IMG/VR virus record: IMGVR_UViG_3300025910_000016
Location: 1 to 41,281 of that record
Direction: 5' to 3' (one strand)
Length of the DNA stretch: 41,281 nt
Origin: a virus
Shown: in pieces, positions 1 through 41,281 of the stretch
How the letters are laid out: each line of letters starts with the position of its first letter
Position numbering within the stretch: position 1 is the stretch's first letter
Position numbers and translations under genes: made by a program
Notes under the pieces: model-generated
Told to the model about the DNA's origin: nothing
Database searches by the model: none
The model's input: the letters and a program-made list of their open reading frames with translations, nothing else

Positions 1-125
1 ACAAGCAATCGCCCTTCATTAGGCAAGCCAACGAGCGGATGCACAAAGCCTTGTGCAGCTGCACAACCTGAAAGCAATACTGCTGCCATCAAAGCAACCA
101 GGAAGAAAAGCAAACCACGTTTCAT
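1..125 (-). CDS. 5' fragment of the holin-like membrane protein (duplicate of the gene at 40896-41279)
   Basis: This is the first 125 nt of the holin-like gene, repeated because the circle was opened inside it. The ATG lies at 123-125 (reverse strand). A strong Shine-Dalgarno AAGGAG (reverse of 132-137) sits 6 nt upstream of it. That ribosome binding site is missing at the right edge of the window, so the full gene is only understood when the ends are joined. It encodes the hydrophobic, lipobox-containing N-terminus. It should not be counted as a second gene. Confidence 0.9.
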   Translation of the reverse strand, partial: MKRGLLFFLVALMAAVLLSGCAAAQGFVHPLVGLPNEGRLL

Positions 126-127
126 AA
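1..127. repeat. terminal direct repeat, left copy (circular overlap)
   Basis: These 127 bases are identical to the last 127 bases of the window (41155-41281). An exact overlap of this size is what a de Bruijn assembler using k=127 leaves at the ends of a circular or circularly permuted contig, so it is more likely an assembly signature than a biological terminal repeat. The gene cut at the right edge finds its ribosome binding site in the bases following this copy, which confirms that the two ends join. Confidence 0.97.
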
Positions 128-147
128 GAATCTCCTTTTGATTGAAT

Positions 148-216
148 CTCTTCTCCTAAATTCGTGCTTTCCGAATTTGGGGGAAAACGGCGAAGCCGAA
201 GGGGGCTGGGGGCAGG
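148..216 (-). repeat. palindromic C-rich element, copy A
   Basis: Read on the reverse strand, a C-rich leader is followed by an imperfect stem whose arms lie at 154-165 and 172-183 (CCCCCAAATTCG and CGAATTTAGGAG). A small extra hairpin CGGC-TTC-GCCG lies in the leader. It belongs to the same family as the elements at 1711, 1943, 5858 and 30266, and all five point the same way. It sits directly upstream of the ribosome binding site of the first late gene. Confidence 0.6.
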
Positions 217-220
217 AATC

Positions 221-253
221 AAAAACGCCCGCTGTGCAAATGCACAACGAGCG
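221..253 (-). terminator. strong Rho-independent terminator upstream of the late/lysis operon
   Basis: On the reverse strand CGCTCGTTGTGC, a loop ATTT, and GCACAGCGGGCG form a 12-bp stem in which all positions pair (two G-U wobbles), followed directly by TTTTT. It lies downstream of the promoter at 316-344 and upstream of the holin-like gene. Late transcripts must therefore read through it, as in the lambda pR'-tR' arrangement. Confidence 0.8.
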
Positions 254-315
254 CTCATCCTCGTAAAACATCGGGCCCGCCAATTGCTAGCCCTGCGAAA
301 TATTCAACTGCCAAA

Positions 316-344
316 ATTTTAAGACTCTCGTTCGCGCTTGTCAA
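316..344 (-). promoter_or_regulatory. sigma70-type promoter P2 for the late operon
   Basis: On the reverse strand TTGACA (339-344) is followed after exactly 17 nt by TAAAAT (316-321). The predicted start is near 309, directed at the lysis, terminase, head and tail genes. No other promoter this good lies between the early operon and the holin-like gene. The match is five of six at -10 and six of six at -35. Confidence 0.75.
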
Positions 345-370
345 CCCTCTAAAAAGTTACAGCTGCCTTA

Positions 371-413
371 CTGAAAGCGAAAAGCGCCTGGGTGAGGGGG
401 GCACCCGAGCGCT
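371..413 (-). terminator. Rho-independent terminator at the end of the early operon
   Basis: On the reverse strand AGCGCTCGGGTG pairs with CACCCAGGCGCT (11 of 12 positions, one mismatch, one wobble) around a seven-base C-rich loop. An interrupted T tract (TTTTCGCTTT) follows. It lies only about 10 nt downstream of the start predicted for promoter P1 and should also end transcripts arriving from the early genes. Confidence 0.65.
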
Positions 414-428
414 CTTCAATCAATGTCC

Positions 429-456
429 ATTATAAGAATTATTCATTGATTGTCAA
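429..456 (-). promoter_or_regulatory. consensus sigma70-type promoter P1
   Basis: On the reverse strand a perfect TTGACA (451-456), a 16-nt spacer and a perfect TATAAT (429-434). The -35 box lies inside the last codons of the gene at 443-655. The transcript would run straight into the terminator at 371-413 and would be about 45-50 nt unless antiterminated. The same TTGACA-N16-TATAAT arrangement occurs at 17910-17937. Confidence 0.75.
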
Positions 457-655
457 TCCCATGGATTGAGATATTCCTTTTGAGATTTTCAAGTTGCTTA
501 TCTTGACTGCTGCGCACCCGCAGCTCTTCCAACGCTTGTTTTTCCTGCTCTGCCCAAAATTCTTCTTTTGTCATTCTTGCAGACCATAGATAAATTGCAA
601 ATGCAACTCCACCAATCCACTCACGCACAGTATCATAAAATAGTTGCTTGCCCAT
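443..655 (-). CDS. small hypothetical protein, last gene of the early operon
   Basis: This 70-aa protein has no family I recognise. The N-terminal 27 residues contain a moderately hydrophobic stretch (WIGGVAFAIYLWSARM), possibly a membrane-associated helix. The rest is charged and probably a coiled coil (EEFWAEQEKQALEELRV). Its start overlaps the stop of the preceding gene (633) by 23 nt, and an AGGG lies about 10 nt before the ATG. Its 3' end carries the -35 box of promoter P1. Being the last early gene before the late promoters, it is one of a few candidates for a late regulator, but nothing in its sequence shows that. Confidence 0.6.
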   Translation of the reverse strand: MGKQLFYDTVREWIGGVAFAIYLWSARMTKEEFWAEQEKQALEELRVRSSQDKQLENLKRNISIHGIDNQ

Positions 656-893
656 TTTTTGCCCTCACACTGATTTCTTCCAAACTACTAACAAAAACCA
701 TGAATCTATCATCACTCAATCTATTGCATGGAATTCCACTGTCAGTAAAATATTCTTTCAATCCAGGCACCAAACTCTCACCGCTAGGCTGCGTAGGATC
801 AAAGCCAATTGAATGCTGTTCGGTAAATTCGATAATTTTGTATTCGTTACCAGCATCATCAACACATAGAAATTCATCAGTCTTTGTTCTCAT
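633..893 (-). CDS. small hypothetical protein (86 aa)
   Basis: A soluble acidic protein of unknown function. It has a strong ribosome binding site (GAGGAGAAGGA directly before the ATG) and overlaps the preceding gene by 4 nt (ATGA at 890-893), so translation is probably coupled. No catalytic motif is visible. Alternating hydrophobic and polar residues (YKIIEFTE, RFMVFVSS) suggest a small alpha/beta fold. Position near the end of the early operon is typical of accessory phage genes. Confidence 0.7.
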   Translation of the reverse strand: MRTKTDEFLCVDDAGNEYKIIEFTEQHSIGFDPTQPSGESLVPGLKEYFTDSGIPCNRLSDDRFMVFVSSLEEISVRAKNGQATIL

Positions 894-1126
894 TTCCTTC
901 TCCTCAACACTTTATTCACCAAATCCAACCCCTTCACTTTCAGTCTCATGCCAATAGGAGCTTTCTTTCCACGCGCTTCAAACATCTCACATGAATCTTT
1001 ATCGCTCACCCTCATGCGAAAAAAAGGTGACTGTGAATTGGAGCACCACGTTCCCATTCCTGGAATACCTGCATCCATTTGACCAGGCTCTCTCCAGTAT
1101 TTGCAGTTCGCACAGATCTGCTTCAT
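890..1126 (-). CDS. small Cys-rich, probably zinc-binding protein
   Basis: A 78-aa protein. CANCKYW near the N-terminus (Cys5, Cys8), WCSN (Cys28) and SCEMF (Cys46) give four cysteines spaced as in a small zinc-binding fold. The C-terminus is strongly basic (LRRRK). Its ATG overlaps the stop of the previous gene in an ATGA. Zinc-binding and basic character fits a nucleic-acid-binding protein. It lies two genes before the promoter-terminator array of the late operon, so a role as late antiterminator is conceivable but is inference from position alone. Confidence 0.7.
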   Translation of the reverse strand: MKQICANCKYWREPGQMDAGIPGMGTWCSNSQSPFFRMRVSDKDSCEMFEARGKKAPIGMRLKVKGLDLVNKVLRRRK

Positions 1127-1350
1127 CTATCCCTAGGTAACGGTGGCCAGATCTGATTTTCATCGATGTCATGAATAATGGTTCCTGCCGCGTTAAGAAT
1201 ATCCTGGGCGAGCTTATCACCCTCGATCGCACGCAAAACCAAATAGATCTCGCTCAGCCTGGAGAGGGGAATGTCACCCTCCACGCGTGACTGAAACAAA
1301 CTGATGCTGCGTATTGCAATCTTCTTGCGTTTGTCTTCTATATCAGCCAT
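1123..1350 (-). CDS. small hypothetical helical protein
   Basis: A 75-aa protein beginning MADIEDKRKK. I chose this ATG because GGAG lies 9 nt upstream. Earlier in-frame ATGs at 1392 and 1383 have no suitable ribosome binding site and would overlap the previous gene by about 50 nt instead of 8. The sequence is predicted helical (SRLSEIYLVLRAIEGDKLAQDIL written in parts as SRLSEIYLVLRAI and DKLAQDILNAAG) with no cysteines or transmembrane segments. Function unknown. Confidence 0.6.
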   Translation of the reverse strand: MADIEDKRKKIAIRSISLFQSRVEGDIPLSRLSEIYLVLRAIEGDKLAQDILNAAGTIIHDIDENQIWPPLPRDR

Positions 1351-1693
1351 TTCTTTGTTCTCCAATTCTACTATTCTTCCCATGCCTCTCATACAACCAT
1401 GCCAATGCTTCCTCGCCCGGATGCCACGTTTTGGTCGTTCCGCAGCATGTGCACTTCCAGGTCATATGCATCAACAGAGATCCCTCGATATATCCTGCCA
1501 CCTCAATATCGTTGGGAATCTCTCGATCCACATCCACAGCCTCACGGAATAGGATCACCTGCGTTGTGTGATATCGGATCGTCTCTCCATCCACCTGTGC
1601 CTTGGCTTCCACTCGCTTCAAGATCCCCAGTACATGGGATTCATTCGCATCGCACTTCCATTTCTTCAAATTCTCAAAGTTGCTACGGTCCAT
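1343..1693 (-). CDS. hypothetical protein with a CxC/CxxC-type patch
   Basis: A 116-aa protein beginning MDRSNFENLKKW. This start is preceded by AAGGAG at a normal 7-nt spacing, while an upstream in-frame ATG at 1711 lacks one. Cysteines occur near the N-terminus (WKCD) and in WKCTCCGTTKTW, which resembles half of a treble-clef or zinc ribbon. The stretch between is rich in beta-strand residues. The 5' side abuts palindromic element B. Function unknown. Confidence 0.6.
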   Translation of the reverse strand: MDRSNFENLKKWKCDANESHVLGILKRVEAKAQVDGETIRYHTTQVILFREAVDVDREIPNDIEVAGYIEGSLLMHMTWKCTCCGTTKTWHPGEEALAWLYERHGKNSRIGEQRNG

Positions 1694-1710
1694 AATGTTC
1701 TCCTTTGTCA

Positions 1711-1747
1711 CCTTCTCCCTTTCAGGGAGAAGGCAGGGTGAGGGTCA
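1711..1747 (-). repeat. palindromic C-rich element, copy B
   Basis: On the reverse strand CCCTCACCCTGCC leads into a perfect stem (arms 1711-1720 and 1724-1733, loop GAA). The element starts at the TGA stop of the gene at 1745 and ends at the ribosome binding site of the gene starting at 1693, filling the spacer exactly. Confidence 0.7.
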
Positions 1748-2218
1748 GCCCTTGCCACCAACGGCCACGCACTTCTCCAGCATCCAGGTTGCTTCCAATA
1801 AAACCATCCCTTCCACATCCTGGTCATTCGCTTCACGTGCAGCGGCTGGAAGTCTCCGCATGAACGCATACCCAGGTTGAAATCTGAAAGTGCTCCAAAA
1901 AAAGGTGTGCGCCTGGCTGAGCGCATTCCTGATCGTGTATTTCCCCTCTCCATTTGTACCCAAATGGGGAGGGGGCAGGGGTGGGGTCAAACTCCAAACC
2001 ACCAATCGTCGAAACTTCTTCTCACTTCCAACGCACGCAATATCCAGTACCCCGCGATATGGGTACTCCGCTCGATAATGCCAAACACCTGTCTCCTGCT
2101 TCAAAACCCCGCGCTCTAAAGAACCAGGCGGAAGAGCAATAAAAAAATTGGACATCAAATGCAAATGCCTGATGCACTGAGGATCTACATAGTTCTCGAC
2201 GATGATCAAATCCTTCAT
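1745..2218 (-). CDS. hypothetical protein carrying an in-frame palindromic element
   Basis: A 157-aa protein. The start has GGAG upstream. The N-terminus (MKDLIIVENYVDPQC) resembles the opening of small 2-oxoglutarate/iron oxygenase-like or prolyl-hydroxylase-like proteins, but I cannot find a clear HxD...H triad, so I leave it unnamed. Residues about 76-92 (SLTPPLPPPHLGTNGEG) are encoded by palindromic element C, which is read through in frame, so part of this protein is repeat-derived. The part after it (FQPGYAFMRRLPAAAREAN onward) looks like ordinary helical protein. Confidence 0.55.
   Translation of the reverse strand: MKDLIIVENYVDPQCIRHLHLMSNFFIALPPGSLERGVLKQETGVWHYRAEYPYRGVLDIACVGSEKKFRRLVVWSLTPPLPPPHLGTNGEGKYTIRNALSQAHTFFWSTFRFQPGYAFMRRLPAAAREANDQDVEGMVLLEATWMLEKCVAVGGKG
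1943..1987 (-). repeat. palindromic C-rich element, copy C (inside a gene)
   Basis: On the reverse strand TGACCCCACCCCTGCC is followed by a stem around CCATTTG...CAAATGG with G-rich extensions. It is the same element as copies B, D and E but lies wholly inside the open frame at 1745-2218, where it is translated as a Pro-rich stretch. The TGA at the element's left end is out of frame here, so the ORF survives. Confidence 0.75.
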
Positions 2219-2221
2219 CGC

Positions 2222-2851
2222 TTATCTTCTCCAGGTTGCCCCACGGTCCTTTGGTTCGACCCACTTGAGCTCAAGGAAGTTGAAGAAATCGATCTCCTCA
2301 GGCATGATCAGATGATTCGTATCAGTCAGGAGGGCAATCGCCTTGTCAGCCTCCCTGGGAACTCTAAACTTTTCGATCTCCCTGGTGATCCAAACCACCT
2401 GGTGCTTTACAAAATAACCGTTCGGCAATGCACCGCCGTGTTTTCGATCCGTAACCACCCAATGACTGAAATCTTCAGGTCCTGTCCTGATCACAGACTG
2501 AACGCCCCATTGTGACGGTTGTATGTTGATGAACAGATCCACCTGAATCCCTGCATAATTCAGCCAGAGCTTCTTATAACGATCACCATCCGCCTGCAGG
2601 AGAATCGCACCATCCTTGCGCATCTCATCCACCAACTTATCTAAAGCGGTGTTATAGGACCGTGGAATCGGCTTTCCAAATTCCAACCTCGCTCTTGGCA
2701 CTGGTGCCAGATCAGGCGCAGCCAGGATTTCAATATCTCCTACTTCAGGCTTCAACCTGCTCAGGGACCCTTTGATCTCGATCCTGGTACACACAGGCCG
2801 CAAATGCTCGACCAAACTCTCAGCTACCTTCAATGCTGCACTATGGTTCAT
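2222..2851 (-). CDS. DNA polymerase X-like nucleotidyltransferase
   Basis: A 209-aa protein with the Pol beta/Pol X palm signature. GSLSRLKPEVGDIEIL (residues about 28-43) contains the G-S and the D-x-E metal-binding pair, and IQVDLF (about 104-109) supplies the third acidic residue. WGVQSVIRTG matches the region that binds the incoming nucleotide in this family. The N-terminal helix-hairpin-helix domain and the C-terminal PHP domain of bacterial PolX are absent, so this is a minimal palm/finger version. It likely adds nucleotides during gap filling or repair of phage DNA. It overlaps the ASCH-like gene by 11 nt and lies in the replication operon. Confidence 0.75.
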   Translation of the reverse strand: MNHSAALKVAESLVEHLRPVCTRIEIKGSLSRLKPEVGDIEILAAPDLAPVPRARLEFGKPIPRSYNTALDKLVDEMRKDGAILLQADGDRYKKLWLNYAGIQVDLFINIQPSQWGVQSVIRTGPEDFSHWVVTDRKHGGALPNGYFVKHQVVWITREIEKFRVPREADKAIALLTDTNHLIMPEEIDFFNFLELKWVEPKDRGATWRR

Positions 2852-3533
2852 GCCTCACCACCTTCTTGAATTCAATTACCCACACCCACGGATTAGAGTT
2901 CCACTGGAACGCCGCGAAGTCCTCAGCCTTCCTTCCGCTATTCACTGATCCCCACAGAGACCGAAAACTTGCAATCGGGTCAGCGGTGAAGAAATTATCA
3001 GGGTTGGTGTAATCTCGAAACGCAGCTGGGAAGCCAGGCGGCAGGTTTGGATCAATCTTGTATGGGTTCACAACTTCAACGCCTTCAAACATCGCATCGT
3101 CACGGCTGATATTCTGCAACCGCTCCACACGCACTTTCACGATTTCCAGATTGATCCTGCTTGCCCAGCGCGGCATGTGAATAGATGGTCGCCAATGAGC
3201 ATCACCCGCAAAACTATCTGCAACGATCTTTGTCTCATTGGCTTTCCACCAGATATGATCTCGATTCCCGCATCTGATATCTTTGCAGTCCATATCATCA
3301 TGCGCCCACGTTTCGCGCACCCAAAGCCGATCACCTGGCACGCCATATCGGCACCGTATTACTCGTCCGTGGCTTGGGTTGCGGGTTTCCCATGTCACCC
3401 ACATATTGGGCAGTTTCATTGGCAATATATCAATGGGCTGTTTCTTCAACACTCGCCGCGTCTGCGTTTTGCGACCTTCGAGGATGGCCTTTACCATCTC
3501 AGCAGAAAAAAGGATTGGTTTCTCGTTCATCAT
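2841..3533 (-). CDS. ASCH-like phage protein
   Basis: A 230-aa protein opening with the hallmark of a widespread phage family (KPILFSAEMVKAILEGRKT then QTRRV), followed by GDRLWVRETW. This corresponds to an ASCH/PUA-like beta-barrel thought to bind RNA or modified nucleotides. No phage member has a settled function known to me. Start MMNEKP: the first ATG gives an ATGA overlap with the preceding gene, with GAAGG 7 nt upstream. The C-terminus (WNSNPWVWVIEFKKV) is the usual end of the family, so the gene looks complete. Confidence 0.7.
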   Translation of the reverse strand: MMNEKPILFSAEMVKAILEGRKTQTRRVLKKQPIDILPMKLPNMWVTWETRNPSHGRVIRCRYGVPGDRLWVRETWAHDDMDCKDIRCGNRDHIWWKANETKIVADSFAGDAHWRPSIHMPRWASRINLEIVKVRVERLQNISRDDAMFEGVEVVNPYKIDPNLPPGFPAAFRDYTNPDNFFTADPIASFRSLWGSVNSGRKAEDFAAFQWNSNPWVWVIEFKKVVRHEP

Positions 3534-3733
3534 GCATTCACCTTCTCCAACTTACGGATCTTGGAGCGCAGGATCCTTGCCTTCGTTTTCTCCCCGCGCT
3601 TTGTGACTCTCTTGAACGCACCACGCAACAGATCCAAATCTTCAACGCCATAATTCCACAACCCGCTCTGCAAATCATCAACGGACGTATTGATCAACCA
3701 ATCAATTCGTTCTCGCAAAGTTTTATCAGCCAT
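3530..3733 (-). CDS. small basic helical protein
   Basis: A 67-aa protein, Lys/Arg-rich at its C-terminus (TKRGEKTKARILRSKIRKLE). The ATG at 3733 overlaps the helicase stop as TGATG and has GGAGG 6 nt upstream, better than the in-frame GTG before it. Translation is therefore probably coupled to the helicase. Function unknown. The basic tail would suit a nucleic-acid-associated accessory factor. Confidence 0.65.
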   Translation of the reverse strand: MADKTLRERIDWLINTSVDDLQSGLWNYGVEDLDLLRGAFKRVTKRGEKTKARILRSKIRKLEKVNA

Positions 3734-5691
3734 CACACACCTCCTGTTCTCAAGCTACTTAGTGCTTCCAACCGATCGATCTTTTCCCGATTCACTCGAT
3801 AGCGTTCCTGATCATCAACGGTCATCAATTCGAATTTCACCGCAGCTTTACAAGCAGTATTGATCCTGGAAAATGCATTAGGTCCTGTCAGCCCCAGACC
3901 TTCCACGATTTCCTTTGAACTCAATGACGTGCTCCAGCAATAGCGCAACACGCGCTCCACAAATCGGGATGAATCTTGTCCCAATGACTTCTTTGCTTGC
4001 ATTACTCTGGCGCTTACAGCAGGCAAAGACAGGATCCTGGCAATCTCATCTTTCGGCTTTGATGCTCGTTCCTTGATCACAGATTCACGTCTCGCTGCTT
4101 TTACTGCATGTGATTTGTATGGCTGCGACTTTTCTTCAGCTACCTTACCGACCTGCACAAATTCCACCTCCAACCCTTCCGCCTCTACGCCAAAGAAACG
4201 ACCCCGATAGCGCTGCATCTCATCAGGCGTAAAAACGGTGTGGAATTCACCTTTGAATCTTCCATGCAACAACCGCCCGACTCTCTGGGCAAACTGCTCA
4301 CGAGCTGCGCCCGCACCAGCAACCTCAATAACCAGACGCAGATCTGGAAGATCCAAACCGCGATCACCTACCCTGCTCACCACAGCTACATCACTTTGTT
4401 CGAGGATCTGCAGCTTGTTTCTCGTTGTTCCCTGGATAAAAGGGACATCCAATGCATTCGCCAAGGCCTGCCCTTGCTCTAGCCAATCGCAATAGATAAT
4501 GGCACGGCCTTTGCTGTGTGTCAAAAGATTTTTCACGTACCCTGTCTTCGCCTCCAATGTGGAAACGGTGGCCACGATCACCCGCGGACGTTGCAACACA
4601 CCCAGGTTGATCAATTCAGACCAGTTAATTGTTACAGGGAATCCAGATAGGGCAACAATTAAGTGCTGACGGTTATCTTCACGCCAGGCTGTGCCCGTCA
4701 GCCCGCATCGATAAAGCGTTTGAATGAAAGCCAGCTTCGAAAAAGTATTGGCTGGAAATCGTTGCGCTTCGTCCGGAATAATGAGATCCCATTTCTTCTT
4801 CGCATACTTGGCTGCCCCCTGATAAGTTGAGATCGTCACGTTGGCATTCGGCGCCCAATGTTTCACACGGTCCTTCCAATGATCTTGCAGGAACGTCGAA
4901 TCAACCAAGATCAATGTCTCGCCAACAAAGTGATTCAGGATCAGGCAACCAGCCAGCGTTTTACCTGCACCAGGTGGATAATTGATCAACACTGCCCCCC
5001 TCGATGTAAACTCTTCGGTTGCACGATGGATATATTGAGAGCCAGCCTTTTGTTCCATAAGCGCAATAATTTCAGCTAGTTCATCAGGAATGCTCGCATT
5101 CTCATTCCAATGCGCTTCGTCTACGGGCGTGGGTGTATAAGGCAGGATGCCATCTCGCACCAAAGCAGCCACAAGTTTGATCCAGCCATCACCGCCCTTG
5201 ACTCCAAATGCACCCTCTCCGCGCTTTGTACCTAAAAATTGACCATAGCGACGGCGGAAGGAAGATTCATCGCCCTCAGTCAGTTGGATGTTGCTGCGTG
5301 TGCTATCGATGATGGCTTTATGAACGGGTGGCTTCCATCCCAGATCGTCCATCACCCACTTTGGAAATGGAGTGATCAAATTCATGGTACGCGTGACACG
5401 TGCTTTGATGAAGGCTGGTTCCTGCGCAACGATTTGCCCAAACACTGGCATGCGGATCCCACGCCAGGCAATCATCCAGGCCTCATGCTCATTGATGGGC
5501 AAAAGCGTGTACGGTCTTGTCAACGTCGCACGGATCGCATCTGGATCCAGTTCAATACCCTTTTCTATACGGATATATTGAGCAATCTCCAAAGCGGCAG
5601 AGTCTCGAAACTCGGTTATCTCTTGGATACGCTGATCAAGAATTCTCATTGCATTTTGAGCATCTTCAAAAATCTTTTTCACTTCATCCAT
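3733..5691 (-). CDS. superfamily 2 DNA/RNA helicase
   Basis: About 652 aa. The helicase core shows motif I NYPPGAGKT (residues about 237-245), a Walker B of DEAQ type (LIIPDEAQRF, about 305), motif III-like GLTGTAWRED, and motif VI QRVGRLLHG (about 466), in the order expected of an XPB/Rad25-like SF2 helicase. The first 200 residues are a phage-specific N-terminal part, and the last 120 include a probable winged-helix (SLSSKEIVEGLGLTGPNAFS). It probably unwinds or remodels DNA during replication or recombination. Start: several in-frame codons occur (TTG 5718, ATG 5715 to 5691); I prefer 5691 because GGAG lies 6 nt upstream. A regulatory region with repeated TTGGCGGTTAA motifs precedes it. 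Confidence 0.85.
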   Translation of the reverse strand: MDEVKKIFEDAQNAMRILDQRIQEITEFRDSAALEIAQYIRIEKGIELDPDAIRATLTRPYTLLPINEHEAWMIAWRGIRMPVFGQIVAQEPAFIKARVTRTMNLITPFPKWVMDDLGWKPPVHKAIIDSTRSNIQLTEGDESSFRRRYGQFLGTKRGEGAFGVKGGDGWIKLVAALVRDGILPYTPTPVDEAHWNENASIPDELAEIIALMEQKAGSQYIHRATEEFTSRGAVLINYPPGAGKTLAGCLILNHFVGETLILVDSTFLQDHWKDRVKHWAPNANVTISTYQGAAKYAKKKWDLIIPDEAQRFPANTFSKLAFIQTLYRCGLTGTAWREDNRQHLIVALSGFPVTINWSELINLGVLQRPRVIVATVSTLEAKTGYVKNLLTHSKGRAIIYCDWLEQGQALANALDVPFIQGTTRNKLQILEQSDVAVVSRVGDRGLDLPDLRLVIEVAGAGAAREQFAQRVGRLLHGRFKGEFHTVFTPDEMQRYRGRFFGVEAEGLEVEFVQVGKVAEEKSQPYKSHAVKAARRESVIKERASKPKDEIARILSLPAVSARVMQAKKSLGQDSSRFVERVLRYCWSTSLSSKEIVEGLGLTGPNAFSRINTACKAAVKFELMTVDDQERYRVNREKIDRLEALSSLRTGGV

Positions 5692-5714
5692 CATCATCTC
5701 CATACTGCCAATCA

Positions 5715-5846
5715 TCAACCGCCAACCGAAAACTCACCAAACATCTCCCCTCCCCCTCTTAACCAAAACCCGCATGTCGCGCACCTGTCCGAGCGCACGC
5801 AAAGTTATTGGCGGTTAAAAATAGGTTCATAGTTTTTGGCGGTTAA
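5715..5846. promoter_or_regulatory. repeat-bearing control region upstream of the SF2 helicase
   Basis: The motif TTGGCGGTTAA occurs twice in direct orientation (5808-5818 and 5836-5846, 28 bp apart) and once inverted with one change (5715-5725). Between them lies ATGTCGCGCACC. The same two words (ATGTCGCACC and ATTGGCGGT) occur together at 12453-12476 upstream of the primase gene. This looks like a shared operator or activator module. No consensus sigma70 boxes were found here. Confidence 0.5.
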
Positions 5847-5857
5847 TAATTCTTTCT

Positions 5858-5906
5858 CCCTCTCCAAATGGTGTTCTCCCATTTGGGGAGGGCTGGGGTG
5901 GGGCTA
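5858..5906 (-). repeat. palindromic C-rich element, copy D
   Basis: On the reverse strand GCCCCACCCCAGCCC leads into a stem (arms 5858-5871 and 5878-5892, CCCAAATGGG...CCATTTGGAGAGGG). It begins at the TAG stop of the gene at 5904-6155. Confidence 0.7.
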
Positions 5907-6155
5907 ATCATCGAAACGATCGAACAACGCTGTGCTGGCTGCCTCTGCTTCACGGATCAGGCGCACCAGCTCCTCATCAGGCGTATCAGGCTTCACATCC
6001 TCGAGCGCCCTCCCCATTTCAAGCCAGCGCATCACAGTAGGAAAGCGTGTGCGGGCAGGCAAAGCCTTGATCTTCAGCAGCATAGGATGATCCTTCGGAA
6101 GATAACCATCCAATCGCAAACGCTCACGTTCATATGGCAGCTTGGGTCTTGCCAT
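5904..6155 (-). CDS. small ribbon-helix-helix-like protein downstream of the actin gene
   Basis: An 83-aa protein beginning MARPKLPYERERLRL. The N-terminal RLRLDGYLP is a plausible ribbon strand. It is followed by helix A (DHPMLLKIKAL) and helix B (RFPTVMRWLEMGRALED), the order and size of a ribbon-helix-helix domain, with an acidic tail. In ParMRC systems a small RHH protein (ParR) encoded after parM binds the centromere and caps the actin filament. Position two genes after the ParM-like actin fits that role, but I infer it only from topology and context. The ATG overlaps the previous stop as TGATG, with GAGG 6 nt upstream. Confidence 0.65.
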   Translation of the reverse strand: MARPKLPYERERLRLDGYLPKDHPMLLKIKALPARTRFPTVMRWLEMGRALEDVKPDTPDEELVRLIREAEAASTALFDRFDD

Positions 6156-6400
6156 CAATTACCTCGCTTCTTGCGTTGCGTAGGAGGAAGATTTACAGTG
6201 ATCGTATCTTTGAAGTCAATCATCACTTTGCCTTTCTCCACGCGTGCTTTGAATCCGAGTTCTCGGAGAGCTTTGGAACACTCAAAAGAATGTTTGCGAT
6301 CAAAATAAACCGCCGCACCTTCATTGTTAGAGGCAAGGAATTGACTTCCATTCGAAGTGCGGATGATCACACACCACACATTTACTTCTGTTTCTTGCAT
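6155..6400 (-). CDS. small hypothetical protein in the actin cluster
   Basis: An 81-aa protein beginning MQETEVNVWCVIIR. GGAG lies 6 nt before this ATG, and an upstream in-frame ATG at 6436 has no ribosome binding site. The sequence suggests an alpha/beta fold with strands WCVIIRT, AAVYFD and KVMIDF, ending in a basic tail (TQRKKRGN). It lies between the ParM-like gene and the RHH-like gene with minimal spacing, so it probably belongs to the same module. Function unknown. Confidence 0.65.
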   Translation of the reverse strand: MQETEVNVWCVIIRTSNGSQFLASNNEGAAVYFDRKHSFECSKALRELGFKARVEKGKVMIDFKDTITVNLPPTQRKKRGN

Positions 6401-6411
6401 AAGTATCTCCA

Positions 6412-6439
6412 ATCGCTGAAAGCTGATCGCTATCACCTA
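6412..6439. repeat. degenerate heptamer block (4 units)
   Basis: Plus strand ATCGCTG, AAAGCTG, ATCGCTA, TCACCTA in strict 7-nt register. The last unit carries, in reverse, the TAG stop codon of the ParM-like gene. Confidence 0.6.
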
Positions 6440-7438
6440 CTTCTTGAACTTCAAAGCCATCTTATAGAGTCCATGGCTGATCGCCATCACAGGCTCATCC
6501 AAAACAATTGCCTTCCCCTTGAACTTATCTTCCAGATAAGGTCTCAGCAATTCAGCGCCACCACCCACCACAAGCACAGCTGCAAAGCGCTTGAAATATT
6601 GACCCCAGCGATTCTCGATCGCACCTGTCACCTGTTGTGACCAGATCTCCATTGCAGGTTTCAAGATATCCTTGTCGATCCGCTTCGTTCGAAGTCGCAT
6701 GTCAAGCTCTCCAAGCGTAAATAAATTGTCATAGCGTCGATTCACTTCTTCCAGCAACCGACGCACACCCATCGTCACACCGCCTGTGAACCGTGCAATA
6801 TCATCGTTCTCGCGTGTCAATAAAAACTCGATGGTATTGAAGCCAATGGAGAGCGCCGCGGTTTCATCTGTCCACAAACGGATCTTGGCAGCGTCACGTG
6901 CCATCTCCCCATTATGGAAATAGGTGTAATCGAACAACGCACCCATCGCCTGTGGCTTCAAAGCGATTTCAGTGACTTCCACCTGATAAGATTCACCATC
7001 TGCGGTCCATTTATGACTGCCCATCATCCACTTCTTCACAGCAGATTTGTATTCCTTCGCATTCGACCCGATCAACATCTGCAAAGGCAAACCAACCATC
7101 AGCGAAAGTGGACCCTTGAAAGCGCCATATTCCAACTGATACTTCGACAACGCCGCATAGAACAGTGAGTGGATCTCTGACGTTCCTGTCAACCGATCAA
7201 AGTCCTGGTTTTCCATTGGGACCCCATAATCATGCGCATTCTCGCCCACGTAAAATGATCCATATTCGCTCTTGATCTCAGTGGGTCTGCGCTTTGACCT
7301 GGCTCCCAGGATGTTCTCAGCCAAATGTTGCGTTCCATTGGCTGAAACCTGGCTCAACACCTGCACACCACCCTGAGCGCCATACAACTTATTTGCGCCC
7401 ATTCCCAAATCTTCACCAAAATAATTTACCGTAGTCAT
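6437..7438 (-). CDS. ParM/StbA-like actin-family protein
   Basis: A 333-aa protein with actin-fold landmarks. GEDLGMGANKLY at residues 8-19 is the phosphate-1 loop, SIGFNTIEF (about 196-204) sits where phosphate-2 belongs, and AVLVVGGGAELL (about 287-298) is the adenosine-binding loop. In phosphate-2 the usual Asp of D-x-G is Ser, so hydrolysis may be altered. Family members form filaments that segregate plasmids (ParM) or move phage DNA (AlpC of a corynebacterial prophage). AAGGAG precedes the start. Downstream are two small genes, one RHH-like; about 1.6 kb upstream lies a hexamer array that could be its centromere. Confidence in the fold is good, in plasmid partition moderate. Confidence 0.8.
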   Translation of the reverse strand: MTTVNYFGEDLGMGANKLYGAQGGVQVLSQVSANGTQHLAENILGARSKRRPTEIKSEYGSFYVGENAHDYGVPMENQDFDRLTGTSEIHSLFYAALSKYQLEYGAFKGPLSLMVGLPLQMLIGSNAKEYKSAVKKWMMGSHKWTADGESYQVEVTEIALKPQAMGALFDYTYFHNGEMARDAAKIRLWTDETAALSIGFNTIEFLLTRENDDIARFTGGVTMGVRRLLEEVNRRYDNLFTLGELDMRLRTKRIDKDILKPAMEIWSQQVTGAIENRWGQYFKRFAAVLVVGGGAELLRPYLEDKFKGKAIVLDEPVMAISHGLYKMALKFKK

Positions 7439-7451
7439 TTCTTAACTCCTT

Positions 7452-8360
7452 TTATGAACTGTACTGACTTGCATTTCGAACCATCTCACCTTGGACGGCT
7501 TGCCACTCTTCATCACTCAATGGCTTGGTTTCCTCTTCGGGAGCCTTCTGCCCATTCGATTCCTTTTCATTTCCATTGTGCTCACCTGCCCCATTGCTCT
7601 TTGCGTGGTCCATTGGGGGGGCTTGCTGAGCACTCAGCTCCTTCAACTCATTGCCATTGTTCTTCCACTGAGCCTGAGCCCTCACCACAGCCTTCATCGC
7701 ATCAGAGATACCGTCTTGAGTCACTGCATATGGAGCTCCATCCAGCCCAAACCGATGCCGCACCAAATCAATGTTCCACGGTGGCAGCCACTGCGGAGCC
7801 TGATTGCCCAAAGCCTGCGTGCACATCAGCTTCACCTGCATGTACGTGATCAGATCATCGTATTGCTGGTAATCGGTCACGATCTCTTCAGGATCGAACT
7901 GCTTTGACCCATCACTTAGCAACCGCTTTGACATCACAGTCGTACCGTTCGAATGGTCCAGAACGAAATCAACCAACCCAGCGTGCACGGTTGGAATCTC
8001 ATCGAAGATCCAATCCACGGTATCCTTCAAGGGCACATACTTGATTCGCCAGATCGATCTTCGATGCATCAGCAGTGACTTCACCGCATCGGGATGCATC
8101 CCCCTCGCTGCTTCGAACATCCGCACTTCAGGTGTGGCATTCGTCACCGCTCGCACATCTGCATAGATCCTGGCGAAATGTTCATATGCATAAATGCTCA
8201 CATTGATCAACGATGCAACACAACAAACAATGAGCAAGCCTGCAGGTAGAATCGCCAGATCTGTCCATCCGGACTTCATCATCTGACCCCAGATGATGAA
8301 CATCACAGGGATCAGTGTCGAAGGAATCATCCACTTCCAATTTCTAGGTTCATTGAACAT
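7452..8360 (-). CDS. membrane protein with two N-terminal TM helices and a cytoplasmic domain
   Basis: A 302-aa protein. Two hydrophobic helices (STLIPVMFIIWGQMM and LAILPAGLLIVCCVASLI, residues about 14-55) form an N-terminal hairpin. They are followed by a soluble domain of about 170 residues and a Ser/Glu/Asn-rich low-complexity tail. A DNA-binding type helix may lie in VRHRFGLDG, but this is weak. The ATG at 8360 has GGAGG 6 nt upstream. It is immediately upstream of the actin gene (13 nt), so it may anchor the filament or a replication complex to the membrane. No family recognised. Confidence 0.7.
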   Translation of the reverse strand: MFNEPRNWKWMIPSTLIPVMFIIWGQMMKSGWTDLAILPAGLLIVCCVASLINVSIYAYEHFARIYADVRAVTNATPEVRMFEAARGMHPDAVKSLLMHRRSIWRIKYVPLKDTVDWIFDEIPTVHAGLVDFVLDHSNGTTVMSKRLLSDGSKQFDPEEIVTDYQQYDDLITYMQVKLMCTQALGNQAPQWLPPWNIDLVRHRFGLDGAPYAVTQDGISDAMKAVVRAQAQWKNNGNELKELSAQQAPPMDHAKSNGAGEHNGNEKESNGQKAPEEETKPLSDEEWQAVQGEMVRNASQYSS

Positions 8361-8670
8361 CACTCACCTCCATCACATTTGCCATCACAAAATGTTCAGC
8401 TTCATCACGTGTCAACCATTCACACTCACCAAATGGAGCAGGAGTCTCGCCAAATCCCACCTTGAACCAATCCATGCGTGCATCCCGAAAAATCCAAACC
8501 TTCAAACCAGCAACCGTGCACACAAACTGCATCCATTCACCTGCTGCAAAAAATCGCTTCCCAAGTTCAGCATTGAGTTGCTTACCAATATCAACTTGGA
8601 ACAATTCTTCAAAGCGCAAACCTTCAAACACTGGCAGCTGAACGCTGATTGCTAAAAGCTCTTGCATCAT
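8350..8670 (-). CDS. hypothetical soluble protein (about 106 aa)
   Basis: Starts MMQELLAISVQLP. I chose ATG 8670 (or 8667 next to it) because GGAGG lies just upstream and the ATG overlaps the preceding stop as ATGA. An open frame extends to 8790 but would run through the small membrane protein gene. The protein is mixed alpha/beta with an aromatic centre (FFAAGEWMQFVC, LKVWIFRDARMDWF). Its C-terminus (ECEWLTRDEAEHFVMANVM) is acidic. Function unknown. Confidence 0.6.
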   Translation of the reverse strand: MMQELLAISVQLPVFEGLRFEELFQVDIGKQLNAELGKRFFAAGEWMQFVCTVAGLKVWIFRDARMDWFKVGFGETPAPFGECEWLTRDEAEHFVMANVMEVSDVQ

Positions 8671-8849
8671 CCACCTCCCCAGAAGAACCGAAATGCCAAC
8701 AGAAGCATCGCAATGAAACCGATCACAGCGAAGACATTCCATGCCTCGCGCTTGAACCTCTTCACAGCTGCTCGAAAATCTTTCTTCCACTTCGGTTCGC
8801 GGTATGTCCTGGTGATGAACGATCGCTTCTTGCTCTTCCGTTTTCTCAT
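8667..8849 (-). CDS. small basic single-TM protein
   Basis: A 60-aa protein. A strongly basic N-terminal half (MRKRKSKKRSF, KWKKDFRAAVKRFKR) is followed by one TM helix (VFAVIGFIAMLLLAFRFF) and a Gly tail. The basic segment should stay in the cytoplasm, giving an N-in, C-out topology. AGG motifs lie before the ATG, and its ATG overlaps the stop of the small gene upstream as ATGA. It could be a membrane tether for DNA, but this is only inference from charge. Confidence 0.6.
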   Translation of the reverse strand: MRKRKSKKRSFITRTYREPKWKKDFRAAVKRFKREAWNVFAVIGFIAMLLLAFRFFWGGG

Positions 8850-8992
8850 TTCAGCCTGCCTTTCTTGAACTTCCTGATCAATCGAATAAAGCTCTTACGC
8901 CTCTCACCCATCAGCTCATAGTTCACAGCGTTATTCCAGAACTTGCGCAAGTGAGTGAGAAGCAGTTTTAAAATATAGGTTTGGATATTCAC
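8846..8992 (-). CDS. very small basic protein, GTG start (48 aa)
   Basis: A short frame starting at GTG 8992 and ending in a TGA that overlaps the next ATG as ATGA. The product (opening MNIQTYILKLLLTHLRKF, ending KSFIRLIRKFKKGRLK) is amphipathic and basic. A G-rich stretch with GGCGGA lies just before the GTG. The two four-base overlaps at its ends support it, but the upstream partner is itself doubtful, so confidence is limited. No family recognised. Confidence 0.4.
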   Translation of the reverse strand: MNIQTYILKLLLTHLRKFWNNAVNYELMGERRKSFIRLIRKFKKGRLK

Positions 8993-9309
8993 TCCGCCCC
9001 CCCAAAAACATGAGGATCATCCTCATACATCCTCATAACTGCCTCATAAATTGGTCTTGACCCCATCCCTATTTCTATACAAGACAAACGCAATCCTTTA
9101 AATACCCTATCCTCATACTCCCTCATAAGCCTCATATTTTTGGGTGTGACTGTGTTGACTATCCGCAAGACATGAGGGATATGAGGCAGTATGAGGCAGA
9201 AAACGCCAAATGCACCCCCTAAAATTTGTTTTGTAAAGCCAAAATCACTACAAAACAAATTAATTCGCCCGTACGCCCAAAGTGCCTCATGCATCCTCAT
9301 GATCCTCAT
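8989..9309 (-). CDS. doubtful ORF running through the ATGAGG array (106 aa)
   Basis: An open frame exists from ATG 9309 (overlapping the primase stop as ATGA) to 8989. Its Met-Arg pairs come mainly from the ATGAGG hexamers, and its middle (LGGAFGVFCLILPHIP) comes from the A/T-rich inverted repeat. No family is recognised and no independent ribosome binding site is seen. I think the region functions mainly as DNA and the frame is probably open by chance, although the overlap signals leave a real possibility. Confidence 0.3.
   Translation of the reverse strand: MRIMRMHEALWAYGRINLFCSDFGFTKQILGGAFGVFCLILPHIPHVLRIVNTVTPKNMRLMREYEDRVFKGLRLSCIEIGMGSRPIYEAVMRMYEDDPHVFGGAE
9010..9309. repeat. array of 13 ATGAGG/CCTCAT hexamers (candidate centromere or origin)
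   Basis: CCTCAT occurs at 9021, 9031, 9042, 9111, 9121, 9130, 9285, 9295 and 9304; its complement ATGAGG occurs at 9010, 9172, 9181 and 9191. They form four groups with units 9-11 bp apart, about one helical turn, so that bound proteins would line up on one face. Groups 1, 2 and 4 have one orientation, group 3 the other. Thirteen exact copies in 300 bp is far beyond chance. Such phasing is typical of ParR/parC-type centromeres, iteron origins and repressor arrays. It lies immediately after the primase-helicase gene and about 1.6 kb before the ParM-like gene. Confidence 0.85.
9223..9261. repeat. perfect 13-bp A/T-rich inverted repeat inside the hexamer array
   Basis: AATTTGTTTTGTA (9223-9235) and its exact complement TACAAAACAAATT (9249-9261) flank a 13-nt spacer. 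It lies between hexamer groups 3 and 4. The low GC content of the arms would suit a DNA-unwinding element or a cruciform at an origin. It could also be an operator. Confidence 0.75.
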
Positions 9310-12299
9310 AATTTCATCTCACCTTGACCAGGCTTCTCAGCTGAAGAGTCTTCCAGATCCGCAGCCTGATCCATCCCGAATCGGAACTTCCCGATTGCGA
9401 TCTTGTCTTTATCGAGCACAATGGCGCTCACACCCTTGTGGCTGCCAGCTCGCTCGATCGGAAGTCTGAAAGCATCACGGCAAACGGAGCTGATGGTCCG
9501 TGATTTGATGGAGTCTTTATCCTTCTTGTCACTGGAGCCTTCCCCAAAATTCTCTACATCCGCGATCTCATTAGCCACGATCGCCAGGTCTCTGGCCAGT
9601 ACATAACGAACTTCACCTTGCCTCCCCAGCTTGCCAGTCTGCACATACTTGGCATATTCCTCCCGCTCATCCACCGCCACCACTGCCCTGAAGATCAGCG
9701 CTTCGAAGCTCTCCGCCATGCGCTTCATCTCTTCCTCGTAATTCACTTCGGCGATCATGTTCAGATCTTCGAGCAGCTCTTTATCGTCCTGCATGTAGGC
9801 CAGCACTTTAAGCGGTCTCATCACCTGGTTCATGCGGGCGCTCACTCTTGGATCGGTTAATTTGATTTTCGGATCTGCTTCGATGCGTGGCAGCCAGGTG
9901 TTCAATCGCCAGTACAGCAGATCCTTTCTCAACTCATCCGCTTCGATCTCCAGCGACGGTGGAATCACTCCTGGCTCGATCCCTCTGCTTGTCAGCTCCA
10001 CCACATCCCGCTTGAAAAGGTCAAAGGTGAGGCATCGAGATTCCGTTGCCGGATCCTTGAATGGACCGTACATCGTCAATAGCGTGGGACCAAAAACATT
10101 CGTGGTGGCTGGCCTGAACGTGTGCGTCCCATCCGCCTTCAGCACATCCACCATCGTCACGATTCGTGCTTGCTCCTTCATGGCTCGCACATTCAACAAC
10201 GCACGCAGCTCACCGCGGTCTTCTTTATTGCCAGCCAGGGAATCAACCTCATCGATCATGAGAGTGCCAGAATAAATATGTGCCATCCCCTTGAAGCCTG
10301 CGATCGTGGTAAGCCCTGCAGTGGTCATCATCCGATAGCACACCCGCCCCACCAGCAGCATCAGCTCTGATTTGCCCGTCCCAGGTGCCCCACGTGCTCG
10401 CAAATACGGAAGATAGGGAAACGAGTCATAGACCCACGTGAAAAGAGCATACAGAGCCGCCTGGATCTGGTGAATGGTATTGTCCAGGAGGAAATACCGT
10501 GACAGAAACAGACGGATCTCAGCCACCAGCTCCTTGGCTGTTTTCTTGTTGCCCAGTGCGCTGGGCAATCGCACGGTGCCAAAGCGAATGTTGTCATCGA
10601 TCATCGGAACATACCGTTTCCCATTGATGTCTACAAAATTGGCTGTGCTGATCTCACGCTTAGCTTGAACGTGGACATATCCATTCATGGTTGTGGTGAT
10701 CCAGATGTGTGCATAAGCAAACTTTGCTTTCCCGTTTTGCTTCTCGTACATCATCTCCAGCAGGAAACCCTCAGTGCCATCTTCATTCACGGGATACCAC
10801 CCACCGATAGTCTCTTCCCGCTCGAGCGGCTCATCAATATCGTTCTTTGCATCCTTCAATTCATCCCCGATCAACTTTGTGAACGGTCTGATCGGAGCGC
10901 CCTTGTATTCTGGGAAGAGATCTTCAGGATAGATCGCCTTTGCCAGCCTCAGGCGCATATCGTTGCGCGTGTTCCTGGGCATCCTGGCGATCAAAGGCAG
11001 AACAACTTCCAACGCTTTGTCACGATCCGCGCCTTGTTGCCTGCCTGCATAAGTAGCGGCCAATAATACGATTGGCTGAGCCTTATCGAAAACGTTCTTA
11101 ACATTTTCAGTCTGCAGCTTTGGCTCGATTCCCTCATCCTGGTGATACTGAGCCAGGTCATTGGCATCCTTCGAGATCTTCTCATGCCCCTCGTGCACCC
11201 ATTTGAACTTTGGCCAGCGTGCCACCCACAGCATGGGGCCAAAAGCAGTAGTCAGCGGAAAATCATTTTTCTTCCCCGTGATGATCGTTTCACCTGGCGT
11301 GTCTGCATCGGTGGCAAAGAAGATCGATTCATACTTGTCCTTCAGCATCTTGATCGTATCTTCGAGACTCTTCCACGCAGATCCGTTCAATGCCATCGCA
11401 GGGATCCCCCACTGTGCCAGCGTGACGGCATCCCCCTGCCCCTCCACGATCACAATGCGACCACGATCCCGCAAATGCATGTGATTGAAGAATGGGACCT
11501 TTTCCCCGGCCAGCGCGGCATATGGATTGAAGCTCTTCCACTCAGTCTCCTCAGATCCATGCTTGATTACGTCATGACCTGGCAGCTGCCTCCGTGATAA
11601 ATAAGCAATCCGGCCATCGATCTTGTGCGCATACACCAGCCCAGGCTTATCCATCAGCCCATGCACAGCCTTCTCTTTGAAGTGGCTTGGGTCAAGACCA
11701 TGTTTCTGTGCCCAGGCTGCCACATCCCCTTTGAAGCCCAGCACCATCACAGCATCAGGAGAATCATGCTTGATCCCATGCAGGTTAAATTCGCCCTTCA
11801 TTTCCTGAACTTGAGCAGCAGTAGCCCGCCCAGAAAACCCCAGACGTGAGGCAATGATCGTTTCATCATTCCACCCTCGAGATCTTGCATAGATTAAGGC
11901 TTCTTCATCCTTCTGGAGCCATTCTGCAAATTTTCTTGCGGCGATCTGAAGCGCATCTTCCCTGGCTCGCACTGCCAGGCGTTGCTTTAACTCAGGTCCT
12001 TCCATATCCCCAATGGAAAGATTTGCACGTTTGGCCAGCTCCTGAATCGCTTCCTTCACATCCCACCCAGCATGCTGCTTCAACACCCAATCGATCACCG
12101 TTCCGCCCTCGTTGCAACTGCCAAAGCAATACCACGTTCCCGAATCAGGAAACACAACCAGCGCACCTGTCTTTGAATTCGCGTGAAATGGGCAGAACCC
12201 AGTCCAGTTCTTTCCAGATCTGCGCAGCCTTACCTTTGCATCCTCCTGGACCAGCTCCACAATATCTACTCTTGCTTTGATGTCATCAATAATCGTCAT
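9306..12299 (-). CDS. phage primase-helicase: CHC2 zinc finger, TOPRIM and AAA+ ATPase
   Basis: A 997-aa protein. A CHC2 zinc-binding domain comes first (CPFH at residues 36-39, YCFGSC at about 57-62), then a DnaG-type TOPRIM domain (VIVEGQGDAV near 283; FFATDADTPGE near 332). A long linker leads to an ATPase with Walker A ARGAPGTGKS (near 640), Walker B TLMIDEVDSL (near 680) and a probable arginine finger (PATESRCLTF). It should synthesise primers and unwind the fork, making it the central replication protein. No replicative DNA polymerase is present, so the host polymerase is presumably recruited. The hexamer array starts directly at its stop codon. Confidence 0.9.
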   Translation of the reverse strand: MTIIDDIKARVDIVELVQEDAKVRLRRSGKNWTGFCPFHANSKTGALVVFPDSGTWYCFGSCNEGGTVIDWVLKQHAGWDVKEAIQELAKRANLSIGDMEGPELKQRLAVRAREDALQIAARKFAEWLQKDEEALIYARSRGWNDETIIASRLGFSGRATAAQVQEMKGEFNLHGIKHDSPDAVMVLGFKGDVAAWAQKHGLDPSHFKEKAVHGLMDKPGLVYAHKIDGRIAYLSRRQLPGHDVIKHGSEETEWKSFNPYAALAGEKVPFFNHMHLRDRGRIVIVEGQGDAVTLAQWGIPAMALNGSAWKSLEDTIKMLKDKYESIFFATDADTPGETIITGKKNDFPLTTAFGPMLWVARWPKFKWVHEGHEKISKDANDLAQYHQDEGIEPKLQTENVKNVFDKAQPIVLLAATYAGRQQGADRDKALEVVLPLIARMPRNTRNDMRLRLAKAIYPEDLFPEYKGAPIRPFTKLIGDELKDAKNDIDEPLEREETIGGWYPVNEDGTEGFLLEMMYEKQNGKAKFAYAHIWITTTMNGYVHVQAKREISTANFVDINGKRYVPMIDDNIRFGTVRLPSALGNKKTAKELVAEIRLFLSRYFLLDNTIHQIQAALYALFTWVYDSFPYLPYLRARGAPGTGKSELMLLVGRVCYRMMTTAGLTTIAGFKGMAHIYSGTLMIDEVDSLAGNKEDRGELRALLNVRAMKEQARIVTMVDVLKADGTHTFRPATTNVFGPTLLTMYGPFKDPATESRCLTFDLFKRDVVELTSRGIEPGVIPPSLEIEADELRKDLLYWRLNTWLPRIEADPKIKLTDPRVSARMNQVMRPLKVLAYMQDDKELLEDLNMIAEVNYEEEMKRMAESFEALIFRAVVAVDEREEYAKYVQTGKLGRQGEVRYVLARDLAIVANEIADVENFGEGSSDKKDKDSIKSRTISSVCRDAFRLPIERAGSHKGVSAIVLDKDKIAIGKFRFGMDQAADLEDSSAEKPGQGEMKL

Positions 12300-12308
12300 C
12301 AGCCTGTC

Positions 12309-12578
12309 CTAATCGTTCAGAAATGATCGAGCCCGTTTCTGGTAACTTGCTAAAAATTTTCGTGGCGGTCGCCAAGCCACCCCCCTATACCTTGAATTGA
12401 AACCTACCCCCTCATCCCCTATGAAACCGATCCATGCGACATAACCCCATGTTATGTCGCACCAATATTGGCGGTCACAAACCCCTTTTCTACCCACCAC
12501 ACAGGCACAGCCCATGCAGCCCCAGAATCGGAAGTTTGCGATTCTTTCTACTACTGCCTTAACCAACAGCAAGCGCAT
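12309..12578 (-). CDS. doubtful small ORF upstream of the primase (about 89 aa)
   Basis: An open frame beginning MRLLLVKAVVERI with GGAG a few bases upstream, ending 9 nt before the primase start. It is Cys- and Trp-rich (CMGCACVVG, CDITWGYVAW). The middle coincides with a perfect 11-bp inverted repeat and with the TTGGCGGT motif, which argues that this DNA is regulatory. I keep it as a possible gene only. Confidence 0.3.
   Translation of the reverse strand: MRLLLVKAVVERIANFRFWGCMGCACVVGRKGVCDRQYWCDITWGYVAWIGFIGDEGVGFNSRYRGVAWRPPRKFLASYQKRARSFLND
12435..12480. promoter_or_regulatory. operator-like inverted repeat and TTGGCGGT motif upstream of the primase
   Basis: TGCGACATAAC (12435-12445) and GTTATGTCGCA (12451-12461) are perfect 11-bp inverted repeats with a 5-nt spacer. 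They are followed by a CCAATATTGG palindrome and TTGGCGGTCAC. The words ATGTCGC-GCACC and ATTGGCGGT recur together at 5774-5846 upstream of the SF2 helicase. The spacer between the gene at 12625 and the primase start is about 320 nt and contains no other clear signal. Confidence 0.6.
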
Positions 12579-12624
12579 CATCTCTCCACCAACACTGCCA
12601 CTGCGCGCCGCTAACTGCGGCGGA

Positions 12625-12801
12625 TCATGCACCACTCTGATGCGCGCCAACCCAGTGCGCACGGAAGGTACAAATCAAACTTTCTTCCTTAATCATTTGC
12701 AGTAGCAGAGAGATACTTGCGCGCCAGGTCATGACCTCTTCTTCCGAGATCGGAACAAACCGTATGCTTGCATCGAAGACAAACCCGGCGCGCTTTGCCA
12801 T
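12625..12801 (-). CDS. small hypothetical protein (58 aa)
   Basis: ATG at 12801 lies 9 nt after the TAG of the preceding gene. The product (opening MAKRAGFVFDASIRFVPIS, then EEEVMTWRASISLLLQMIK) has the amphipathic pattern and balanced composition of a real small alpha/beta protein, ending in HWVGAHQSGA. The ribosome binding site is weak, so translation may depend on the upstream gene. No family recognised. It is easily missed because of its size. Confidence 0.5.
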   Translation of the reverse strand: MAKRAGFVFDASIRFVPISEEEVMTWRASISLLLQMIKEESLICTFRAHWVGAHQSGA

Positions 12802-12810
12802 TCATCATCA

Positions 12811-13953
12811 CTAATAATCGGAGGATGGTTCAGGAGCGCGTAGATCCTTCTTGATCCGCTCCACATCCCAATAATCCAAACCTTCCGGAGCCTTGGGTTC
12901 TTCAGGCAAAGTAACAAGTCCCCCTGATGCGATGAACGCATCCACATTCTGTTGGTCCATCTTGGATGGGACATACAGATAATGAGTGTGCACCAGGATC
13001 CTGCGATATGAGCCAGGCAGCTCATCACTTGGCTTGAACGTTTGCTTCTCCAGGCTAACTGGGTTGTAAAACTTCACCTTGCGGCCATCCAGGCAGAGAT
13101 ATTCCCCAGTGACAGGATCTGGCTCAGGCTGAGCCAACCAGACAGTGCGCTGATCAACTTCCGAGTAACCCTCTTCATCACGGGCATGGATGGCATAGGT
13201 CAGTTGCCACACATCGAAAGAGACATCCAGCAATGCCTGGAGCGGAGCGATCGCTTTTGCATTGTGCTCATATGCAGCTTCACGACCTTCAAGGTAAAGT
13301 TGATATTCAGCCCTGAATAATTCCTTCTGCACTTCAAACTCACGCTCTTTGTTTGCCCTTTGCTCTTCCTCTTTTCGGGCGAGTTCTTCGCTTTTGATCC
13401 ATAAGGTCACCATCTCATCCCATTGCGTTTTGCGATCTGGTAATTCCTGCAGCAACTCTAAGTGGGCCTGGCGTGCCTTCGCTTCATCCTTGTTGTCCCA
13501 AAATTTCAAAAGCGGAGTGCGAGCTTTTATGAATTCCTCTTCACACTCTCTGCGATAATCAGCAAACATCAAACGCGCCTTATATAAAGCTTGTGCCATT
13601 TGGTTATAGTTAAACTTGAACCAGCTGTAACCCTTCTCATTCCAGACACTGATCTTACTTTCACCATAAACATGATTACTTGCAGAGACATAGATTGGGG
13701 CTAGCTCTAACTCGAAGGTTTTGCCTGGCATTAACTTCCAGTCGATATCCACTCGCCTGCCACCGTCCATGAGACTTACATGTTCTTGCATGTATTCACC
13801 AAGCACGGCCCATGCATCCCCCAGCTGCTCAATGGTCTTCGCCCGGAAACTCTTAATGAGTTCCTGGGTCCGCTCTTCAGCCCTCTTCTGCTCAGCTTCT
13901 TCAGCGGTCTTTGCCTGATCAATCAGGCTCGTGATAATGGCTAACTCCTGCAT
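12811..13953 (-). CDS. hypothetical coiled-coil protein of the replication operon
   Basis: A 380-aa protein with GGAG upstream of the ATG. Residues about 12-40 (AKTAEEAEQKRAEERTQE) and 195-235 (ELARKEEEQRANKEREFE) are long charged helices likely to form coiled coils. The regions between are globular (SKISVWNEKGYSWFKFN; DVWQLTYAIHARDEEGYSE). The C-terminal part contains GEYLCLDGRKVKFYNP and a short Pro/Glu-rich tail. Its arrangement recalls phage proteins that pair with recombination functions (such as Rad50/RecT-linked helpers), but I cannot see a decisive motif. It lies between a Top6A-like TOPRIM gene and the primase. Confidence 0.7.
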   Translation of the reverse strand: MQELAIITSLIDQAKTAEEAEQKRAEERTQELIKSFRAKTIEQLGDAWAVLGEYMQEHVSLMDGGRRVDIDWKLMPGKTFELELAPIYVSASNHVYGESKISVWNEKGYSWFKFNYNQMAQALYKARLMFADYRRECEEEFIKARTPLLKFWDNKDEAKARQAHLELLQELPDRKTQWDEMVTLWIKSEELARKEEEQRANKEREFEVQKELFRAEYQLYLEGREAAYEHNAKAIAPLQALLDVSFDVWQLTYAIHARDEEGYSEVDQRTVWLAQPEPDPVTGEYLCLDGRKVKFYNPVSLEKQTFKPSDELPGSYRRILVHTHYLYVPSKMDQQNVDAFIASGGLVTLPEEPKAPEGLDYWDVERIKKDLRAPEPSSDY

Positions 13954-13954
13954 C

Positions 13955-14086
13955 TTATTGCTCCTTTGCTTTGATATTAGGAATCACCTGGCCACGGACC
14001 CGCGTCCATGCACCGGATGTGATCCAATCCATAAAGCGGTCAAATGCCGCTAACAACCATTCCATAATGCGATCTTTGATGTTCAT
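13955..14086 (-). CDS. very small protein (43 aa) coupled to the TOPRIM gene
   Basis: ATG 14086 overlaps the stop of the TOPRIM gene as ATGA, and the TAA at 13955 lies 1 nt before the next ATG. The product is MNIKDRIMEWLLAAFDRF followed by MDWITSGAWTRVRGQ and a short tail: an amphipathic helix rich in Trp and Arg. Its exact fit between two genes and its normal codon pattern support it. The GGAG in its last codons is the ribosome binding site of the following gene. Function unknown. Confidence 0.55.
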   Translation of the reverse strand: MNIKDRIMEWLLAAFDRFMDWITSGAWTRVRGQVIPNIKAKEQ

Positions 14087-14988
14087 TCTTCAGGATCCTC
14101 CCTATCCTCGTATTCCGAAGCGAAGCGCATCAGTTCAGAGCGCATCTTATTTTCACGCCCTGCAACTTCATCCCACTTCTCTCTGTCAATCAATTCTTCA
14201 ATACCATTCCGCACTAGATCTGCCAGCGTGCGTGGCTCCACAGCATCCAGTTCCCAGGAAGACTCGCCGAACTCATGAACGTATGTTTCATAGCGGCTAT
14301 CAGTTTCCTTTGCAGGGTTCTCTGGTGGCTGCCACTCTTCCACCTGGTTCCAATTCAGTGCCAGGCGATGGACCTTTGTTGAATCGATCAATCCATACGT
14401 GAACATTTCCAAGTGTTCTGAAATATCGCGTGTCATATCGATCCCACTTGGATCGTGATCCCCCAGGTAGAAAAGGTGGACTTCATTCACGCAATCTTCC
14501 ATCTTGGCAATTCTCTTACCCGCTTCATACATCGCTGATGAAGAGCTGTAGCCTTTATTGGCTGTAAAGCGAACGTGCAGATCTCTGCACACTGGCTCCA
14601 GGATGCCACTCAGTGCATCCTTCTCAACCATCACTTCCACATAGCACGGTTGACCTTCCCAGCGATCAATTCTGAACTGCTCTGCAGCTGCACGAACGAT
14701 CTGTGCGGGGGATTCCCACGCATTGGGAATTACAGTTTCTCGATTGCGATCTTCGATCATGCCCCAATCGAGCATCCCTGCCAGGCGAGCATCACTGATC
14801 AGGTTGCCAATTCGTTTATAGGACTTGACCGAATTTTCGATATAGTCACGAGCCACCAGCTGGTAATACAACTGGCGCAAGCTCAGGCGATATCCCATGT
14901 TGCGATATTCGTTCAAAATGCCATTGGCAGTTTGGATCAGAGCCAGGCTTGCTGTATTAAATTTGTGGTCAATAAACTTCTCTTTCAT
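14083..14988 (-). CDS. Spo11/Top6A-like TOPRIM protein (Mini-A type)
   Basis: A 301-aa protein combining two features of topoisomerase VI subunit A. A winged-helix-type domain has RLSLRQLYYQLV (residues about 33-44), where R-x-x-Y-Y matches the catalytic-tyrosine motif of Spo11/Top6A. A TOPRIM domain shows VEVMVEKDAL (about 116-125; metal-binding Glu) and YLGDHDPSGID (about 174-184; the D-x-D). There is no Top6B (GHKL ATPase) gene in the window. Stand-alone A subunits, called Mini-A, are known from phages and plasmids, with unclear function. It may nick or relax DNA at replication or packaging. GAGGG precedes the ATG. Confidence 0.75.
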   Translation of the reverse strand: MKEKFIDHKFNTASLALIQTANGILNEYRNMGYRLSLRQLYYQLVARDYIENSVKSYKRIGNLISDARLAGMLDWGMIEDRNRETVIPNAWESPAQIVRAAAEQFRIDRWEGQPCYVEVMVEKDALSGILEPVCRDLHVRFTANKGYSSSSAMYEAGKRIAKMEDCVNEVHLFYLGDHDPSGIDMTRDISEHLEMFTYGLIDSTKVHRLALNWNQVEEWQPPENPAKETDSRYETYVHEFGESSWELDAVEPRTLADLVRNGIEELIDREKWDEVAGRENKMRSELMRFASEYEDREDPEE

Positions 14989-14998
14989 TTCTTCACCC

Positions 14999-15217
14999 TC
15001 AATTCATGCTGAAGCAGAGAATCAAGCCCATGCGCTTATACATGTACTCAATCCCTACAGCCTGGTTGTAACGATCAGAAAAACGATCACCATGAAACAT
15101 GCTTCTTTCAATGCCCATCAAATGCATTTCCAGAACAGCAGCATGCCAGGGCTTCTTAATGCCTCCTAAAACCAAAGGAACTGGCTTCCAGACCACGCAG
15201 GTCACCATAGATCTCAT
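14999..15217 (-). CDS. small hypothetical protein (72 aa)
   Basis: Starts MRSMVTCVVWKPVP at 15217, with GGAGG 9 nt upstream. A longer frame to 15277 exists but overlaps the recombinase gene needlessly. Several Met and aromatic residues (MYKRMGLILCF) give it a moderately hydrophobic C-terminus, but no TM helix is convincing. It lies in the 230-nt gap between the tyrosine recombinase and the TOPRIM gene. No family recognised. Confidence 0.5.
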   Translation of the reverse strand: MRSMVTCVVWKPVPLVLGGIKKPWHAAVLEMHLMGIERSMFHGDRFSDRYNQAVGIEYMYKRMGLILCFSMN

Positions 15218-15218
15218 C

Positions 15219-16154
15219 TCACATCGCCTCCGCAGCTGCACGCATATCGCTCTCACGTGCACGTGTGTAATAAGCAAGGATCACTTCTGGCCGGTCCCCA
15301 GTTTGCTGGCACACAGCATCGATCGCTGCCGGCAACTTCCAGGGATCGCCCTTCATGTAGGCATCCATGTAGCGCAGAACATACGTGTGTCTCATGGCAT
15401 GCGGAGTGGCTCTCACACCCGCCTTTGCAGCGATCAGAACAAAGCGCCTCCAGGCCTGGCCGCGATCGATCGCAAATCCCTTCTCATCGGTGATCAATGT
15501 TCCCTCGAGGGAATTGGGCTTGCGGTCCAGCCAAGTGCGGACCTTGTTGATTAATCTGGATCCGATCTTGATCGTTCGATATTTTTTGCCCTTCCCCCAC
15601 AAGTGGATCTCTCCATTTTCCAGGTGCAGATCGCTCAATTTCAAAGTCACAGATTCGCTGATCCGCAGCCCAGCATCATCCATCAAAAAGAAAAGAATGC
15701 TGTCACGCAGCCCAATCAACGTATCTTCACCAGCCTCAGCTGCAGCTTCAAGCTTCAACCGATCATCTTCAGCCAAATCACGCGGACTCTTGCGAGTAGC
15801 ATCCATAAAAGGGATCCACTCCGCAGGGTCATGATCGATCAATCCAATACTGCGTGCCCAGCTGATCAGCATTCGCAGGGATGCCAGTTTGCGGTTGTAG
15901 GTCGCTGGCTTGCTCTCTCGCTCGAGCGTTTGAAAATATGCTCGCAGATCTGCGTCATTCAGGAAATCCAGGGACCGTGCAGGTGTGAGACTCTCAGCGA
16001 TCAAACGCACGTCACTCAAATATGCATCCATGGTCAAATGACTGCGTGCACGTCGCTTCTGCGAAGGTGTGCTGTGCAGCCATGACCCAAACGCCTCCAG
16101 CCAATGCATGGAGGGAGCAACGGGCAATTGCGTAAGATCAATTTGTTGGAGCAT
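15219..16154 (-). CDS. tyrosine recombinase, XerC/XerD-like
   Basis: A 311-aa protein, the normal Xer length. An N-terminal SAM-like core-binding domain (YLSDVRLIAESL ... ATYNRKLASLRMLISWA) precedes the catalytic domain. That domain has DDAGLRISE (first Arg, near 176), WGKGKKYRTI (the beta-hairpin Lys), HAMRHTY (H-x-x-R, near 268) and VILAYYTRA, whose Tyr is the nucleophile. The last catalytic position, usually His or Trp, is not clear. Xer-like enzymes resolve multimers of circular replicons or integrate phages. A large serine recombinase is also present, so this one may act as a resolvase. It overlaps the upstream gene by 17 nt. Confidence 0.85.
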   Translation of the reverse strand: MLQQIDLTQLPVAPSMHWLEAFGSWLHSTPSQKRRARSHLTMDAYLSDVRLIAESLTPARSLDFLNDADLRAYFQTLERESKPATYNRKLASLRMLISWARSIGLIDHDPAEWIPFMDATRKSPRDLAEDDRLKLEAAAEAGEDTLIGLRDSILFFLMDDAGLRISESVTLKLSDLHLENGEIHLWGKGKKYRTIKIGSRLINKVRTWLDRKPNSLEGTLITDEKGFAIDRGQAWRRFVLIAAKAGVRATPHAMRHTYVLRYMDAYMKGDPWKLPAAIDAVCQQTGDRPEVILAYYTRARESDMRAAAEAM

Positions 16155-16389
16155 TACTCATCTCCTCGCTTGCTGGCTTCCCAGATAATTCCGCTTCCGT
16201 GAAAACCCATAGACCGCTCTGTGATGCCCTGGGTGTGATGCAATTGACATCCTTCAAGTGCAGAGTGGTCTGCTCGTTGATCGGCAGCCGCACCAGGTAC
16301 TTGGATGTTCCACCAAATTGGATGACAGGCGATTGCACAACGCCTTTTCCGATTGGAGTCTGAATGGTCTGATTGAATTGTGGTTTCAT
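16138..16389 (-). CDS. small beta-rich hypothetical protein
   Basis: An 83-aa protein beginning MKPQFNQTIQTPIG, with AGGTG before the ATG. An upstream ATG at 16434 has no good site. GKGVVQSPVIQFGG, SKYLVRLPIN and TTLHLKDVNCI look like strands of a small SH3-like or beta-barrel domain. The tail is disordered and acidic. It overlaps the recombinase start by 17 nt, so the two are probably coupled and it might be a recombinase accessory factor, though that is only position. Confidence 0.6.
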   Translation of the reverse strand: MKPQFNQTIQTPIGKGVVQSPVIQFGGTSKYLVRLPINEQTTLHLKDVNCITPRASQSGLWVFTEAELSGKPASEEMSNAPTN

Positions 16390-16399
16390 CACTGCACCT

Positions 16400-16579
16400 T
16401 TACTGGAACAACTGCCAGAGCGATACAACAGCAATGGTGATCAATGCGCTGATCACGAGGAAGCGGAATAATCTCACCGTCTGATGTTGCTGGCGTTCAT
16501 AACTGCGCTTCATCTCGCCATAAGAAACATGGCGCAGAGTCTTATTGAGATCGATCAATCTTTTGAACCTGGTCAACAT
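16400..16579 (-). CDS. small basic single-TM protein
   Basis: A 59-aa protein beginning MLTRFKRLIDLNK. A basic amphipathic N-terminus is followed by one C-terminal TM helix (LFRFLVISALITIAVVSLW). It closely mirrors the architecture of the 60-aa protein at 8667-8849 (basic cytoplasmic part plus C-terminal TM). GGAGG lies 6 nt before ATG 16579, which overlaps the preceding stop as TGATG. Function unknown. Confidence 0.6.
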   Translation of the reverse strand: MLTRFKRLIDLNKTLRHVSYGEMKRSYERQQHQTVRLFRFLVISALITIAVVSLWQLFQ

Positions 16580-16794
16580 CACTCACCTCCCACCCAATGC
16601 ACTTCTCGTTCATCTCCATCCAGGATGAGCCGCATTACATGGAAGCCAGGCGGATCACCCACGAAATGGACGACATAGCGGTCAAGACCAGGATCGACCG
16701 ATTCCACATGCTCGATGATCTCCGCTTGGCCTTCAGGCTTTTGCTTCGTGATCGGGTCTTCATAAACAGTTACTTTTTGTCCTATCTTCAACAT
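16579..16794 (-). CDS. small beta-rich protein (71 aa)
   Basis: MLKIGQKVTVYEDPIT opens a compact beta-barrel-like protein with RYVVHFVGDPPGFHV and a final EVHWVGGE. Size and pattern resemble SH3/KOW-like phage proteins, but no family can be named. AAGGATG precedes the ATG. It is the first gene after the hairpin at 16830-16859, which separates it from the GGDEF-like gene. Confidence 0.65.
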   Translation of the reverse strand: MLKIGQKVTVYEDPITKQKPEGQAEIIEHVESVDPGLDRYVVHFVGDPPGFHVMRLILDGDEREVHWVGGE

Positions 16795-16829
16795 GATTGC
16801 ATCCTTTCTATAAAAAGCTAATAATGACT

Positions 16830-16859
16830 AGCCTGAGTGGCTTCCGAACCACCCAGGCT
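16830..16859 (-). terminator. hairpin between the GGDEF-like gene and the rest of the early operon
   Basis: On the reverse strand AGCCTGGGTGG pairs over its full 11 bp (one wobble) with CCACTCAGGCT around an 8-nt loop. A T-rich stretch follows only after about 12 nt, so it is a weak terminator or attenuator that could reduce early transcription past the GGDEF-like gene. Confidence 0.5.
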
Positions 16860-16874
16860 CAATCAAAAAATTGC

Positions 16875-17411
16875 TCACTCGAAATAAATCCTGCCGCGTC
16901 CGTTTGCCTTCTTCGCCTCTTCGACGATCTGCACAGCAGGCTCAAGGTTCTCCATCAAATTCAGCGAAGTCACTGGCACAACCGCAAACGTTGCAGGGAC
17001 ACCGTTCTTGATAAATGTCTCTTTCAACCGCTCACAAAACGCATTCTGATCGACGGGCTCGCGGCTGCCATCTTCAGTGATGCACACAAAGATCTCATCG
17101 CCCGAATAGCGCTGACCTGCCGCAACGTCACTCTCACGAAGATTCATCAGACTCTCTTTGATCCTGGCATCCACGCCCGAATGGCCATAGCGCTCATTCA
17201 ACTTGTTCATATTGTCGATATCCAGGTAAATGATCCACTTGGCTTTCGAAGCGATCTTCGGCCAGACCTGTTTCTGAAAGCCTTCCCTCGTATGGCATCC
17301 ATAAGCGTCATTCCACGACATGGCTTCAAGCTGGGCTTCCTTCTCATGAAGCTGCTCTTGCAGTTGGTTCACCAATTCTTCAAGTTGTTTTTTGTTCGGT
17401 TTCTTAGCCAT
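16875..17411 (-). CDS. GGDEF-domain protein (diguanylate-cyclase-like)
   Basis: A 178-aa protein: a short coiled coil (residues 6-32, EELVNQLQEQLHEKEAQLE) and then one GGDEF domain. YLDIDNMNKLNERYGH (about 62-77) carries the metal-binding Asp and the Asn that contacts guanine. The signature is RYSGDEIF, i.e. SGDEI where GGDEF is usual. The two acidic residues needed for catalysis remain, and variants with Ser at the first position have been reported active. RESD resembles the inhibitory RxxD site but is 7 rather than 5 residues before the signature. No membrane or sensor domain is present. It is the first gene of the leftward operon behind the XRE-like gene. Confidence 0.8.
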   Translation of the reverse strand: MAKKPNKKQLEELVNQLQEQLHEKEAQLEAMSWNDAYGCHTREGFQKQVWPKIASKAKWIIYLDIDNMNKLNERYGHSGVDARIKESLMNLRESDVAAGQRYSGDEIFVCITEDGSREPVDQNAFCERLKETFIKNGVPATFAVVPVTSLNLMENLEPAVQIVEEAKKANGRGRIYFE

Positions 17412-17463
17412 TGTTCAATTCTTTCGCTTGATACTCTGCAATGTTTTTGTTATGATAGAAATG

Positions 17464-17492
17464 TGAGACGCAAATAGATTTGCAGACTCTCA
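17464..17492. repeat. imperfect inverted repeat upstream of the GGDEF-like gene
   Basis: TGAGACGCAAAT (17464-17475) and ATTTGCAGACTCTCA (17478-17492) pair through TGAGA and GCAAAT with a small internal bulge. It lies 50-80 nt upstream of the GGDEF-like ATG, where an operator would be expected. I found no consensus -10/-35 pair here. Confidence 0.4.
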
Positions 17493-17506
17493 CTGACCAT
17501 TACCAC

Positions 17507-17550
17507 GGTCACCTTACTTTGCTGGGTCACCCAGTGCCACCTGGGTGACC
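17507..17550. promoter_or_regulatory. GGTCACC operator-like cluster with a perfect hairpin
   Basis: GGTCACC occurs at 17507 and 17525, and its complement GGTGACC at 17544, spaced 18-19 bp. The last two form a perfect 10-bp inverted repeat (GGTCACCCAG and CTGGGTGACC, 6-nt loop, 17525-17550). No T tract follows on either strand, so a repressor-binding array is more likely than a terminator. It lies between the XRE-like and the GGDEF-like genes. Confidence 0.5.
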
Positions 17551-17569
17551 TAACTGTTTGGCTAGATCG

Positions 17570-17863
17570 CTACTTGCCGTTGGGGAGATTGATGCAAACA
17601 ATCCCGCTATTAAACAAATCAGGCCACATGGATTGCAAACAATCCGCGGCCCATTTTGCGCGCCAGTCCTTATAGGTTGAAATGCACTCAAAAAGCAGGC
17701 GCATATCAGGCTCATATGGGTTAATTTCATCTTCCCAACGGTTGACCGTTCCATAGGTGACACTTGTGTTGATTAAGTCCTTGTTTATTTCGTCCGTGAA
17801 TTTTCGCAGGGATAATTTCTGCGCTGCTCTGTGTGCCTTGGTGACTTCGTAAATTTTTGTCAT
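17570..17863 (-). CDS. XRE-like helix-turn-helix protein (Cro/early regulator candidate)
   Basis: A 97-aa protein. KLSLRKFTDEINKDL followed by VTYGTVNRWEDEINPYEP has the spacing of an XRE helix-turn-helix, with NRWE at the end of the recognition helix (as in the common xxWExG pattern). AAGGA lies upstream of the ATG. It is the first gene behind a perfect TTGACA-N16-TATAAT promoter and lies divergent to the repressor-like gene, so it is the likely Cro-type partner. The C-terminal half (YKDWRAKWAADCLQSMWPD) is helical with no recognised domain. Confidence 0.75.
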   Translation of the reverse strand: MTKIYEVTKAHRAAQKLSLRKFTDEINKDLINTSVTYGTVNRWEDEINPYEPDMRLLFECISTYKDWRAKWAADCLQSMWPDLFNSGIVCINLPNGK

Positions 17864-17900
17864 TCTTGGGTTCCTTTACTTGACGCTATACCGCAAAAAC

Positions 17901-17948
17901 GTTACACGTATTATACAAGGTATTATTAGTTTGTCAAGCGCATGTAAC
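17901..17948 (-). promoter_or_regulatory. consensus leftward early promoter with flanking operator half-sites
   Basis: On the reverse strand TTGACA (17932-17937), a 16-nt spacer and TATAAT (17910-17915), both perfect. GTTACA (17901-17906) and TGTAAC (17943-17948) form an inverted pair flanking the promoter and are candidate operator half-sites. It drives the XRE-like gene and probably the whole leftward early operon. Confidence 0.8.
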
Positions 17949-17966
17949 AAACGGGAACTTTTGTCT

Positions 17967-17972
17967 TACAAT
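17967..17972 (+). promoter_or_regulatory. -10 box of a likely leaderless repressor promoter
   Basis: TACAAT lies 8 nt before the ATG of the repressor-like gene, so transcription would start at or next to the ATG. No Shine-Dalgarno sequence is present. Lambda cI expressed from pRM has the same arrangement. The -35 region is poor, as expected for a promoter that needs activation. Confidence 0.55.
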
Positions 17973-17979
17973 ACTGTTA

Positions 17980-18387
17980 ATGCCCACGCTAACCTTCAAA
18001 GACTACTTTTTCGAGAAATTCCAGGAATGGGAAAAACAACAGCCTGGTAGAAGGTCCACCTATACTGCATTCGCTTTATGGCTTTCAGACAACTCGCTTG
18101 GAATTGAGCTCAAGCAGCAATTAGTTAATGATTGGATCAGGGGAAAGTACAAACCCAGTGGCGACAAATATTTATTAGTTCTGGAAGAAAAGCTGGGTCA
18201 AGAGATTTATGAAGTTCTAAATGTGAAGCCCCCCGATCCATTCCTTCAATCCATCAATTCTCGCTGGGATCGCATCCCATCCGATAAACAACAAAAACTT
18301 GCAAAGGATGCTGAACGCTACGAAGCCGAAGCACGGAAGAATGGATCTAAGAACATTTCTAAGCAACGAAAGCCTGCATCAAATTAA
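17980..18387 (+). CDS. repressor-like protein (probable CI-type regulator)
   Basis: A 135-aa protein. The N-terminal 75 residues contain a probable HTH of XRE type: STYTAFALWLSDNSLG, then KQQLVNDWIRGKYKPSG (recognition helix VNDWIRG), then a conserved continuation YLLVLEEKLGQEIYEVL. The basic tail (RKNGSKNISKQRKPASN) may aid DNA binding. There is no LexA/CI peptidase domain, so any SOS induction would need another route. It is divergent from the XRE-like gene across a promoter/operator region, the classic immunity arrangement. The mRNA is probably leaderless. Confidence 0.7.
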   Translation: MPTLTFKDYFFEKFQEWEKQQPGRRSTYTAFALWLSDNSLGIELKQQLVNDWIRGKYKPSGDKYLLVLEEKLGQEIYEVLNVKPPDPFLQSINSRWDRIPSDKQQKLAKDAERYEAEARKNGSKNISKQRKPASN

Positions 18388-18544
18388 TCAAGCCTGGAGA
18401 CATATTCATCTTTGGCATCGGGCCTCCCTCTTCATTCGCGCCTGGTGGTGGTCGTGCTCATCATTCATTGAAATTCTAAATCGTATCAAGCAACGTTGGC
18501 TCGTTTGGATTACCTATCGTCTTTATAGAGCGCATTGGTTATGA
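18341..18544 (+). CDS. possible small Trp-rich membrane-associated protein
   Basis: An open frame beginning MDLRTFLSNESLHQIN within the end of the repressor gene and ending in a TGA that overlaps the next ATG as ATGA. Its second half is rich in Trp, Arg and aliphatics (LFIRAWWWSCSSFIEIL, RWLVWITYRLYRAHW) and could lie in a membrane. Without this ORF a 150-nt gap would be left. The start has no good ribosome binding site. I regard it as possible, not established. Confidence 0.35.
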   Translation: MDLRTFLSNESLHQINQAWRHIHLWHRASLFIRAWWWSCSSFIEILNRIKQRWLVWITYRLYRAHWL

Positions 18545-18996
18545 AACCCAAAGCATCTCGATCTCGCTGGAAACTCATCATCGGAATCGTTGCTGCTGTG
18601 CTCGCCCTTTGTTGTCTTTTCATCATTGCCATTGCAGTGATTAATCCAGGTGGCATCATTTCCACTTCCACACCCACACTAACTCCAACATTCACTTTAG
18701 TTCCAACGAATACCATCACGCCAACGAGCACAGTAACACCAACTCCACTCCCCACCGACACACCCGTTCCAACCGATACCCCAATCCCAACGTTCACTGT
18801 TGTCGTTCTTCCCACACTTCAACAACTTCCAGCCGCGGCAGCCTGTCCCTGCACAGGCGATACCCTTAATTGCACTGACTTCACCTTGCAGGCTGGCGCT
18901 CAATCCTGCATGGATTATTGCATAGCACAAGGTGCAGGTGATATACATAATCTCGATGGTGATGCCAATGGCGTTGCCTGCGAATCTTTACCATAG
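18541..18996 (+). CDS. membrane-anchored Thr/Pro-rich protein with an Excalibur-like domain
   Basis: A 151-aa protein: basic N-terminus, one TM helix (LIIGIVAAVLALCCLFIIAI, residues 12-31), a Thr/Pro-rich linker of about 50 residues (repeats of TPT and PTDTP), and a Cys-rich C-terminus ending NLDGDANGVACESLP, the Excalibur calcium-binding motif (D-x-D-x-D/N-G-x-x-C). The domain should lie outside the cell. TPT linkers are very common in Chloroflexota exported proteins. It is located between repressor and integrase, the usual place of lysogenic-conversion genes, so it probably alters the surface of the lysogen. No role in virion assembly is expected. Confidence 0.75.
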   Translation: MKPKASRSRWKLIIGIVAAVLALCCLFIIAIAVINPGGIISTSTPTLTPTFTLVPTNTITPTSTVTPTPLPTDTPVPTDTPIPTFTVVVLPTLQQLPAAAACPCTGDTLNCTDFTLQAGAQSCMDYCIAQGAGDIHNLDGDANGVACESLP

Positions 18997-19005
18997 GAGT
19001 TCAAA

Positions 19006-19425
19006 ATGAATGATGATCTTTCTAGCCTATCAAAGGGCATGCACAACTCGACAAAGCTTTATGAAGAGATCATTGCTCGACAATCAGCTCAGAACATGCT
19101 CAAACAAAGGAACACGAATTACCTGGCAGGCTGGACCTACGCCCGCCTGGTTGAATACATCAAAGATTTTGAGAGCGAACTCGATGACGAACACGAGATC
19201 GGTGCACGCCTGGTCTCCTTTGGCAGTGATATTCAATTTCATGTTCTCGACATTGGATATTATGACCCCGACATCATTTCTTTTTCGGGAATTACTACTA
19301 GCGGGCAGAAAGTTCAACTTGTACAAAACATCTCTCAGCTGAGTGTCTTGCTCATCACATTGCCAAAACTGGAAGAGAAACCCAGGAGACTTGGATTTCA
19401 ATTGGACGCTCAGGATAAAGAGTAA
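19006..19425 (+). CDS. DUF6173-like cytoplasmic protein
   Basis: A 139-aa protein with AGGAG upstream of the ATG. LVEYIKDFESELDDEHEIG then ARLVSFGSDIQFHVLDIGY, followed by KVQLVQNISQLSVLLI and KPRRLGF, matches my memory of the DUF6173 family, whose function is not known. It is predicted soluble and mixed alpha/beta. It lies in the rightward accessory operon between the anchored Excalibur protein and a membrane protein, so it is probably cargo that benefits the lysogen or blocks competing phages. Naming rests on memory of the family. Confidence 0.6.
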   Translation: MNDDLSSLSKGMHNSTKLYEEIIARQSAQNMLKQRNTNYLAGWTYARLVEYIKDFESELDDEHEIGARLVSFGSDIQFHVLDIGYYDPDIISFSGITTSGQKVQLVQNISQLSVLLITLPKLEEKPRRLGFQLDAQDKE

Positions 19426-19442
19426 ACACACTCTATCTAGCT

Positions 19443-19964
19443 ATGGCAAAAACAACATCAAACCAGACAATAAATACTGCAGACGATTTGGACGATGACC
19501 GCTACGCGTATGAGCGTGCCCTCAGTCTCATGATTCACCATACAGCGCTTCTCTGGCAAACATTTGGTTCTTTTCTATTAACTGAAACTGTCTTAATTGG
19601 TTTTTTGGGGGCAGCCATTATCGACAAAAAAGTATCTCAAAATGGCAATCTAATAATTATTAGCGGTTCCGTTATCGGTTTGATCATTTCACTTTTGTGG
19701 TATTCAACCTTCCGCCATAACTCTGGATTTTATGAACTGCGTTGGGCACAACTTAGGCGCATTGAGTCAAATCTTAATATTAACTTAGCACGGGAGGGAA
19801 GTAGGTTTTCTTCAGGAGATGGAATACCAGATGAAAATAACAAAATATTGCGGCTTCCATTGATTGCTCAGGCATTGCCGCCCCGTCGAGCTGTGCCATT
19901 GCTCATCGTTCTATTTGCAATTGTTTTTGTTTTGTTCATTGTTACTCAATTAGGATGGATTTAA
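19443..19964 (+). CDS. three-TM membrane protein (RipA-like topology)
   Basis: A 173-aa protein. Two TM helices form a hairpin (SFLLTETVLIGFLGAAII about 42-60; LIIISGSVIGLIISLLWY about 71-88), then a cytoplasmic stretch with FYELRWAQLRRIESNL, then a third C-terminal TM (VPLLIVLFAIVFVLFIV). The hairpin plus the W-x-x-L-R-x-I-E stretch resembles the RipA-type octameric membrane family and 2TM effectors of defence loci, but I cannot assign it to one. A role in superinfection exclusion is plausible by position. The 3' end overlaps the serine recombinase by 10 nt. Confidence 0.65.
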   Translation: MAKTTSNQTINTADDLDDDRYAYERALSLMIHHTALLWQTFGSFLLTETVLIGFLGAAIIDKKVSQNGNLIIISGSVIGLIISLLWYSTFRHNSGFYELRWAQLRRIESNLNINLAREGSRFSSGDGIPDENNKILRLPLIAQALPPRRAVPLLIVLFAIVFVLFIVTQLGWI

Positions 19965-21634
19965 TATTGAGCTATCTCCCTCCCCCATCCACTCTTCCTC
20001 CTGGCTCGATCGTAGATTCATATCGCCGCGATAGCGGTGGCATGCGCCAGGACAAATCCACTGATCAACAACTCACTGAGCTCGAAGCCTACTGCAAAGA
20101 GCATAACCTGGTGCACCGTCACTGCTTTGTAGATGAAGCCAAATCAGGCAAATCGACTGCAGGCCGTGATGACTTCAACCGCATGATCGAAACGTATGAA
20201 ATCCCGTCGAACCGCCCAGTTGGTCTTCTCCTCTGGAATTATGCCCGCTTTGCCCGTGACATCGACGATGCCCAGTTCAACAAGATCCGCTTGCGCCAAT
20301 GGGGCATCACCGTTCATTCCCTCAATGATCAGATCCCTGAAGGTGATTATGGCCGCGTCATAGAATTCCTCATCGATGTTTCCAACGAAGAAAAACGCAA
20401 ACAGACCTCCATCGATGCCAAGCGCGGTCTTTGGGATCTTGTTCAAAAATATGGCTGCGTGCCAGGCATCCCCCCACGTGGCTTCAAACGAGAACCTGTG
20501 AATCTCGGTCCCCGCCGCGATAAGACCGAACACATTGCCCATCGCTGGGTTCCGGATCCCGAATGGACTCCCCGAATCAAACGCGCCTTCCAGATGAAAG
20601 CGGAAGGCGCAACGCTCCTGCAGATCCACAAAGAAACCCACATCTACAACGCACTCAATTCCTATCGCACGTTTTTTTCCAACGAACTGTATATTGGTAT
20701 CCTGCACTTTGGTGGCCACGTGGTCCAACATTACTGCGATCCGATCGTGGATCTCCCCACCTGGGACGCGATCCAGAAGATTCAATCACTCCATGCGAAC
20801 CGTCAGCATGTGACCGCCAAAAACAGCCTTCACCCTCGCCGCAAATCTGAAGCTGCCACTTACCTGCTCTCAGGCATCGGATATTGCGCCAGGTGCGGCT
20901 CCCCACTCTGGGGCATGTCCTCCAAACAACGCTCAGGCTCCTACTACTATCGCTATGCCTGCACCAAAGCCAAGCGCCAGCGTGATTGTGATCTTCAGCC
21001 CATCCCAGCCCGCGCCCTCGAGGCTCTAGTGATCAGTGAGCTCACTCACTGGTTTGAACATCCCGATAACCTTCGAGACCTGCTCGAAGCCAGTCAACAA
21101 TTTGACGCACAATTTGCCACCAGGCAAAAGGCAGCTGCCAAAGAGATCCAAAAAGACCTGGGCGCTGTTCGCAGGTCTATTGTCAACGTCACAGATGCAA
21201 TCTCTCAGCTGAAGAACAAAAAGAGCAAAGCCCTCCTGGCCAAGCTGGAATCCCTCGAATCGGAAGAGACCGATCTCGAAACCCGCCTGGAAAAGGTCAA
21301 GACCCAAACTCCAGTTGTTCCTCCCCCACTCACTGAAGAACAGATCCTGTTCCTGTCAAAACGCCTGGTCACGGAGCTCAACACCAAGGACCCAGCCACC
21401 CAACGAAGAGTCCTGCTGGCCACCATTCACGCCGTCACCGTGGACCGCACTGGCAGCTACGGTTACTGCCACATTGACCTGAAGCACCGCCCACGCGAAA
21501 CCCAGGCCCCTGAAGAGCCTGGAGGGCAATGGTATACTGTATCTATATCTCGTGCCCCTGTGGGGGCACATCTCTATAGACGCAGTATTGAATTCGAATT
21601 TACGATCGCAACAAAAAAATCCCACTCTGTGTGA
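19955..21634 (+). CDS. large serine recombinase (probable phage integrase)
   Basis: A 559-aa protein with the three parts of large serine integrases. The catalytic domain (residues about 18-155) has SYRRDSGG, with Ser27 the probable nucleophile, and YARFARDIDD with the active-site Arg. The recombinase domain follows (about 165-300: VPGIPPRGFKRE ... LYIGILHFGGHVV). A zinc ribbon with a coiled coil completes it (CARCGSPLWG ... CTKAKRQRDC; AVRRSIVNVTDAISQLKNKK). It should insert the phage at an attB site and, with a directionality factor not identified here, excise it. I could not locate attP. A terminator overlaps its last codons. Confidence 0.85.
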   Translation: MDLILSYLPPPSTLPPGSIVDSYRRDSGGMRQDKSTDQQLTELEAYCKEHNLVHRHCFVDEAKSGKSTAGRDDFNRMIETYEIPSNRPVGLLLWNYARFARDIDDAQFNKIRLRQWGITVHSLNDQIPEGDYGRVIEFLIDVSNEEKRKQTSIDAKRGLWDLVQKYGCVPGIPPRGFKREPVNLGPRRDKTEHIAHRWVPDPEWTPRIKRAFQMKAEGATLLQIHKETHIYNALNSYRTFFSNELYIGILHFGGHVVQHYCDPIVDLPTWDAIQKIQSLHANRQHVTAKNSLHPRRKSEAATYLLSGIGYCARCGSPLWGMSSKQRSGSYYYRYACTKAKRQRDCDLQPIPARALEALVISELTHWFEHPDNLRDLLEASQQFDAQFATRQKAAAKEIQKDLGAVRRSIVNVTDAISQLKNKKSKALLAKLESLESEETDLETRLEKVKTQTPVVPPPLTEEQILFLSKRLVTELNTKDPATQRRVLLATIHAVTVDRTGSYGYCHIDLKHRPRETQAPEEPGGQWYTVSISRAPVGAHLYRRSIEFEFTIATKKSHSV

Positions 21635-21648
21635 GTGGGATCTGTTTT
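21613..21648. terminator. bidirectional Rho-independent terminator between the two converging operons
   Basis: ATCCCACTC (21619-21627) and GAGTGGGAT (21633-21641) form a perfect 9-bp stem with a 5-nt loop. Read leftward, seven T follow the stem, so it ends the late operon. Read rightward, TCTGTTTT follows, a weaker stop for the integrase operon. The left arm lies inside the last codons of the serine recombinase. Confidence 0.85.
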
Positions 21649-21656
21649 AACTCCGC

Positions 21657-22667
21657 TCATAATGCTATATTTCCATTCAAAACATATTGGTCATTGGTGG
21701 CCCATGTCATTGGAATGGTGGTGGAAAGCGAGTTGTGTGCAAGGTATGTTCCAGATGCATTCAAGGCTTTGACGTACACATTTCGCCCTGCGTCGTAAAC
21801 CAATGCGCCGTGATAAATTGCTGGGGCTGATTGATCGTAAAACGTGGCACCACCAAGTTGACTCAGGTCTGCCAAGCCTGCGTGCGATGCAGGGGTAATG
21901 GGGACGGAGCAAAACGAATCCGCCATTGCGCTGGTTGAGCCAAACACCAACGCCACGCGGAAAAACATATGTCGACCAACAATCTTATATTTCCCGGTCA
22001 GAGTGCCATTCCCAACGGTGATCGCCGAAAAGACCGGAGTGTAAGTGCATTCATCTGTTTCATAAATGGGTCGATTGATCACGGCGCTTGTTGGAATGGA
22101 CCAGTTATAAGCCGCAGCTGCTGAGAGTTGGGCTCGAAAACGACCAATCACCACGCAGTCATCGGTAGATGCAGGTTGTGAAGAATACGCTGCATAATGG
22201 TCATCGGTCGCAGTGGTGGAAAACTCTGAATAAAGCCTTGCATATGGAATGCGCGAGACGAGGAGAACGAGTGCCCCTGCTGAAGTCTTAAAAGATAGGT
22301 ATGGAAAAAAATCAATGTCTTTCGCCGCTAGTTCTGCGCCTCCAGCATTGAATGTATTTGTTCCTGCGTTGATCGTCACAGATAACGCCGACGTAATCCT
22401 TCTAAAGGAACCACCAATCCACACCGAAACAGGATCTGAAGCAGAGGGATCTCCGCCCGCCTTGGTCTTGATGGCCAGAGTCAAATTGTTGCTGCCAATC
22501 GTCGGGCTGAGCTTGCCATTGTACATCCATCCTTCGGGCAAAAGATTCAAATCCCCGAGCTGTATTTCCTGCGTCTGCAACGTGCCGCTGTCAACCAACG
22601 CCAGGAAATCGCTTCCAACTGGCGAAGTATTATTTATTAGCTGCGAAATCTTCTCATCAGTTGGCAT
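21657..22667 (-). CDS. tail fibre / receptor-binding protein
   Basis: A 336-aa protein. Its N-terminus (MPTDEKISQLINNTSPVGSD) is the short KISQL-type motif by which many fibres attach to the tail. The middle is beta-rich and repetitive, and the C-terminal 140 residues (ECTYTPVFSAITVGNGTLTG then KYKIVGRHMFFRVALVF) form the usual receptor-binding beta-sandwich of siphophages and prophages. Last gene of the late operon. GGAGG lies before the ATG. No chaperone gene follows. Host range is expected to depend on it and on the LamG domain of the neighbour. Confidence 0.8.
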   Translation of the reverse strand: MPTDEKISQLINNTSPVGSDFLALVDSGTLQTQEIQLGDLNLLPEGWMYNGKLSPTIGSNNLTLAIKTKAGGDPSASDPVSVWIGGSFRRITSALSVTINAGTNTFNAGGAELAAKDIDFFPYLSFKTSAGALVLLVSRIPYARLYSEFSTTATDDHYAAYSSQPASTDDCVVIGRFRAQLSAAAAYNWSIPTSAVINRPIYETDECTYTPVFSAITVGNGTLTGKYKIVGRHMFFRVALVFGSTSAMADSFCSVPITPASHAGLADLSQLGGATFYDQSAPAIYHGALVYDAGRNVYVKALNASGTYLAHNSLSTTIPMTWATNDQYVLNGNIAL

Positions 22668-22680
22668 GGTGCCTCCTTAT

Positions 22681-24969
22681 CTAAAACGCCCTTCCAATGG
22701 GGCTATCGTTGGGAGTTCCAATGAAACCAAATACATTGTCTCTCACCTTCAGGTTGATATTTAATGGCTGATTGATGTAGGATGAAAGGCGGTCCGTTGA
22801 CACCACTGGAGCCTGGAACACCAACCCACTTTCAGGACTCGTGAGGATCGTGGCATCTGGCGTCCCGCTGTTATAGAGCTGAGTAACTTCAGATGAGCTG
22901 AGAATCTTGTTGTAAACACGCAGGTCCTTGATCAGTCCCAGCCATGTGGCAGTCAGCTCTGCCCCAGCCTCATAAAGGTTGCCCATCACAAAGTGCTGTC
23001 CCGTTTCGGGCGTTCTCGTGCCGCCTGGAGTATTCGAGCCAACCGCATTGAATGTCTGCGAGACTGCATTCTTGTACAGAATAGGTTGAGCTGGTGAAGG
23101 TGACCACACCGAAACATTCTGCGTCAAAACAAGGTGCACCAGGCTGCCATCGTTGGGCATCACATTACTGGCCGTCGAGTAGAACGCAGTTGTGGTACCA
23201 GCGCCCGTCTGCACAATCGATAGCGAGATATTGAAAGTGACACTATCGATGAAGAACCTGAATACATTCCCGAACGCTACAATGGATGTGTTGTTGAAGG
23301 TTTGTGGGAGAGCAGTCAACCATACCGAGATGCTTCGTTTACTCAGATCGGAAATGTCAGAAAGTGCACCGAAGTCAACTGCATCATGACCGTTACTGGC
23401 AATGCCACTGTATTCCAATCCAATTGCCGTAAGACCTTTCATAAGTGTCTTGTGCTCCTTCACGATCCACGCATATCGGATAAATCCTGCGGGATTGATA
23501 CTGAACTCAATGCCCTGAATGTAAGCATTGAAATCTTTTTCAACCACATCATCCACCAGATGAAAATAAGAACCACTGCCTAGGTTCAAAAAGGCTTGCA
23601 TGTGGTTGTAGGAGCGATTAGCAACCATGTGGATTTTTTTCACCACCAGGCGCGGGTTGCTTTCTAGCTCAATGACTTTTTTGGCAAGTGCTGTTCCATC
23701 TCCGAGTGTGCTCTGGTATTCCTGGTTGAGCATTTCAGTAACTTCTTCATTAACCTCAATAGATATATCATCCTTCTCAACGTGCGTGATCGGGTTGGGT
23801 GTATAAATGCCATAGCCTCGCGTGTTGTACTTGGTGATCCAGATCCCGCCCGTATCAGTGTTCTTGACCTGGTGAGTGAATCCTTCTGTTCCGTAGGAAA
23901 TAGAGACGAGTTGCACAGCGCTCGTTTTATTTGTGCCGCTTCCATCGCTGGCCGTGTTTGCAAGATAGTCGGTGGTCGCAACAGGGGTGATCATGTTCTG
24001 TCCCCTGCATGCCTCTCCGCCCACGGGGTTTGCATAATTACCTTTCAATTCATACGTGATCCCGCTTCCGATAAAGATCGGTGTATCTAACTGAAACAGA
24101 ATCTGAGGAGATGTATCGACGCGTCTGGGGTTTGCCTGAACAGTCAAATAGTTGATCACATCATGGCCATACTCGACATCCGTTCCCACCATCGTTTCAT
24201 CAGCTTCATAGCTTTGTACCTCATTGAGAAGGATTTTTCCCCCATCTTCTTTCAACAGATACGCACCATCTTCCTTGAGCAGTTTTCCTGAGTTGCCTGG
24301 GCTTTTGGGTATCGTATCCAGTGGTTTCCAGCCATGCCGATGATGCCGATCTTCGAAGACCAGCTTCACACCACCATCCCCGCCTTGCTTAAGATAAATG
24401 TACCCAGCATCCGAGAATGCAACCTTCGTAAACTCAGACATGGCTTTTGTTTTGCTGGTGACGGTATCGAGCGCAGTGGGAAAAAGACTAACCCCTTCGT
24501 CGAACTGAGTGTTGATGTAATTGGACATCCTGGAAACCACATATTCCAAAATCTGTTTCCCCTTATAGTTGGTCACCACACCAGGGTTCACAATTGGGTG
24601 TGTAGCTGCGTGTTCCATCCAGTCCACCACCGTGATCGTGATGAAGTTGGCGCTTTGCGCAAAGGTCGGAATATTGAGGTCACCCAACTTCCCCTCGATA
24701 TAGTAACGCACCTTCTCGAAAACGATCTCCAGCACGATCCGAACCCCCTTGCCCCATCCGGAGAGCGCTTGTGAGTGCCCAGGCGTGAACTTGTTGGTGG
24801 TATTGTCAAGGATGATCGTCAATGTTCCAGTCTGAGCCACCAGGTCTAAAGGCTTATTGCTATTCATGCCCAATCTGCCATTAATCTCTCCCAACACATA
24901 CGAGGTCAGATCAAACTGATCAGGCACATAAGCATAAATATGATGGCTATCAGGGTACACATCGGTCAT
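22681..24969 (-). CDS. tail-tip/baseplate protein with C-terminal LamG-like lectin domain
   Basis: A 762-aa protein. The first 480 residues (LTSYVLGEINGRLGMN, TLTIILDNTTNKFTPG, ITITVVDWMEHAATHP) resemble distal-tail/tail-hub proteins. Residues about 500-700 form a LamG/concanavalin-like domain: KRSISVWLTALPQTFNN, FRFFIDSVTFNISLSI, SLVHLVLTQNVSVW, and the usual end GLIKDLRVYNKILSSSEVTQ. LamG domains bind sugars or proteins. It therefore probably combines tail-tip structure with host attachment. Its start overlaps the tape-measure stop as ATGA. Confidence 0.75.
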   Translation of the reverse strand: MTDVYPDSHHIYAYVPDQFDLTSYVLGEINGRLGMNSNKPLDLVAQTGTLTIILDNTTNKFTPGHSQALSGWGKGVRIVLEIVFEKVRYYIEGKLGDLNIPTFAQSANFITITVVDWMEHAATHPIVNPGVVTNYKGKQILEYVVSRMSNYINTQFDEGVSLFPTALDTVTSKTKAMSEFTKVAFSDAGYIYLKQGGDGGVKLVFEDRHHRHGWKPLDTIPKSPGNSGKLLKEDGAYLLKEDGGKILLNEVQSYEADETMVGTDVEYGHDVINYLTVQANPRRVDTSPQILFQLDTPIFIGSGITYELKGNYANPVGGEACRGQNMITPVATTDYLANTASDGSGTNKTSAVQLVSISYGTEGFTHQVKNTDTGGIWITKYNTRGYGIYTPNPITHVEKDDISIEVNEEVTEMLNQEYQSTLGDGTALAKKVIELESNPRLVVKKIHMVANRSYNHMQAFLNLGSGSYFHLVDDVVEKDFNAYIQGIEFSINPAGFIRYAWIVKEHKTLMKGLTAIGLEYSGIASNGHDAVDFGALSDISDLSKRSISVWLTALPQTFNNTSIVAFGNVFRFFIDSVTFNISLSIVQTGAGTTTAFYSTASNVMPNDGSLVHLVLTQNVSVWSPSPAQPILYKNAVSQTFNAVGSNTPGGTRTPETGQHFVMGNLYEAGAELTATWLGLIKDLRVYNKILSSSEVTQLYNSGTPDATILTSPESGLVFQAPVVSTDRLSSYINQPLNINLKVRDNVFGFIGTPNDSPIGRAF

Positions 24970-26804
24970 TTCATCACCTGTACGACCATATCTCGAATCA
25001 CTCTACCTAACTTGTTTTCGTCTAAAGTGGGCTTGTTCGCAATCTGCTTCAGCAAAGTAAGTGCTTGGTCACTATTGAGTCCACCGCCGCCCACGCCCGC
25101 TGCGCTCAAGCCTGGCACCGTTGCTGCGTCTGGCACTAACTGCCCAAAGCTTGGTTTCAACAATTTGTCAATGCTCTCTCCAAAGCCTGATGCAGTCCCT
25201 GCACCCATCTCCCAGCCCACCTTATATTTGAAGACCTTGGATTCACTATGTATTCCCAGGAATCCCTGCACCGCATCGAGAGCGGCCTGTGCAGCTTTCT
25301 TGGCTGCGTCAACGATGAATTTGAGGCTTGCTGTGATACCCGCTGCAATACCTTTTACGATATTTTTCCCCACATCGCCCCAATTAATAGTCTTGAAATA
25401 ATTCAGGGCATTGGTCACCAGGTTCACGAGTGCAGCTTTGATGTTCGTCCAAGCCAGCTTGATGATGCCCACGATCGCTGCCCAGGCCATATCCCACGCC
25501 TGGCGCATCAGCTCACCAAAGCGACGCCAGTCACCGTTGAAGGCCGCCTGCCACGCCGCCATGATCGTCTTGATTAAGGTCAAAACAAATTGGATCGCTG
25601 GTTGCAAGCTTTGCCATGTACTTTTGATGGAGGCAACTCCAGCGGAAAAGGCGCTTTTCAACCATGCCCAAACAGCCGCGGTCTTTTCTTGGATGCCTCC
25701 CCAATTATTCTTCCACGCCAGGTACAACAATGCCACAACAGCGATGATCGCCAGGATCGGCAAAATAATTGGAGCTATGGCAGCCAGCATCGCACCCAGC
25801 GCGGGTAACACAGTTCCAGTGATCACCGTCCCAATCGTTCCCAGTAGGGGTCCAAGGGTCCCTGCCACAGTAATGATCGATCCGATCGCACTTGTCACTG
25901 AACCAACGATGATCAGCAAAGGTCCCACGGCTGCCACCAGGGCAAGCACGATCACAATAGTTTTTTGCATCCCTGGCGACAACTGTGAAAACTTCGTGAT
26001 GAGCCCGCTGATGAAGTGCACAGCTTGGAGTGCATAAGGCAACAACTGCTGACCCAATGCCGCGGCAGCATCGGTCATTTCCGCCTTCATAATACGCGTG
26101 GAGTTTGCCAGCCCATCTGACGTCCGTGCAAAATCTCCCTGGGCTGTTGCAGTCTGCCCCATAATAATTGCGTAACGTACCTGCAGTTTCTGCGCTTCAG
26201 TGAGCGACTGAATGTTATCGCCAAAGCCAAGTTCCATTGCCTTTTGTTTGAGGATTACCTCGTTCATGGCAATGCCGAACTTCTTCAATGGCTCCACTTC
26301 ACCAGACATCCCCGATCTCAGAGCATTCAATACTTCGCTTGGATCCGCATTGTTGAAGCTGGCCAGATCGCTCGCCAGTTGCACCAGGCTCATGCTCATA
26401 TCCGCTGCAGGCTTTTGACCCAACCCCAGAGCAGTGAACAGATTGCCATACGTGCCAGCCGCTTCGAGCGCCTGTTGCTGGCTCTGGCCAAGTGCAGTGG
26501 CAGAGGTCTTGCTCCAGTCCAGCACCGAGTCCGACATATTCCCAAACACCACCTGCACCTTATTCTGTGTCTCACTCAGATCGCTTGCCGCATTGACTGC
26601 TAGAGCGCCCAATGCCACGATAGGCAGCGTCAATCCTGCCGTGGCTTTCTGTCCAACGCTCGTGATGCTCTTGCCCACGTTCTGAAGGTTTTTGCCAATT
26701 TCACTTGCAGTCTTTTTAGCCTTACCTTCAGCCTCAGTCATCGCACTGGTATAGTCTTTGGTATCACCGATCAGCTTAATAGCCAGCGTTGCAATGGTGG
26801 TCAT
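24966..26804 (-). CDS. tail tape measure protein
   Basis: A 612-aa protein of the TP901-type tape measure family. It has a coiled-coil N-terminus (YTSAMTEAEGKAKKTASE), the conserved region AASDLSETQNKVQVVFGN ... NALRSGMSGEVEPLKKFGI, then hydrophobic segments (MQKTIVIVLALVAAVGPLL; LGTIGTVITGTVLPALGAML) that enter the host membrane during DNA injection. The order after the tail chaperones and before the tail tip is the standard one. Length predicts a tail of roughly 90 nm by the usual 1.5 angstrom per residue. It overlaps both neighbours by 4 nt. Confidence 0.9.
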   Translation of the reverse strand: MTTIATLAIKLIGDTKDYTSAMTEAEGKAKKTASEIGKNLQNVGKSITSVGQKATAGLTLPIVALGALAVNAASDLSETQNKVQVVFGNMSDSVLDWSKTSATALGQSQQQALEAAGTYGNLFTALGLGQKPAADMSMSLVQLASDLASFNNADPSEVLNALRSGMSGEVEPLKKFGIAMNEVILKQKAMELGFGDNIQSLTEAQKLQVRYAIIMGQTATAQGDFARTSDGLANSTRIMKAEMTDAAAALGQQLLPYALQAVHFISGLITKFSQLSPGMQKTIVIVLALVAAVGPLLIIVGSVTSAIGSIITVAGTLGPLLGTIGTVITGTVLPALGAMLAAIAPIILPILAIIAVVALLYLAWKNNWGGIQEKTAAVWAWLKSAFSAGVASIKSTWQSLQPAIQFVLTLIKTIMAAWQAAFNGDWRRFGELMRQAWDMAWAAIVGIIKLAWTNIKAALVNLVTNALNYFKTINWGDVGKNIVKGIAAGITASLKFIVDAAKKAAQAALDAVQGFLGIHSESKVFKYKVGWEMGAGTASGFGESIDKLLKPSFGQLVPDAATVPGLSAAGVGGGGLNSDQALTLLKQIANKPTLDENKLGRVIRDMVVQVMK

Positions 26805-27154
26805 TGATGATTACCTCCCGTTGCATGCACCAAAGCGGTCATCATCGCGTCGATCGCAGCGATTGCATCTTCCTTGCTGATTGGCTCTTTCTTTTCGAAT
26901 TGCGGCATGAAATCTTCAACCTTGAACGGTGCTTCTGATTTGCCAGTCCATAACTGAAAAAGGATGTTGCCTAATGACGCAGTCTCGATGGCCATACGCA
27001 GATCTGCGCGCTCCTCGCCAAAAGGTTCCAGCTCCGCATACGAGATCCACTCCATGAACTGCTGGCCCGAAATGGAGGAGAGCATCGTATCCACGTTCGG
27101 GATCCCCAGCTCCTTTGCTAAGCGGTAGGCAAAGCGTCGCTGGGGATCTCGGAT
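26801..27154 (-). CDS. tail assembly chaperone T-domain, reached by -1 frameshift
   Basis: The downstream half of the chaperone pair (lambda GT analogue). In frame from the slippery site it reads IRDPQRRFAYRLAKELGIPN, then QFMEWISYAELEPFGEERAD, a typical T/DUF4035-like sequence. The frame is open from 27154 to 26801. A GTG at 27094 could be taken as a start but would remove the conserved Y-R-L-A-K-E-L-G part. Translation as a G-T fusion (about 250 aa) best explains the data. Chaperones of this kind keep the tape measure protein unfolded during tail assembly, and the fusion is not in the virion. Confidence 0.85.
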   Translation of the reverse strand: MRDPQRRFAYRLAKELGIPNVDTMLSSISGQQFMEWISYAELEPFGEERADLRMAIETASLGNILFQLWTGKSEAPFKVEDFMPQFEKKEPISKEDAIAAIDAMMTALVHATGGNHQ

Positions 27155-27534
27155 TTTTTTTCGGCCTCTTTCTTGGCAGTGTCGCTGAGACCACTCAACT
27201 CTTGTGCGATGTCACTCAGCCGCTTCATCACTGCTGCGCTCTTCTTGCCCAGTGCTTCAATGTCCTGCTTGCTGAATAGCGGCTTAAAATTTTCATCCAC
27301 CAGGGTCCGTTGTAGTAGCTCAGGCATAAAGTAATCCAAATGCAATTCCTTGAAGTTTCCTTTACCATCAACGGACACAAGCTTTGAGCTGAACGAGCTG
27401 GCTTCCTTGGCGTCTAAACCAGCCACGCGAACCATGCCAGGTTCACCATTTGCGTCTGGCCATTCTGGGACAGACACATCACGAAAAGGAATGTCATCTG
27501 CCGCAAGGATTTGGTCTTTCGTTAGAAAACCCAT
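27118..27534 (-). CDS. tail assembly chaperone G-type protein
   Basis: A 138-aa protein in the position of lambda G, between the tail tube and tape measure genes. GMVRVAGLDAKEASSFS and YFMPELLQRTLVDENFKPLF are recognisable parts of this family. Its tail (AKKEAEKKSEIPSDALPTA) contains the frameshift site, so the normal stop at 27118 is used by most ribosomes. ATG 27534 (a GTG precedes it in frame). GAGG lies upstream. Confidence 0.8.
   Translation of the reverse strand: MGFLTKDQILAADDIPFRDVSVPEWPDANGEPGMVRVAGLDAKEASSFSSKLVSVDGKGNFKELHLDYFMPELLQRTLVDENFKPLFSKQDIEALGKKSAAVMKRLSDIAQELSGLSDTAKKEAEKKSEIPSDALPTA
27154..27162 (-). promoter_or_regulatory. programmed -1 ribosomal frameshift site (A AAA AAA)
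   Basis: Frame 0 reads GAA AAA AAA TCC on the reverse strand, giving a run of eight A preceded by G. The heptamer A AAA AAA is the canonical bacterial slippery sequence, and a -1 slip joins the open T frame starting ATC CGA. It lies about 40 nt before the G stop codon. Confidence 0.85.
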
Positions 27535-27545
27535 CACATCCTCAC

Positions 27546-27974
27546 TTACGAGACGGTTACCGCGGCGCTGATCTTGATCGTAAACTCAGCCTCGAGCTTG
27601 CCATCCACGGGCGCAAGCCCTTTGAACTTCGTCAACAATCCAGCGAACGCAAACGTTTTGATTGAGCCAGGGAGAACCATCTTCCAGTTCTTCTTCGTGC
27701 GATTCAGGATCGCCGAAAGCAAACCAGTGGTTTCATCGTGAGTGGCGTTTGTAGCGCGCCAGTTGACTTTCCCTGAGATCTCACCACCTGAAAGTAAGGT
27801 ACCGATCACTTCTTCCCATCCACCACTATCATGGCTGGTGGCATCTTCTGTTTTGAGTGTGAGTTCAGGCAGGTTGAGCTCAGTCACTTCCACGATCGTG
27901 GTGAAGGTTTCGGGCCCGCCACCATCACCCATTTTCAATAGAGTCCCATAGCCTGGGATTGCTGATGTTGTCAT
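27546..27974 (-). CDS. major tail tube protein
   Basis: A 142-aa protein starting MTTSAIPGYGTLLKMG, with AAGGAG before the ATG. EVTELNLPELTLKTEDATSH and GGWEEVIGTLLSGGEISGKV are hallmark stretches of the siphophage tail tube family (phage tail tube protein, TTP). The closing strands LEAEFTIKISAAVTV are also typical. It polymerises around the tape measure. Genome position before the chaperones confirms the assignment. Confidence 0.85.
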   Translation of the reverse strand: MTTSAIPGYGTLLKMGDGGGPETFTTIVEVTELNLPELTLKTEDATSHDSGGWEEVIGTLLSGGEISGKVNWRATNATHDETTGLLSAILNRTKKNWKMVLPGSIKTFAFAGLLTKFKGLAPVDGKLEAEFTIKISAAVTVS

Positions 27975-27998
27975 AGAATATTCTCCTTGTTCTTTAAA

Positions 27999-28025
27999 TC
28001 CTTCGTGCTCTTTGTGCCCTTAGTG
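27999..28025. repeat. 9-bp tandem repeat, three units
   Basis: On the reverse strand CACTAAGGG, CACAAAGAG, CACGAAGGA: three adjacent 9-mers of the form CACNAAGRN. They fill the gap between the tail tube gene and the preceding gene. Similar phrases are frequent between genes of many environmental bacteria. Confidence 0.5.
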
Positions 28026-28033
28026 GTGAGGCA

Positions 28034-28396
28034 TTACACCTTGCGAATGATCGCAAACTTTACAGCCGTGTTGCTGGCTTCCAGGTAGAACTTTCCATCG
28101 GTCTGCTTCCAGCCCTCAGACTCGAATGGACCAAACACACCCACATCACCTGCAGCCAGTGAATAGGTTGTGATATCGCCAGTCCGTTTGCGGGCATCTC
28201 CGATCGAGGTGAGTGTCACCGTATAAGGTGAAGCTCCACTGTTCCAGGCGAGCACAATATCACCCGATTCCAGGGTGAACTGATTTTTATTGCCCACATC
28301 TGCCGCGGTGAAAACCACATCAGCTGTATCTGCAGTAATGGGCAAAGTGGGATACCCTCCCAGTGGGGTTGTTTTTGTCAAATCTGTTCTTGGCAT
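28034..28396 (-). CDS. small virion-associated beta-sandwich protein
   Basis: A 120-aa protein with GGAGG before the ATG. FTLESGDIVLAWNSGASPYT, TSIGDARKRTGDITTYSL, VFGPFESEGWKQTDGKFYL are strand-rich and resemble phage proteins encoded next to tail or capsid genes, often annotated only as structural. It might be a decoration or tail-terminator-associated protein. I know no function. Located in the head-tail junction cluster between the tail tube and a zinc-finger-like gene. Confidence 0.65.
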   Translation of the reverse strand: MPRTDLTKTTPLGGYPTLPITADTADVVFTAADVGNKNQFTLESGDIVLAWNSGASPYTVTLTSIGDARKRTGDITTYSLAAGDVGVFGPFESEGWKQTDGKFYLEASNTAVKFAIIRKV

Positions 28397-28416
28397 GTTA
28401 TTGATCCTCCTTCAGA

Positions 28417-28617
28417 TCAATCTATTAATATGGAGTGCACCCAAAACAGATGCTCCACCATCACAGGTAATTCCAAAGTGTCAAATTCGCAATGCTTGCA
28501 GCGGAACTGCTCAAAGCCCGCCCACGTGCCTGTGGTGTAATGCTCATTCTCTGCGGGTGTTGGCTGATCGCTGTCCGCTGATTGCTCAGCTTTCTTCTTT
28601 TTCGCCATCATGATCAT
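28417..28617 (-). CDS. small C2H2-like zinc-finger protein in the head-tail cluster
   Basis: A 66-aa protein. CKHCEFDTLELPVMVEHLFW then VH gives C-x2-C-x12-H-x4-H, a C2H2-like zinc-binding pattern unusual but known in small siphophage genes. The N-terminus is basic (MAKKKK), and residues about 9-25 (AEQSADSDQPTPAEN) are encoded by a heptamer block. Its ATG 28617 overlaps the upstream stop as ATGA; ATG 28611 is better placed for GGAG. Function unknown. Confidence 0.6.
   Translation of the reverse strand: MIMMAKKKKAEQSADSDQPTPAENEHYTTGTWAGFEQFRCKHCEFDTLELPVMVEHLFWVHSILID
28560..28587. repeat. degenerate heptamer block (4 units) inside a gene
   Basis: TTGGCTG, ATCGCTG, TCCGCTG, ATTGCTC in strict 7-nt register. 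They encode the Ser/Asp/Gln-rich linker of the zinc-finger-like protein. Confidence 0.55.
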
Positions 28618-29003
28618 GTCTCCTTGTGCCAGATTCGATAATCGGCAATTCTGCGTGTCAGTCCAGTTTCGGGATCAGGGAAATCACGCTGATCAAGCAA
28701 AAATGATCCGAAAGTTTCCTCAGCTCCCATCGCTCCTGCATATCCGTTCAGCGCCAAACGTAGAACCCTCGCCACCTGGAGCGCCTCTAAAGTTGTCTTT
28801 GACCAGCACGCAAACTGAAAACGCGGGTGTGCCAGTTCAGAAGGGCCTGAATGAGTCTGCTCGTGCGGGTCACTGATCAACTGCCAGACCACCGCAGGCA
28901 CAGTTGGGTTTTGCGGTAGGGTCTTGTTATGCAGGCGATTTCCGATCAATGCCGAAAGCCCTGCGTTGGCGAGTAGATAAGTCACCAGTCCTTGCTCGAT
29001 CAT
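28614..29003 (-). CDS. tail completion protein (DUF3168-like)
   Basis: A 129-aa protein opening MIEQGLVTYLLANAGLSALI, with PAVVWQLISDPHEQTHSGP and FACWSKTTLEALQVARVLR in the order of the DUF3168/gp17-like tail completion family. That family joins tail to head. It overlaps the upstream HK97-gp10-like gene and the downstream gene by 4 nt each, the usual compact head-tail order. Length is normal. Confidence 0.8.
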   Translation of the reverse strand: MIEQGLVTYLLANAGLSALIGNRLHNKTLPQNPTVPAVVWQLISDPHEQTHSGPSELAHPRFQFACWSKTTLEALQVARVLRLALNGYAGAMGAEETFGSFLLDQRDFPDPETGLTRRIADYRIWHKET

Positions 29004-29434
29004 TTTGTGGCTTCCTCTACCAGCCGCACGATCGTCTTACTTACCGCTTTCACCACAGCATCTTCATGCTCATCTGCTGCAGATCGCATGAATGGTCTTG
29101 CGGCCACATGTGCAGTGCCAAATTCCAGGGACGGTGCAGCTTCAGAATTGGTCGCTACTTGTGAAGAGGTCTCATCGATCAGCGAAGATTCAATACTGTT
29201 CACCAAATGCCCGAAATCGATTGCAGGCGTTTCACCAGGTGCAGAGGCTCGATGTGCGTGTCCACCTCTGGAATAGGTCCGTCCATGGTGACCTTCCTGC
29301 ATGGATTGCTTTATGAAACCCTCCAGCACCAATGCGCCTGCCAGCATTGCCTTGCCAGTGCCACCTGGCACGAGTGTCTGCAATTTGTGCAGCTTACTGA
29401 TCAGTTCATCATTGCCAGAAACAACGTCACTCAC
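29000..29434 (-). CDS. HK97 gp10-like tail component
   Basis: A 144-aa protein. NDELISKLHKLQTLVPGGTG, ALVLEGFIKQSMQEGHHGRT and the closing LEFGTAHVAARPFMRSAADE are typical of the HK97-gp10-like/minor tail protein family, involved in joining or completing the tail. It overlaps the upstream head closure gene by 8 nt and the tail completion gene by 4 nt. Confidence 0.8.
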   Translation of the reverse strand: MSDVVSGNDELISKLHKLQTLVPGGTGKAMLAGALVLEGFIKQSMQEGHHGRTYSRGGHAHRASAPGETPAIDFGHLVNSIESSLIDETSSQVATNSEAAPSLEFGTAHVAARPFMRSAADEHEDAVVKAVSKTIVRLVEEATK

Positions 29435-29819
29435 TGGGCTCTACCTTTCGCAGACTTAACACAATGCCGCTCGGACCTTCCTCTGCAGGTGAAACGATTT
29501 CATAAACAGTATTTGTATTGGTGGGCTGGCCAAACCTTCTTAAGATTCGAAAGCGGTCGCGCATATCGAATACGGTCCCCAACGGAAGGCGAAGTCTCAC
29601 ATCCCACGTGACCGTGATCTTGGCACTATCGCGCTGCTCAGATCCGCCTGTCATATCGATCCCGCAGATGATGGCCTTGCCATCTGTCCATGTGGGCACA
29701 TCGGCGTTCAATGCATCTTTTGTGGAAGACCAGACCATGCGTACCACTTCATCCATCATGTGGTCTTCCTGCACTTGCCGCATCCTGCGTAATCTTGAAT
29801 CTGAAAAGATATGTGACAT
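29427..29819 (-). CDS. head closure protein
   Basis: A 130-aa protein between the head-tail adaptor and gp10-like genes. GSEQRDSAKITVTWDVRLRL then DRFRILRRFGQPTNTNTVYE has the beta-barrel pattern of the phage head-tail joining family (SPP1 gp16/HK97 gp7 type). No ribosome binding site is clear: the start ATG sits inside a heptamer repeat block. Family inference rests on position and strand pattern, not on a strict motif. Confidence 0.65.
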   Translation of the reverse strand: MSHIFSDSRLRRMRQVQEDHMMDEVVRMVWSSTKDALNADVPTWTDGKAIICGIDMTGGSEQRDSAKITVTWDVRLRLPLGTVFDMRDRFRILRRFGQPTNTNTVYEIVSPAEEGPSGIVLSLRKVEPSE

Positions 29820-29846
29820 TTGCTGATCGCTGAAAGCTAACTGCTA
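29819..29846. repeat. degenerate heptamer block (4 units)
   Basis: TTTGCTG, ATCGCTG, AAAGCTA, ACTGCTA in strict register. In reverse the block contains the TAG stop of the upstream gene (29837) and ends with the ATG of the head closure gene. Confidence 0.65.
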
Positions 29847-30253
29847 TTCGTCTCGAATGTGCGCTCGCGTGCTTTATCAGGCACAAGAGTGATCGTGCCA
29901 GGGCTGCGCCGTGAAAGATGGAATCTCACCATCTTCATTGCCTGCTCAAAGGTTTGCGAGTCGCTATAGGTGCCACCATCTGCAGAGAAGTCGGTGTTGG
30001 GTGAATTGGTTGCAGACTTCTCTTCCCAGATCGCTGCAGCTGCTGCGTGGAGGTCATAGGTGGCAGTCCAATCAGGGTTGGCCATCATTGCGCCTGGCGT
30101 TGTTGTGGAAGGCACCCGCGGAGCTTCGCCATTCTCATCCATGGTTGGATAAAGCTCGATAGTCTCCTGCAGCGTTGCATTGCTGTAGGTCACATCCGTT
30201 GGTTCATTCACCATTCGTCGCAGCTTGGTAATTTGTGCAGCGGTCGCAGTCAT
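29837..30253 (-). CDS. head-tail adaptor (connector) protein
   Basis: A 138-aa protein. MTATAAQITKLRRMVNEPTD with YSNATLQETIELYP, then DLHAAAAAIWEEKSA, recalls SPP1 gp15/HK97 gp6-like head-tail connectors, with an Ala-rich central helix. The position after the capsid proteins and before head closure supports this. The last residues (NSS) and stop codon are part of a heptamer block. GGAG supplied by palindromic element E lies 12 nt before the ATG, a slightly long spacing. Confidence 0.7.
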   Translation of the reverse strand: MTATAAQITKLRRMVNEPTDVTYSNATLQETIELYPTMDENGEAPRVPSTTTPGAMMANPDWTATYDLHAAAAAIWEEKSATNSPNTDFSADGGTYSDSQTFEQAMKMVRFHLSRRSPGTITLVPDKARERTFETNSS

Positions 30254-30265
30254 TGAATCTCATTT

Positions 30266-30320
30266 CTCCTTCCCCCAAATTGTGTTTTTCCATTTGGGGG
30301 AAGGGTTGGGGATGGGGGTC
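30266..30320 (-). repeat. palindromic C-rich element, copy E
   Basis: On the reverse strand ACCCCCATCCCCAACCC follows the TAG stop of the gene at 30320. It is followed by a long stem (CCTTCCCCCAAATGG ... CAATTTGGGGGAAGG). The 3' arm ends in GGAAGGAG, which is the only Shine-Dalgarno sequence available to the next gene. Confidence 0.75.
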
Positions 30321-30727
30321 TACGCCCGGATGTATTCCAGGTACAACGTGCAATCCAGGCCAGCGAGTGTTGCACTTCCAGTGAGGGTCAGAAACTTATC
30401 TGTGGTCCACACTGCTGGAGCAGTGATTGCGGTCTTTGCACCGTTTTGCATCACGTGCCCGTTATAGACTTCACCAGCTGCTACACCGCCCATTGCCAGG
30501 TCATTCAAAATATCAGTTGCCTTCGTGATAGCATCTGCCGCGATCCCGATTCCAAGGTTCGCTGCACCCGTGCTCTTCGCACGAATGTAGAGGCTGGACC
30601 GCAAAATGATGATGCTCACACCTTCAGGGTTTGCGAGTGCGCCCTGTCCGCCGTTATCGGTGCTGGCTACGCCAGTGATATCAATCGCCAGGGCACCCTT
30701 GCCTTGTTTGTTAATTGAGATAGTCAT
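30320..30727 (-). CDS. virion structural protein (possible capsid decoration)
   Basis: A 135-aa protein rich in Gly/Ala and beta strands (GVSIIILRSSLYIRAKSTG, KFLTLTGSATLAGLDCTLYL). GGAG precedes the ATG. It lies two genes after the major capsid protein, where decoration or minor capsid proteins are often found. No family identified with confidence. The stop codon abuts palindromic element E. Confidence 0.6.
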   Translation of the reverse strand: MTISINKQGKGALAIDITGVASTDNGGQGALANPEGVSIIILRSSLYIRAKSTGAANLGIGIAADAITKATDILNDLAMGGVAAGEVYNGHVMQNGAKTAITAPAVWTTDKFLTLTGSATLAGLDCTLYLEYIRA

Positions 30728-30778
30728 TGTCTTGTTCTCCTTAACTAAAGACCAATTTCTAATGGCTGCCAGTGGCAG

Positions 30779-31399
30779 TTAATTGAGATAGTAGATCTTC
30801 ACAGCCGTCCCGTTCAGGGCGCTGTTCAGATCCACCGTATTCTTCGCCAGCACAGCTGAATCAACTGTGATGGTTGGTGCAGTCGCTTCTTTGACGCCAG
30901 CCAGCGAAGCAAACAGTACCTGGCCTGAATCACTCAACTTATCTGGAAGACCGATCGCCTCGCTGGTACCGATCTTGATTGTGTCTTCAGTGCCTCCAGC
31001 GCCATCTCGCACCCATCCTGCCCCAGTGATACTGGTCACGGTCTTGAACGCGTTCAGCGTGGTCTTGGTGCCATTGGCAGTCGGGGCAATGGTTTCGCTG
31101 AGCGCATTCCCAGCCAGATCTGTCCCCACAATTGCGAGAGTGCCCATCGTATCGTTCACACCACCCACTTGCGTGACAGTGATCAAGAGCTTGCGAGCGA
31201 TCCCTGCTTCAGGCATGGTGGTGACTGCGAGCGTATAAGCACCCACCTTCATATTTGCACTAACGACAAAGCGGTCATCATCTGAAACCGCTGGGCTGCC
31301 TGGTGCATACAGTACAGGATTAAGAAGCGTGTTCTTAATACTTGCCACATCCGTTTGCGCCTGGCGAGCCACATTTGTATTTCTTGGAAAGAGACTCAT
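30779..31399 (-). CDS. virion structural protein next to the major capsid gene
   Basis: A 206-aa protein, beta-rich throughout with Ig-like character: YTLAVTTMPEAGIARKLLIT, TLAIVGTDLAGNALSETI, TTLNAFKTVTSITGAGWV. Such proteins next to the capsid gene are commonly head decoration proteins or fibres that strengthen the shell. GGAG precedes the ATG. I cannot match it to a named family. A heptamer block (31412-31453) fills the gap to the capsid gene. Confidence 0.65.
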   Translation of the reverse strand: MSLFPRNTNVARQAQTDVASIKNTLLNPVLYAPGSPAVSDDDRFVVSANMKVGAYTLAVTTMPEAGIARKLLITVTQVGGVNDTMGTLAIVGTDLAGNALSETIAPTANGTKTTLNAFKTVTSITGAGWVRDGAGGTEDTIKIGTSEAIGLPDKLSDSGQVLFASLAGVKEATAPTITVDSAVLAKNTVDLNSALNGTAVKIYYLN

Positions 31400-31411
31400 G
31401 ATTGGTTCTCC

Positions 31412-31453
31412 TTTACTAATGGCTGAAAACTAATTGCTGATAGCTAATAGCTA
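31412..31453. repeat. degenerate heptamer block (6 units)
   Basis: TTTACTA, ATGGCTG, AAAACTA, ATTGCTG, ATAGCTA, ATAGCTA in unbroken 7-nt register between the capsid gene's stop (31455) and the next start (31399). It is the longest block in the genome and lies in non-coding DNA. Confidence 0.75.
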
Positions 31454-31454
31454 T

Positions 31455-32423
31455 CTATGCAGTCAGGAACGAAAACGGGAACCGCGTAACGCTGTTCGCA
31501 TTCACGCGATTGATCGGATTCGGCAGGGCAAAGCCCAGGCGCATCACAGCCCGCAATGCCACCATGTCCTGTTGGGCCAGGTTATAAATAATGTTTCCCG
31601 CGGCATCCTGGATCACCGCCTCGGTGAGGATCTTGTAATTGATATCCTGGCGCATGGCATACACCAGTTGGTTCCACTGACCAGTTTGCAATAGATATGT
31701 CGGATCGACAGATCCATCGAGCGGAAATTCACAAGCCTGGCCATCCAGGTCATATTGACCGCGCACTTGCATCGATGGCAGGAAGATGGGCAAACCATCG
31801 GCATCACGAACGTTGCGCAATTTGCGGCGCATCGTAAGATGTGCGATATGTCCAGTGGACATGTAGCCATCTTCTTCGATTGTCCCAATCAAGCCGCTGA
31901 CGCCTGCGGGAGTTTCGCCCAGGATGGCCTCGTATAGATCTGTATACGCTGCCAGGCTGATCACCTGACTAGCTGCTGTTGCACCTGCCACAAGCCCAGC
32001 AGCACCCAGGTTGGTGGTCCATGACGCGGGGATATTCGTCCCATAGGTGACGGCTCTGAAGATCGCAAAATCAAACGCAGACTCTAGATCAGCCTTCACC
32101 TCACCCCAGATATCGTAGTCAGCATCATCGAGCACAGCTTCAGGAATTGGCACGATCACGGCCAGCTCTTCAGCATCGATGTACTTGTTCGCCCAGTTGA
32201 CTTCGCTGCTCTGCTTTGTACCAGTATCCCCACTCACGAAATACGCGGTGGCCAGGGCAGACATCACAGGCATGCGGCGTTGTGCCCGGCTCATATTGGG
32301 CAGCTTGCGCGCCATGCGCATCAACGGGTTCTTGTCCGCCACATTCTTGATGATCTCGTTGGAAACTTCCTGCGGGATCAAGGCATCCGCATCAGTGCGG
32401 GAAATTTGGCTATTGTATGGCAT
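31455..32423 (-). CDS. major capsid protein (HK97 fold)
   Basis: A 322-aa protein. N-terminal arm DALIPQEVSNEIIKNVADKN; then KQSSEVNWANKYIDAEELAV, VIVPIPEAVLDDADYDIWGE with the E-loop/spine pattern; the closing DMVALRAVMRLGFALPNPIN has the A-domain ending of HK97-type phage_capsid proteins. No N-terminal protease or delta domain is present and no protease gene exists nearby; instead a separate scaffold gene precedes it. GGAG precedes the ATG. Confidence 0.9.
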   Translation of the reverse strand: MPYNSQISRTDADALIPQEVSNEIIKNVADKNPLMRMARKLPNMSRAQRRMPVMSALATAYFVSGDTGTKQSSEVNWANKYIDAEELAVIVPIPEAVLDDADYDIWGEVKADLESAFDFAIFRAVTYGTNIPASWTTNLGAAGLVAGATAASQVISLAAYTDLYEAILGETPAGVSGLIGTIEEDGYMSTGHIAHLTMRRKLRNVRDADGLPIFLPSMQVRGQYDLDGQACEFPLDGSVDPTYLLQTGQWNQLVYAMRQDINYKILTEAVIQDAAGNIIYNLAQQDMVALRAVMRLGFALPNPINRVNANSVTRFPFSFLTA

Positions 32424-32489
32424 GATATTTTCTCCTTATCACGTTTTTATTTATTGCTGAAAGCTCTGCCCAATAGGGCATGCTGCCAG

Positions 32490-33095
32490 CTATTGCGGTA
32501 CTCTCCCAGCTGCTCTGCGGATCCTGGCATTCATATCAGTGGCAGCATTGGTGTTGAGCTCTGTGCCATCGCCCGCATTGCCATTGGGAGTCTTCTTTGC
32601 TCCAAACAATTCAGGGTATGAAGTCTTCAGTTTTCCGAAGTCCACAATGCCCTTTTTATCGAACAGATCATCGGTCACAGCCACTGTATAAGCCAGCTTC
32701 AGGTTGGTCACGCCAGCCTTATGCGCTGCATCGAAAAACTCAGCCTTCCGATCACCTTCAGCGATCTTATCGGCGAGTGCAGTTAACTGCGTCTCAGCAG
32801 TACTGCCTTTCTCAGCCTTCAAAGCCAGGTCACGCACTTGCTTCTCCAAATCCTTGCGACTCGCTCGCTCAGATTCCAGTGCGCTCTTCAGGCTCTTCGT
32901 GTGACCATCCAGCAAACCCTTTGTCTTGTCATCCTGCTTCTCAAACCAGGACTCGAAGGTCAAATCGCCTTGGCTTTGCTGGTTGCTGCCAGCTGATTGC
33001 TGACCGTTGTTTCCTTGTCCTCCTCCAGCGCCGCCACCAGCTGCACCATCATCGAAGAACACCTTCCATAAACTATTTCTGAACATCTCGTTCAT
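32490..33095 (-). CDS. capsid scaffolding protein
   Basis: A 201-aa protein directly upstream of the major capsid gene. Gly/Gln/Ser-rich N-terminus (residues about 18-45), then long charged helices (DKTKGLLDGHTKSLKSALES, RASRKDLEKQVRDLALKAEK) with a soluble C-terminal domain ending NARIRRAAGRVPQ. Composition, coiled coil and position are those of the GP20-like scaffolds. The flexible N-terminal stretch is partly encoded by a heptamer block. AAGGAG precedes the ATG. Confidence 0.8.
   Translation of the reverse strand: MNEMFRNSLWKVFFDDGAAGGGAGGGQGNNGQQSAGSNQQSQGDLTFESWFEKQDDKTKGLLDGHTKSLKSALESERASRKDLEKQVRDLALKAEKGSTAETQLTALADKIAEGDRKAEFFDAAHKAGVTNLKLAYTVAVTDDLFDKKGIVDFGKLKTSYPELFGAKKTPNGNAGDGTELNTNAATDMNARIRRAAGRVPQ
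32975..33009. repeat. degenerate heptamer block (5 units) inside the scaffold gene
   Basis: TTTGCTG, GTTGCTG, CCAGCTG, ATTGCTG, ACCGTTG in strict register. Read on the gene strand they encode the low-complexity NNGQQSAGSNQQSQ stretch of the scaffold protein. Confidence 0.6.
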
Positions 33096-33124
33096 CGCAA
33101 TCTCCTTGGCATCTCGCCAGAATA

Positions 33125-33152
33125 ATGACTAATAGCTACTCGCCATTAGCTA
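33125..33152. repeat. degenerate heptamer block (4 units) at a gene end
   Basis: ATGACTA, ATAGCTA, CTCGCCA, TTAGCTA in strict register. The second unit provides, in reverse, the TAG stop of the minor head gene at 33136; later units encode its last residues (ELANGE). Confidence 0.65.
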
Positions 33153-34131
33153 ATTCACCAACAGGAGTGGGCACGTAACTGCCTCCCCACGTCGGATCAT
33201 TTACAAATTTGCTCATGTCCTTCAGGTCCACGCCACTCTTCCAGGCATCGAATCTTTGTGAACCCAGGATCTCTCTCTGTGTGGCTTCAGGTTGACCTGC
33301 GAACCATTTCACGCCGCTCTCCCATTTCGCTGCAGGGATCCCGATCACCACAGGCACCGCTGTGCATCTGCCATTGGGGTGCTCATCGAACTCTCCATCC
33401 AGGCTATCGATCAGCTCACCATCACGGAAGAGACAGCCCGGACAAACGCGGCTGTCATGGGCTGCCAGGCGCTTGTAGCCGCTCACCAGGCCGCTCTCAC
33501 GGTATTGTTCGAAGTTACCCATGCGATAGGATCGCAATGTCTCGGTCCGTGCCACTGTCAATGCCTTGTCCAACCCAACGCCGAATTCCTCAGCCATCTT
33601 TCTACCCACATCCGTTGGGTGCTTTCCAAGAGCCAGTCCCTTCACCAGTGCATCTGTCAAACCACTGACTGCCTCGGGATATGCTCTCGAAAGTAAATTT
33701 CTCAATGGGCTGCCATTAGCTGCATAACCAAACATGATCTCTAGCGATCGCACAGGCAATACATCGAAGCCAGGTATCACCACGCCTGCTTCGTTGTGGA
33801 TGATCTTCAAGGCTTTCACAGCATCCTGAATTCCCTGCTTCGATAACTCAGCCTGGACCTTGGTGATCGAAGTCTCTGCAAAATCATTGAACTTCGCGGT
33901 CTCTGCTCGAGCCTGGTAAAGCAATTTGACGTAGCGATCGTGTTTCAGCACCATCGCCTCGGTGACCATATTTGATTTGGAGAGCTCTGCCGCGAGTGCT
34001 TCCATCTCGGATTGCAAAGCCTGCTCCACCTGTAGCCAGCGCTTTGCCATCGCACGCATTTGACTCTGCTCTTTCATGAGCAAAGCTTGCTTCTGTTGAC
34101 GCAGGAACCGAACAACTTCAGGATCAGGCAT
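33136..34131 (-). CDS. minor head protein (SPP1 gp7-like, head morphogenesis)
   Basis: A 331-aa protein. VARTETLRSYRMGNFEQYRE, GYKRLAAHDSRVCPGC and DEHPNGRCTAVPVV are hallmark parts of the phage Mu F/SPP1 gp7 head morphogenesis family, including the H-D-S-R-V-C and H-P-x-x-x-C motifs. The closing TQREILGSQRFDAWKSG is also typical. It stays with portal and capsid and helps DNA ejection. Start overlaps the portal gene's stop by 8 nt. Last codons and stop come from a heptamer block. Confidence 0.9.
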   Translation of the reverse strand: MPDPEVVRFLRQQKQALLMKEQSQMRAMAKRWLQVEQALQSEMEALAAELSKSNMVTEAMVLKHDRYVKLLYQARAETAKFNDFAETSITKVQAELSKQGIQDAVKALKIIHNEAGVVIPGFDVLPVRSLEIMFGYAANGSPLRNLLSRAYPEAVSGLTDALVKGLALGKHPTDVGRKMAEEFGVGLDKALTVARTETLRSYRMGNFEQYRESGLVSGYKRLAAHDSRVCPGCLFRDGELIDSLDGEFDEHPNGRCTAVPVVIGIPAAKWESGVKWFAGQPEATQREILGSQRFDAWKSGVDLKDMSKFVNDPTWGGSYVPTPVGELANGE

Positions 34132-35515
34132 TGGTTACCTTTTGTGTTTTGCCATTTGACCCCGATTGTTGATTGCTGATAGTTGTCAGATCGCCAGCAT
34201 TGAATCTTCTCTCAGCCTCCAGCATTGCGTTTGCAAGATTCGTTTGCTTCTGCCTATCTTCATCAGCCTTATCCTTCACCATCTGATCGATGAACGCCTG
34301 GCTCTTCCCTTCTTCCCGCAGAATGGTGACCAATGGCATGCCCGCCGTCACGTTCAATTGCCGCGTCTGTGCTTGTGTGTATGGCTGCACCGTTTCAGGC
34401 TTATCGAACATCGGAGTGACCTGCTCAGGCTTTACAGTTTCACCCGAAGCTTTGAGCATAAATAAAGTCGCCTGTTTCCACGGTGGTGCAAAGCGATCGA
34501 TGCGGTCCCCAGCTTTCTTGTTGAGTGGCGATTCCATGGCGATCAGCGCCTCGCCTGAAAGATTGCTTCCAATGGAAAAGAAATAATGCTTGGGTGTTCG
34601 CGTGATCGAGCTGATCGCCGTGGCCAGATCATCGATTCCCTTCAGGTAATTTTCCAATGGCGTTGCATCGAACTGGCCCGCTTGAGTCTGCTGCCCAACT
34701 CCATCACCTGCCGGCAGATCCCAGATCTCGCTGGGTGCGTTCTTCAACTTGCCATTGATCGTGGCATTGCTGATCACGTACCGTTGCTTGAACGCGCCGA
34801 ATTCTGCAGCCACCATCATGTCAGTCAACAGCTTGTTGATTCCGTTTTGGATCGGGATCACGTTCTTCAGGTCACTCTTCACCTTGCGCTGGCCCAATCG
34901 GAAATGGAAGACAGGCACTTCTCCATAAGGGTTCTCTGCAGTGGGGGTCCTGGCAAGCGGCTCGAGCGAGCTGAACTCCGTAACGTTCTTTGCCTTGTTT
35001 CGGCTACGGTAATATTCAAGATGATCTGCATAATAGAGGGTCATGGATAATTTTTCCCCTTCATCCACCCACCACTTCGCTGCAAATTTTTTCTTGCGTG
35101 GCTCAGACTTGTAATAGAACAGATGCACCAGGCGAGGATCATTGTGATAGCCCTGCATCACATCATCTTCATCAGGCCAGGCAATGAAATAACCTTCACC
35201 TGCCACCAATGTTGCCTCGTGCACATCATCGCTCTCGAGCGAGATCTCCGAAGCTTCCCAGATTTCCTTCCAGCGTTTTTGGGCGCTGCCTTCCACATTG
35301 ATCTCACGCAGGTTGATTCGGTCCCTCGTTGAATCCACTACTACCGAGCACCAGTTCTCAGCGAAATACGCATCCAGATCCTTGAAGATTTCCTTCAGTC
35401 GCTGCGCGGTATATACCAACGGCTGATCACCGTCGTAGTATTTGAACAAGTCGTTATAGGGCTCCTGCTTTGCCCTCAATACCTTGAATGCGAGTTGCAG
35501 ATCCTTGTCTGACAT
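34124..35515 (-). CDS. portal protein (SPP1 gp6-like)
   Basis: A 463-aa protein with the order of the phage portal SPP1 family: LKEIFKDLDAYFAENWCSVV, VDSTRDRINLREINVEG, NGINKLLTDMMVAAEFGAF, ITRTPKHYFFSIGSNLSGEA. It forms the dodecameric ring through which DNA is packaged. Stop of the terminase gene lies 2 nt upstream, so translation is coupled. C-terminal residues (TTISNQQSGSNGK) are encoded by a short heptamer block. Confidence 0.9.
   Translation of the reverse strand: MSDKDLQLAFKVLRAKQEPYNDLFKYYDGDQPLVYTAQRLKEIFKDLDAYFAENWCSVVVDSTRDRINLREINVEGSAQKRWKEIWEASEISLESDDVHEATLVAGEGYFIAWPDEDDVMQGYHNDPRLVHLFYYKSEPRKKKFAAKWWVDEGEKLSMTLYYADHLEYYRSRNKAKNVTEFSSLEPLARTPTAENPYGEVPVFHFRLGQRKVKSDLKNVIPIQNGINKLLTDMMVAAEFGAFKQRYVISNATINGKLKNAPSEIWDLPAGDGVGQQTQAGQFDATPLENYLKGIDDLATAISSITRTPKHYFFSIGSNLSGEALIAMESPLNKKAGDRIDRFAPPWKQATLFMLKASGETVKPEQVTPMFDKPETVQPYTQAQTRQLNVTAGMPLVTILREEGKSQAFIDQMVKDKADEDRQKQTNLANAMLEAERRFNAGDLTTISNQQSGSNGKTQKVTNA
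34165..34185. repeat. degenerate heptamer block (3 units) inside the portal gene
   Basis: ATTGTTG, ATTGCTG, ATAGTTG in register within the disordered C-terminal tail of the portal protein. Confidence 0.5.
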
Positions 35516-35517
35516 AA

Positions 35518-37086
35518 TTAACCTTGATAGCTTTTTGCTTCCTTCATCATCACCACTCGCACTTTAAAGTGGCACGATGAAGAACAATCAACCCAGTCAT
35601 CATTCTTCCCTTTCGGGAAAGATAAATGCTCATCGATATATGGCTCATTCCAGGCTGCCCGTAACAGTCTTACCCCTCCGCCCTGCAGGGAGCTTTGCCA
35701 CGGACCAGCCCGATCTTCCTTATCGCCTGTGACTGGCTCGAACGCACCTGAGAGCCCAGCCTGTGCCAGCTTCAAATTCGTGGATTGTGCGCTCTCCTTC
35801 CCAGCTGCAGCTGGATCCTTCTGGTGGTACACCTTCAGCGCTGTGGGCTGCCATTGTCGTATGCTTGCCCTGGCTTCCGAGATCATCAAATTATCCCGAT
35901 CGTGCGGTGATAACTTCCCACGCACGGCATGCAGCACATAGATCATGCCATCTGAGCCCATGGCCATCAGCACGCCTGCGCTGTAATCGCCTCTGCCTAC
36001 ACTCGCAGCCTTGTCCCAGTACCAGGTGAACTTGCTGAGCGTCACATCCTGTGGGACCCGATCCACGATCGTGAAATACTCCCGCTTGAAAGATCCACCT
36101 TCACGCAGATAAGGCATCTGCTGATAAAGTGCAGCAAATTCATAAAGACCAATATTGGCTTCCTTGGATAAAAGCCAATCCCGCCCGAATCGGTTTGGCC
36201 ACAACGGGCTTTCATTCAGCGGTCTTCCAATGGGATCAGTGATCGGAAGATAAACGCCCTCTCGCATCTTCTTCTGCTGATCCTCCGCGTCTTTTGCATA
36301 ACAGTCATCCCGTGAGAGGGAAGGCATCATCACGATGTCCCACTGATCAGCCTGCTCGTTTTCGATCATCTGCTTCATCAACCGCCCCACCAGGTCATCA
36401 GGATGCCAATGTGTGAAGAAGAGAATCACTGCCGCATATTCTTTTTCCAAACGGGTCAAAGCACTGGACTTGTACCAATCGTCCACCAGGTCCCGTCTCG
36501 ATTCACTTTCCGCCTCTTCACGGTTCTTGAACAGATCATCCAGGATCAACAGATCTGCACCCAAACCTGTGATACCGCCGCCCACACCTGCAGCCACCAC
36601 TCCGCCTCGATGAGGCTGAGCTAAGTCCCAGGCAGCCACAGATCTGGAATCGCTTGAAAGCTCCACTGGCTCATTCTTCGAAGAGAGTCCTCCGAACAAT
36701 GCCTGGTATTTTGTGCTCTCGAGCAGGTCCCTGACCGCACGGCTGTTTTTGCTGGCCAGATCTGCCCCATACGAAGCCATGATGATCCTTGAATCGGGTA
36801 AACGTCCCAGCAGCCACGCAGGGAATTTGCGGCTGGCCATCTCACTCTTACCATGCCGTGGAGGCATGAGGATCATCAATCGCCCGATTCCCTCTTTGCC
36901 ACTGGTCTGCAGGAAGCGTGCTACCTGCTCGAGCTTATCGGCGATCAAAGTCATGTGCAGCGCATCTTCGAATCTGCCATCGGTGTACTTGCAGAAATAC
37001 AAGAACTTGGCCCTCGCCAGTTTGCGGCGGTCAGATTCCTTCTTTGCCTCACGCGGTGAGATCTGCGGGGAAGTTGCAGTCAGCAT
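35518..37086 (-). CDS. terminase large subunit
   Basis: A 522-aa protein. ATPase domain: LMPPRHGKSEMASRKFP (Walker A-like, about 71-87), RIIMASYGADLASKNSR, and Walker B LLILDDLFKNREEAES (about 180). Nuclease domain: YWDKAASVGRGDYSAGVL (first acidic residue) and the closing KGKNDDWVDCSSSC. The DxA and DD(W)VD motifs fit the RNase-H fold of Terminase_6C. It pumps and cuts phage DNA. Start overlaps the small terminase stop by one base (TAATG). Confidence 0.92.
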   Translation of the reverse strand: MLTATSPQISPREAKKESDRRKLARAKFLYFCKYTDGRFEDALHMTLIADKLEQVARFLQTSGKEGIGRLMILMPPRHGKSEMASRKFPAWLLGRLPDSRIIMASYGADLASKNSRAVRDLLESTKYQALFGGLSSKNEPVELSSDSRSVAAWDLAQPHRGGVVAAGVGGGITGLGADLLILDDLFKNREEAESESRRDLVDDWYKSSALTRLEKEYAAVILFFTHWHPDDLVGRLMKQMIENEQADQWDIVMMPSLSRDDCYAKDAEDQQKKMREGVYLPITDPIGRPLNESPLWPNRFGRDWLLSKEANIGLYEFAALYQQMPYLREGGSFKREYFTIVDRVPQDVTLSKFTWYWDKAASVGRGDYSAGVLMAMGSDGMIYVLHAVRGKLSPHDRDNLMISEARASIRQWQPTALKVYHQKDPAAAGKESAQSTNLKLAQAGLSGAFEPVTGDKEDRAGPWQSSLQGGGVRLLRAAWNEPYIDEHLSFPKGKNDDWVDCSSSCHFKVRVVMMKEAKSYQG

Positions 37087-37763
37087 TATTCAATCTCTCC
37101 ATCTTCCTTGGATGGATTCTTTGCCTGGTAATCTTCATAAGCACGTGCCAGAATCTCGATCTCAGCTTCACTCAATTCAGATGGATCCGTGCTGAGCTTC
37201 TTGGTCAGGTTCGCAACGAGCTTCGATGTTGGCACATAATCACCTGTCATTTCGAGATAGAGTTTCAAGTGATTGAAGAATTTGTAATCAGCTCCTGCAT
37301 TTTTCATCCCATCGATAAGACTCTTGAATGCATCGGAACGATGTGTCCACAAAGCTGCAGATTGCATCAGCGCAATTGTTTCCAGAATCGCTGGGTTTCT
37401 TTTTCGCCAGGTACTGATCACTCGATCGCTTTTCAAACCAAGCACCGTGGCCAGTTCCTGTTGCGTTCTTGGCATGCGTGCATCTGAGGGCGTGGATGCC
37501 CACGCAATATATGCCGCCTGGCGAAATGGCCATCCCTTATCTCGCAACATGAAATAATCTTTCAACCAGGCGAAAGTGGGCTCAGTGTCCTGCTCATGCT
37601 CGATCACCTGGCGTGCAGCCTCAGCTCGCTCACGGGCCAGCTCAGGAGAGATCCCTTCACTCTGAACTTCAGGCAGATCCAGCTCAAGCACCATTTGCTT
37701 CAGCTTCTCATCTGTCTCGAAGGAATCATTTAGATCGGGTACATCACGTTGCAAGATCGGCAT
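37086..37763 (-). CDS. terminase small subunit (phBC6A51-like)
   Basis: A 225-aa protein placed directly before the large terminase. MPRTQQELATVLGLKSDRVI and then TWRKRNPAILETI form a helix-turn-helix of the phBC6A51 type, flanked by FRQAAYIAWASTPSDAR. The C-terminus (LSEAEIEILARAYEDYQ) is the helical segment that contacts the large subunit. It recognises the packaging site, which I could not locate. Length is normal. Confidence 0.85.
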   Translation of the reverse strand: MPILQRDVPDLNDSFETDEKLKQMVLELDLPEVQSEGISPELARERAEAARQVIEHEQDTEPTFAWLKDYFMLRDKGWPFRQAAYIAWASTPSDARMPRTQQELATVLGLKSDRVISTWRKRNPAILETIALMQSAALWTHRSDAFKSLIDGMKNAGADYKFFNHLKLYLEMTGDYVPTSKLVANLTKKLSTDPSELSEAEIEILARAYEDYQAKNPSKEDGEIE

Positions 37764-39536
37764 TTAAACTTCCTTTACGACCCAGTCCATTGGCACGTAG
37801 AACGCACTGGGCTGCTTCTGTGCTGGACCGATGAACATCCAATCCTTTGGGCTCCAGAATGGGCTGTAAACAATTCCCTTTGGCGAATCGCCAATCGCAT
37901 CATCATCGAGATAAGCGCAGTAACAACGGTGCACCAGGCCAGCTGCCAACAATTCCTTCAATGGTCTTCCCCAGTCCGTTTTGCGGAAGCCTGCCAGCCT
38001 TGCCATCTTGCGTGTCCGCCTCTTATTGTCTGGAGTCGAAACCGTGAGCGTCTCAACAGCCTCCACCGTGACCAAATTATTGCCAAGTGCGATCGTGCCC
38101 CATTCCACATAATCGGATGGAAAAACACTGCTGGAGTGATGGTAATAAAAATAGATCGTTCCCCTGTTCTTGATCAGCCAGTTCATCTTCTGCTGCAACC
38201 AGGCACCAGGCTCAGGCTTCTTGTCTTTGAAGTTGTCCTCCACCTGAAGTGCTCGTAACCTGGCAACATCAGCCATTGGAATGCGCAGAAAATTGGACAC
38301 ACCACCCATTTGATTATTCGCTGTGTTGTATAAGCCCACTGCCTGAAAGTTCGATGTACCGATCAATCTCACACTCAACCCAGCTTCACTCACCATGATC
38401 GGATCGCCCCACTTCCTCACACGATACACATCCGCAGGAACTGGCAGTGTAGAAACTGGTGGAGATGCAGGAACATCCACGGTACTCGCAAGCTTGATGA
38501 ATTTCTCTAAGCCATCGGTTCTTCGCACTGCTACCCACTTGCCAATCAAGTAAGCACGGCTGGATGCTTCGATTCGCATCCAGACGTAATCATTACCAGA
38601 CCACAGCTTGCCATTGAACAGTTCTCCGCCATATACGTAATAGCTTGTGCTGGTATCCTCTGCCTTGAGTGGATATGTTCGCACGATCATCTTTAGAAGT
38701 GGAAGAACTTCTGCACTCCACAGCCGCGGTTCAGGTATGATCACGGGTCGCGCTGGAGGCTCCACCGCAACGGGCGGAAGGATCACATCGCCTGAAAGCC
38801 CAAACCGTTCATTGAATTGCTGCTCATCCCCATTGAAGTAACTCTGATCGATCTCAAGGCTCTCTGTCCCAAACTTCTCTCCCTCTACAGGCGTGCCAAA
38901 CTGCCAGAACAAGAGTGATGTCCACGGCTTGGGGATCGACACGTTAGCAGGGTTCGTGGTGTACCAGGCCAGCCATAAAGCGAACTGCGCAAACCAGTTC
39001 AGATCCGTGAGACTATTGGGGCTGTTTGCGATCCAGTAGTAATATCCTGTGTAAATCCCGATCTTCGATGCAGGCAGACCTGAGAGCCTCATGAACTCCT
39101 GCAGACAGATCTTCCAGTTCTGCCAGCCTTTCCACGTTCCCCCGTAGGATTCTTCCAGATCAAGGAAGTGTATTAACTCCCCTTTATCGGCCTTGACCCA
39201 ATTCCACCAGTTGGCGGCCTGGGTCTTGGGGTCCACGCGACTGTCATAGAACCAGTATGTTCCACGCGGGATCCCTGCTTGTTTTGCCTTCAGCCAGTTC
39301 TCATCGAACTTCAAATCCTTGGCTGATCCCTGCCCGCACTTGATGACAACGCCCTTGCCACCTGCCGCGAACATCGTTACAAAATTAATAGCGCCTTGCC
39401 ATTTGCTCACATCCAGGAGCAACACCAGGCGCAGGATCGTAATGCTAGGAACAAAAATAAAACGCGTCGCACCCAGCCACAACAAATGCCACAGGGATGA
39501 CCACGTCAATTTGAATCGATAGTTTCCAGCGTTCAT
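37764..39536 (-). CDS. GH25 lysozyme-type endolysin with long C-terminal region
   Basis: About 590 aa. Residues about 40-230 form a GH25 (N-acetylmuramidase) domain: LLLDVSKWQG (nucleophile-side Asp), VIKCGQGSAKDLKFDENW, LIHFLDLEESYGGTW (catalytic Asp-Glu pair), IGIYTGYYYWIAN and LLFWQFG. The first 38 residues are hydrophobic and basic (LTWSSLWHLLWLGATRFIF) and may be a signal anchor. After a Pro-rich hinge come about 360 residues with a possible SH3-like part (YVWMRIEASSRAYLIGKW), probably for wall binding. Start ATG 39536 overlaps the upstream TAA as TAATG, with GAGG upstream; the longer frame to 39566 is unlikely. Confidence 0.85.
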   Translation of the reverse strand: MNAGNYRFKLTWSSLWHLLWLGATRFIFVPSITILRLVLLLDVSKWQGAINFVTMFAAGGKGVVIKCGQGSAKDLKFDENWLKAKQAGIPRGTYWFYDSRVDPKTQAANWWNWVKADKGELIHFLDLEESYGGTWKGWQNWKICLQEFMRLSGLPASKIGIYTGYYYWIANSPNSLTDLNWFAQFALWLAWYTTNPANVSIPKPWTSLLFWQFGTPVEGEKFGTESLEIDQSYFNGDEQQFNERFGLSGDVILPPVAVEPPARPVIIPEPRLWSAEVLPLLKMIVRTYPLKAEDTSTSYYVYGGELFNGKLWSGNDYVWMRIEASSRAYLIGKWVAVRRTDGLEKFIKLASTVDVPASPPVSTLPVPADVYRVRKWGDPIMVSEAGLSVRLIGTSNFQAVGLYNTANNQMGGVSNFLRIPMADVARLRALQVEDNFKDKKPEPGAWLQQKMNWLIKNRGTIYFYYHHSSSVFPSDYVEWGTIALGNNLVTVEAVETLTVSTPDNKRRTRKMARLAGFRKTDWGRPLKELLAAGLVHRCYCAYLDDDAIGDSPKGIVYSPFWSPKDWMFIGPAQKQPSAFYVPMDWVVKEV

Positions 39537-39967
39537 TATTTTGGAACCTCTGTTTTTGGTGACCATTCGTATATTCTGACTCCCGTAACGCCTTGCACAA
39601 TCCCACCCAATTGCGCTACCTGCACTTTCAAGTCAGTGTTGCGTTCTTCTAAATCTTTGATTTGCACCAATAACTCACCTTGTTTTTGTCGCTCTTGATC
39701 TTCAATCGAGCGCCGCATCTTGTTTAAATCTTCGGTATGTTCTTTTTCTTTTTCCTCTAGTTCGGCTTTATAACGAGCCTCGAAAGTCTTGAAAGATGTT
39801 TCGTAAATGTCCTGTATTTCCTTGGTGTTCTTCACGGTGGTATCTGTGACATCTAAATCCTGCTTCTTTTTCAGGTTGGCATTGGTGTAAAAGAAATTGC
39901 CGATGGAAATAAGGATGGCCGCTAGCAATCCAAATTGATTGATGAGTTCAGTCAAAGTTGGATTCAT
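39536..39967 (-). CDS. TM plus coiled-coil protein of the lysis cassette
   Basis: A 143-aa protein: N-terminal TM helix (FGLLAAILISIGNFFYTNA, residues about 12-30) followed by a long charged coiled coil (EARYKAELEEKEKEHTED, KMRRSIEDQERQKQGE) and a short C-terminal cap. It resembles phage hemolysin XhlA-like or holin-associated proteins that sit between holin and endolysin. It could be the second holin or a regulator. ATG overlaps the HD-GYP stop as ATGA; the stop overlaps the endolysin start. Confidence 0.7.
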   Translation of the reverse strand: MNPTLTELINQFGLLAAILISIGNFFYTNANLKKKQDLDVTDTTVKNTKEIQDIYETSFKTFEARYKAELEEKEKEHTEDLNKMRRSIEDQERQKQGELLVQIKDLEERNTDLKVQVAQLGGIVQGVTGVRIYEWSPKTEVPK

Positions 39968-40896
39968 GACAACTTTCTAAACATTTTCAAAAATGCATCC
40001 ACAACTGTTGGATCGAACATCCTTCCGCTTTGCTCTGAGATATATTTCAGGGTAAATGACACGGACAACGCCGCCCGATAGGGACGGTCTGAAGTCATTG
40101 CATCGAAGTTATCCACAACAGAGAAGATGCGCGCAGCTAAAGGTATTTCCTCGCCCTCCAGTCCTCGTGGATACCCTGCACCGTCCCATCGTTCATGATG
40201 ACAATAGGGAATATCCAAACTCTTTTGTAAAAACAGAATCGGAGAAAGTAAATCAAACGCAATTTTCGGATGCAACCGCATACGCTGCATCTCAGACTCC
40301 GATAATTTGCCAGGCTTCAAAAGCACTTGGTCTGATATTCCCATTTTGCCGATGTCATGCAGATATGCGCCGCGGCGAATGTGAATCATTTGAGTTTCAG
40401 AAACCTTCATTGCACGGGCGAGATTTACAGTAAGTTCCGTCACACGTTCAGAATGTCCTTGAGTTTCTTTATCTCTAAATTCCAATGCCCGCGCCCAGGC
40501 TTTCAAAGTTTGGTTATAGACAAGCGCAGGTTTCAACATGCGGCGAATAGTTAGGATCAATTTGGGGAGTCGGTCTTTATTTACAAATCCATCAACTCCC
40601 TCTTCAAAGAATAATTTTTCTGCTTGAACTTCTGAAATCGTGCCCGTGACCAAAACAAAAGGTGTGTCATCCATTCCGAACTCATCCAGAATATCAATGA
40701 CCTTTTGTGGATTCAAATTCGGCATAGCATAATCACACAGCACCGCATCCCAGGGTTTTGTGTGCAGCGCGTTTCTGACTTCCTTCTCTGTTTCAACGCG
40801 TTCAGCTGTCACGTCCCAACCGTGACTTAATTCTCTTTGAATTAGCATTGCGTCATTCACATTGTCCTCCACCAGCAGGACGTGCAGCTCTTCCAT
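39964..40896 (-). CDS. response regulator with HD-GYP domain (c-di-GMP phosphodiesterase-like)
   Basis: A 310-aa protein. Residues about 4-118 form a REC domain: VLLVEDNVNDA (acidic pocket), AVLCDYAMPN with the phosphoacceptor Asp, FVLVTGTIS and VNKDRLPK with the conserved Thr and Lys. Residues about 130-310 form an HD-GYP domain with HSERV, YLHDIGKMG, LLKPGKL, LHPKIAF, YCHHERWDGAGYPRG, all metal and GYP residues kept. It should hydrolyse c-di-GMP when phosphorylated. No kinase is encoded here, so a host kinase must supply the signal. Its place in a phage lysis cassette, between holin-like and coiled-coil genes, is very unusual. ATG 40896 overlaps the previous stop as TGATG. Confidence 0.92.
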   Translation of the reverse strand: MEELHVLLVEDNVNDAMLIQRELSHGWDVTAERVETEKEVRNALHTKPWDAVLCDYAMPNLNPQKVIDILDEFGMDDTPFVLVTGTISEVQAEKLFFEEGVDGFVNKDRLPKLILTIRRMLKPALVYNQTLKAWARALEFRDKETQGHSERVTELTVNLARAMKVSETQMIHIRRGAYLHDIGKMGISDQVLLKPGKLSESEMQRMRLHPKIAFDLLSPILFLQKSLDIPYCHHERWDGAGYPRGLEGEEIPLAARIFSVVDNFDAMTSDRPYRAALSVSFTLKYISEQSGRMFDPTVVDAFLKMFRKLS

Positions 40897-41279
40897 CACC
40901 GCAGACTTGGAGCCTGGCGCTTGAATAAGAAGAACGTTCCGATCGAACCCACCAAAAGAACAAGCAGGTGGATGATGGTCAGAACGACATTGTCAAATAT
41001 AGATGGAATGAGTTTCAATCCAGCCTCGATCAGGGTGATGATGATTGGTGCAAGGGCAGCTGCAACTGCATTGGCATATCCCGATAGGTCCACCTTGAAC
41101 ACAACGCTGGCTTTCAAGAGTAACCACGTGGCACCTGAAGTTACGAGGATCAATACAAGCAATCGCCCTTCATTAGGCAAGCCAACGAGCGGATGCACAA
41201 AGCCTTGTGCAGCTGCACAACCTGAAAGCAATACTGCTGCCATCAAAGCAACCAGGAAGAAAAGCAAACCACGTTTCAT
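40896..41279 (-). CDS. holin-like membrane protein with lipobox
   Basis: A 127-aa protein, first gene of the late operon. The N-terminus (MKRGLLFFLVALMAAVLLSG-C) is a signal peptide with lipobox LSGC, so Cys21 may be lipidated. Three TM helices follow (LLVLILVTSGATWLLLK, AAALAPIIITLIEAGL, IIHLLVLLVGSIGTFFLF). Small size, TM pattern and position directly before endolysin-related genes suggest a holin, but a lipoprotein signal in a holin is unusual. The gene is cut by the window edge only in its leader: its ribosome binding site AAGGAG is found at 132-137. Confidence 0.7.
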   Translation of the reverse strand: MKRGLLFFLVALMAAVLLSGCAAAQGFVHPLVGLPNEGRLLVLILVTSGATWLLLKASVVFKVDLSGYANAVAAALAPIIITLIEAGLKLIPSIFDNVVLTIIHLLVLLVGSIGTFFLFKRQAPSLR

Positions 41280-41281
41280 AA
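41155..41281. repeat. terminal direct repeat, right copy
   Basis: Identical to bases 1-127. Removing one copy gives a circle of 41,154 bp. Confidence 0.97.

Follow-up and report, generated by a model that had tools for sequence, protein, structure and literature searches.

Unit 2, the second of two promoter-hairpin units lying between the early and late operons of this phage, is probably a conserved RNA off/on switch under which the virion and lysis genes would stay off until it is flipped by a phage protein, which may be a small zinc-binding protein. The mechanism that we favor, with moderate confidence, is a late-operon RNA attenuator in which the hairpin T2 would be the default stop, a phage protein, for which a zinc ribbon is the best candidate, would hold a competing antiterminator hairpin (AT), and polymerase would read through to the late genes; P1 and the C6U hairpin of unit 1 would be separate. 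What is known of late-gene control in tailed phages comes mostly from a handful of enterobacterial models, and if the switch works as read here, it would be a widespread RNA-attenuator answer to late control in probable phages of uncultured Chloroflexota.

The boundary between early and late genes

The window, the whole stretch of 41,281 nucleotides analyzed here, comes as a virus record of IMG/VR; its two ends carry a direct repeat of 127 b, so that the contig closes on itself. On the minus strand the order runs from the early genes through a promoter-hairpin-promoter-hairpin region and across the joined ends into the late genes. Like pR'-tR' in lambda, the region lies between the early and late operons, and the overall layout of early genes, promoter, terminator, lysis and terminase matches that of lambda. 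The genes and elements concerned are:

Minus strand, toward coordinate 1: early genes, with a primase at 12299-9306, a helicase at 5718-3733 and small genes down to 443
1343 to 1711, minus strand: protein with a zinc ribbon, called at 122 aa with an uncertain start codon; candidate trans factor
890 to 1126, minus strand: Cys-rich protein of 78 aa, the earlier candidate
429 to 456, minus strand: P1, TTGACA-N16-TATAAT, 12 of 12 consensus positions; the -35 overlaps the 3' end of ORF 443-655
379 to 417, minus strand: T1, the C6U hairpin, a stem of 16 pairs including one C.A mismatch, a CCCCCCU loop at 401-395 and a weak T-tract after it
316 to 344, minus strand: P2, TTGACA-N17-TAAAAT, 11 of 12 consensus positions; homologous promoters lie upstream of terL in relatives
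294 to 315, minus strand: P2 initial transcribed region, TTTGGCAGTTGAATATTTCGCA, conserved as ACAAnTnAATAnCTCCGCA (alignment A4); start predicted near 309 from the -10
273 to 293, minus strand: motif M, outer stem GGGC/GCCC, internal loop UAGCA / UGGCGG
247 to 264, minus strand: AT, putative antiterminator hairpin, ACGAG-GAUGAGCG-CUCGU; its 3' arm, 251-247, lies inside the T2 5' arm
221 to 256, minus strand: T2, predicted intrinsic terminator, core 254-226 as folded, 256-223 with an A-U and G-U base; U-tract 225-221
40896 to 41279, minus strand, equivalent to a start at 125 and crossing the contig end via the 127-b repeat: first late gene, a 127-aa membrane/lipoprotein-like protein
39964 to 40899, minus strand: response regulator-HD-GYP gene, after the first late gene in the late operon
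39536 to 39967: late-operon ORF between the HD-GYP gene and the endolysin
37764 to 39566: endolysin, late operon
37086 to 37763: TerS-like, assigned by position and as a conserved family among module contigs, not by a named model
35518 to 37086: TerL, late operon
34124 to 35515: portal, late operon, with head and tail genes beyond
19955 to 21634, plus strand: serine integrase

The series running from 456 to 221 on the minus strand, described earlier from the letters alone, is borne out by sequence, folding and conservation in terminase relatives, and the first late gene, placed about 100 nt beyond the second terminator, starts approximately 96 nt past T2. With at most one mismatch, the P1 pattern has two matches in the window, P1 and 17937-17910, against 0.05 expected, and the P2 pattern has one match against 0.16 expected; P1 is far above chance and P2, by itself, just mildly so. 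The match at 17937-17910 is an early promoter as perfect as P1, and is followed directly by a ribosome-binding site and gene, without a hairpin. Neither T1 nor T2 was listed by a consensus terminator scan, and both were detected by folding, with z scores of -5.0 and -6.0, respectively, and none of 200 shuffles as good in either case. T2 had been called the stronger of the two, which holds for the U-tract (a run of five T 3' of the stem, against only GCTTTCAG for T1) but not for stem energy, both hairpins folding at -22.7 kcal/mol.

Across terminase-related phage contigs the promoter-hairpin series is kept far more often than chance predicts. At least one promoter-then-terminator pair lies upstream of terL in 40 of 52 terminase-linked loci (63 pairs in 229,628 b), compared with 13 pairs in nine of the 52 loci on the reverse strand and five pairs in four of the 52 loci downstream of terL (210,061 b). 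Close phage records for the window amounted to short unrelated matches in an upstream gene, and the first late protein has no confirmed relatives. The closest relatives in cellular genomes, by terminase, are Anaerolineae (Chloroflexota) bins. Leader model R1 (of unit 2) matched none of 199 Anaerolineae-class genomes, so the host assignment rests on two Anaerolineae bins with related terminases, one of which has the leader on a prophage-like contig (L095/G001); the hosts of these phages are probably uncultured Chloroflexota.

Several other features of the phage deserve mention. It encodes an actin-like partition protein (6437-7438, minus strand) and a tyrosine integrase-family protein (15219-16154, minus strand) besides the serine integrase. 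It also carries two halves of c-di-GMP signaling, the late response regulator-HD-GYP protein, in which both the HD and GYP motifs are present, and an early GGDEF-like protein (16875-17411, minus strand) whose motif is SGDEI. The same leader precedes HD-domain or response-regulator genes in three relatives (L026, L167, L170).

The leader of unit 2

Unit 2, comprising P2, its leader and T2, is the constant part of the region. Two elements absent from the preliminary description, M and AT, lie in this leader, and in class-A relatives the order P2, first 20 transcribed bases, M, AT and T2 is kept. Alignment A4 comprises 16 of 24 listed leaders, the other eight having long inner hairpins or a different M. 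For M (helix 1), 95.5% of cells are paired and three of seven pairs have changed on both sides. Both arms of the outer stem change together, giving GGGC/GCCC, GACC/GGUC, GGUC/GACC and GUCC/GGAC, and an inner G-C pair becomes A-U when UAGCA..UGGCG becomes UAACA..UGGUG. The minimum free energy fold of the window leader has a hairpin at M. More distant phages have other types of M, for example a hairpin with loop AUGUAGUU (L037, L068, L072) or CUCC..GGGAG (L143, L167, L174).

The AT loop is GAUGAGCG in the window and AGAUGAGCGC, the consensus, in most relatives. For AT (helix 2 of the same 16 sequences), 81.1% of cells are paired, four of six pairs have changed on both sides, and 28 cells have changed on both sides compared with 9.4 in shuffled alignments; the covariation score is 0.362, against 0.157 shuffled and 0.023-0.081 for slid registers. 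In a first, free-form test the AT signal was weak, with a mean stem of 4.4 against 3.7. With a fixed loop range of 5-11 nt, a test devised after the motif had been seen, at least four Watson-Crick pairs were found in 31 of 40 modules, compared with 18% when flanks were swapped between phages and 22% when they were shuffled, and at least five pairs in 18 of 40, compared with 4.7% and 6%; six of 46 rows (L006, L041, L050, L072, L075, L077) were left out, the wrong promoter or hairpin having been picked or no module being present. The 40 modules contain 24 different complementary arm pairs.

Since the 3' arm of AT is part of the 5' arm of T2, the two hairpins cannot form together, an exclusion that sequence and covariation both show. 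That the late operon would stay off behind a closed promoter until something acts, as was first supposed, is implied by this conserved antiterminator/terminator pair. By itself the window AT hairpin is unstable when folded, and because AT is weak alone, something must hold it. The mechanism could then be viewed as follows. P2 would be an ordinary sigma-70-type promoter from which polymerase makes a leader of approximately 90 nt. By default T2 would fold and transcription would stop before the first late gene. The leader also encodes AT, which would compete with T2 via the shared arm, and AT would most likely be held by a phage protein from the early operon that recognizes M and/or the AT loop AGAUGAGCGC. 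With AT held, polymerase would read through into the lysis, terminase, head and tail genes.

The place of the module in the genome is fixed. A uniform rule demanding a promoter, an AT of at least three Watson-Crick pairs around TGAGCG[CA] and a strong hairpin, itself derived from part of these data, found the module upstream of terL in 30 of 52 loci, and in none of the 52 downstream, none on the reverse strand and none of 28 unrelated contigs. Another module rule applied to the terminase set gave 28 of 52 upstream, two downstream and none in reverse. The T-run directly after the stem is missing in eight of 25 T2-like hairpins of a set of loci fetched by the zinc ribbon (L267, L271, L272, L274, L275, L282-L284), so something besides intrinsic termination may be involved. 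At five of these loci (L267 15483, L271 2656, L272 2205, L275 8700, L282 11719) AT and the T2 hairpin are kept, with tails such as CTCGACGTTTAAGG in place of the T-run.

Some phages have more than one leader: two each in L170 (at 2361, before a holin-like gene, and 6297, before an HD-domain gene), L174 and L022 (3289 and 3843), and three model hits in the 67,683-b L176 contig (G375; 20532, 24091 and 56815). The leaders of one phage have a common M type in L170, L174 and L176, and several leaders with one M type per phage are what a trans-acting reader would need.

Sequences flanking the module include a palindrome, AGAAT-N4-GTTCT, just upstream of P2 and approximately 98-119 b before T2, in eight of 47 modules (L010, L042, L152, L157, L165, L190, L226, L004) against 0.5 expected; the window has none. 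The P1 spacer contains GAAC-N4-GTTC in L004 and L190, which we take to resemble the LexA box of some bacteria. Sequences like TAACGCAAACCGTTAG stand directly before the module in L012 (approximately 6450) and just ahead of P1 or P2 in L142 and L190, presumably recalling integron attC or transposon ends.

Unit 1 and the C6U hairpin

The preliminary description took the two units for one arrangement in duplicate, a view that does not survive comparison, since the units differ: unit 1 is a C6U hairpin that also stands alone in chromosomes and is missing before P2 in six relatives (L002, L007, L022, L028, L217, L226). In two others (L190, L227) the P1 hairpin has a different loop. The hairpin of relatives has a 16-bp stem, a CCCCCCU loop and a closing UG/CA, and its distance from P1 is near-fixed at approximately 50-55 nt from -35 to loop. 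Loop invariance was built into the pattern-searched set, as the pattern demanded TGCCCCCCTCA; when terminase-linked loci were searched with C5-C9, 10 of 11 hits, the window included, were a hairpin with a promoter, all with six Cs. Among 41 hairpins (alignment A5, no rows dropped, though L163 and L171 look like chance), 91.9% of stem cells are paired, 13 of 16 pairs have changed on both sides, and the covariation score is 0.912, against 0.222 shuffled and at most 0.220 for slid registers. The fifth pair below the loop is an A.C mismatch in 14 of the 41. Tails after the stem are mostly ATTTTAA-like, not a full U-tract.

Stand-alone copies of unit 1 occur at seven places in five of 346 Anaerolineae-class genomes, compared with one place for the reversed pattern; some have perfect stems and good U-tracts, and three are in one genome. 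These stand-alone promoter and C6U hairpin units (L181-L187) include one, L187, in which a small membrane-protein gene has the hairpin as its 5' UTR. As unit 1 is missing in some relatives and found alone in chromosomes, it counts as optional, distinct from unit 2, and looks like a tiny small-RNA gene. Rfam scans of the window, the surroundings of unit 1 and 11 loci gave nothing above chance, and the 6C family had no match in the window at the gathering threshold, around unit 1 at E <=10 or in the 11 loci at E <=0.5. The C6U unit is a second, separate RNA family common to phages and bacterial chromosomes and absent from Rfam as searched.

In the mechanism that we favor, P1 and the CCCCCCU hairpin would form a separate, optional unit making a very short RNA, and unit 1 may end read-through from the early operon. 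The weakest step is a possible small-RNA function of this transcript, exerted by its C-rich loop. The idea that the CCCCCCU loop pairs with the AT loop was dropped, at most a 4-bp UGAG/CUCA being found by eye.

The candidate trans factor and known systems

What might hold AT in phages of this lineage? The Cys-rich gene at 890-1126, put forward in the preliminary description as the first antiterminator candidate, has relatives in just three of 32 module contigs and was set aside. The gene adjoining the module was likewise rejected, as the neighbors differ between relatives. Clustering of 1,085 ORFs from module contigs picked out an upstream family of approximately 100-125 aa, with W-x-C...H-V-L-G and a C-x2-4-C zinc ribbon, whose window member is 1343-1711 and which is the putative holder of AT. 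Relatives of it are encoded in 23 of the 32 module contigs and in none of 16 unrelated contigs, and among loci fetched by the zinc ribbon alone the module lies downstream on the same strand in 25 of 31, with none upstream and none in reverse. Given these counts, the zinc ribbon is a better candidate than the Cys-rich protein. In the independent part, the contigs first obtained through the zinc ribbon, the module is present in 10 of 16; under a stricter rule including the T-run, the zinc-ribbon set gave 16 of 31 downstream, two of 31 upstream, none in reverse and two of 28 unrelated. The zinc ribbon occurs in five of 18 further terminase relatives, and all five carry the module (L062 by model R1; L069, L083 and the L080 contig by the rule; L053 by eye and, through its twin locus L282, by the rule). 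It is missing in nine of the 32 module contigs, several of which are fragments and two of which are long contigs with class-B leaders (37 and 68 kb); something else must read the class-B leaders. As almost all of these phages belong to one terminase lineage, part of the co-occurrence reflects common descent.

The protein and the leader also segregate together. The nearest zinc-ribbon relative shares the M class in 24 of 27 contigs, compared with a mean of 9.1 with shuffled labels and none of 5,000 shuffles as high, for classes assigned by eye in 27 of 33 contigs, six with other M types having been dropped. In the 23 contigs with both proteins, the nearest relative has the same M class in 22 by zinc ribbon and in 17 by TerL. 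Three phages of the GCU type, a class noticed together with the protein subtype, are mutual nearest relatives by zinc ribbon and not by TerL. It is this co-occurrence and co-segregation with M type that suggest the zinc ribbon as the best candidate trans factor, ahead of the Cys-rich gene. Its AlphaFold2 model (pLDDT 85.4) gave no clear match to a solved structure in a fold search (best PDB E 0.14, best Z 3.4), which is no proof of a new fold, and matched one unnamed viral model at E 1.2e-3.

More tentatively, it is possible, though we would not yet wager on it, that these elements make up a new class of phage gene control: a lineage-wide two-hairpin late switch with its own zinc-ribbon RNA-binding antiterminator, leader and protein types traveling together, often preceded by a minimal C6U small-RNA gene of a family found alone in Anaerolineae chromosomes. 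If the switch works as read here, the concrete candidate protein, consensus RNA target and natural protein and RNA variants would make recognition directly testable. Among open-license papers, searches turned up none that describes a leader or hairpin of this kind from phages of Chloroflexota.

How does the proposed switch compare with known systems? As with Q and pR'/tR' of lambda and phage 21, a late promoter is closed by a terminator just before the lysis genes, on the far side of the early operon. Conservation covers the initial 20 bases transcribed from P2, which would include a C-G step that we take to match the position of the lambda pause. One could imagine an antiterminator that passes from the DNA at P2 to a sigma-paused polymerase near +16, which would then resist T2; this explanation shares the map position of pR'-tR', and we regard it as unlikely. 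Q binds DNA between -35 and -10 and requires a -10-like pause site, according to the excerpt of PMC6606751. The P2 spacers of relatives fall into several sequence types, not one; some do form types, such as TTGACGCGGGAGG, but overall they vary widely. None of the scanned proteins (30 against Pfam, others against PHROGs) matches a Q family, Q proteins being diverse. Unlike in the lambda and 21 systems, RNA stems are among the conserved parts here and a zinc ribbon is the candidate protein; covarying stems such as M and AT fall outside the Q system as the excerpt of PMC6606751 describes it. The likeness to lambda Q drawn in the preliminary description therefore does not extend to the conserved features of unit 2, among which are covarying RNA structures, although the promoter may also hold a DNA site.

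Like HK022 putL, unit 2 has structured RNA immediately downstream of a phage promoter. Protein-free antitermination of this kind, with M and/or the C6U hairpin acting directly on polymerase, would suit the structured 5' RNA beside the promoter in both units and the lack of conservation of the upstream genes, but M exists in several unrelated-looking classes, and we think it improbable. The put RNA is approximately 70 nt with two stem-loops and is protein-independent, and the excerpt of PMC9378689 describes no AT/terminator switch for it. Unlike putL, the unit 2 leader overlaps its own terminator as a putative switch of that kind, whereas put acts on terminators far away (same excerpt of PMC9378689).

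The C6U hairpin resembles the 6C and B11 small RNAs of actinobacteria in the run of Cs in its loop; in those RNAs the C-run hairpin loop, which in B11 is the terminator loop, pairs with G tracts at ribosome-binding sites (PMC12395582, in the part available). Unlike them, the C6U unit has one 5'-end hairpin, compared with three stem-loops in 6C/B11 (PMC12395582, same part), and its target is putative. That both units are small-RNA genes, T1 and T2 being just their terminators and the late genes having other promoters, would fit the unit 1 copies alone in chromosomes and the C-rich terminator loops of such RNAs (PMC12395582, same part), but it has little probability, as unit 2 lies directly before the first late gene and its ribosome-binding site in relatives and an AT arm would be useless in a plain small-RNA terminator.

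On the protein side, one of 12 zinc-ribbon members searched against PHROGs matches 'translational regulator', at E 0.019 only, a family that we take to be Com. Com of phage Mu is a small zinc-finger protein whose target is a hairpin loop in the leader of an mRNA (PMC6483171, in excerpt); the candidate here is likewise a small phage zinc-binding protein with a predicted leader-hairpin target. According to the same excerpt of PMC6483171, Com is 62 aa long, has a single finger with four Cys and works at the level of translation, unlike the zinc ribbon, which has 122 aa as called and is a putative antiterminator.

None of the 30 window proteins searched against Pfam belongs to a named antiterminator family, and no ANTAR or CAT-type RNA-binding domain was found among the window proteins scanned (those 30 against Pfam); a host protein could serve instead. 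The target loops of ANTAR proteins are hexanucleotides. They have A1 and G4 in both hairpins (PMC3369936, in the part available), a loop test that the AT loop GAUGAGCG / AGAUGAGCGC fails, and M, unlike ANTAR targets, has an internal-loop motif. Unlike ANTAR or LicT leaders, unit 2 would control phage late genes. In the leaders recognized by ANTAR proteins (AmiR/NasR/EutV) and by LicT/BglG, the distal of the leader hairpins shares sequence with the 5' arm of the terminator, so that only one of the two can form (PMC3369936, same part); in unit 2, similarly, the second leader hairpin, AT, overlaps the T2 5' arm and would exclude T2. As a proposed attenuator, off by default, unit 2 is nearer to the ANTAR or LicT leaders than to the DNA site of lambda Q.

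Follow-up and report, generated by a model that had tools for sequence, protein, structure and literature searches.

Replication origins that lie directly 3′ of the gene for their own initiator are known from SaPI/PICI elements, in which short iterons occupy both sides of an AT-rich region just downstream of the (pri-)rep gene (PMC7581432, PMC6092414). In these elements it is the C-terminal domain of the Rep helicase that reads the iterons, and the helicase has been proposed to act there as two hexamers (PMC7581432, PMC6092414). This initiator-adjacent iteron layout has been called unique to PICIs (PMC6092414). P4 alpha joins primase, helicase, and winged helix in one protein, and its winged helix binds the origin repeats (PMC4234260). 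Three AAGTG iterons downstream of the SCCmec helicase gene are bound by the C-terminal domain of the helicase, Cch2 (PMC7581432), and in pRN1 a stem-loop origin is found 3′ of the gene for the primase-helicase, ORF904, a protein that was not seen to bind specifically (PMC4234260).

We analyzed an IMG/VR virus record of 41,281 nucleotides (the window) that carries a comparable arrangement. The hexamer ATGAGG occurs 25 times in the window (32 copies, or 0.24 per 300 bp, are expected from shuffled sequence), and 13 of the 25 copies fall within positions 9010-9309, directly 3′ of the stop codon of a primase-helicase gene. A Poisson estimate of ∼1e-18 for 13 copies in one 300-bp stretch excludes chance. 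All thirteen hexamers are where the initial annotation had placed them, and the four groups it described, with copies 9-11 bp apart and one group inverted, resolve into four triplets (T1-T4) plus one single copy. Downstream of the stop codon, the primase strand carries in turn T1 (>>>), an AT-rich dyad, T2 (<<<), T3 (>>>), T4 (>>>), and the inverted single copy. Start-to-start spacing is 9 and 10 bp in T1 (9285-9309, minus strand; starts 9304/9295/9285), in T2, which is inverted relative to the other three (9172-9196, plus strand; starts 9172/9181/9191), and in T3 (9111-9135, minus strand; starts 9130/9121/9111); in T4 (9021-9047, minus strand; starts 9042/9031/9021) it is 11 and 10 bp. The single copy (9010-9015, plus strand) faces T4 and is also found in relatives L127 and L165. 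The first hexamer of T1 (9304-9309) overlaps the primase stop codon (9306-9308); this is the only overlap, and the array lies outside the initiator gene, not inside it as in lambda-type origins. The P4 origin consists of two distant iteron regions, ori and crr. No such split is seen here: every ATGAGG triplet of the genome is inside the 9010-9309 array.

The same array is present at the same place in 24 related phage contigs, recovered by searches with primase, dyad, or triplet, which gives 25 distinct contigs with the window (L214 and L218 were left out as near-duplicates). In every relative with downstream DNA it follows the primase directly, as PICI/SaPI origins follow their initiator genes, and begins at the stop codon or within ∼120 bp of it, even where primase identity falls to ∼28-36%. 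Six primase relatives with 71-76% identity all have it, and in two of these six ATGAAG replaces ATGAGG at nearly every copy. Wider searches added relatives down to 36% identity, all with the four-set layout and with ATGAAC, ATGAAG, ATGTAC, or ATGAAT as the repeated word; an inverted-repeat search led to the ATGAAC array of L137/G011, and AGTG-type repeats in less regular sets were found in L169/L218 (G008/L218). The word drifts in concert: depending on the phage, an array consists of ATGAGG throughout, of ATGAAG at nearly every copy, or of ATGAAC throughout. The orientation of T4 is forward in the clade of the window and inverted in many other phages.

The array is tied one to one to this primase family. 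Among 2.9 million viral contigs, ATGAGG triplets with exact 9/10 spacing occur in 6, of which 5 belong to the primase family, and the corresponding ATGAAC triplets in 12, of which 10 lie beside a primase of the family; the ATGAAC scan yielded four new relatives (L298, L299, L300, and L305) with identity to the window down to 28%. The specificity is in the exact spacing, as matches to the loose pattern ATGAGGN{2,6} were mostly chance and coding occurrences. Of the genes in the 12 genomes compared by simple ORF calls and BLAST, a procedure that can miss small diverged genes, the primase alone is shared by all.

Distances between triplets vary among the phages, and they vary in steps. Mid-to-mid, T2 and T3 are separated by 50, 58-60, 70-71, 79, or 91 bp (R = 0.93, period 10.4), T3 and T4 by 79, 89-90, or 99-100 bp, and T1 and T2 mostly by 103-105, 112-114, or 123-127 bp, with 91, 118, and 147 bp also seen. 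With each distinct value counted once and a uniform null, p was 0.003 for T2-T3, 0.002 for T3-T4, 0.01 for T1-T2, and 0.0002 for T1-T3; these p-values are to be read as guides because the null ignores relatedness. The best periods for inter-triplet distances were 10.3-11.1 bp. Steps of ∼10.4 bp indicate phasing on double-stranded DNA and would fit the needs of a protein complex on the duplex, while neither coding nor RNA pairing would account for them. The core idea of the initial annotation, a helically phased array of protein sites, appears right.

T1 and T2 converge on an AT-rich inverted repeat that had been overlooked, AATTTGTTTTGTA-N13-TACAAAACAAATT (9223-9261), and the two other triplets lie beyond. 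The repeat is perfect (13+13), contains 9 G+C in 39 positions, and is a candidate unwinding region. Close relatives keep it, with spacers one turn apart; distant relatives have other AT-rich dyads instead. Among the phages the spacer is 14-15 or 24-25 nt, a difference of about one turn, and it is longer in L299/L305. Alignment of eight close relatives revealed, in 8/8, a further conserved box between T3 and T4, TATTTAAAGG..TTTGTCTTGTATAG (also written TATTTAAAGG..TTGTAT; 9075-9110, minus strand). This box may be an additional unwinding element or another kind of promoter.

The proposed initiator is a 997-aa primase-helicase (9306-12299, minus strand), characterized by Pfam and PHROGs profiles, alignments, models, and fold searches. 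Profiles detect a CHC2 zinc finger (aa 2-97) and a Toprim domain (aa 282-340). The helicase is assigned to AAA+ by its Walker motifs (Walker A GAPGTGKSE at aa ∼637-645) and fold, and no D5/SF3 Pfam match was found in the protein. In the modeled C-terminal part, the AAA+ domain is followed by a helical region and then by a predicted winged helix (aa ∼886-962; 9414-9644, minus strand), the proposed iteron reader; the AF2 model of aa 780-997 has a pLDDT of 82 and the order strands-helix-helix-wing. Fold matches to the whole C-terminal part (E ∼1e-5 to 1e-3, TM 0.2-0.35) are replication initiators and loaders: ORC/Cdc6, MCM/CMG, SaPI5 PriRep1 with dsDNA, NrS-1, large T antigen, and E1. When the winged helix is searched by itself, the nearest folds are Cdc6/Orc1, ORC, TubR, and MarR, each match being weak (best E 0.15). 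Covariation of recognition-helix residues with the ATGAGG/ATGAAG change was not significant. That of residues 939/943 (hypergeometric p = 0.002) was dropped as proof of the reader, since 3 of 28 phage pairs did as well in a pair-wise null, and a longer wing in the ATGARG clade was rejected as a trait of a single clade. Because the winged-helix matches are weak and the covariation is not significant, we infer, rather than report as a result, that the iterons are most likely bound by the primase. Recorded phages match this protein over its CHC2/Toprim part only, with identity <30%, and no full-length relative was found among the recorded phages of the collection searched.

Taken with these comparisons, the sequence data make it probable that the 300-bp array serves the phage as its replication origin, one of the PICI/SaPI-like, initiator-adjacent, iteron type. 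The initial annotation had ranked an origin second; it is now the reading best supported, by the association of array and primase across 25 contigs, by the phasing between triplets, and by independence from ParM. In the genomes analyzed for it, GC skew, which had been suggested as a check around 9 kb, did not switch consistently at the array. We propose that the primase-helicase would bind the hexamers through its C-terminal winged helix, with three protomers per triplet on one DNA face, and that the four triplets in helical register would gather ∼12 protomers around the AT-rich dyad between the convergent T1 and T2. The dyad region would then melt, AAA+ rings would load, and the same primase-helicase would lay the first primers. 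A speculative extension, which we consider rather unlikely, is that the 4 × 3 layout reflects the docking of an initiator with twelve subunits: two primase-helicase hexamers, with each of the 12 winged helices on one iteron and the rings on either side of the dyad, the same protein also priming. If true, such an initiator would be a one-protein counterpart of double-hexamer loading by ORC plus MCM, and its subunit count and rotation could be read from the DNA; the fixed spacing makes both directly testable.

An initiator-adjacent iteron origin is a known kind; the helically phased 4 × 3 layout is new. The locus resembles those of SaPIbov1, SaPI5 (PriRep1), and EcCICFT073 in its position 3′ of the initiator gene, in the short iteron sets that flank an AT-rich region, in an iteron word that differs between relatives, and in an AAA+ helicase initiator with a C-terminal domain, which reads the iterons in PICI/SaPI elements and is a predicted winged helix here; PriRep1 structures are, moreover, among the fold matches of the primase. 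It differs in its four triplets with fixed 9/10 spacing, in the CHC2-Toprim primase part, and in belonging to a complete tailed phage, not to a satellite without full virion genes: terminase, portal, head, tape measure, and endolysin are all present. Like P4 alpha, the protein would combine primase, helicase, and winged helix, but no sequence relationship was found, and the sites here form one compact array with triplet layout. SCCmec Cch2 likewise has short iterons in threes downstream of a helicase gene; it has three iterons only, a D5-type helicase without fused primase, and a chromosomal cassette as its setting. The iterons after the primase stop of L169/L218 are of the AGTGACGA/AGTGGTGA type, near the AAGTG iteron of SCCmec Cch2, a similarity that may be due to chance. 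The array shares with pRN1 its place just 3′ of a primase-helicase gene, whereas pRN1 has a stem-loop rather than iterons and an archaeo-eukaryotic primase.

The array could instead be a regulatory operator, at which the primase or another factor controls downstream genes without any origin being involved. The genes on either side of it do run in one direction, operators that overlap with origins are common, and the conserved box between T3 and T4 would suit such a role. We nevertheless regard this as improbable: neither a sigma-70-type promoter nor a terminator was found in 8800-9400, the downstream genes vary among the phages while the array stays constant, and an operator would not need as many as twelve sites spread across 300 bp and flanking an AT-rich dyad.

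The first choice of the initial annotation was a centromere (parC) of a type II ParMR system, bound by an RHH ParR-like protein. A ParM-like actin is indeed encoded 1.6 kb from the array, as had been noted (6437-7438; phrog_691, E 4.7e-32; ALP_N, E 7.7e-11), and in 7/7 phages with ParM it is followed by an RHH-like, ParR-like protein (MAR..SERvRlDGY), a likeness judged by eye only; ParA was not found with PF13614. Short direct repeats at one-turn intervals are bound by RHH proteins. However, ParM is present in 7 of the 12 genomes compared and the array in all 12. The five relatives in which two profiles detect no ParM keep the array intact; one of them is a 48.5-kb contig, and four of the five may be incomplete. 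The array, moreover, does not accompany parMR as in ParMRC loci, for parMR has a repeat pair of its own, TTAACCGCCAA (given also as TTGGCGGTTAA), at 5808-5818 and 5836-5846, 28 bp apart and just downstream of the ParR-like gene. This pair is also found beside parMR in G001, G009, and G010, and in a looser version in G003, while no copy was found in the five ParM-less genomes. On sequence grounds it is the better parC candidate, and a centromere function of the array itself is highly improbable. An inverted copy of the TTGGCGGTTAA repeat occurs at 5717-5725.

It is even harder to credit that the selected feature is an RNA element or the 106-aa ORF that overlaps the array (8989-9309). Base pairing of T2 with T3 would be possible in a transcript, and the ORF is open in the window and in G004; but no Rfam match was found, T4 is inverted in some phages, the inter-triplet distances change in steps of one DNA turn, and the ORF is broken in 6 of 8 close relatives that keep the hexamers. 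The concerted change of the hexamer word likewise argues for selection on a protein-read array and not on the ORF. The refuting check named by the initial annotation, conservation of the ORF rather than of the hexamers, came out against coding. Finally, an attP with arm-type sites and core is very hard to sustain. The genome does encode both a tyrosine recombinase (15219-16154, minus strand) and a large serine recombinase (19955-21634, plus strand), and the arm-type sites that tyrosine integrases use are short repeats at one-turn intervals. The array, however, is separated from the two recombinase genes by 6 kb and 10 kb and is never found directly behind either, G003, G006, and G007 keep it with no tyrosine-recombinase homologue found, and the dyad spacers of 14-15 or 24-25 nt (longer in L299/L305) contrast with a crossover region of 6-8 bp.

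Besides the structural and lysis genes, the ParM, the primase, and the two recombinases, the window encodes a topoisomerase and an SF2 helicase. Its ends are identical over 127 bp (1-127 and 41155-41281), as are those of three relatives of different sequence; because of this identity, the record most likely represents a closed circle of 41,154 bp with an assembler overlap. A first scan of genome contigs for the primase found no relative, and a second scan, which used 12 sequences, recovered three relatives of full length that are not on viral contigs (L217, L218, and L219), all in Chloroflexota/Anaerolineae MAGs. From these, the host is most likely a little-studied bacterium of the Anaerolineae (Chloroflexota), bearing in mind that MAG binning can err, and the lineage is best read as Anaerolineae siphophages. 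In the literature searched, with most subscription journals outside reach, no origin of this kind has been described from Chloroflexota phages. If confirmed, a PICI-like origin, described as unique to satellites, would extend to complete phages of a distant phylum, and the lineage would have a ready-made origin with a single-protein initiator. The putative origin can be recognized by geometry alone despite several word changes, which makes the ∼25 natural variants a resource for studying how initiator and origin change together.

Two further observations were made. A 122-aa cysteine-containing protein (1343-1711, minus strand) has no PHROGs match and is kept in the majority of the relatives whose downstream sequence extends far enough. 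ATGAAG arrays made of a 9/10 triplet and one or two inverted copies also occur in another phage group, just upstream of a lysozyme-like gene (L307, ∼6100; L309, ∼5682; L313, ∼6997; L308, ∼826; L316, ∼8660); these were rejected as members of the family, being short inverted sets in a different gene neighborhood and unrelated to the primase.
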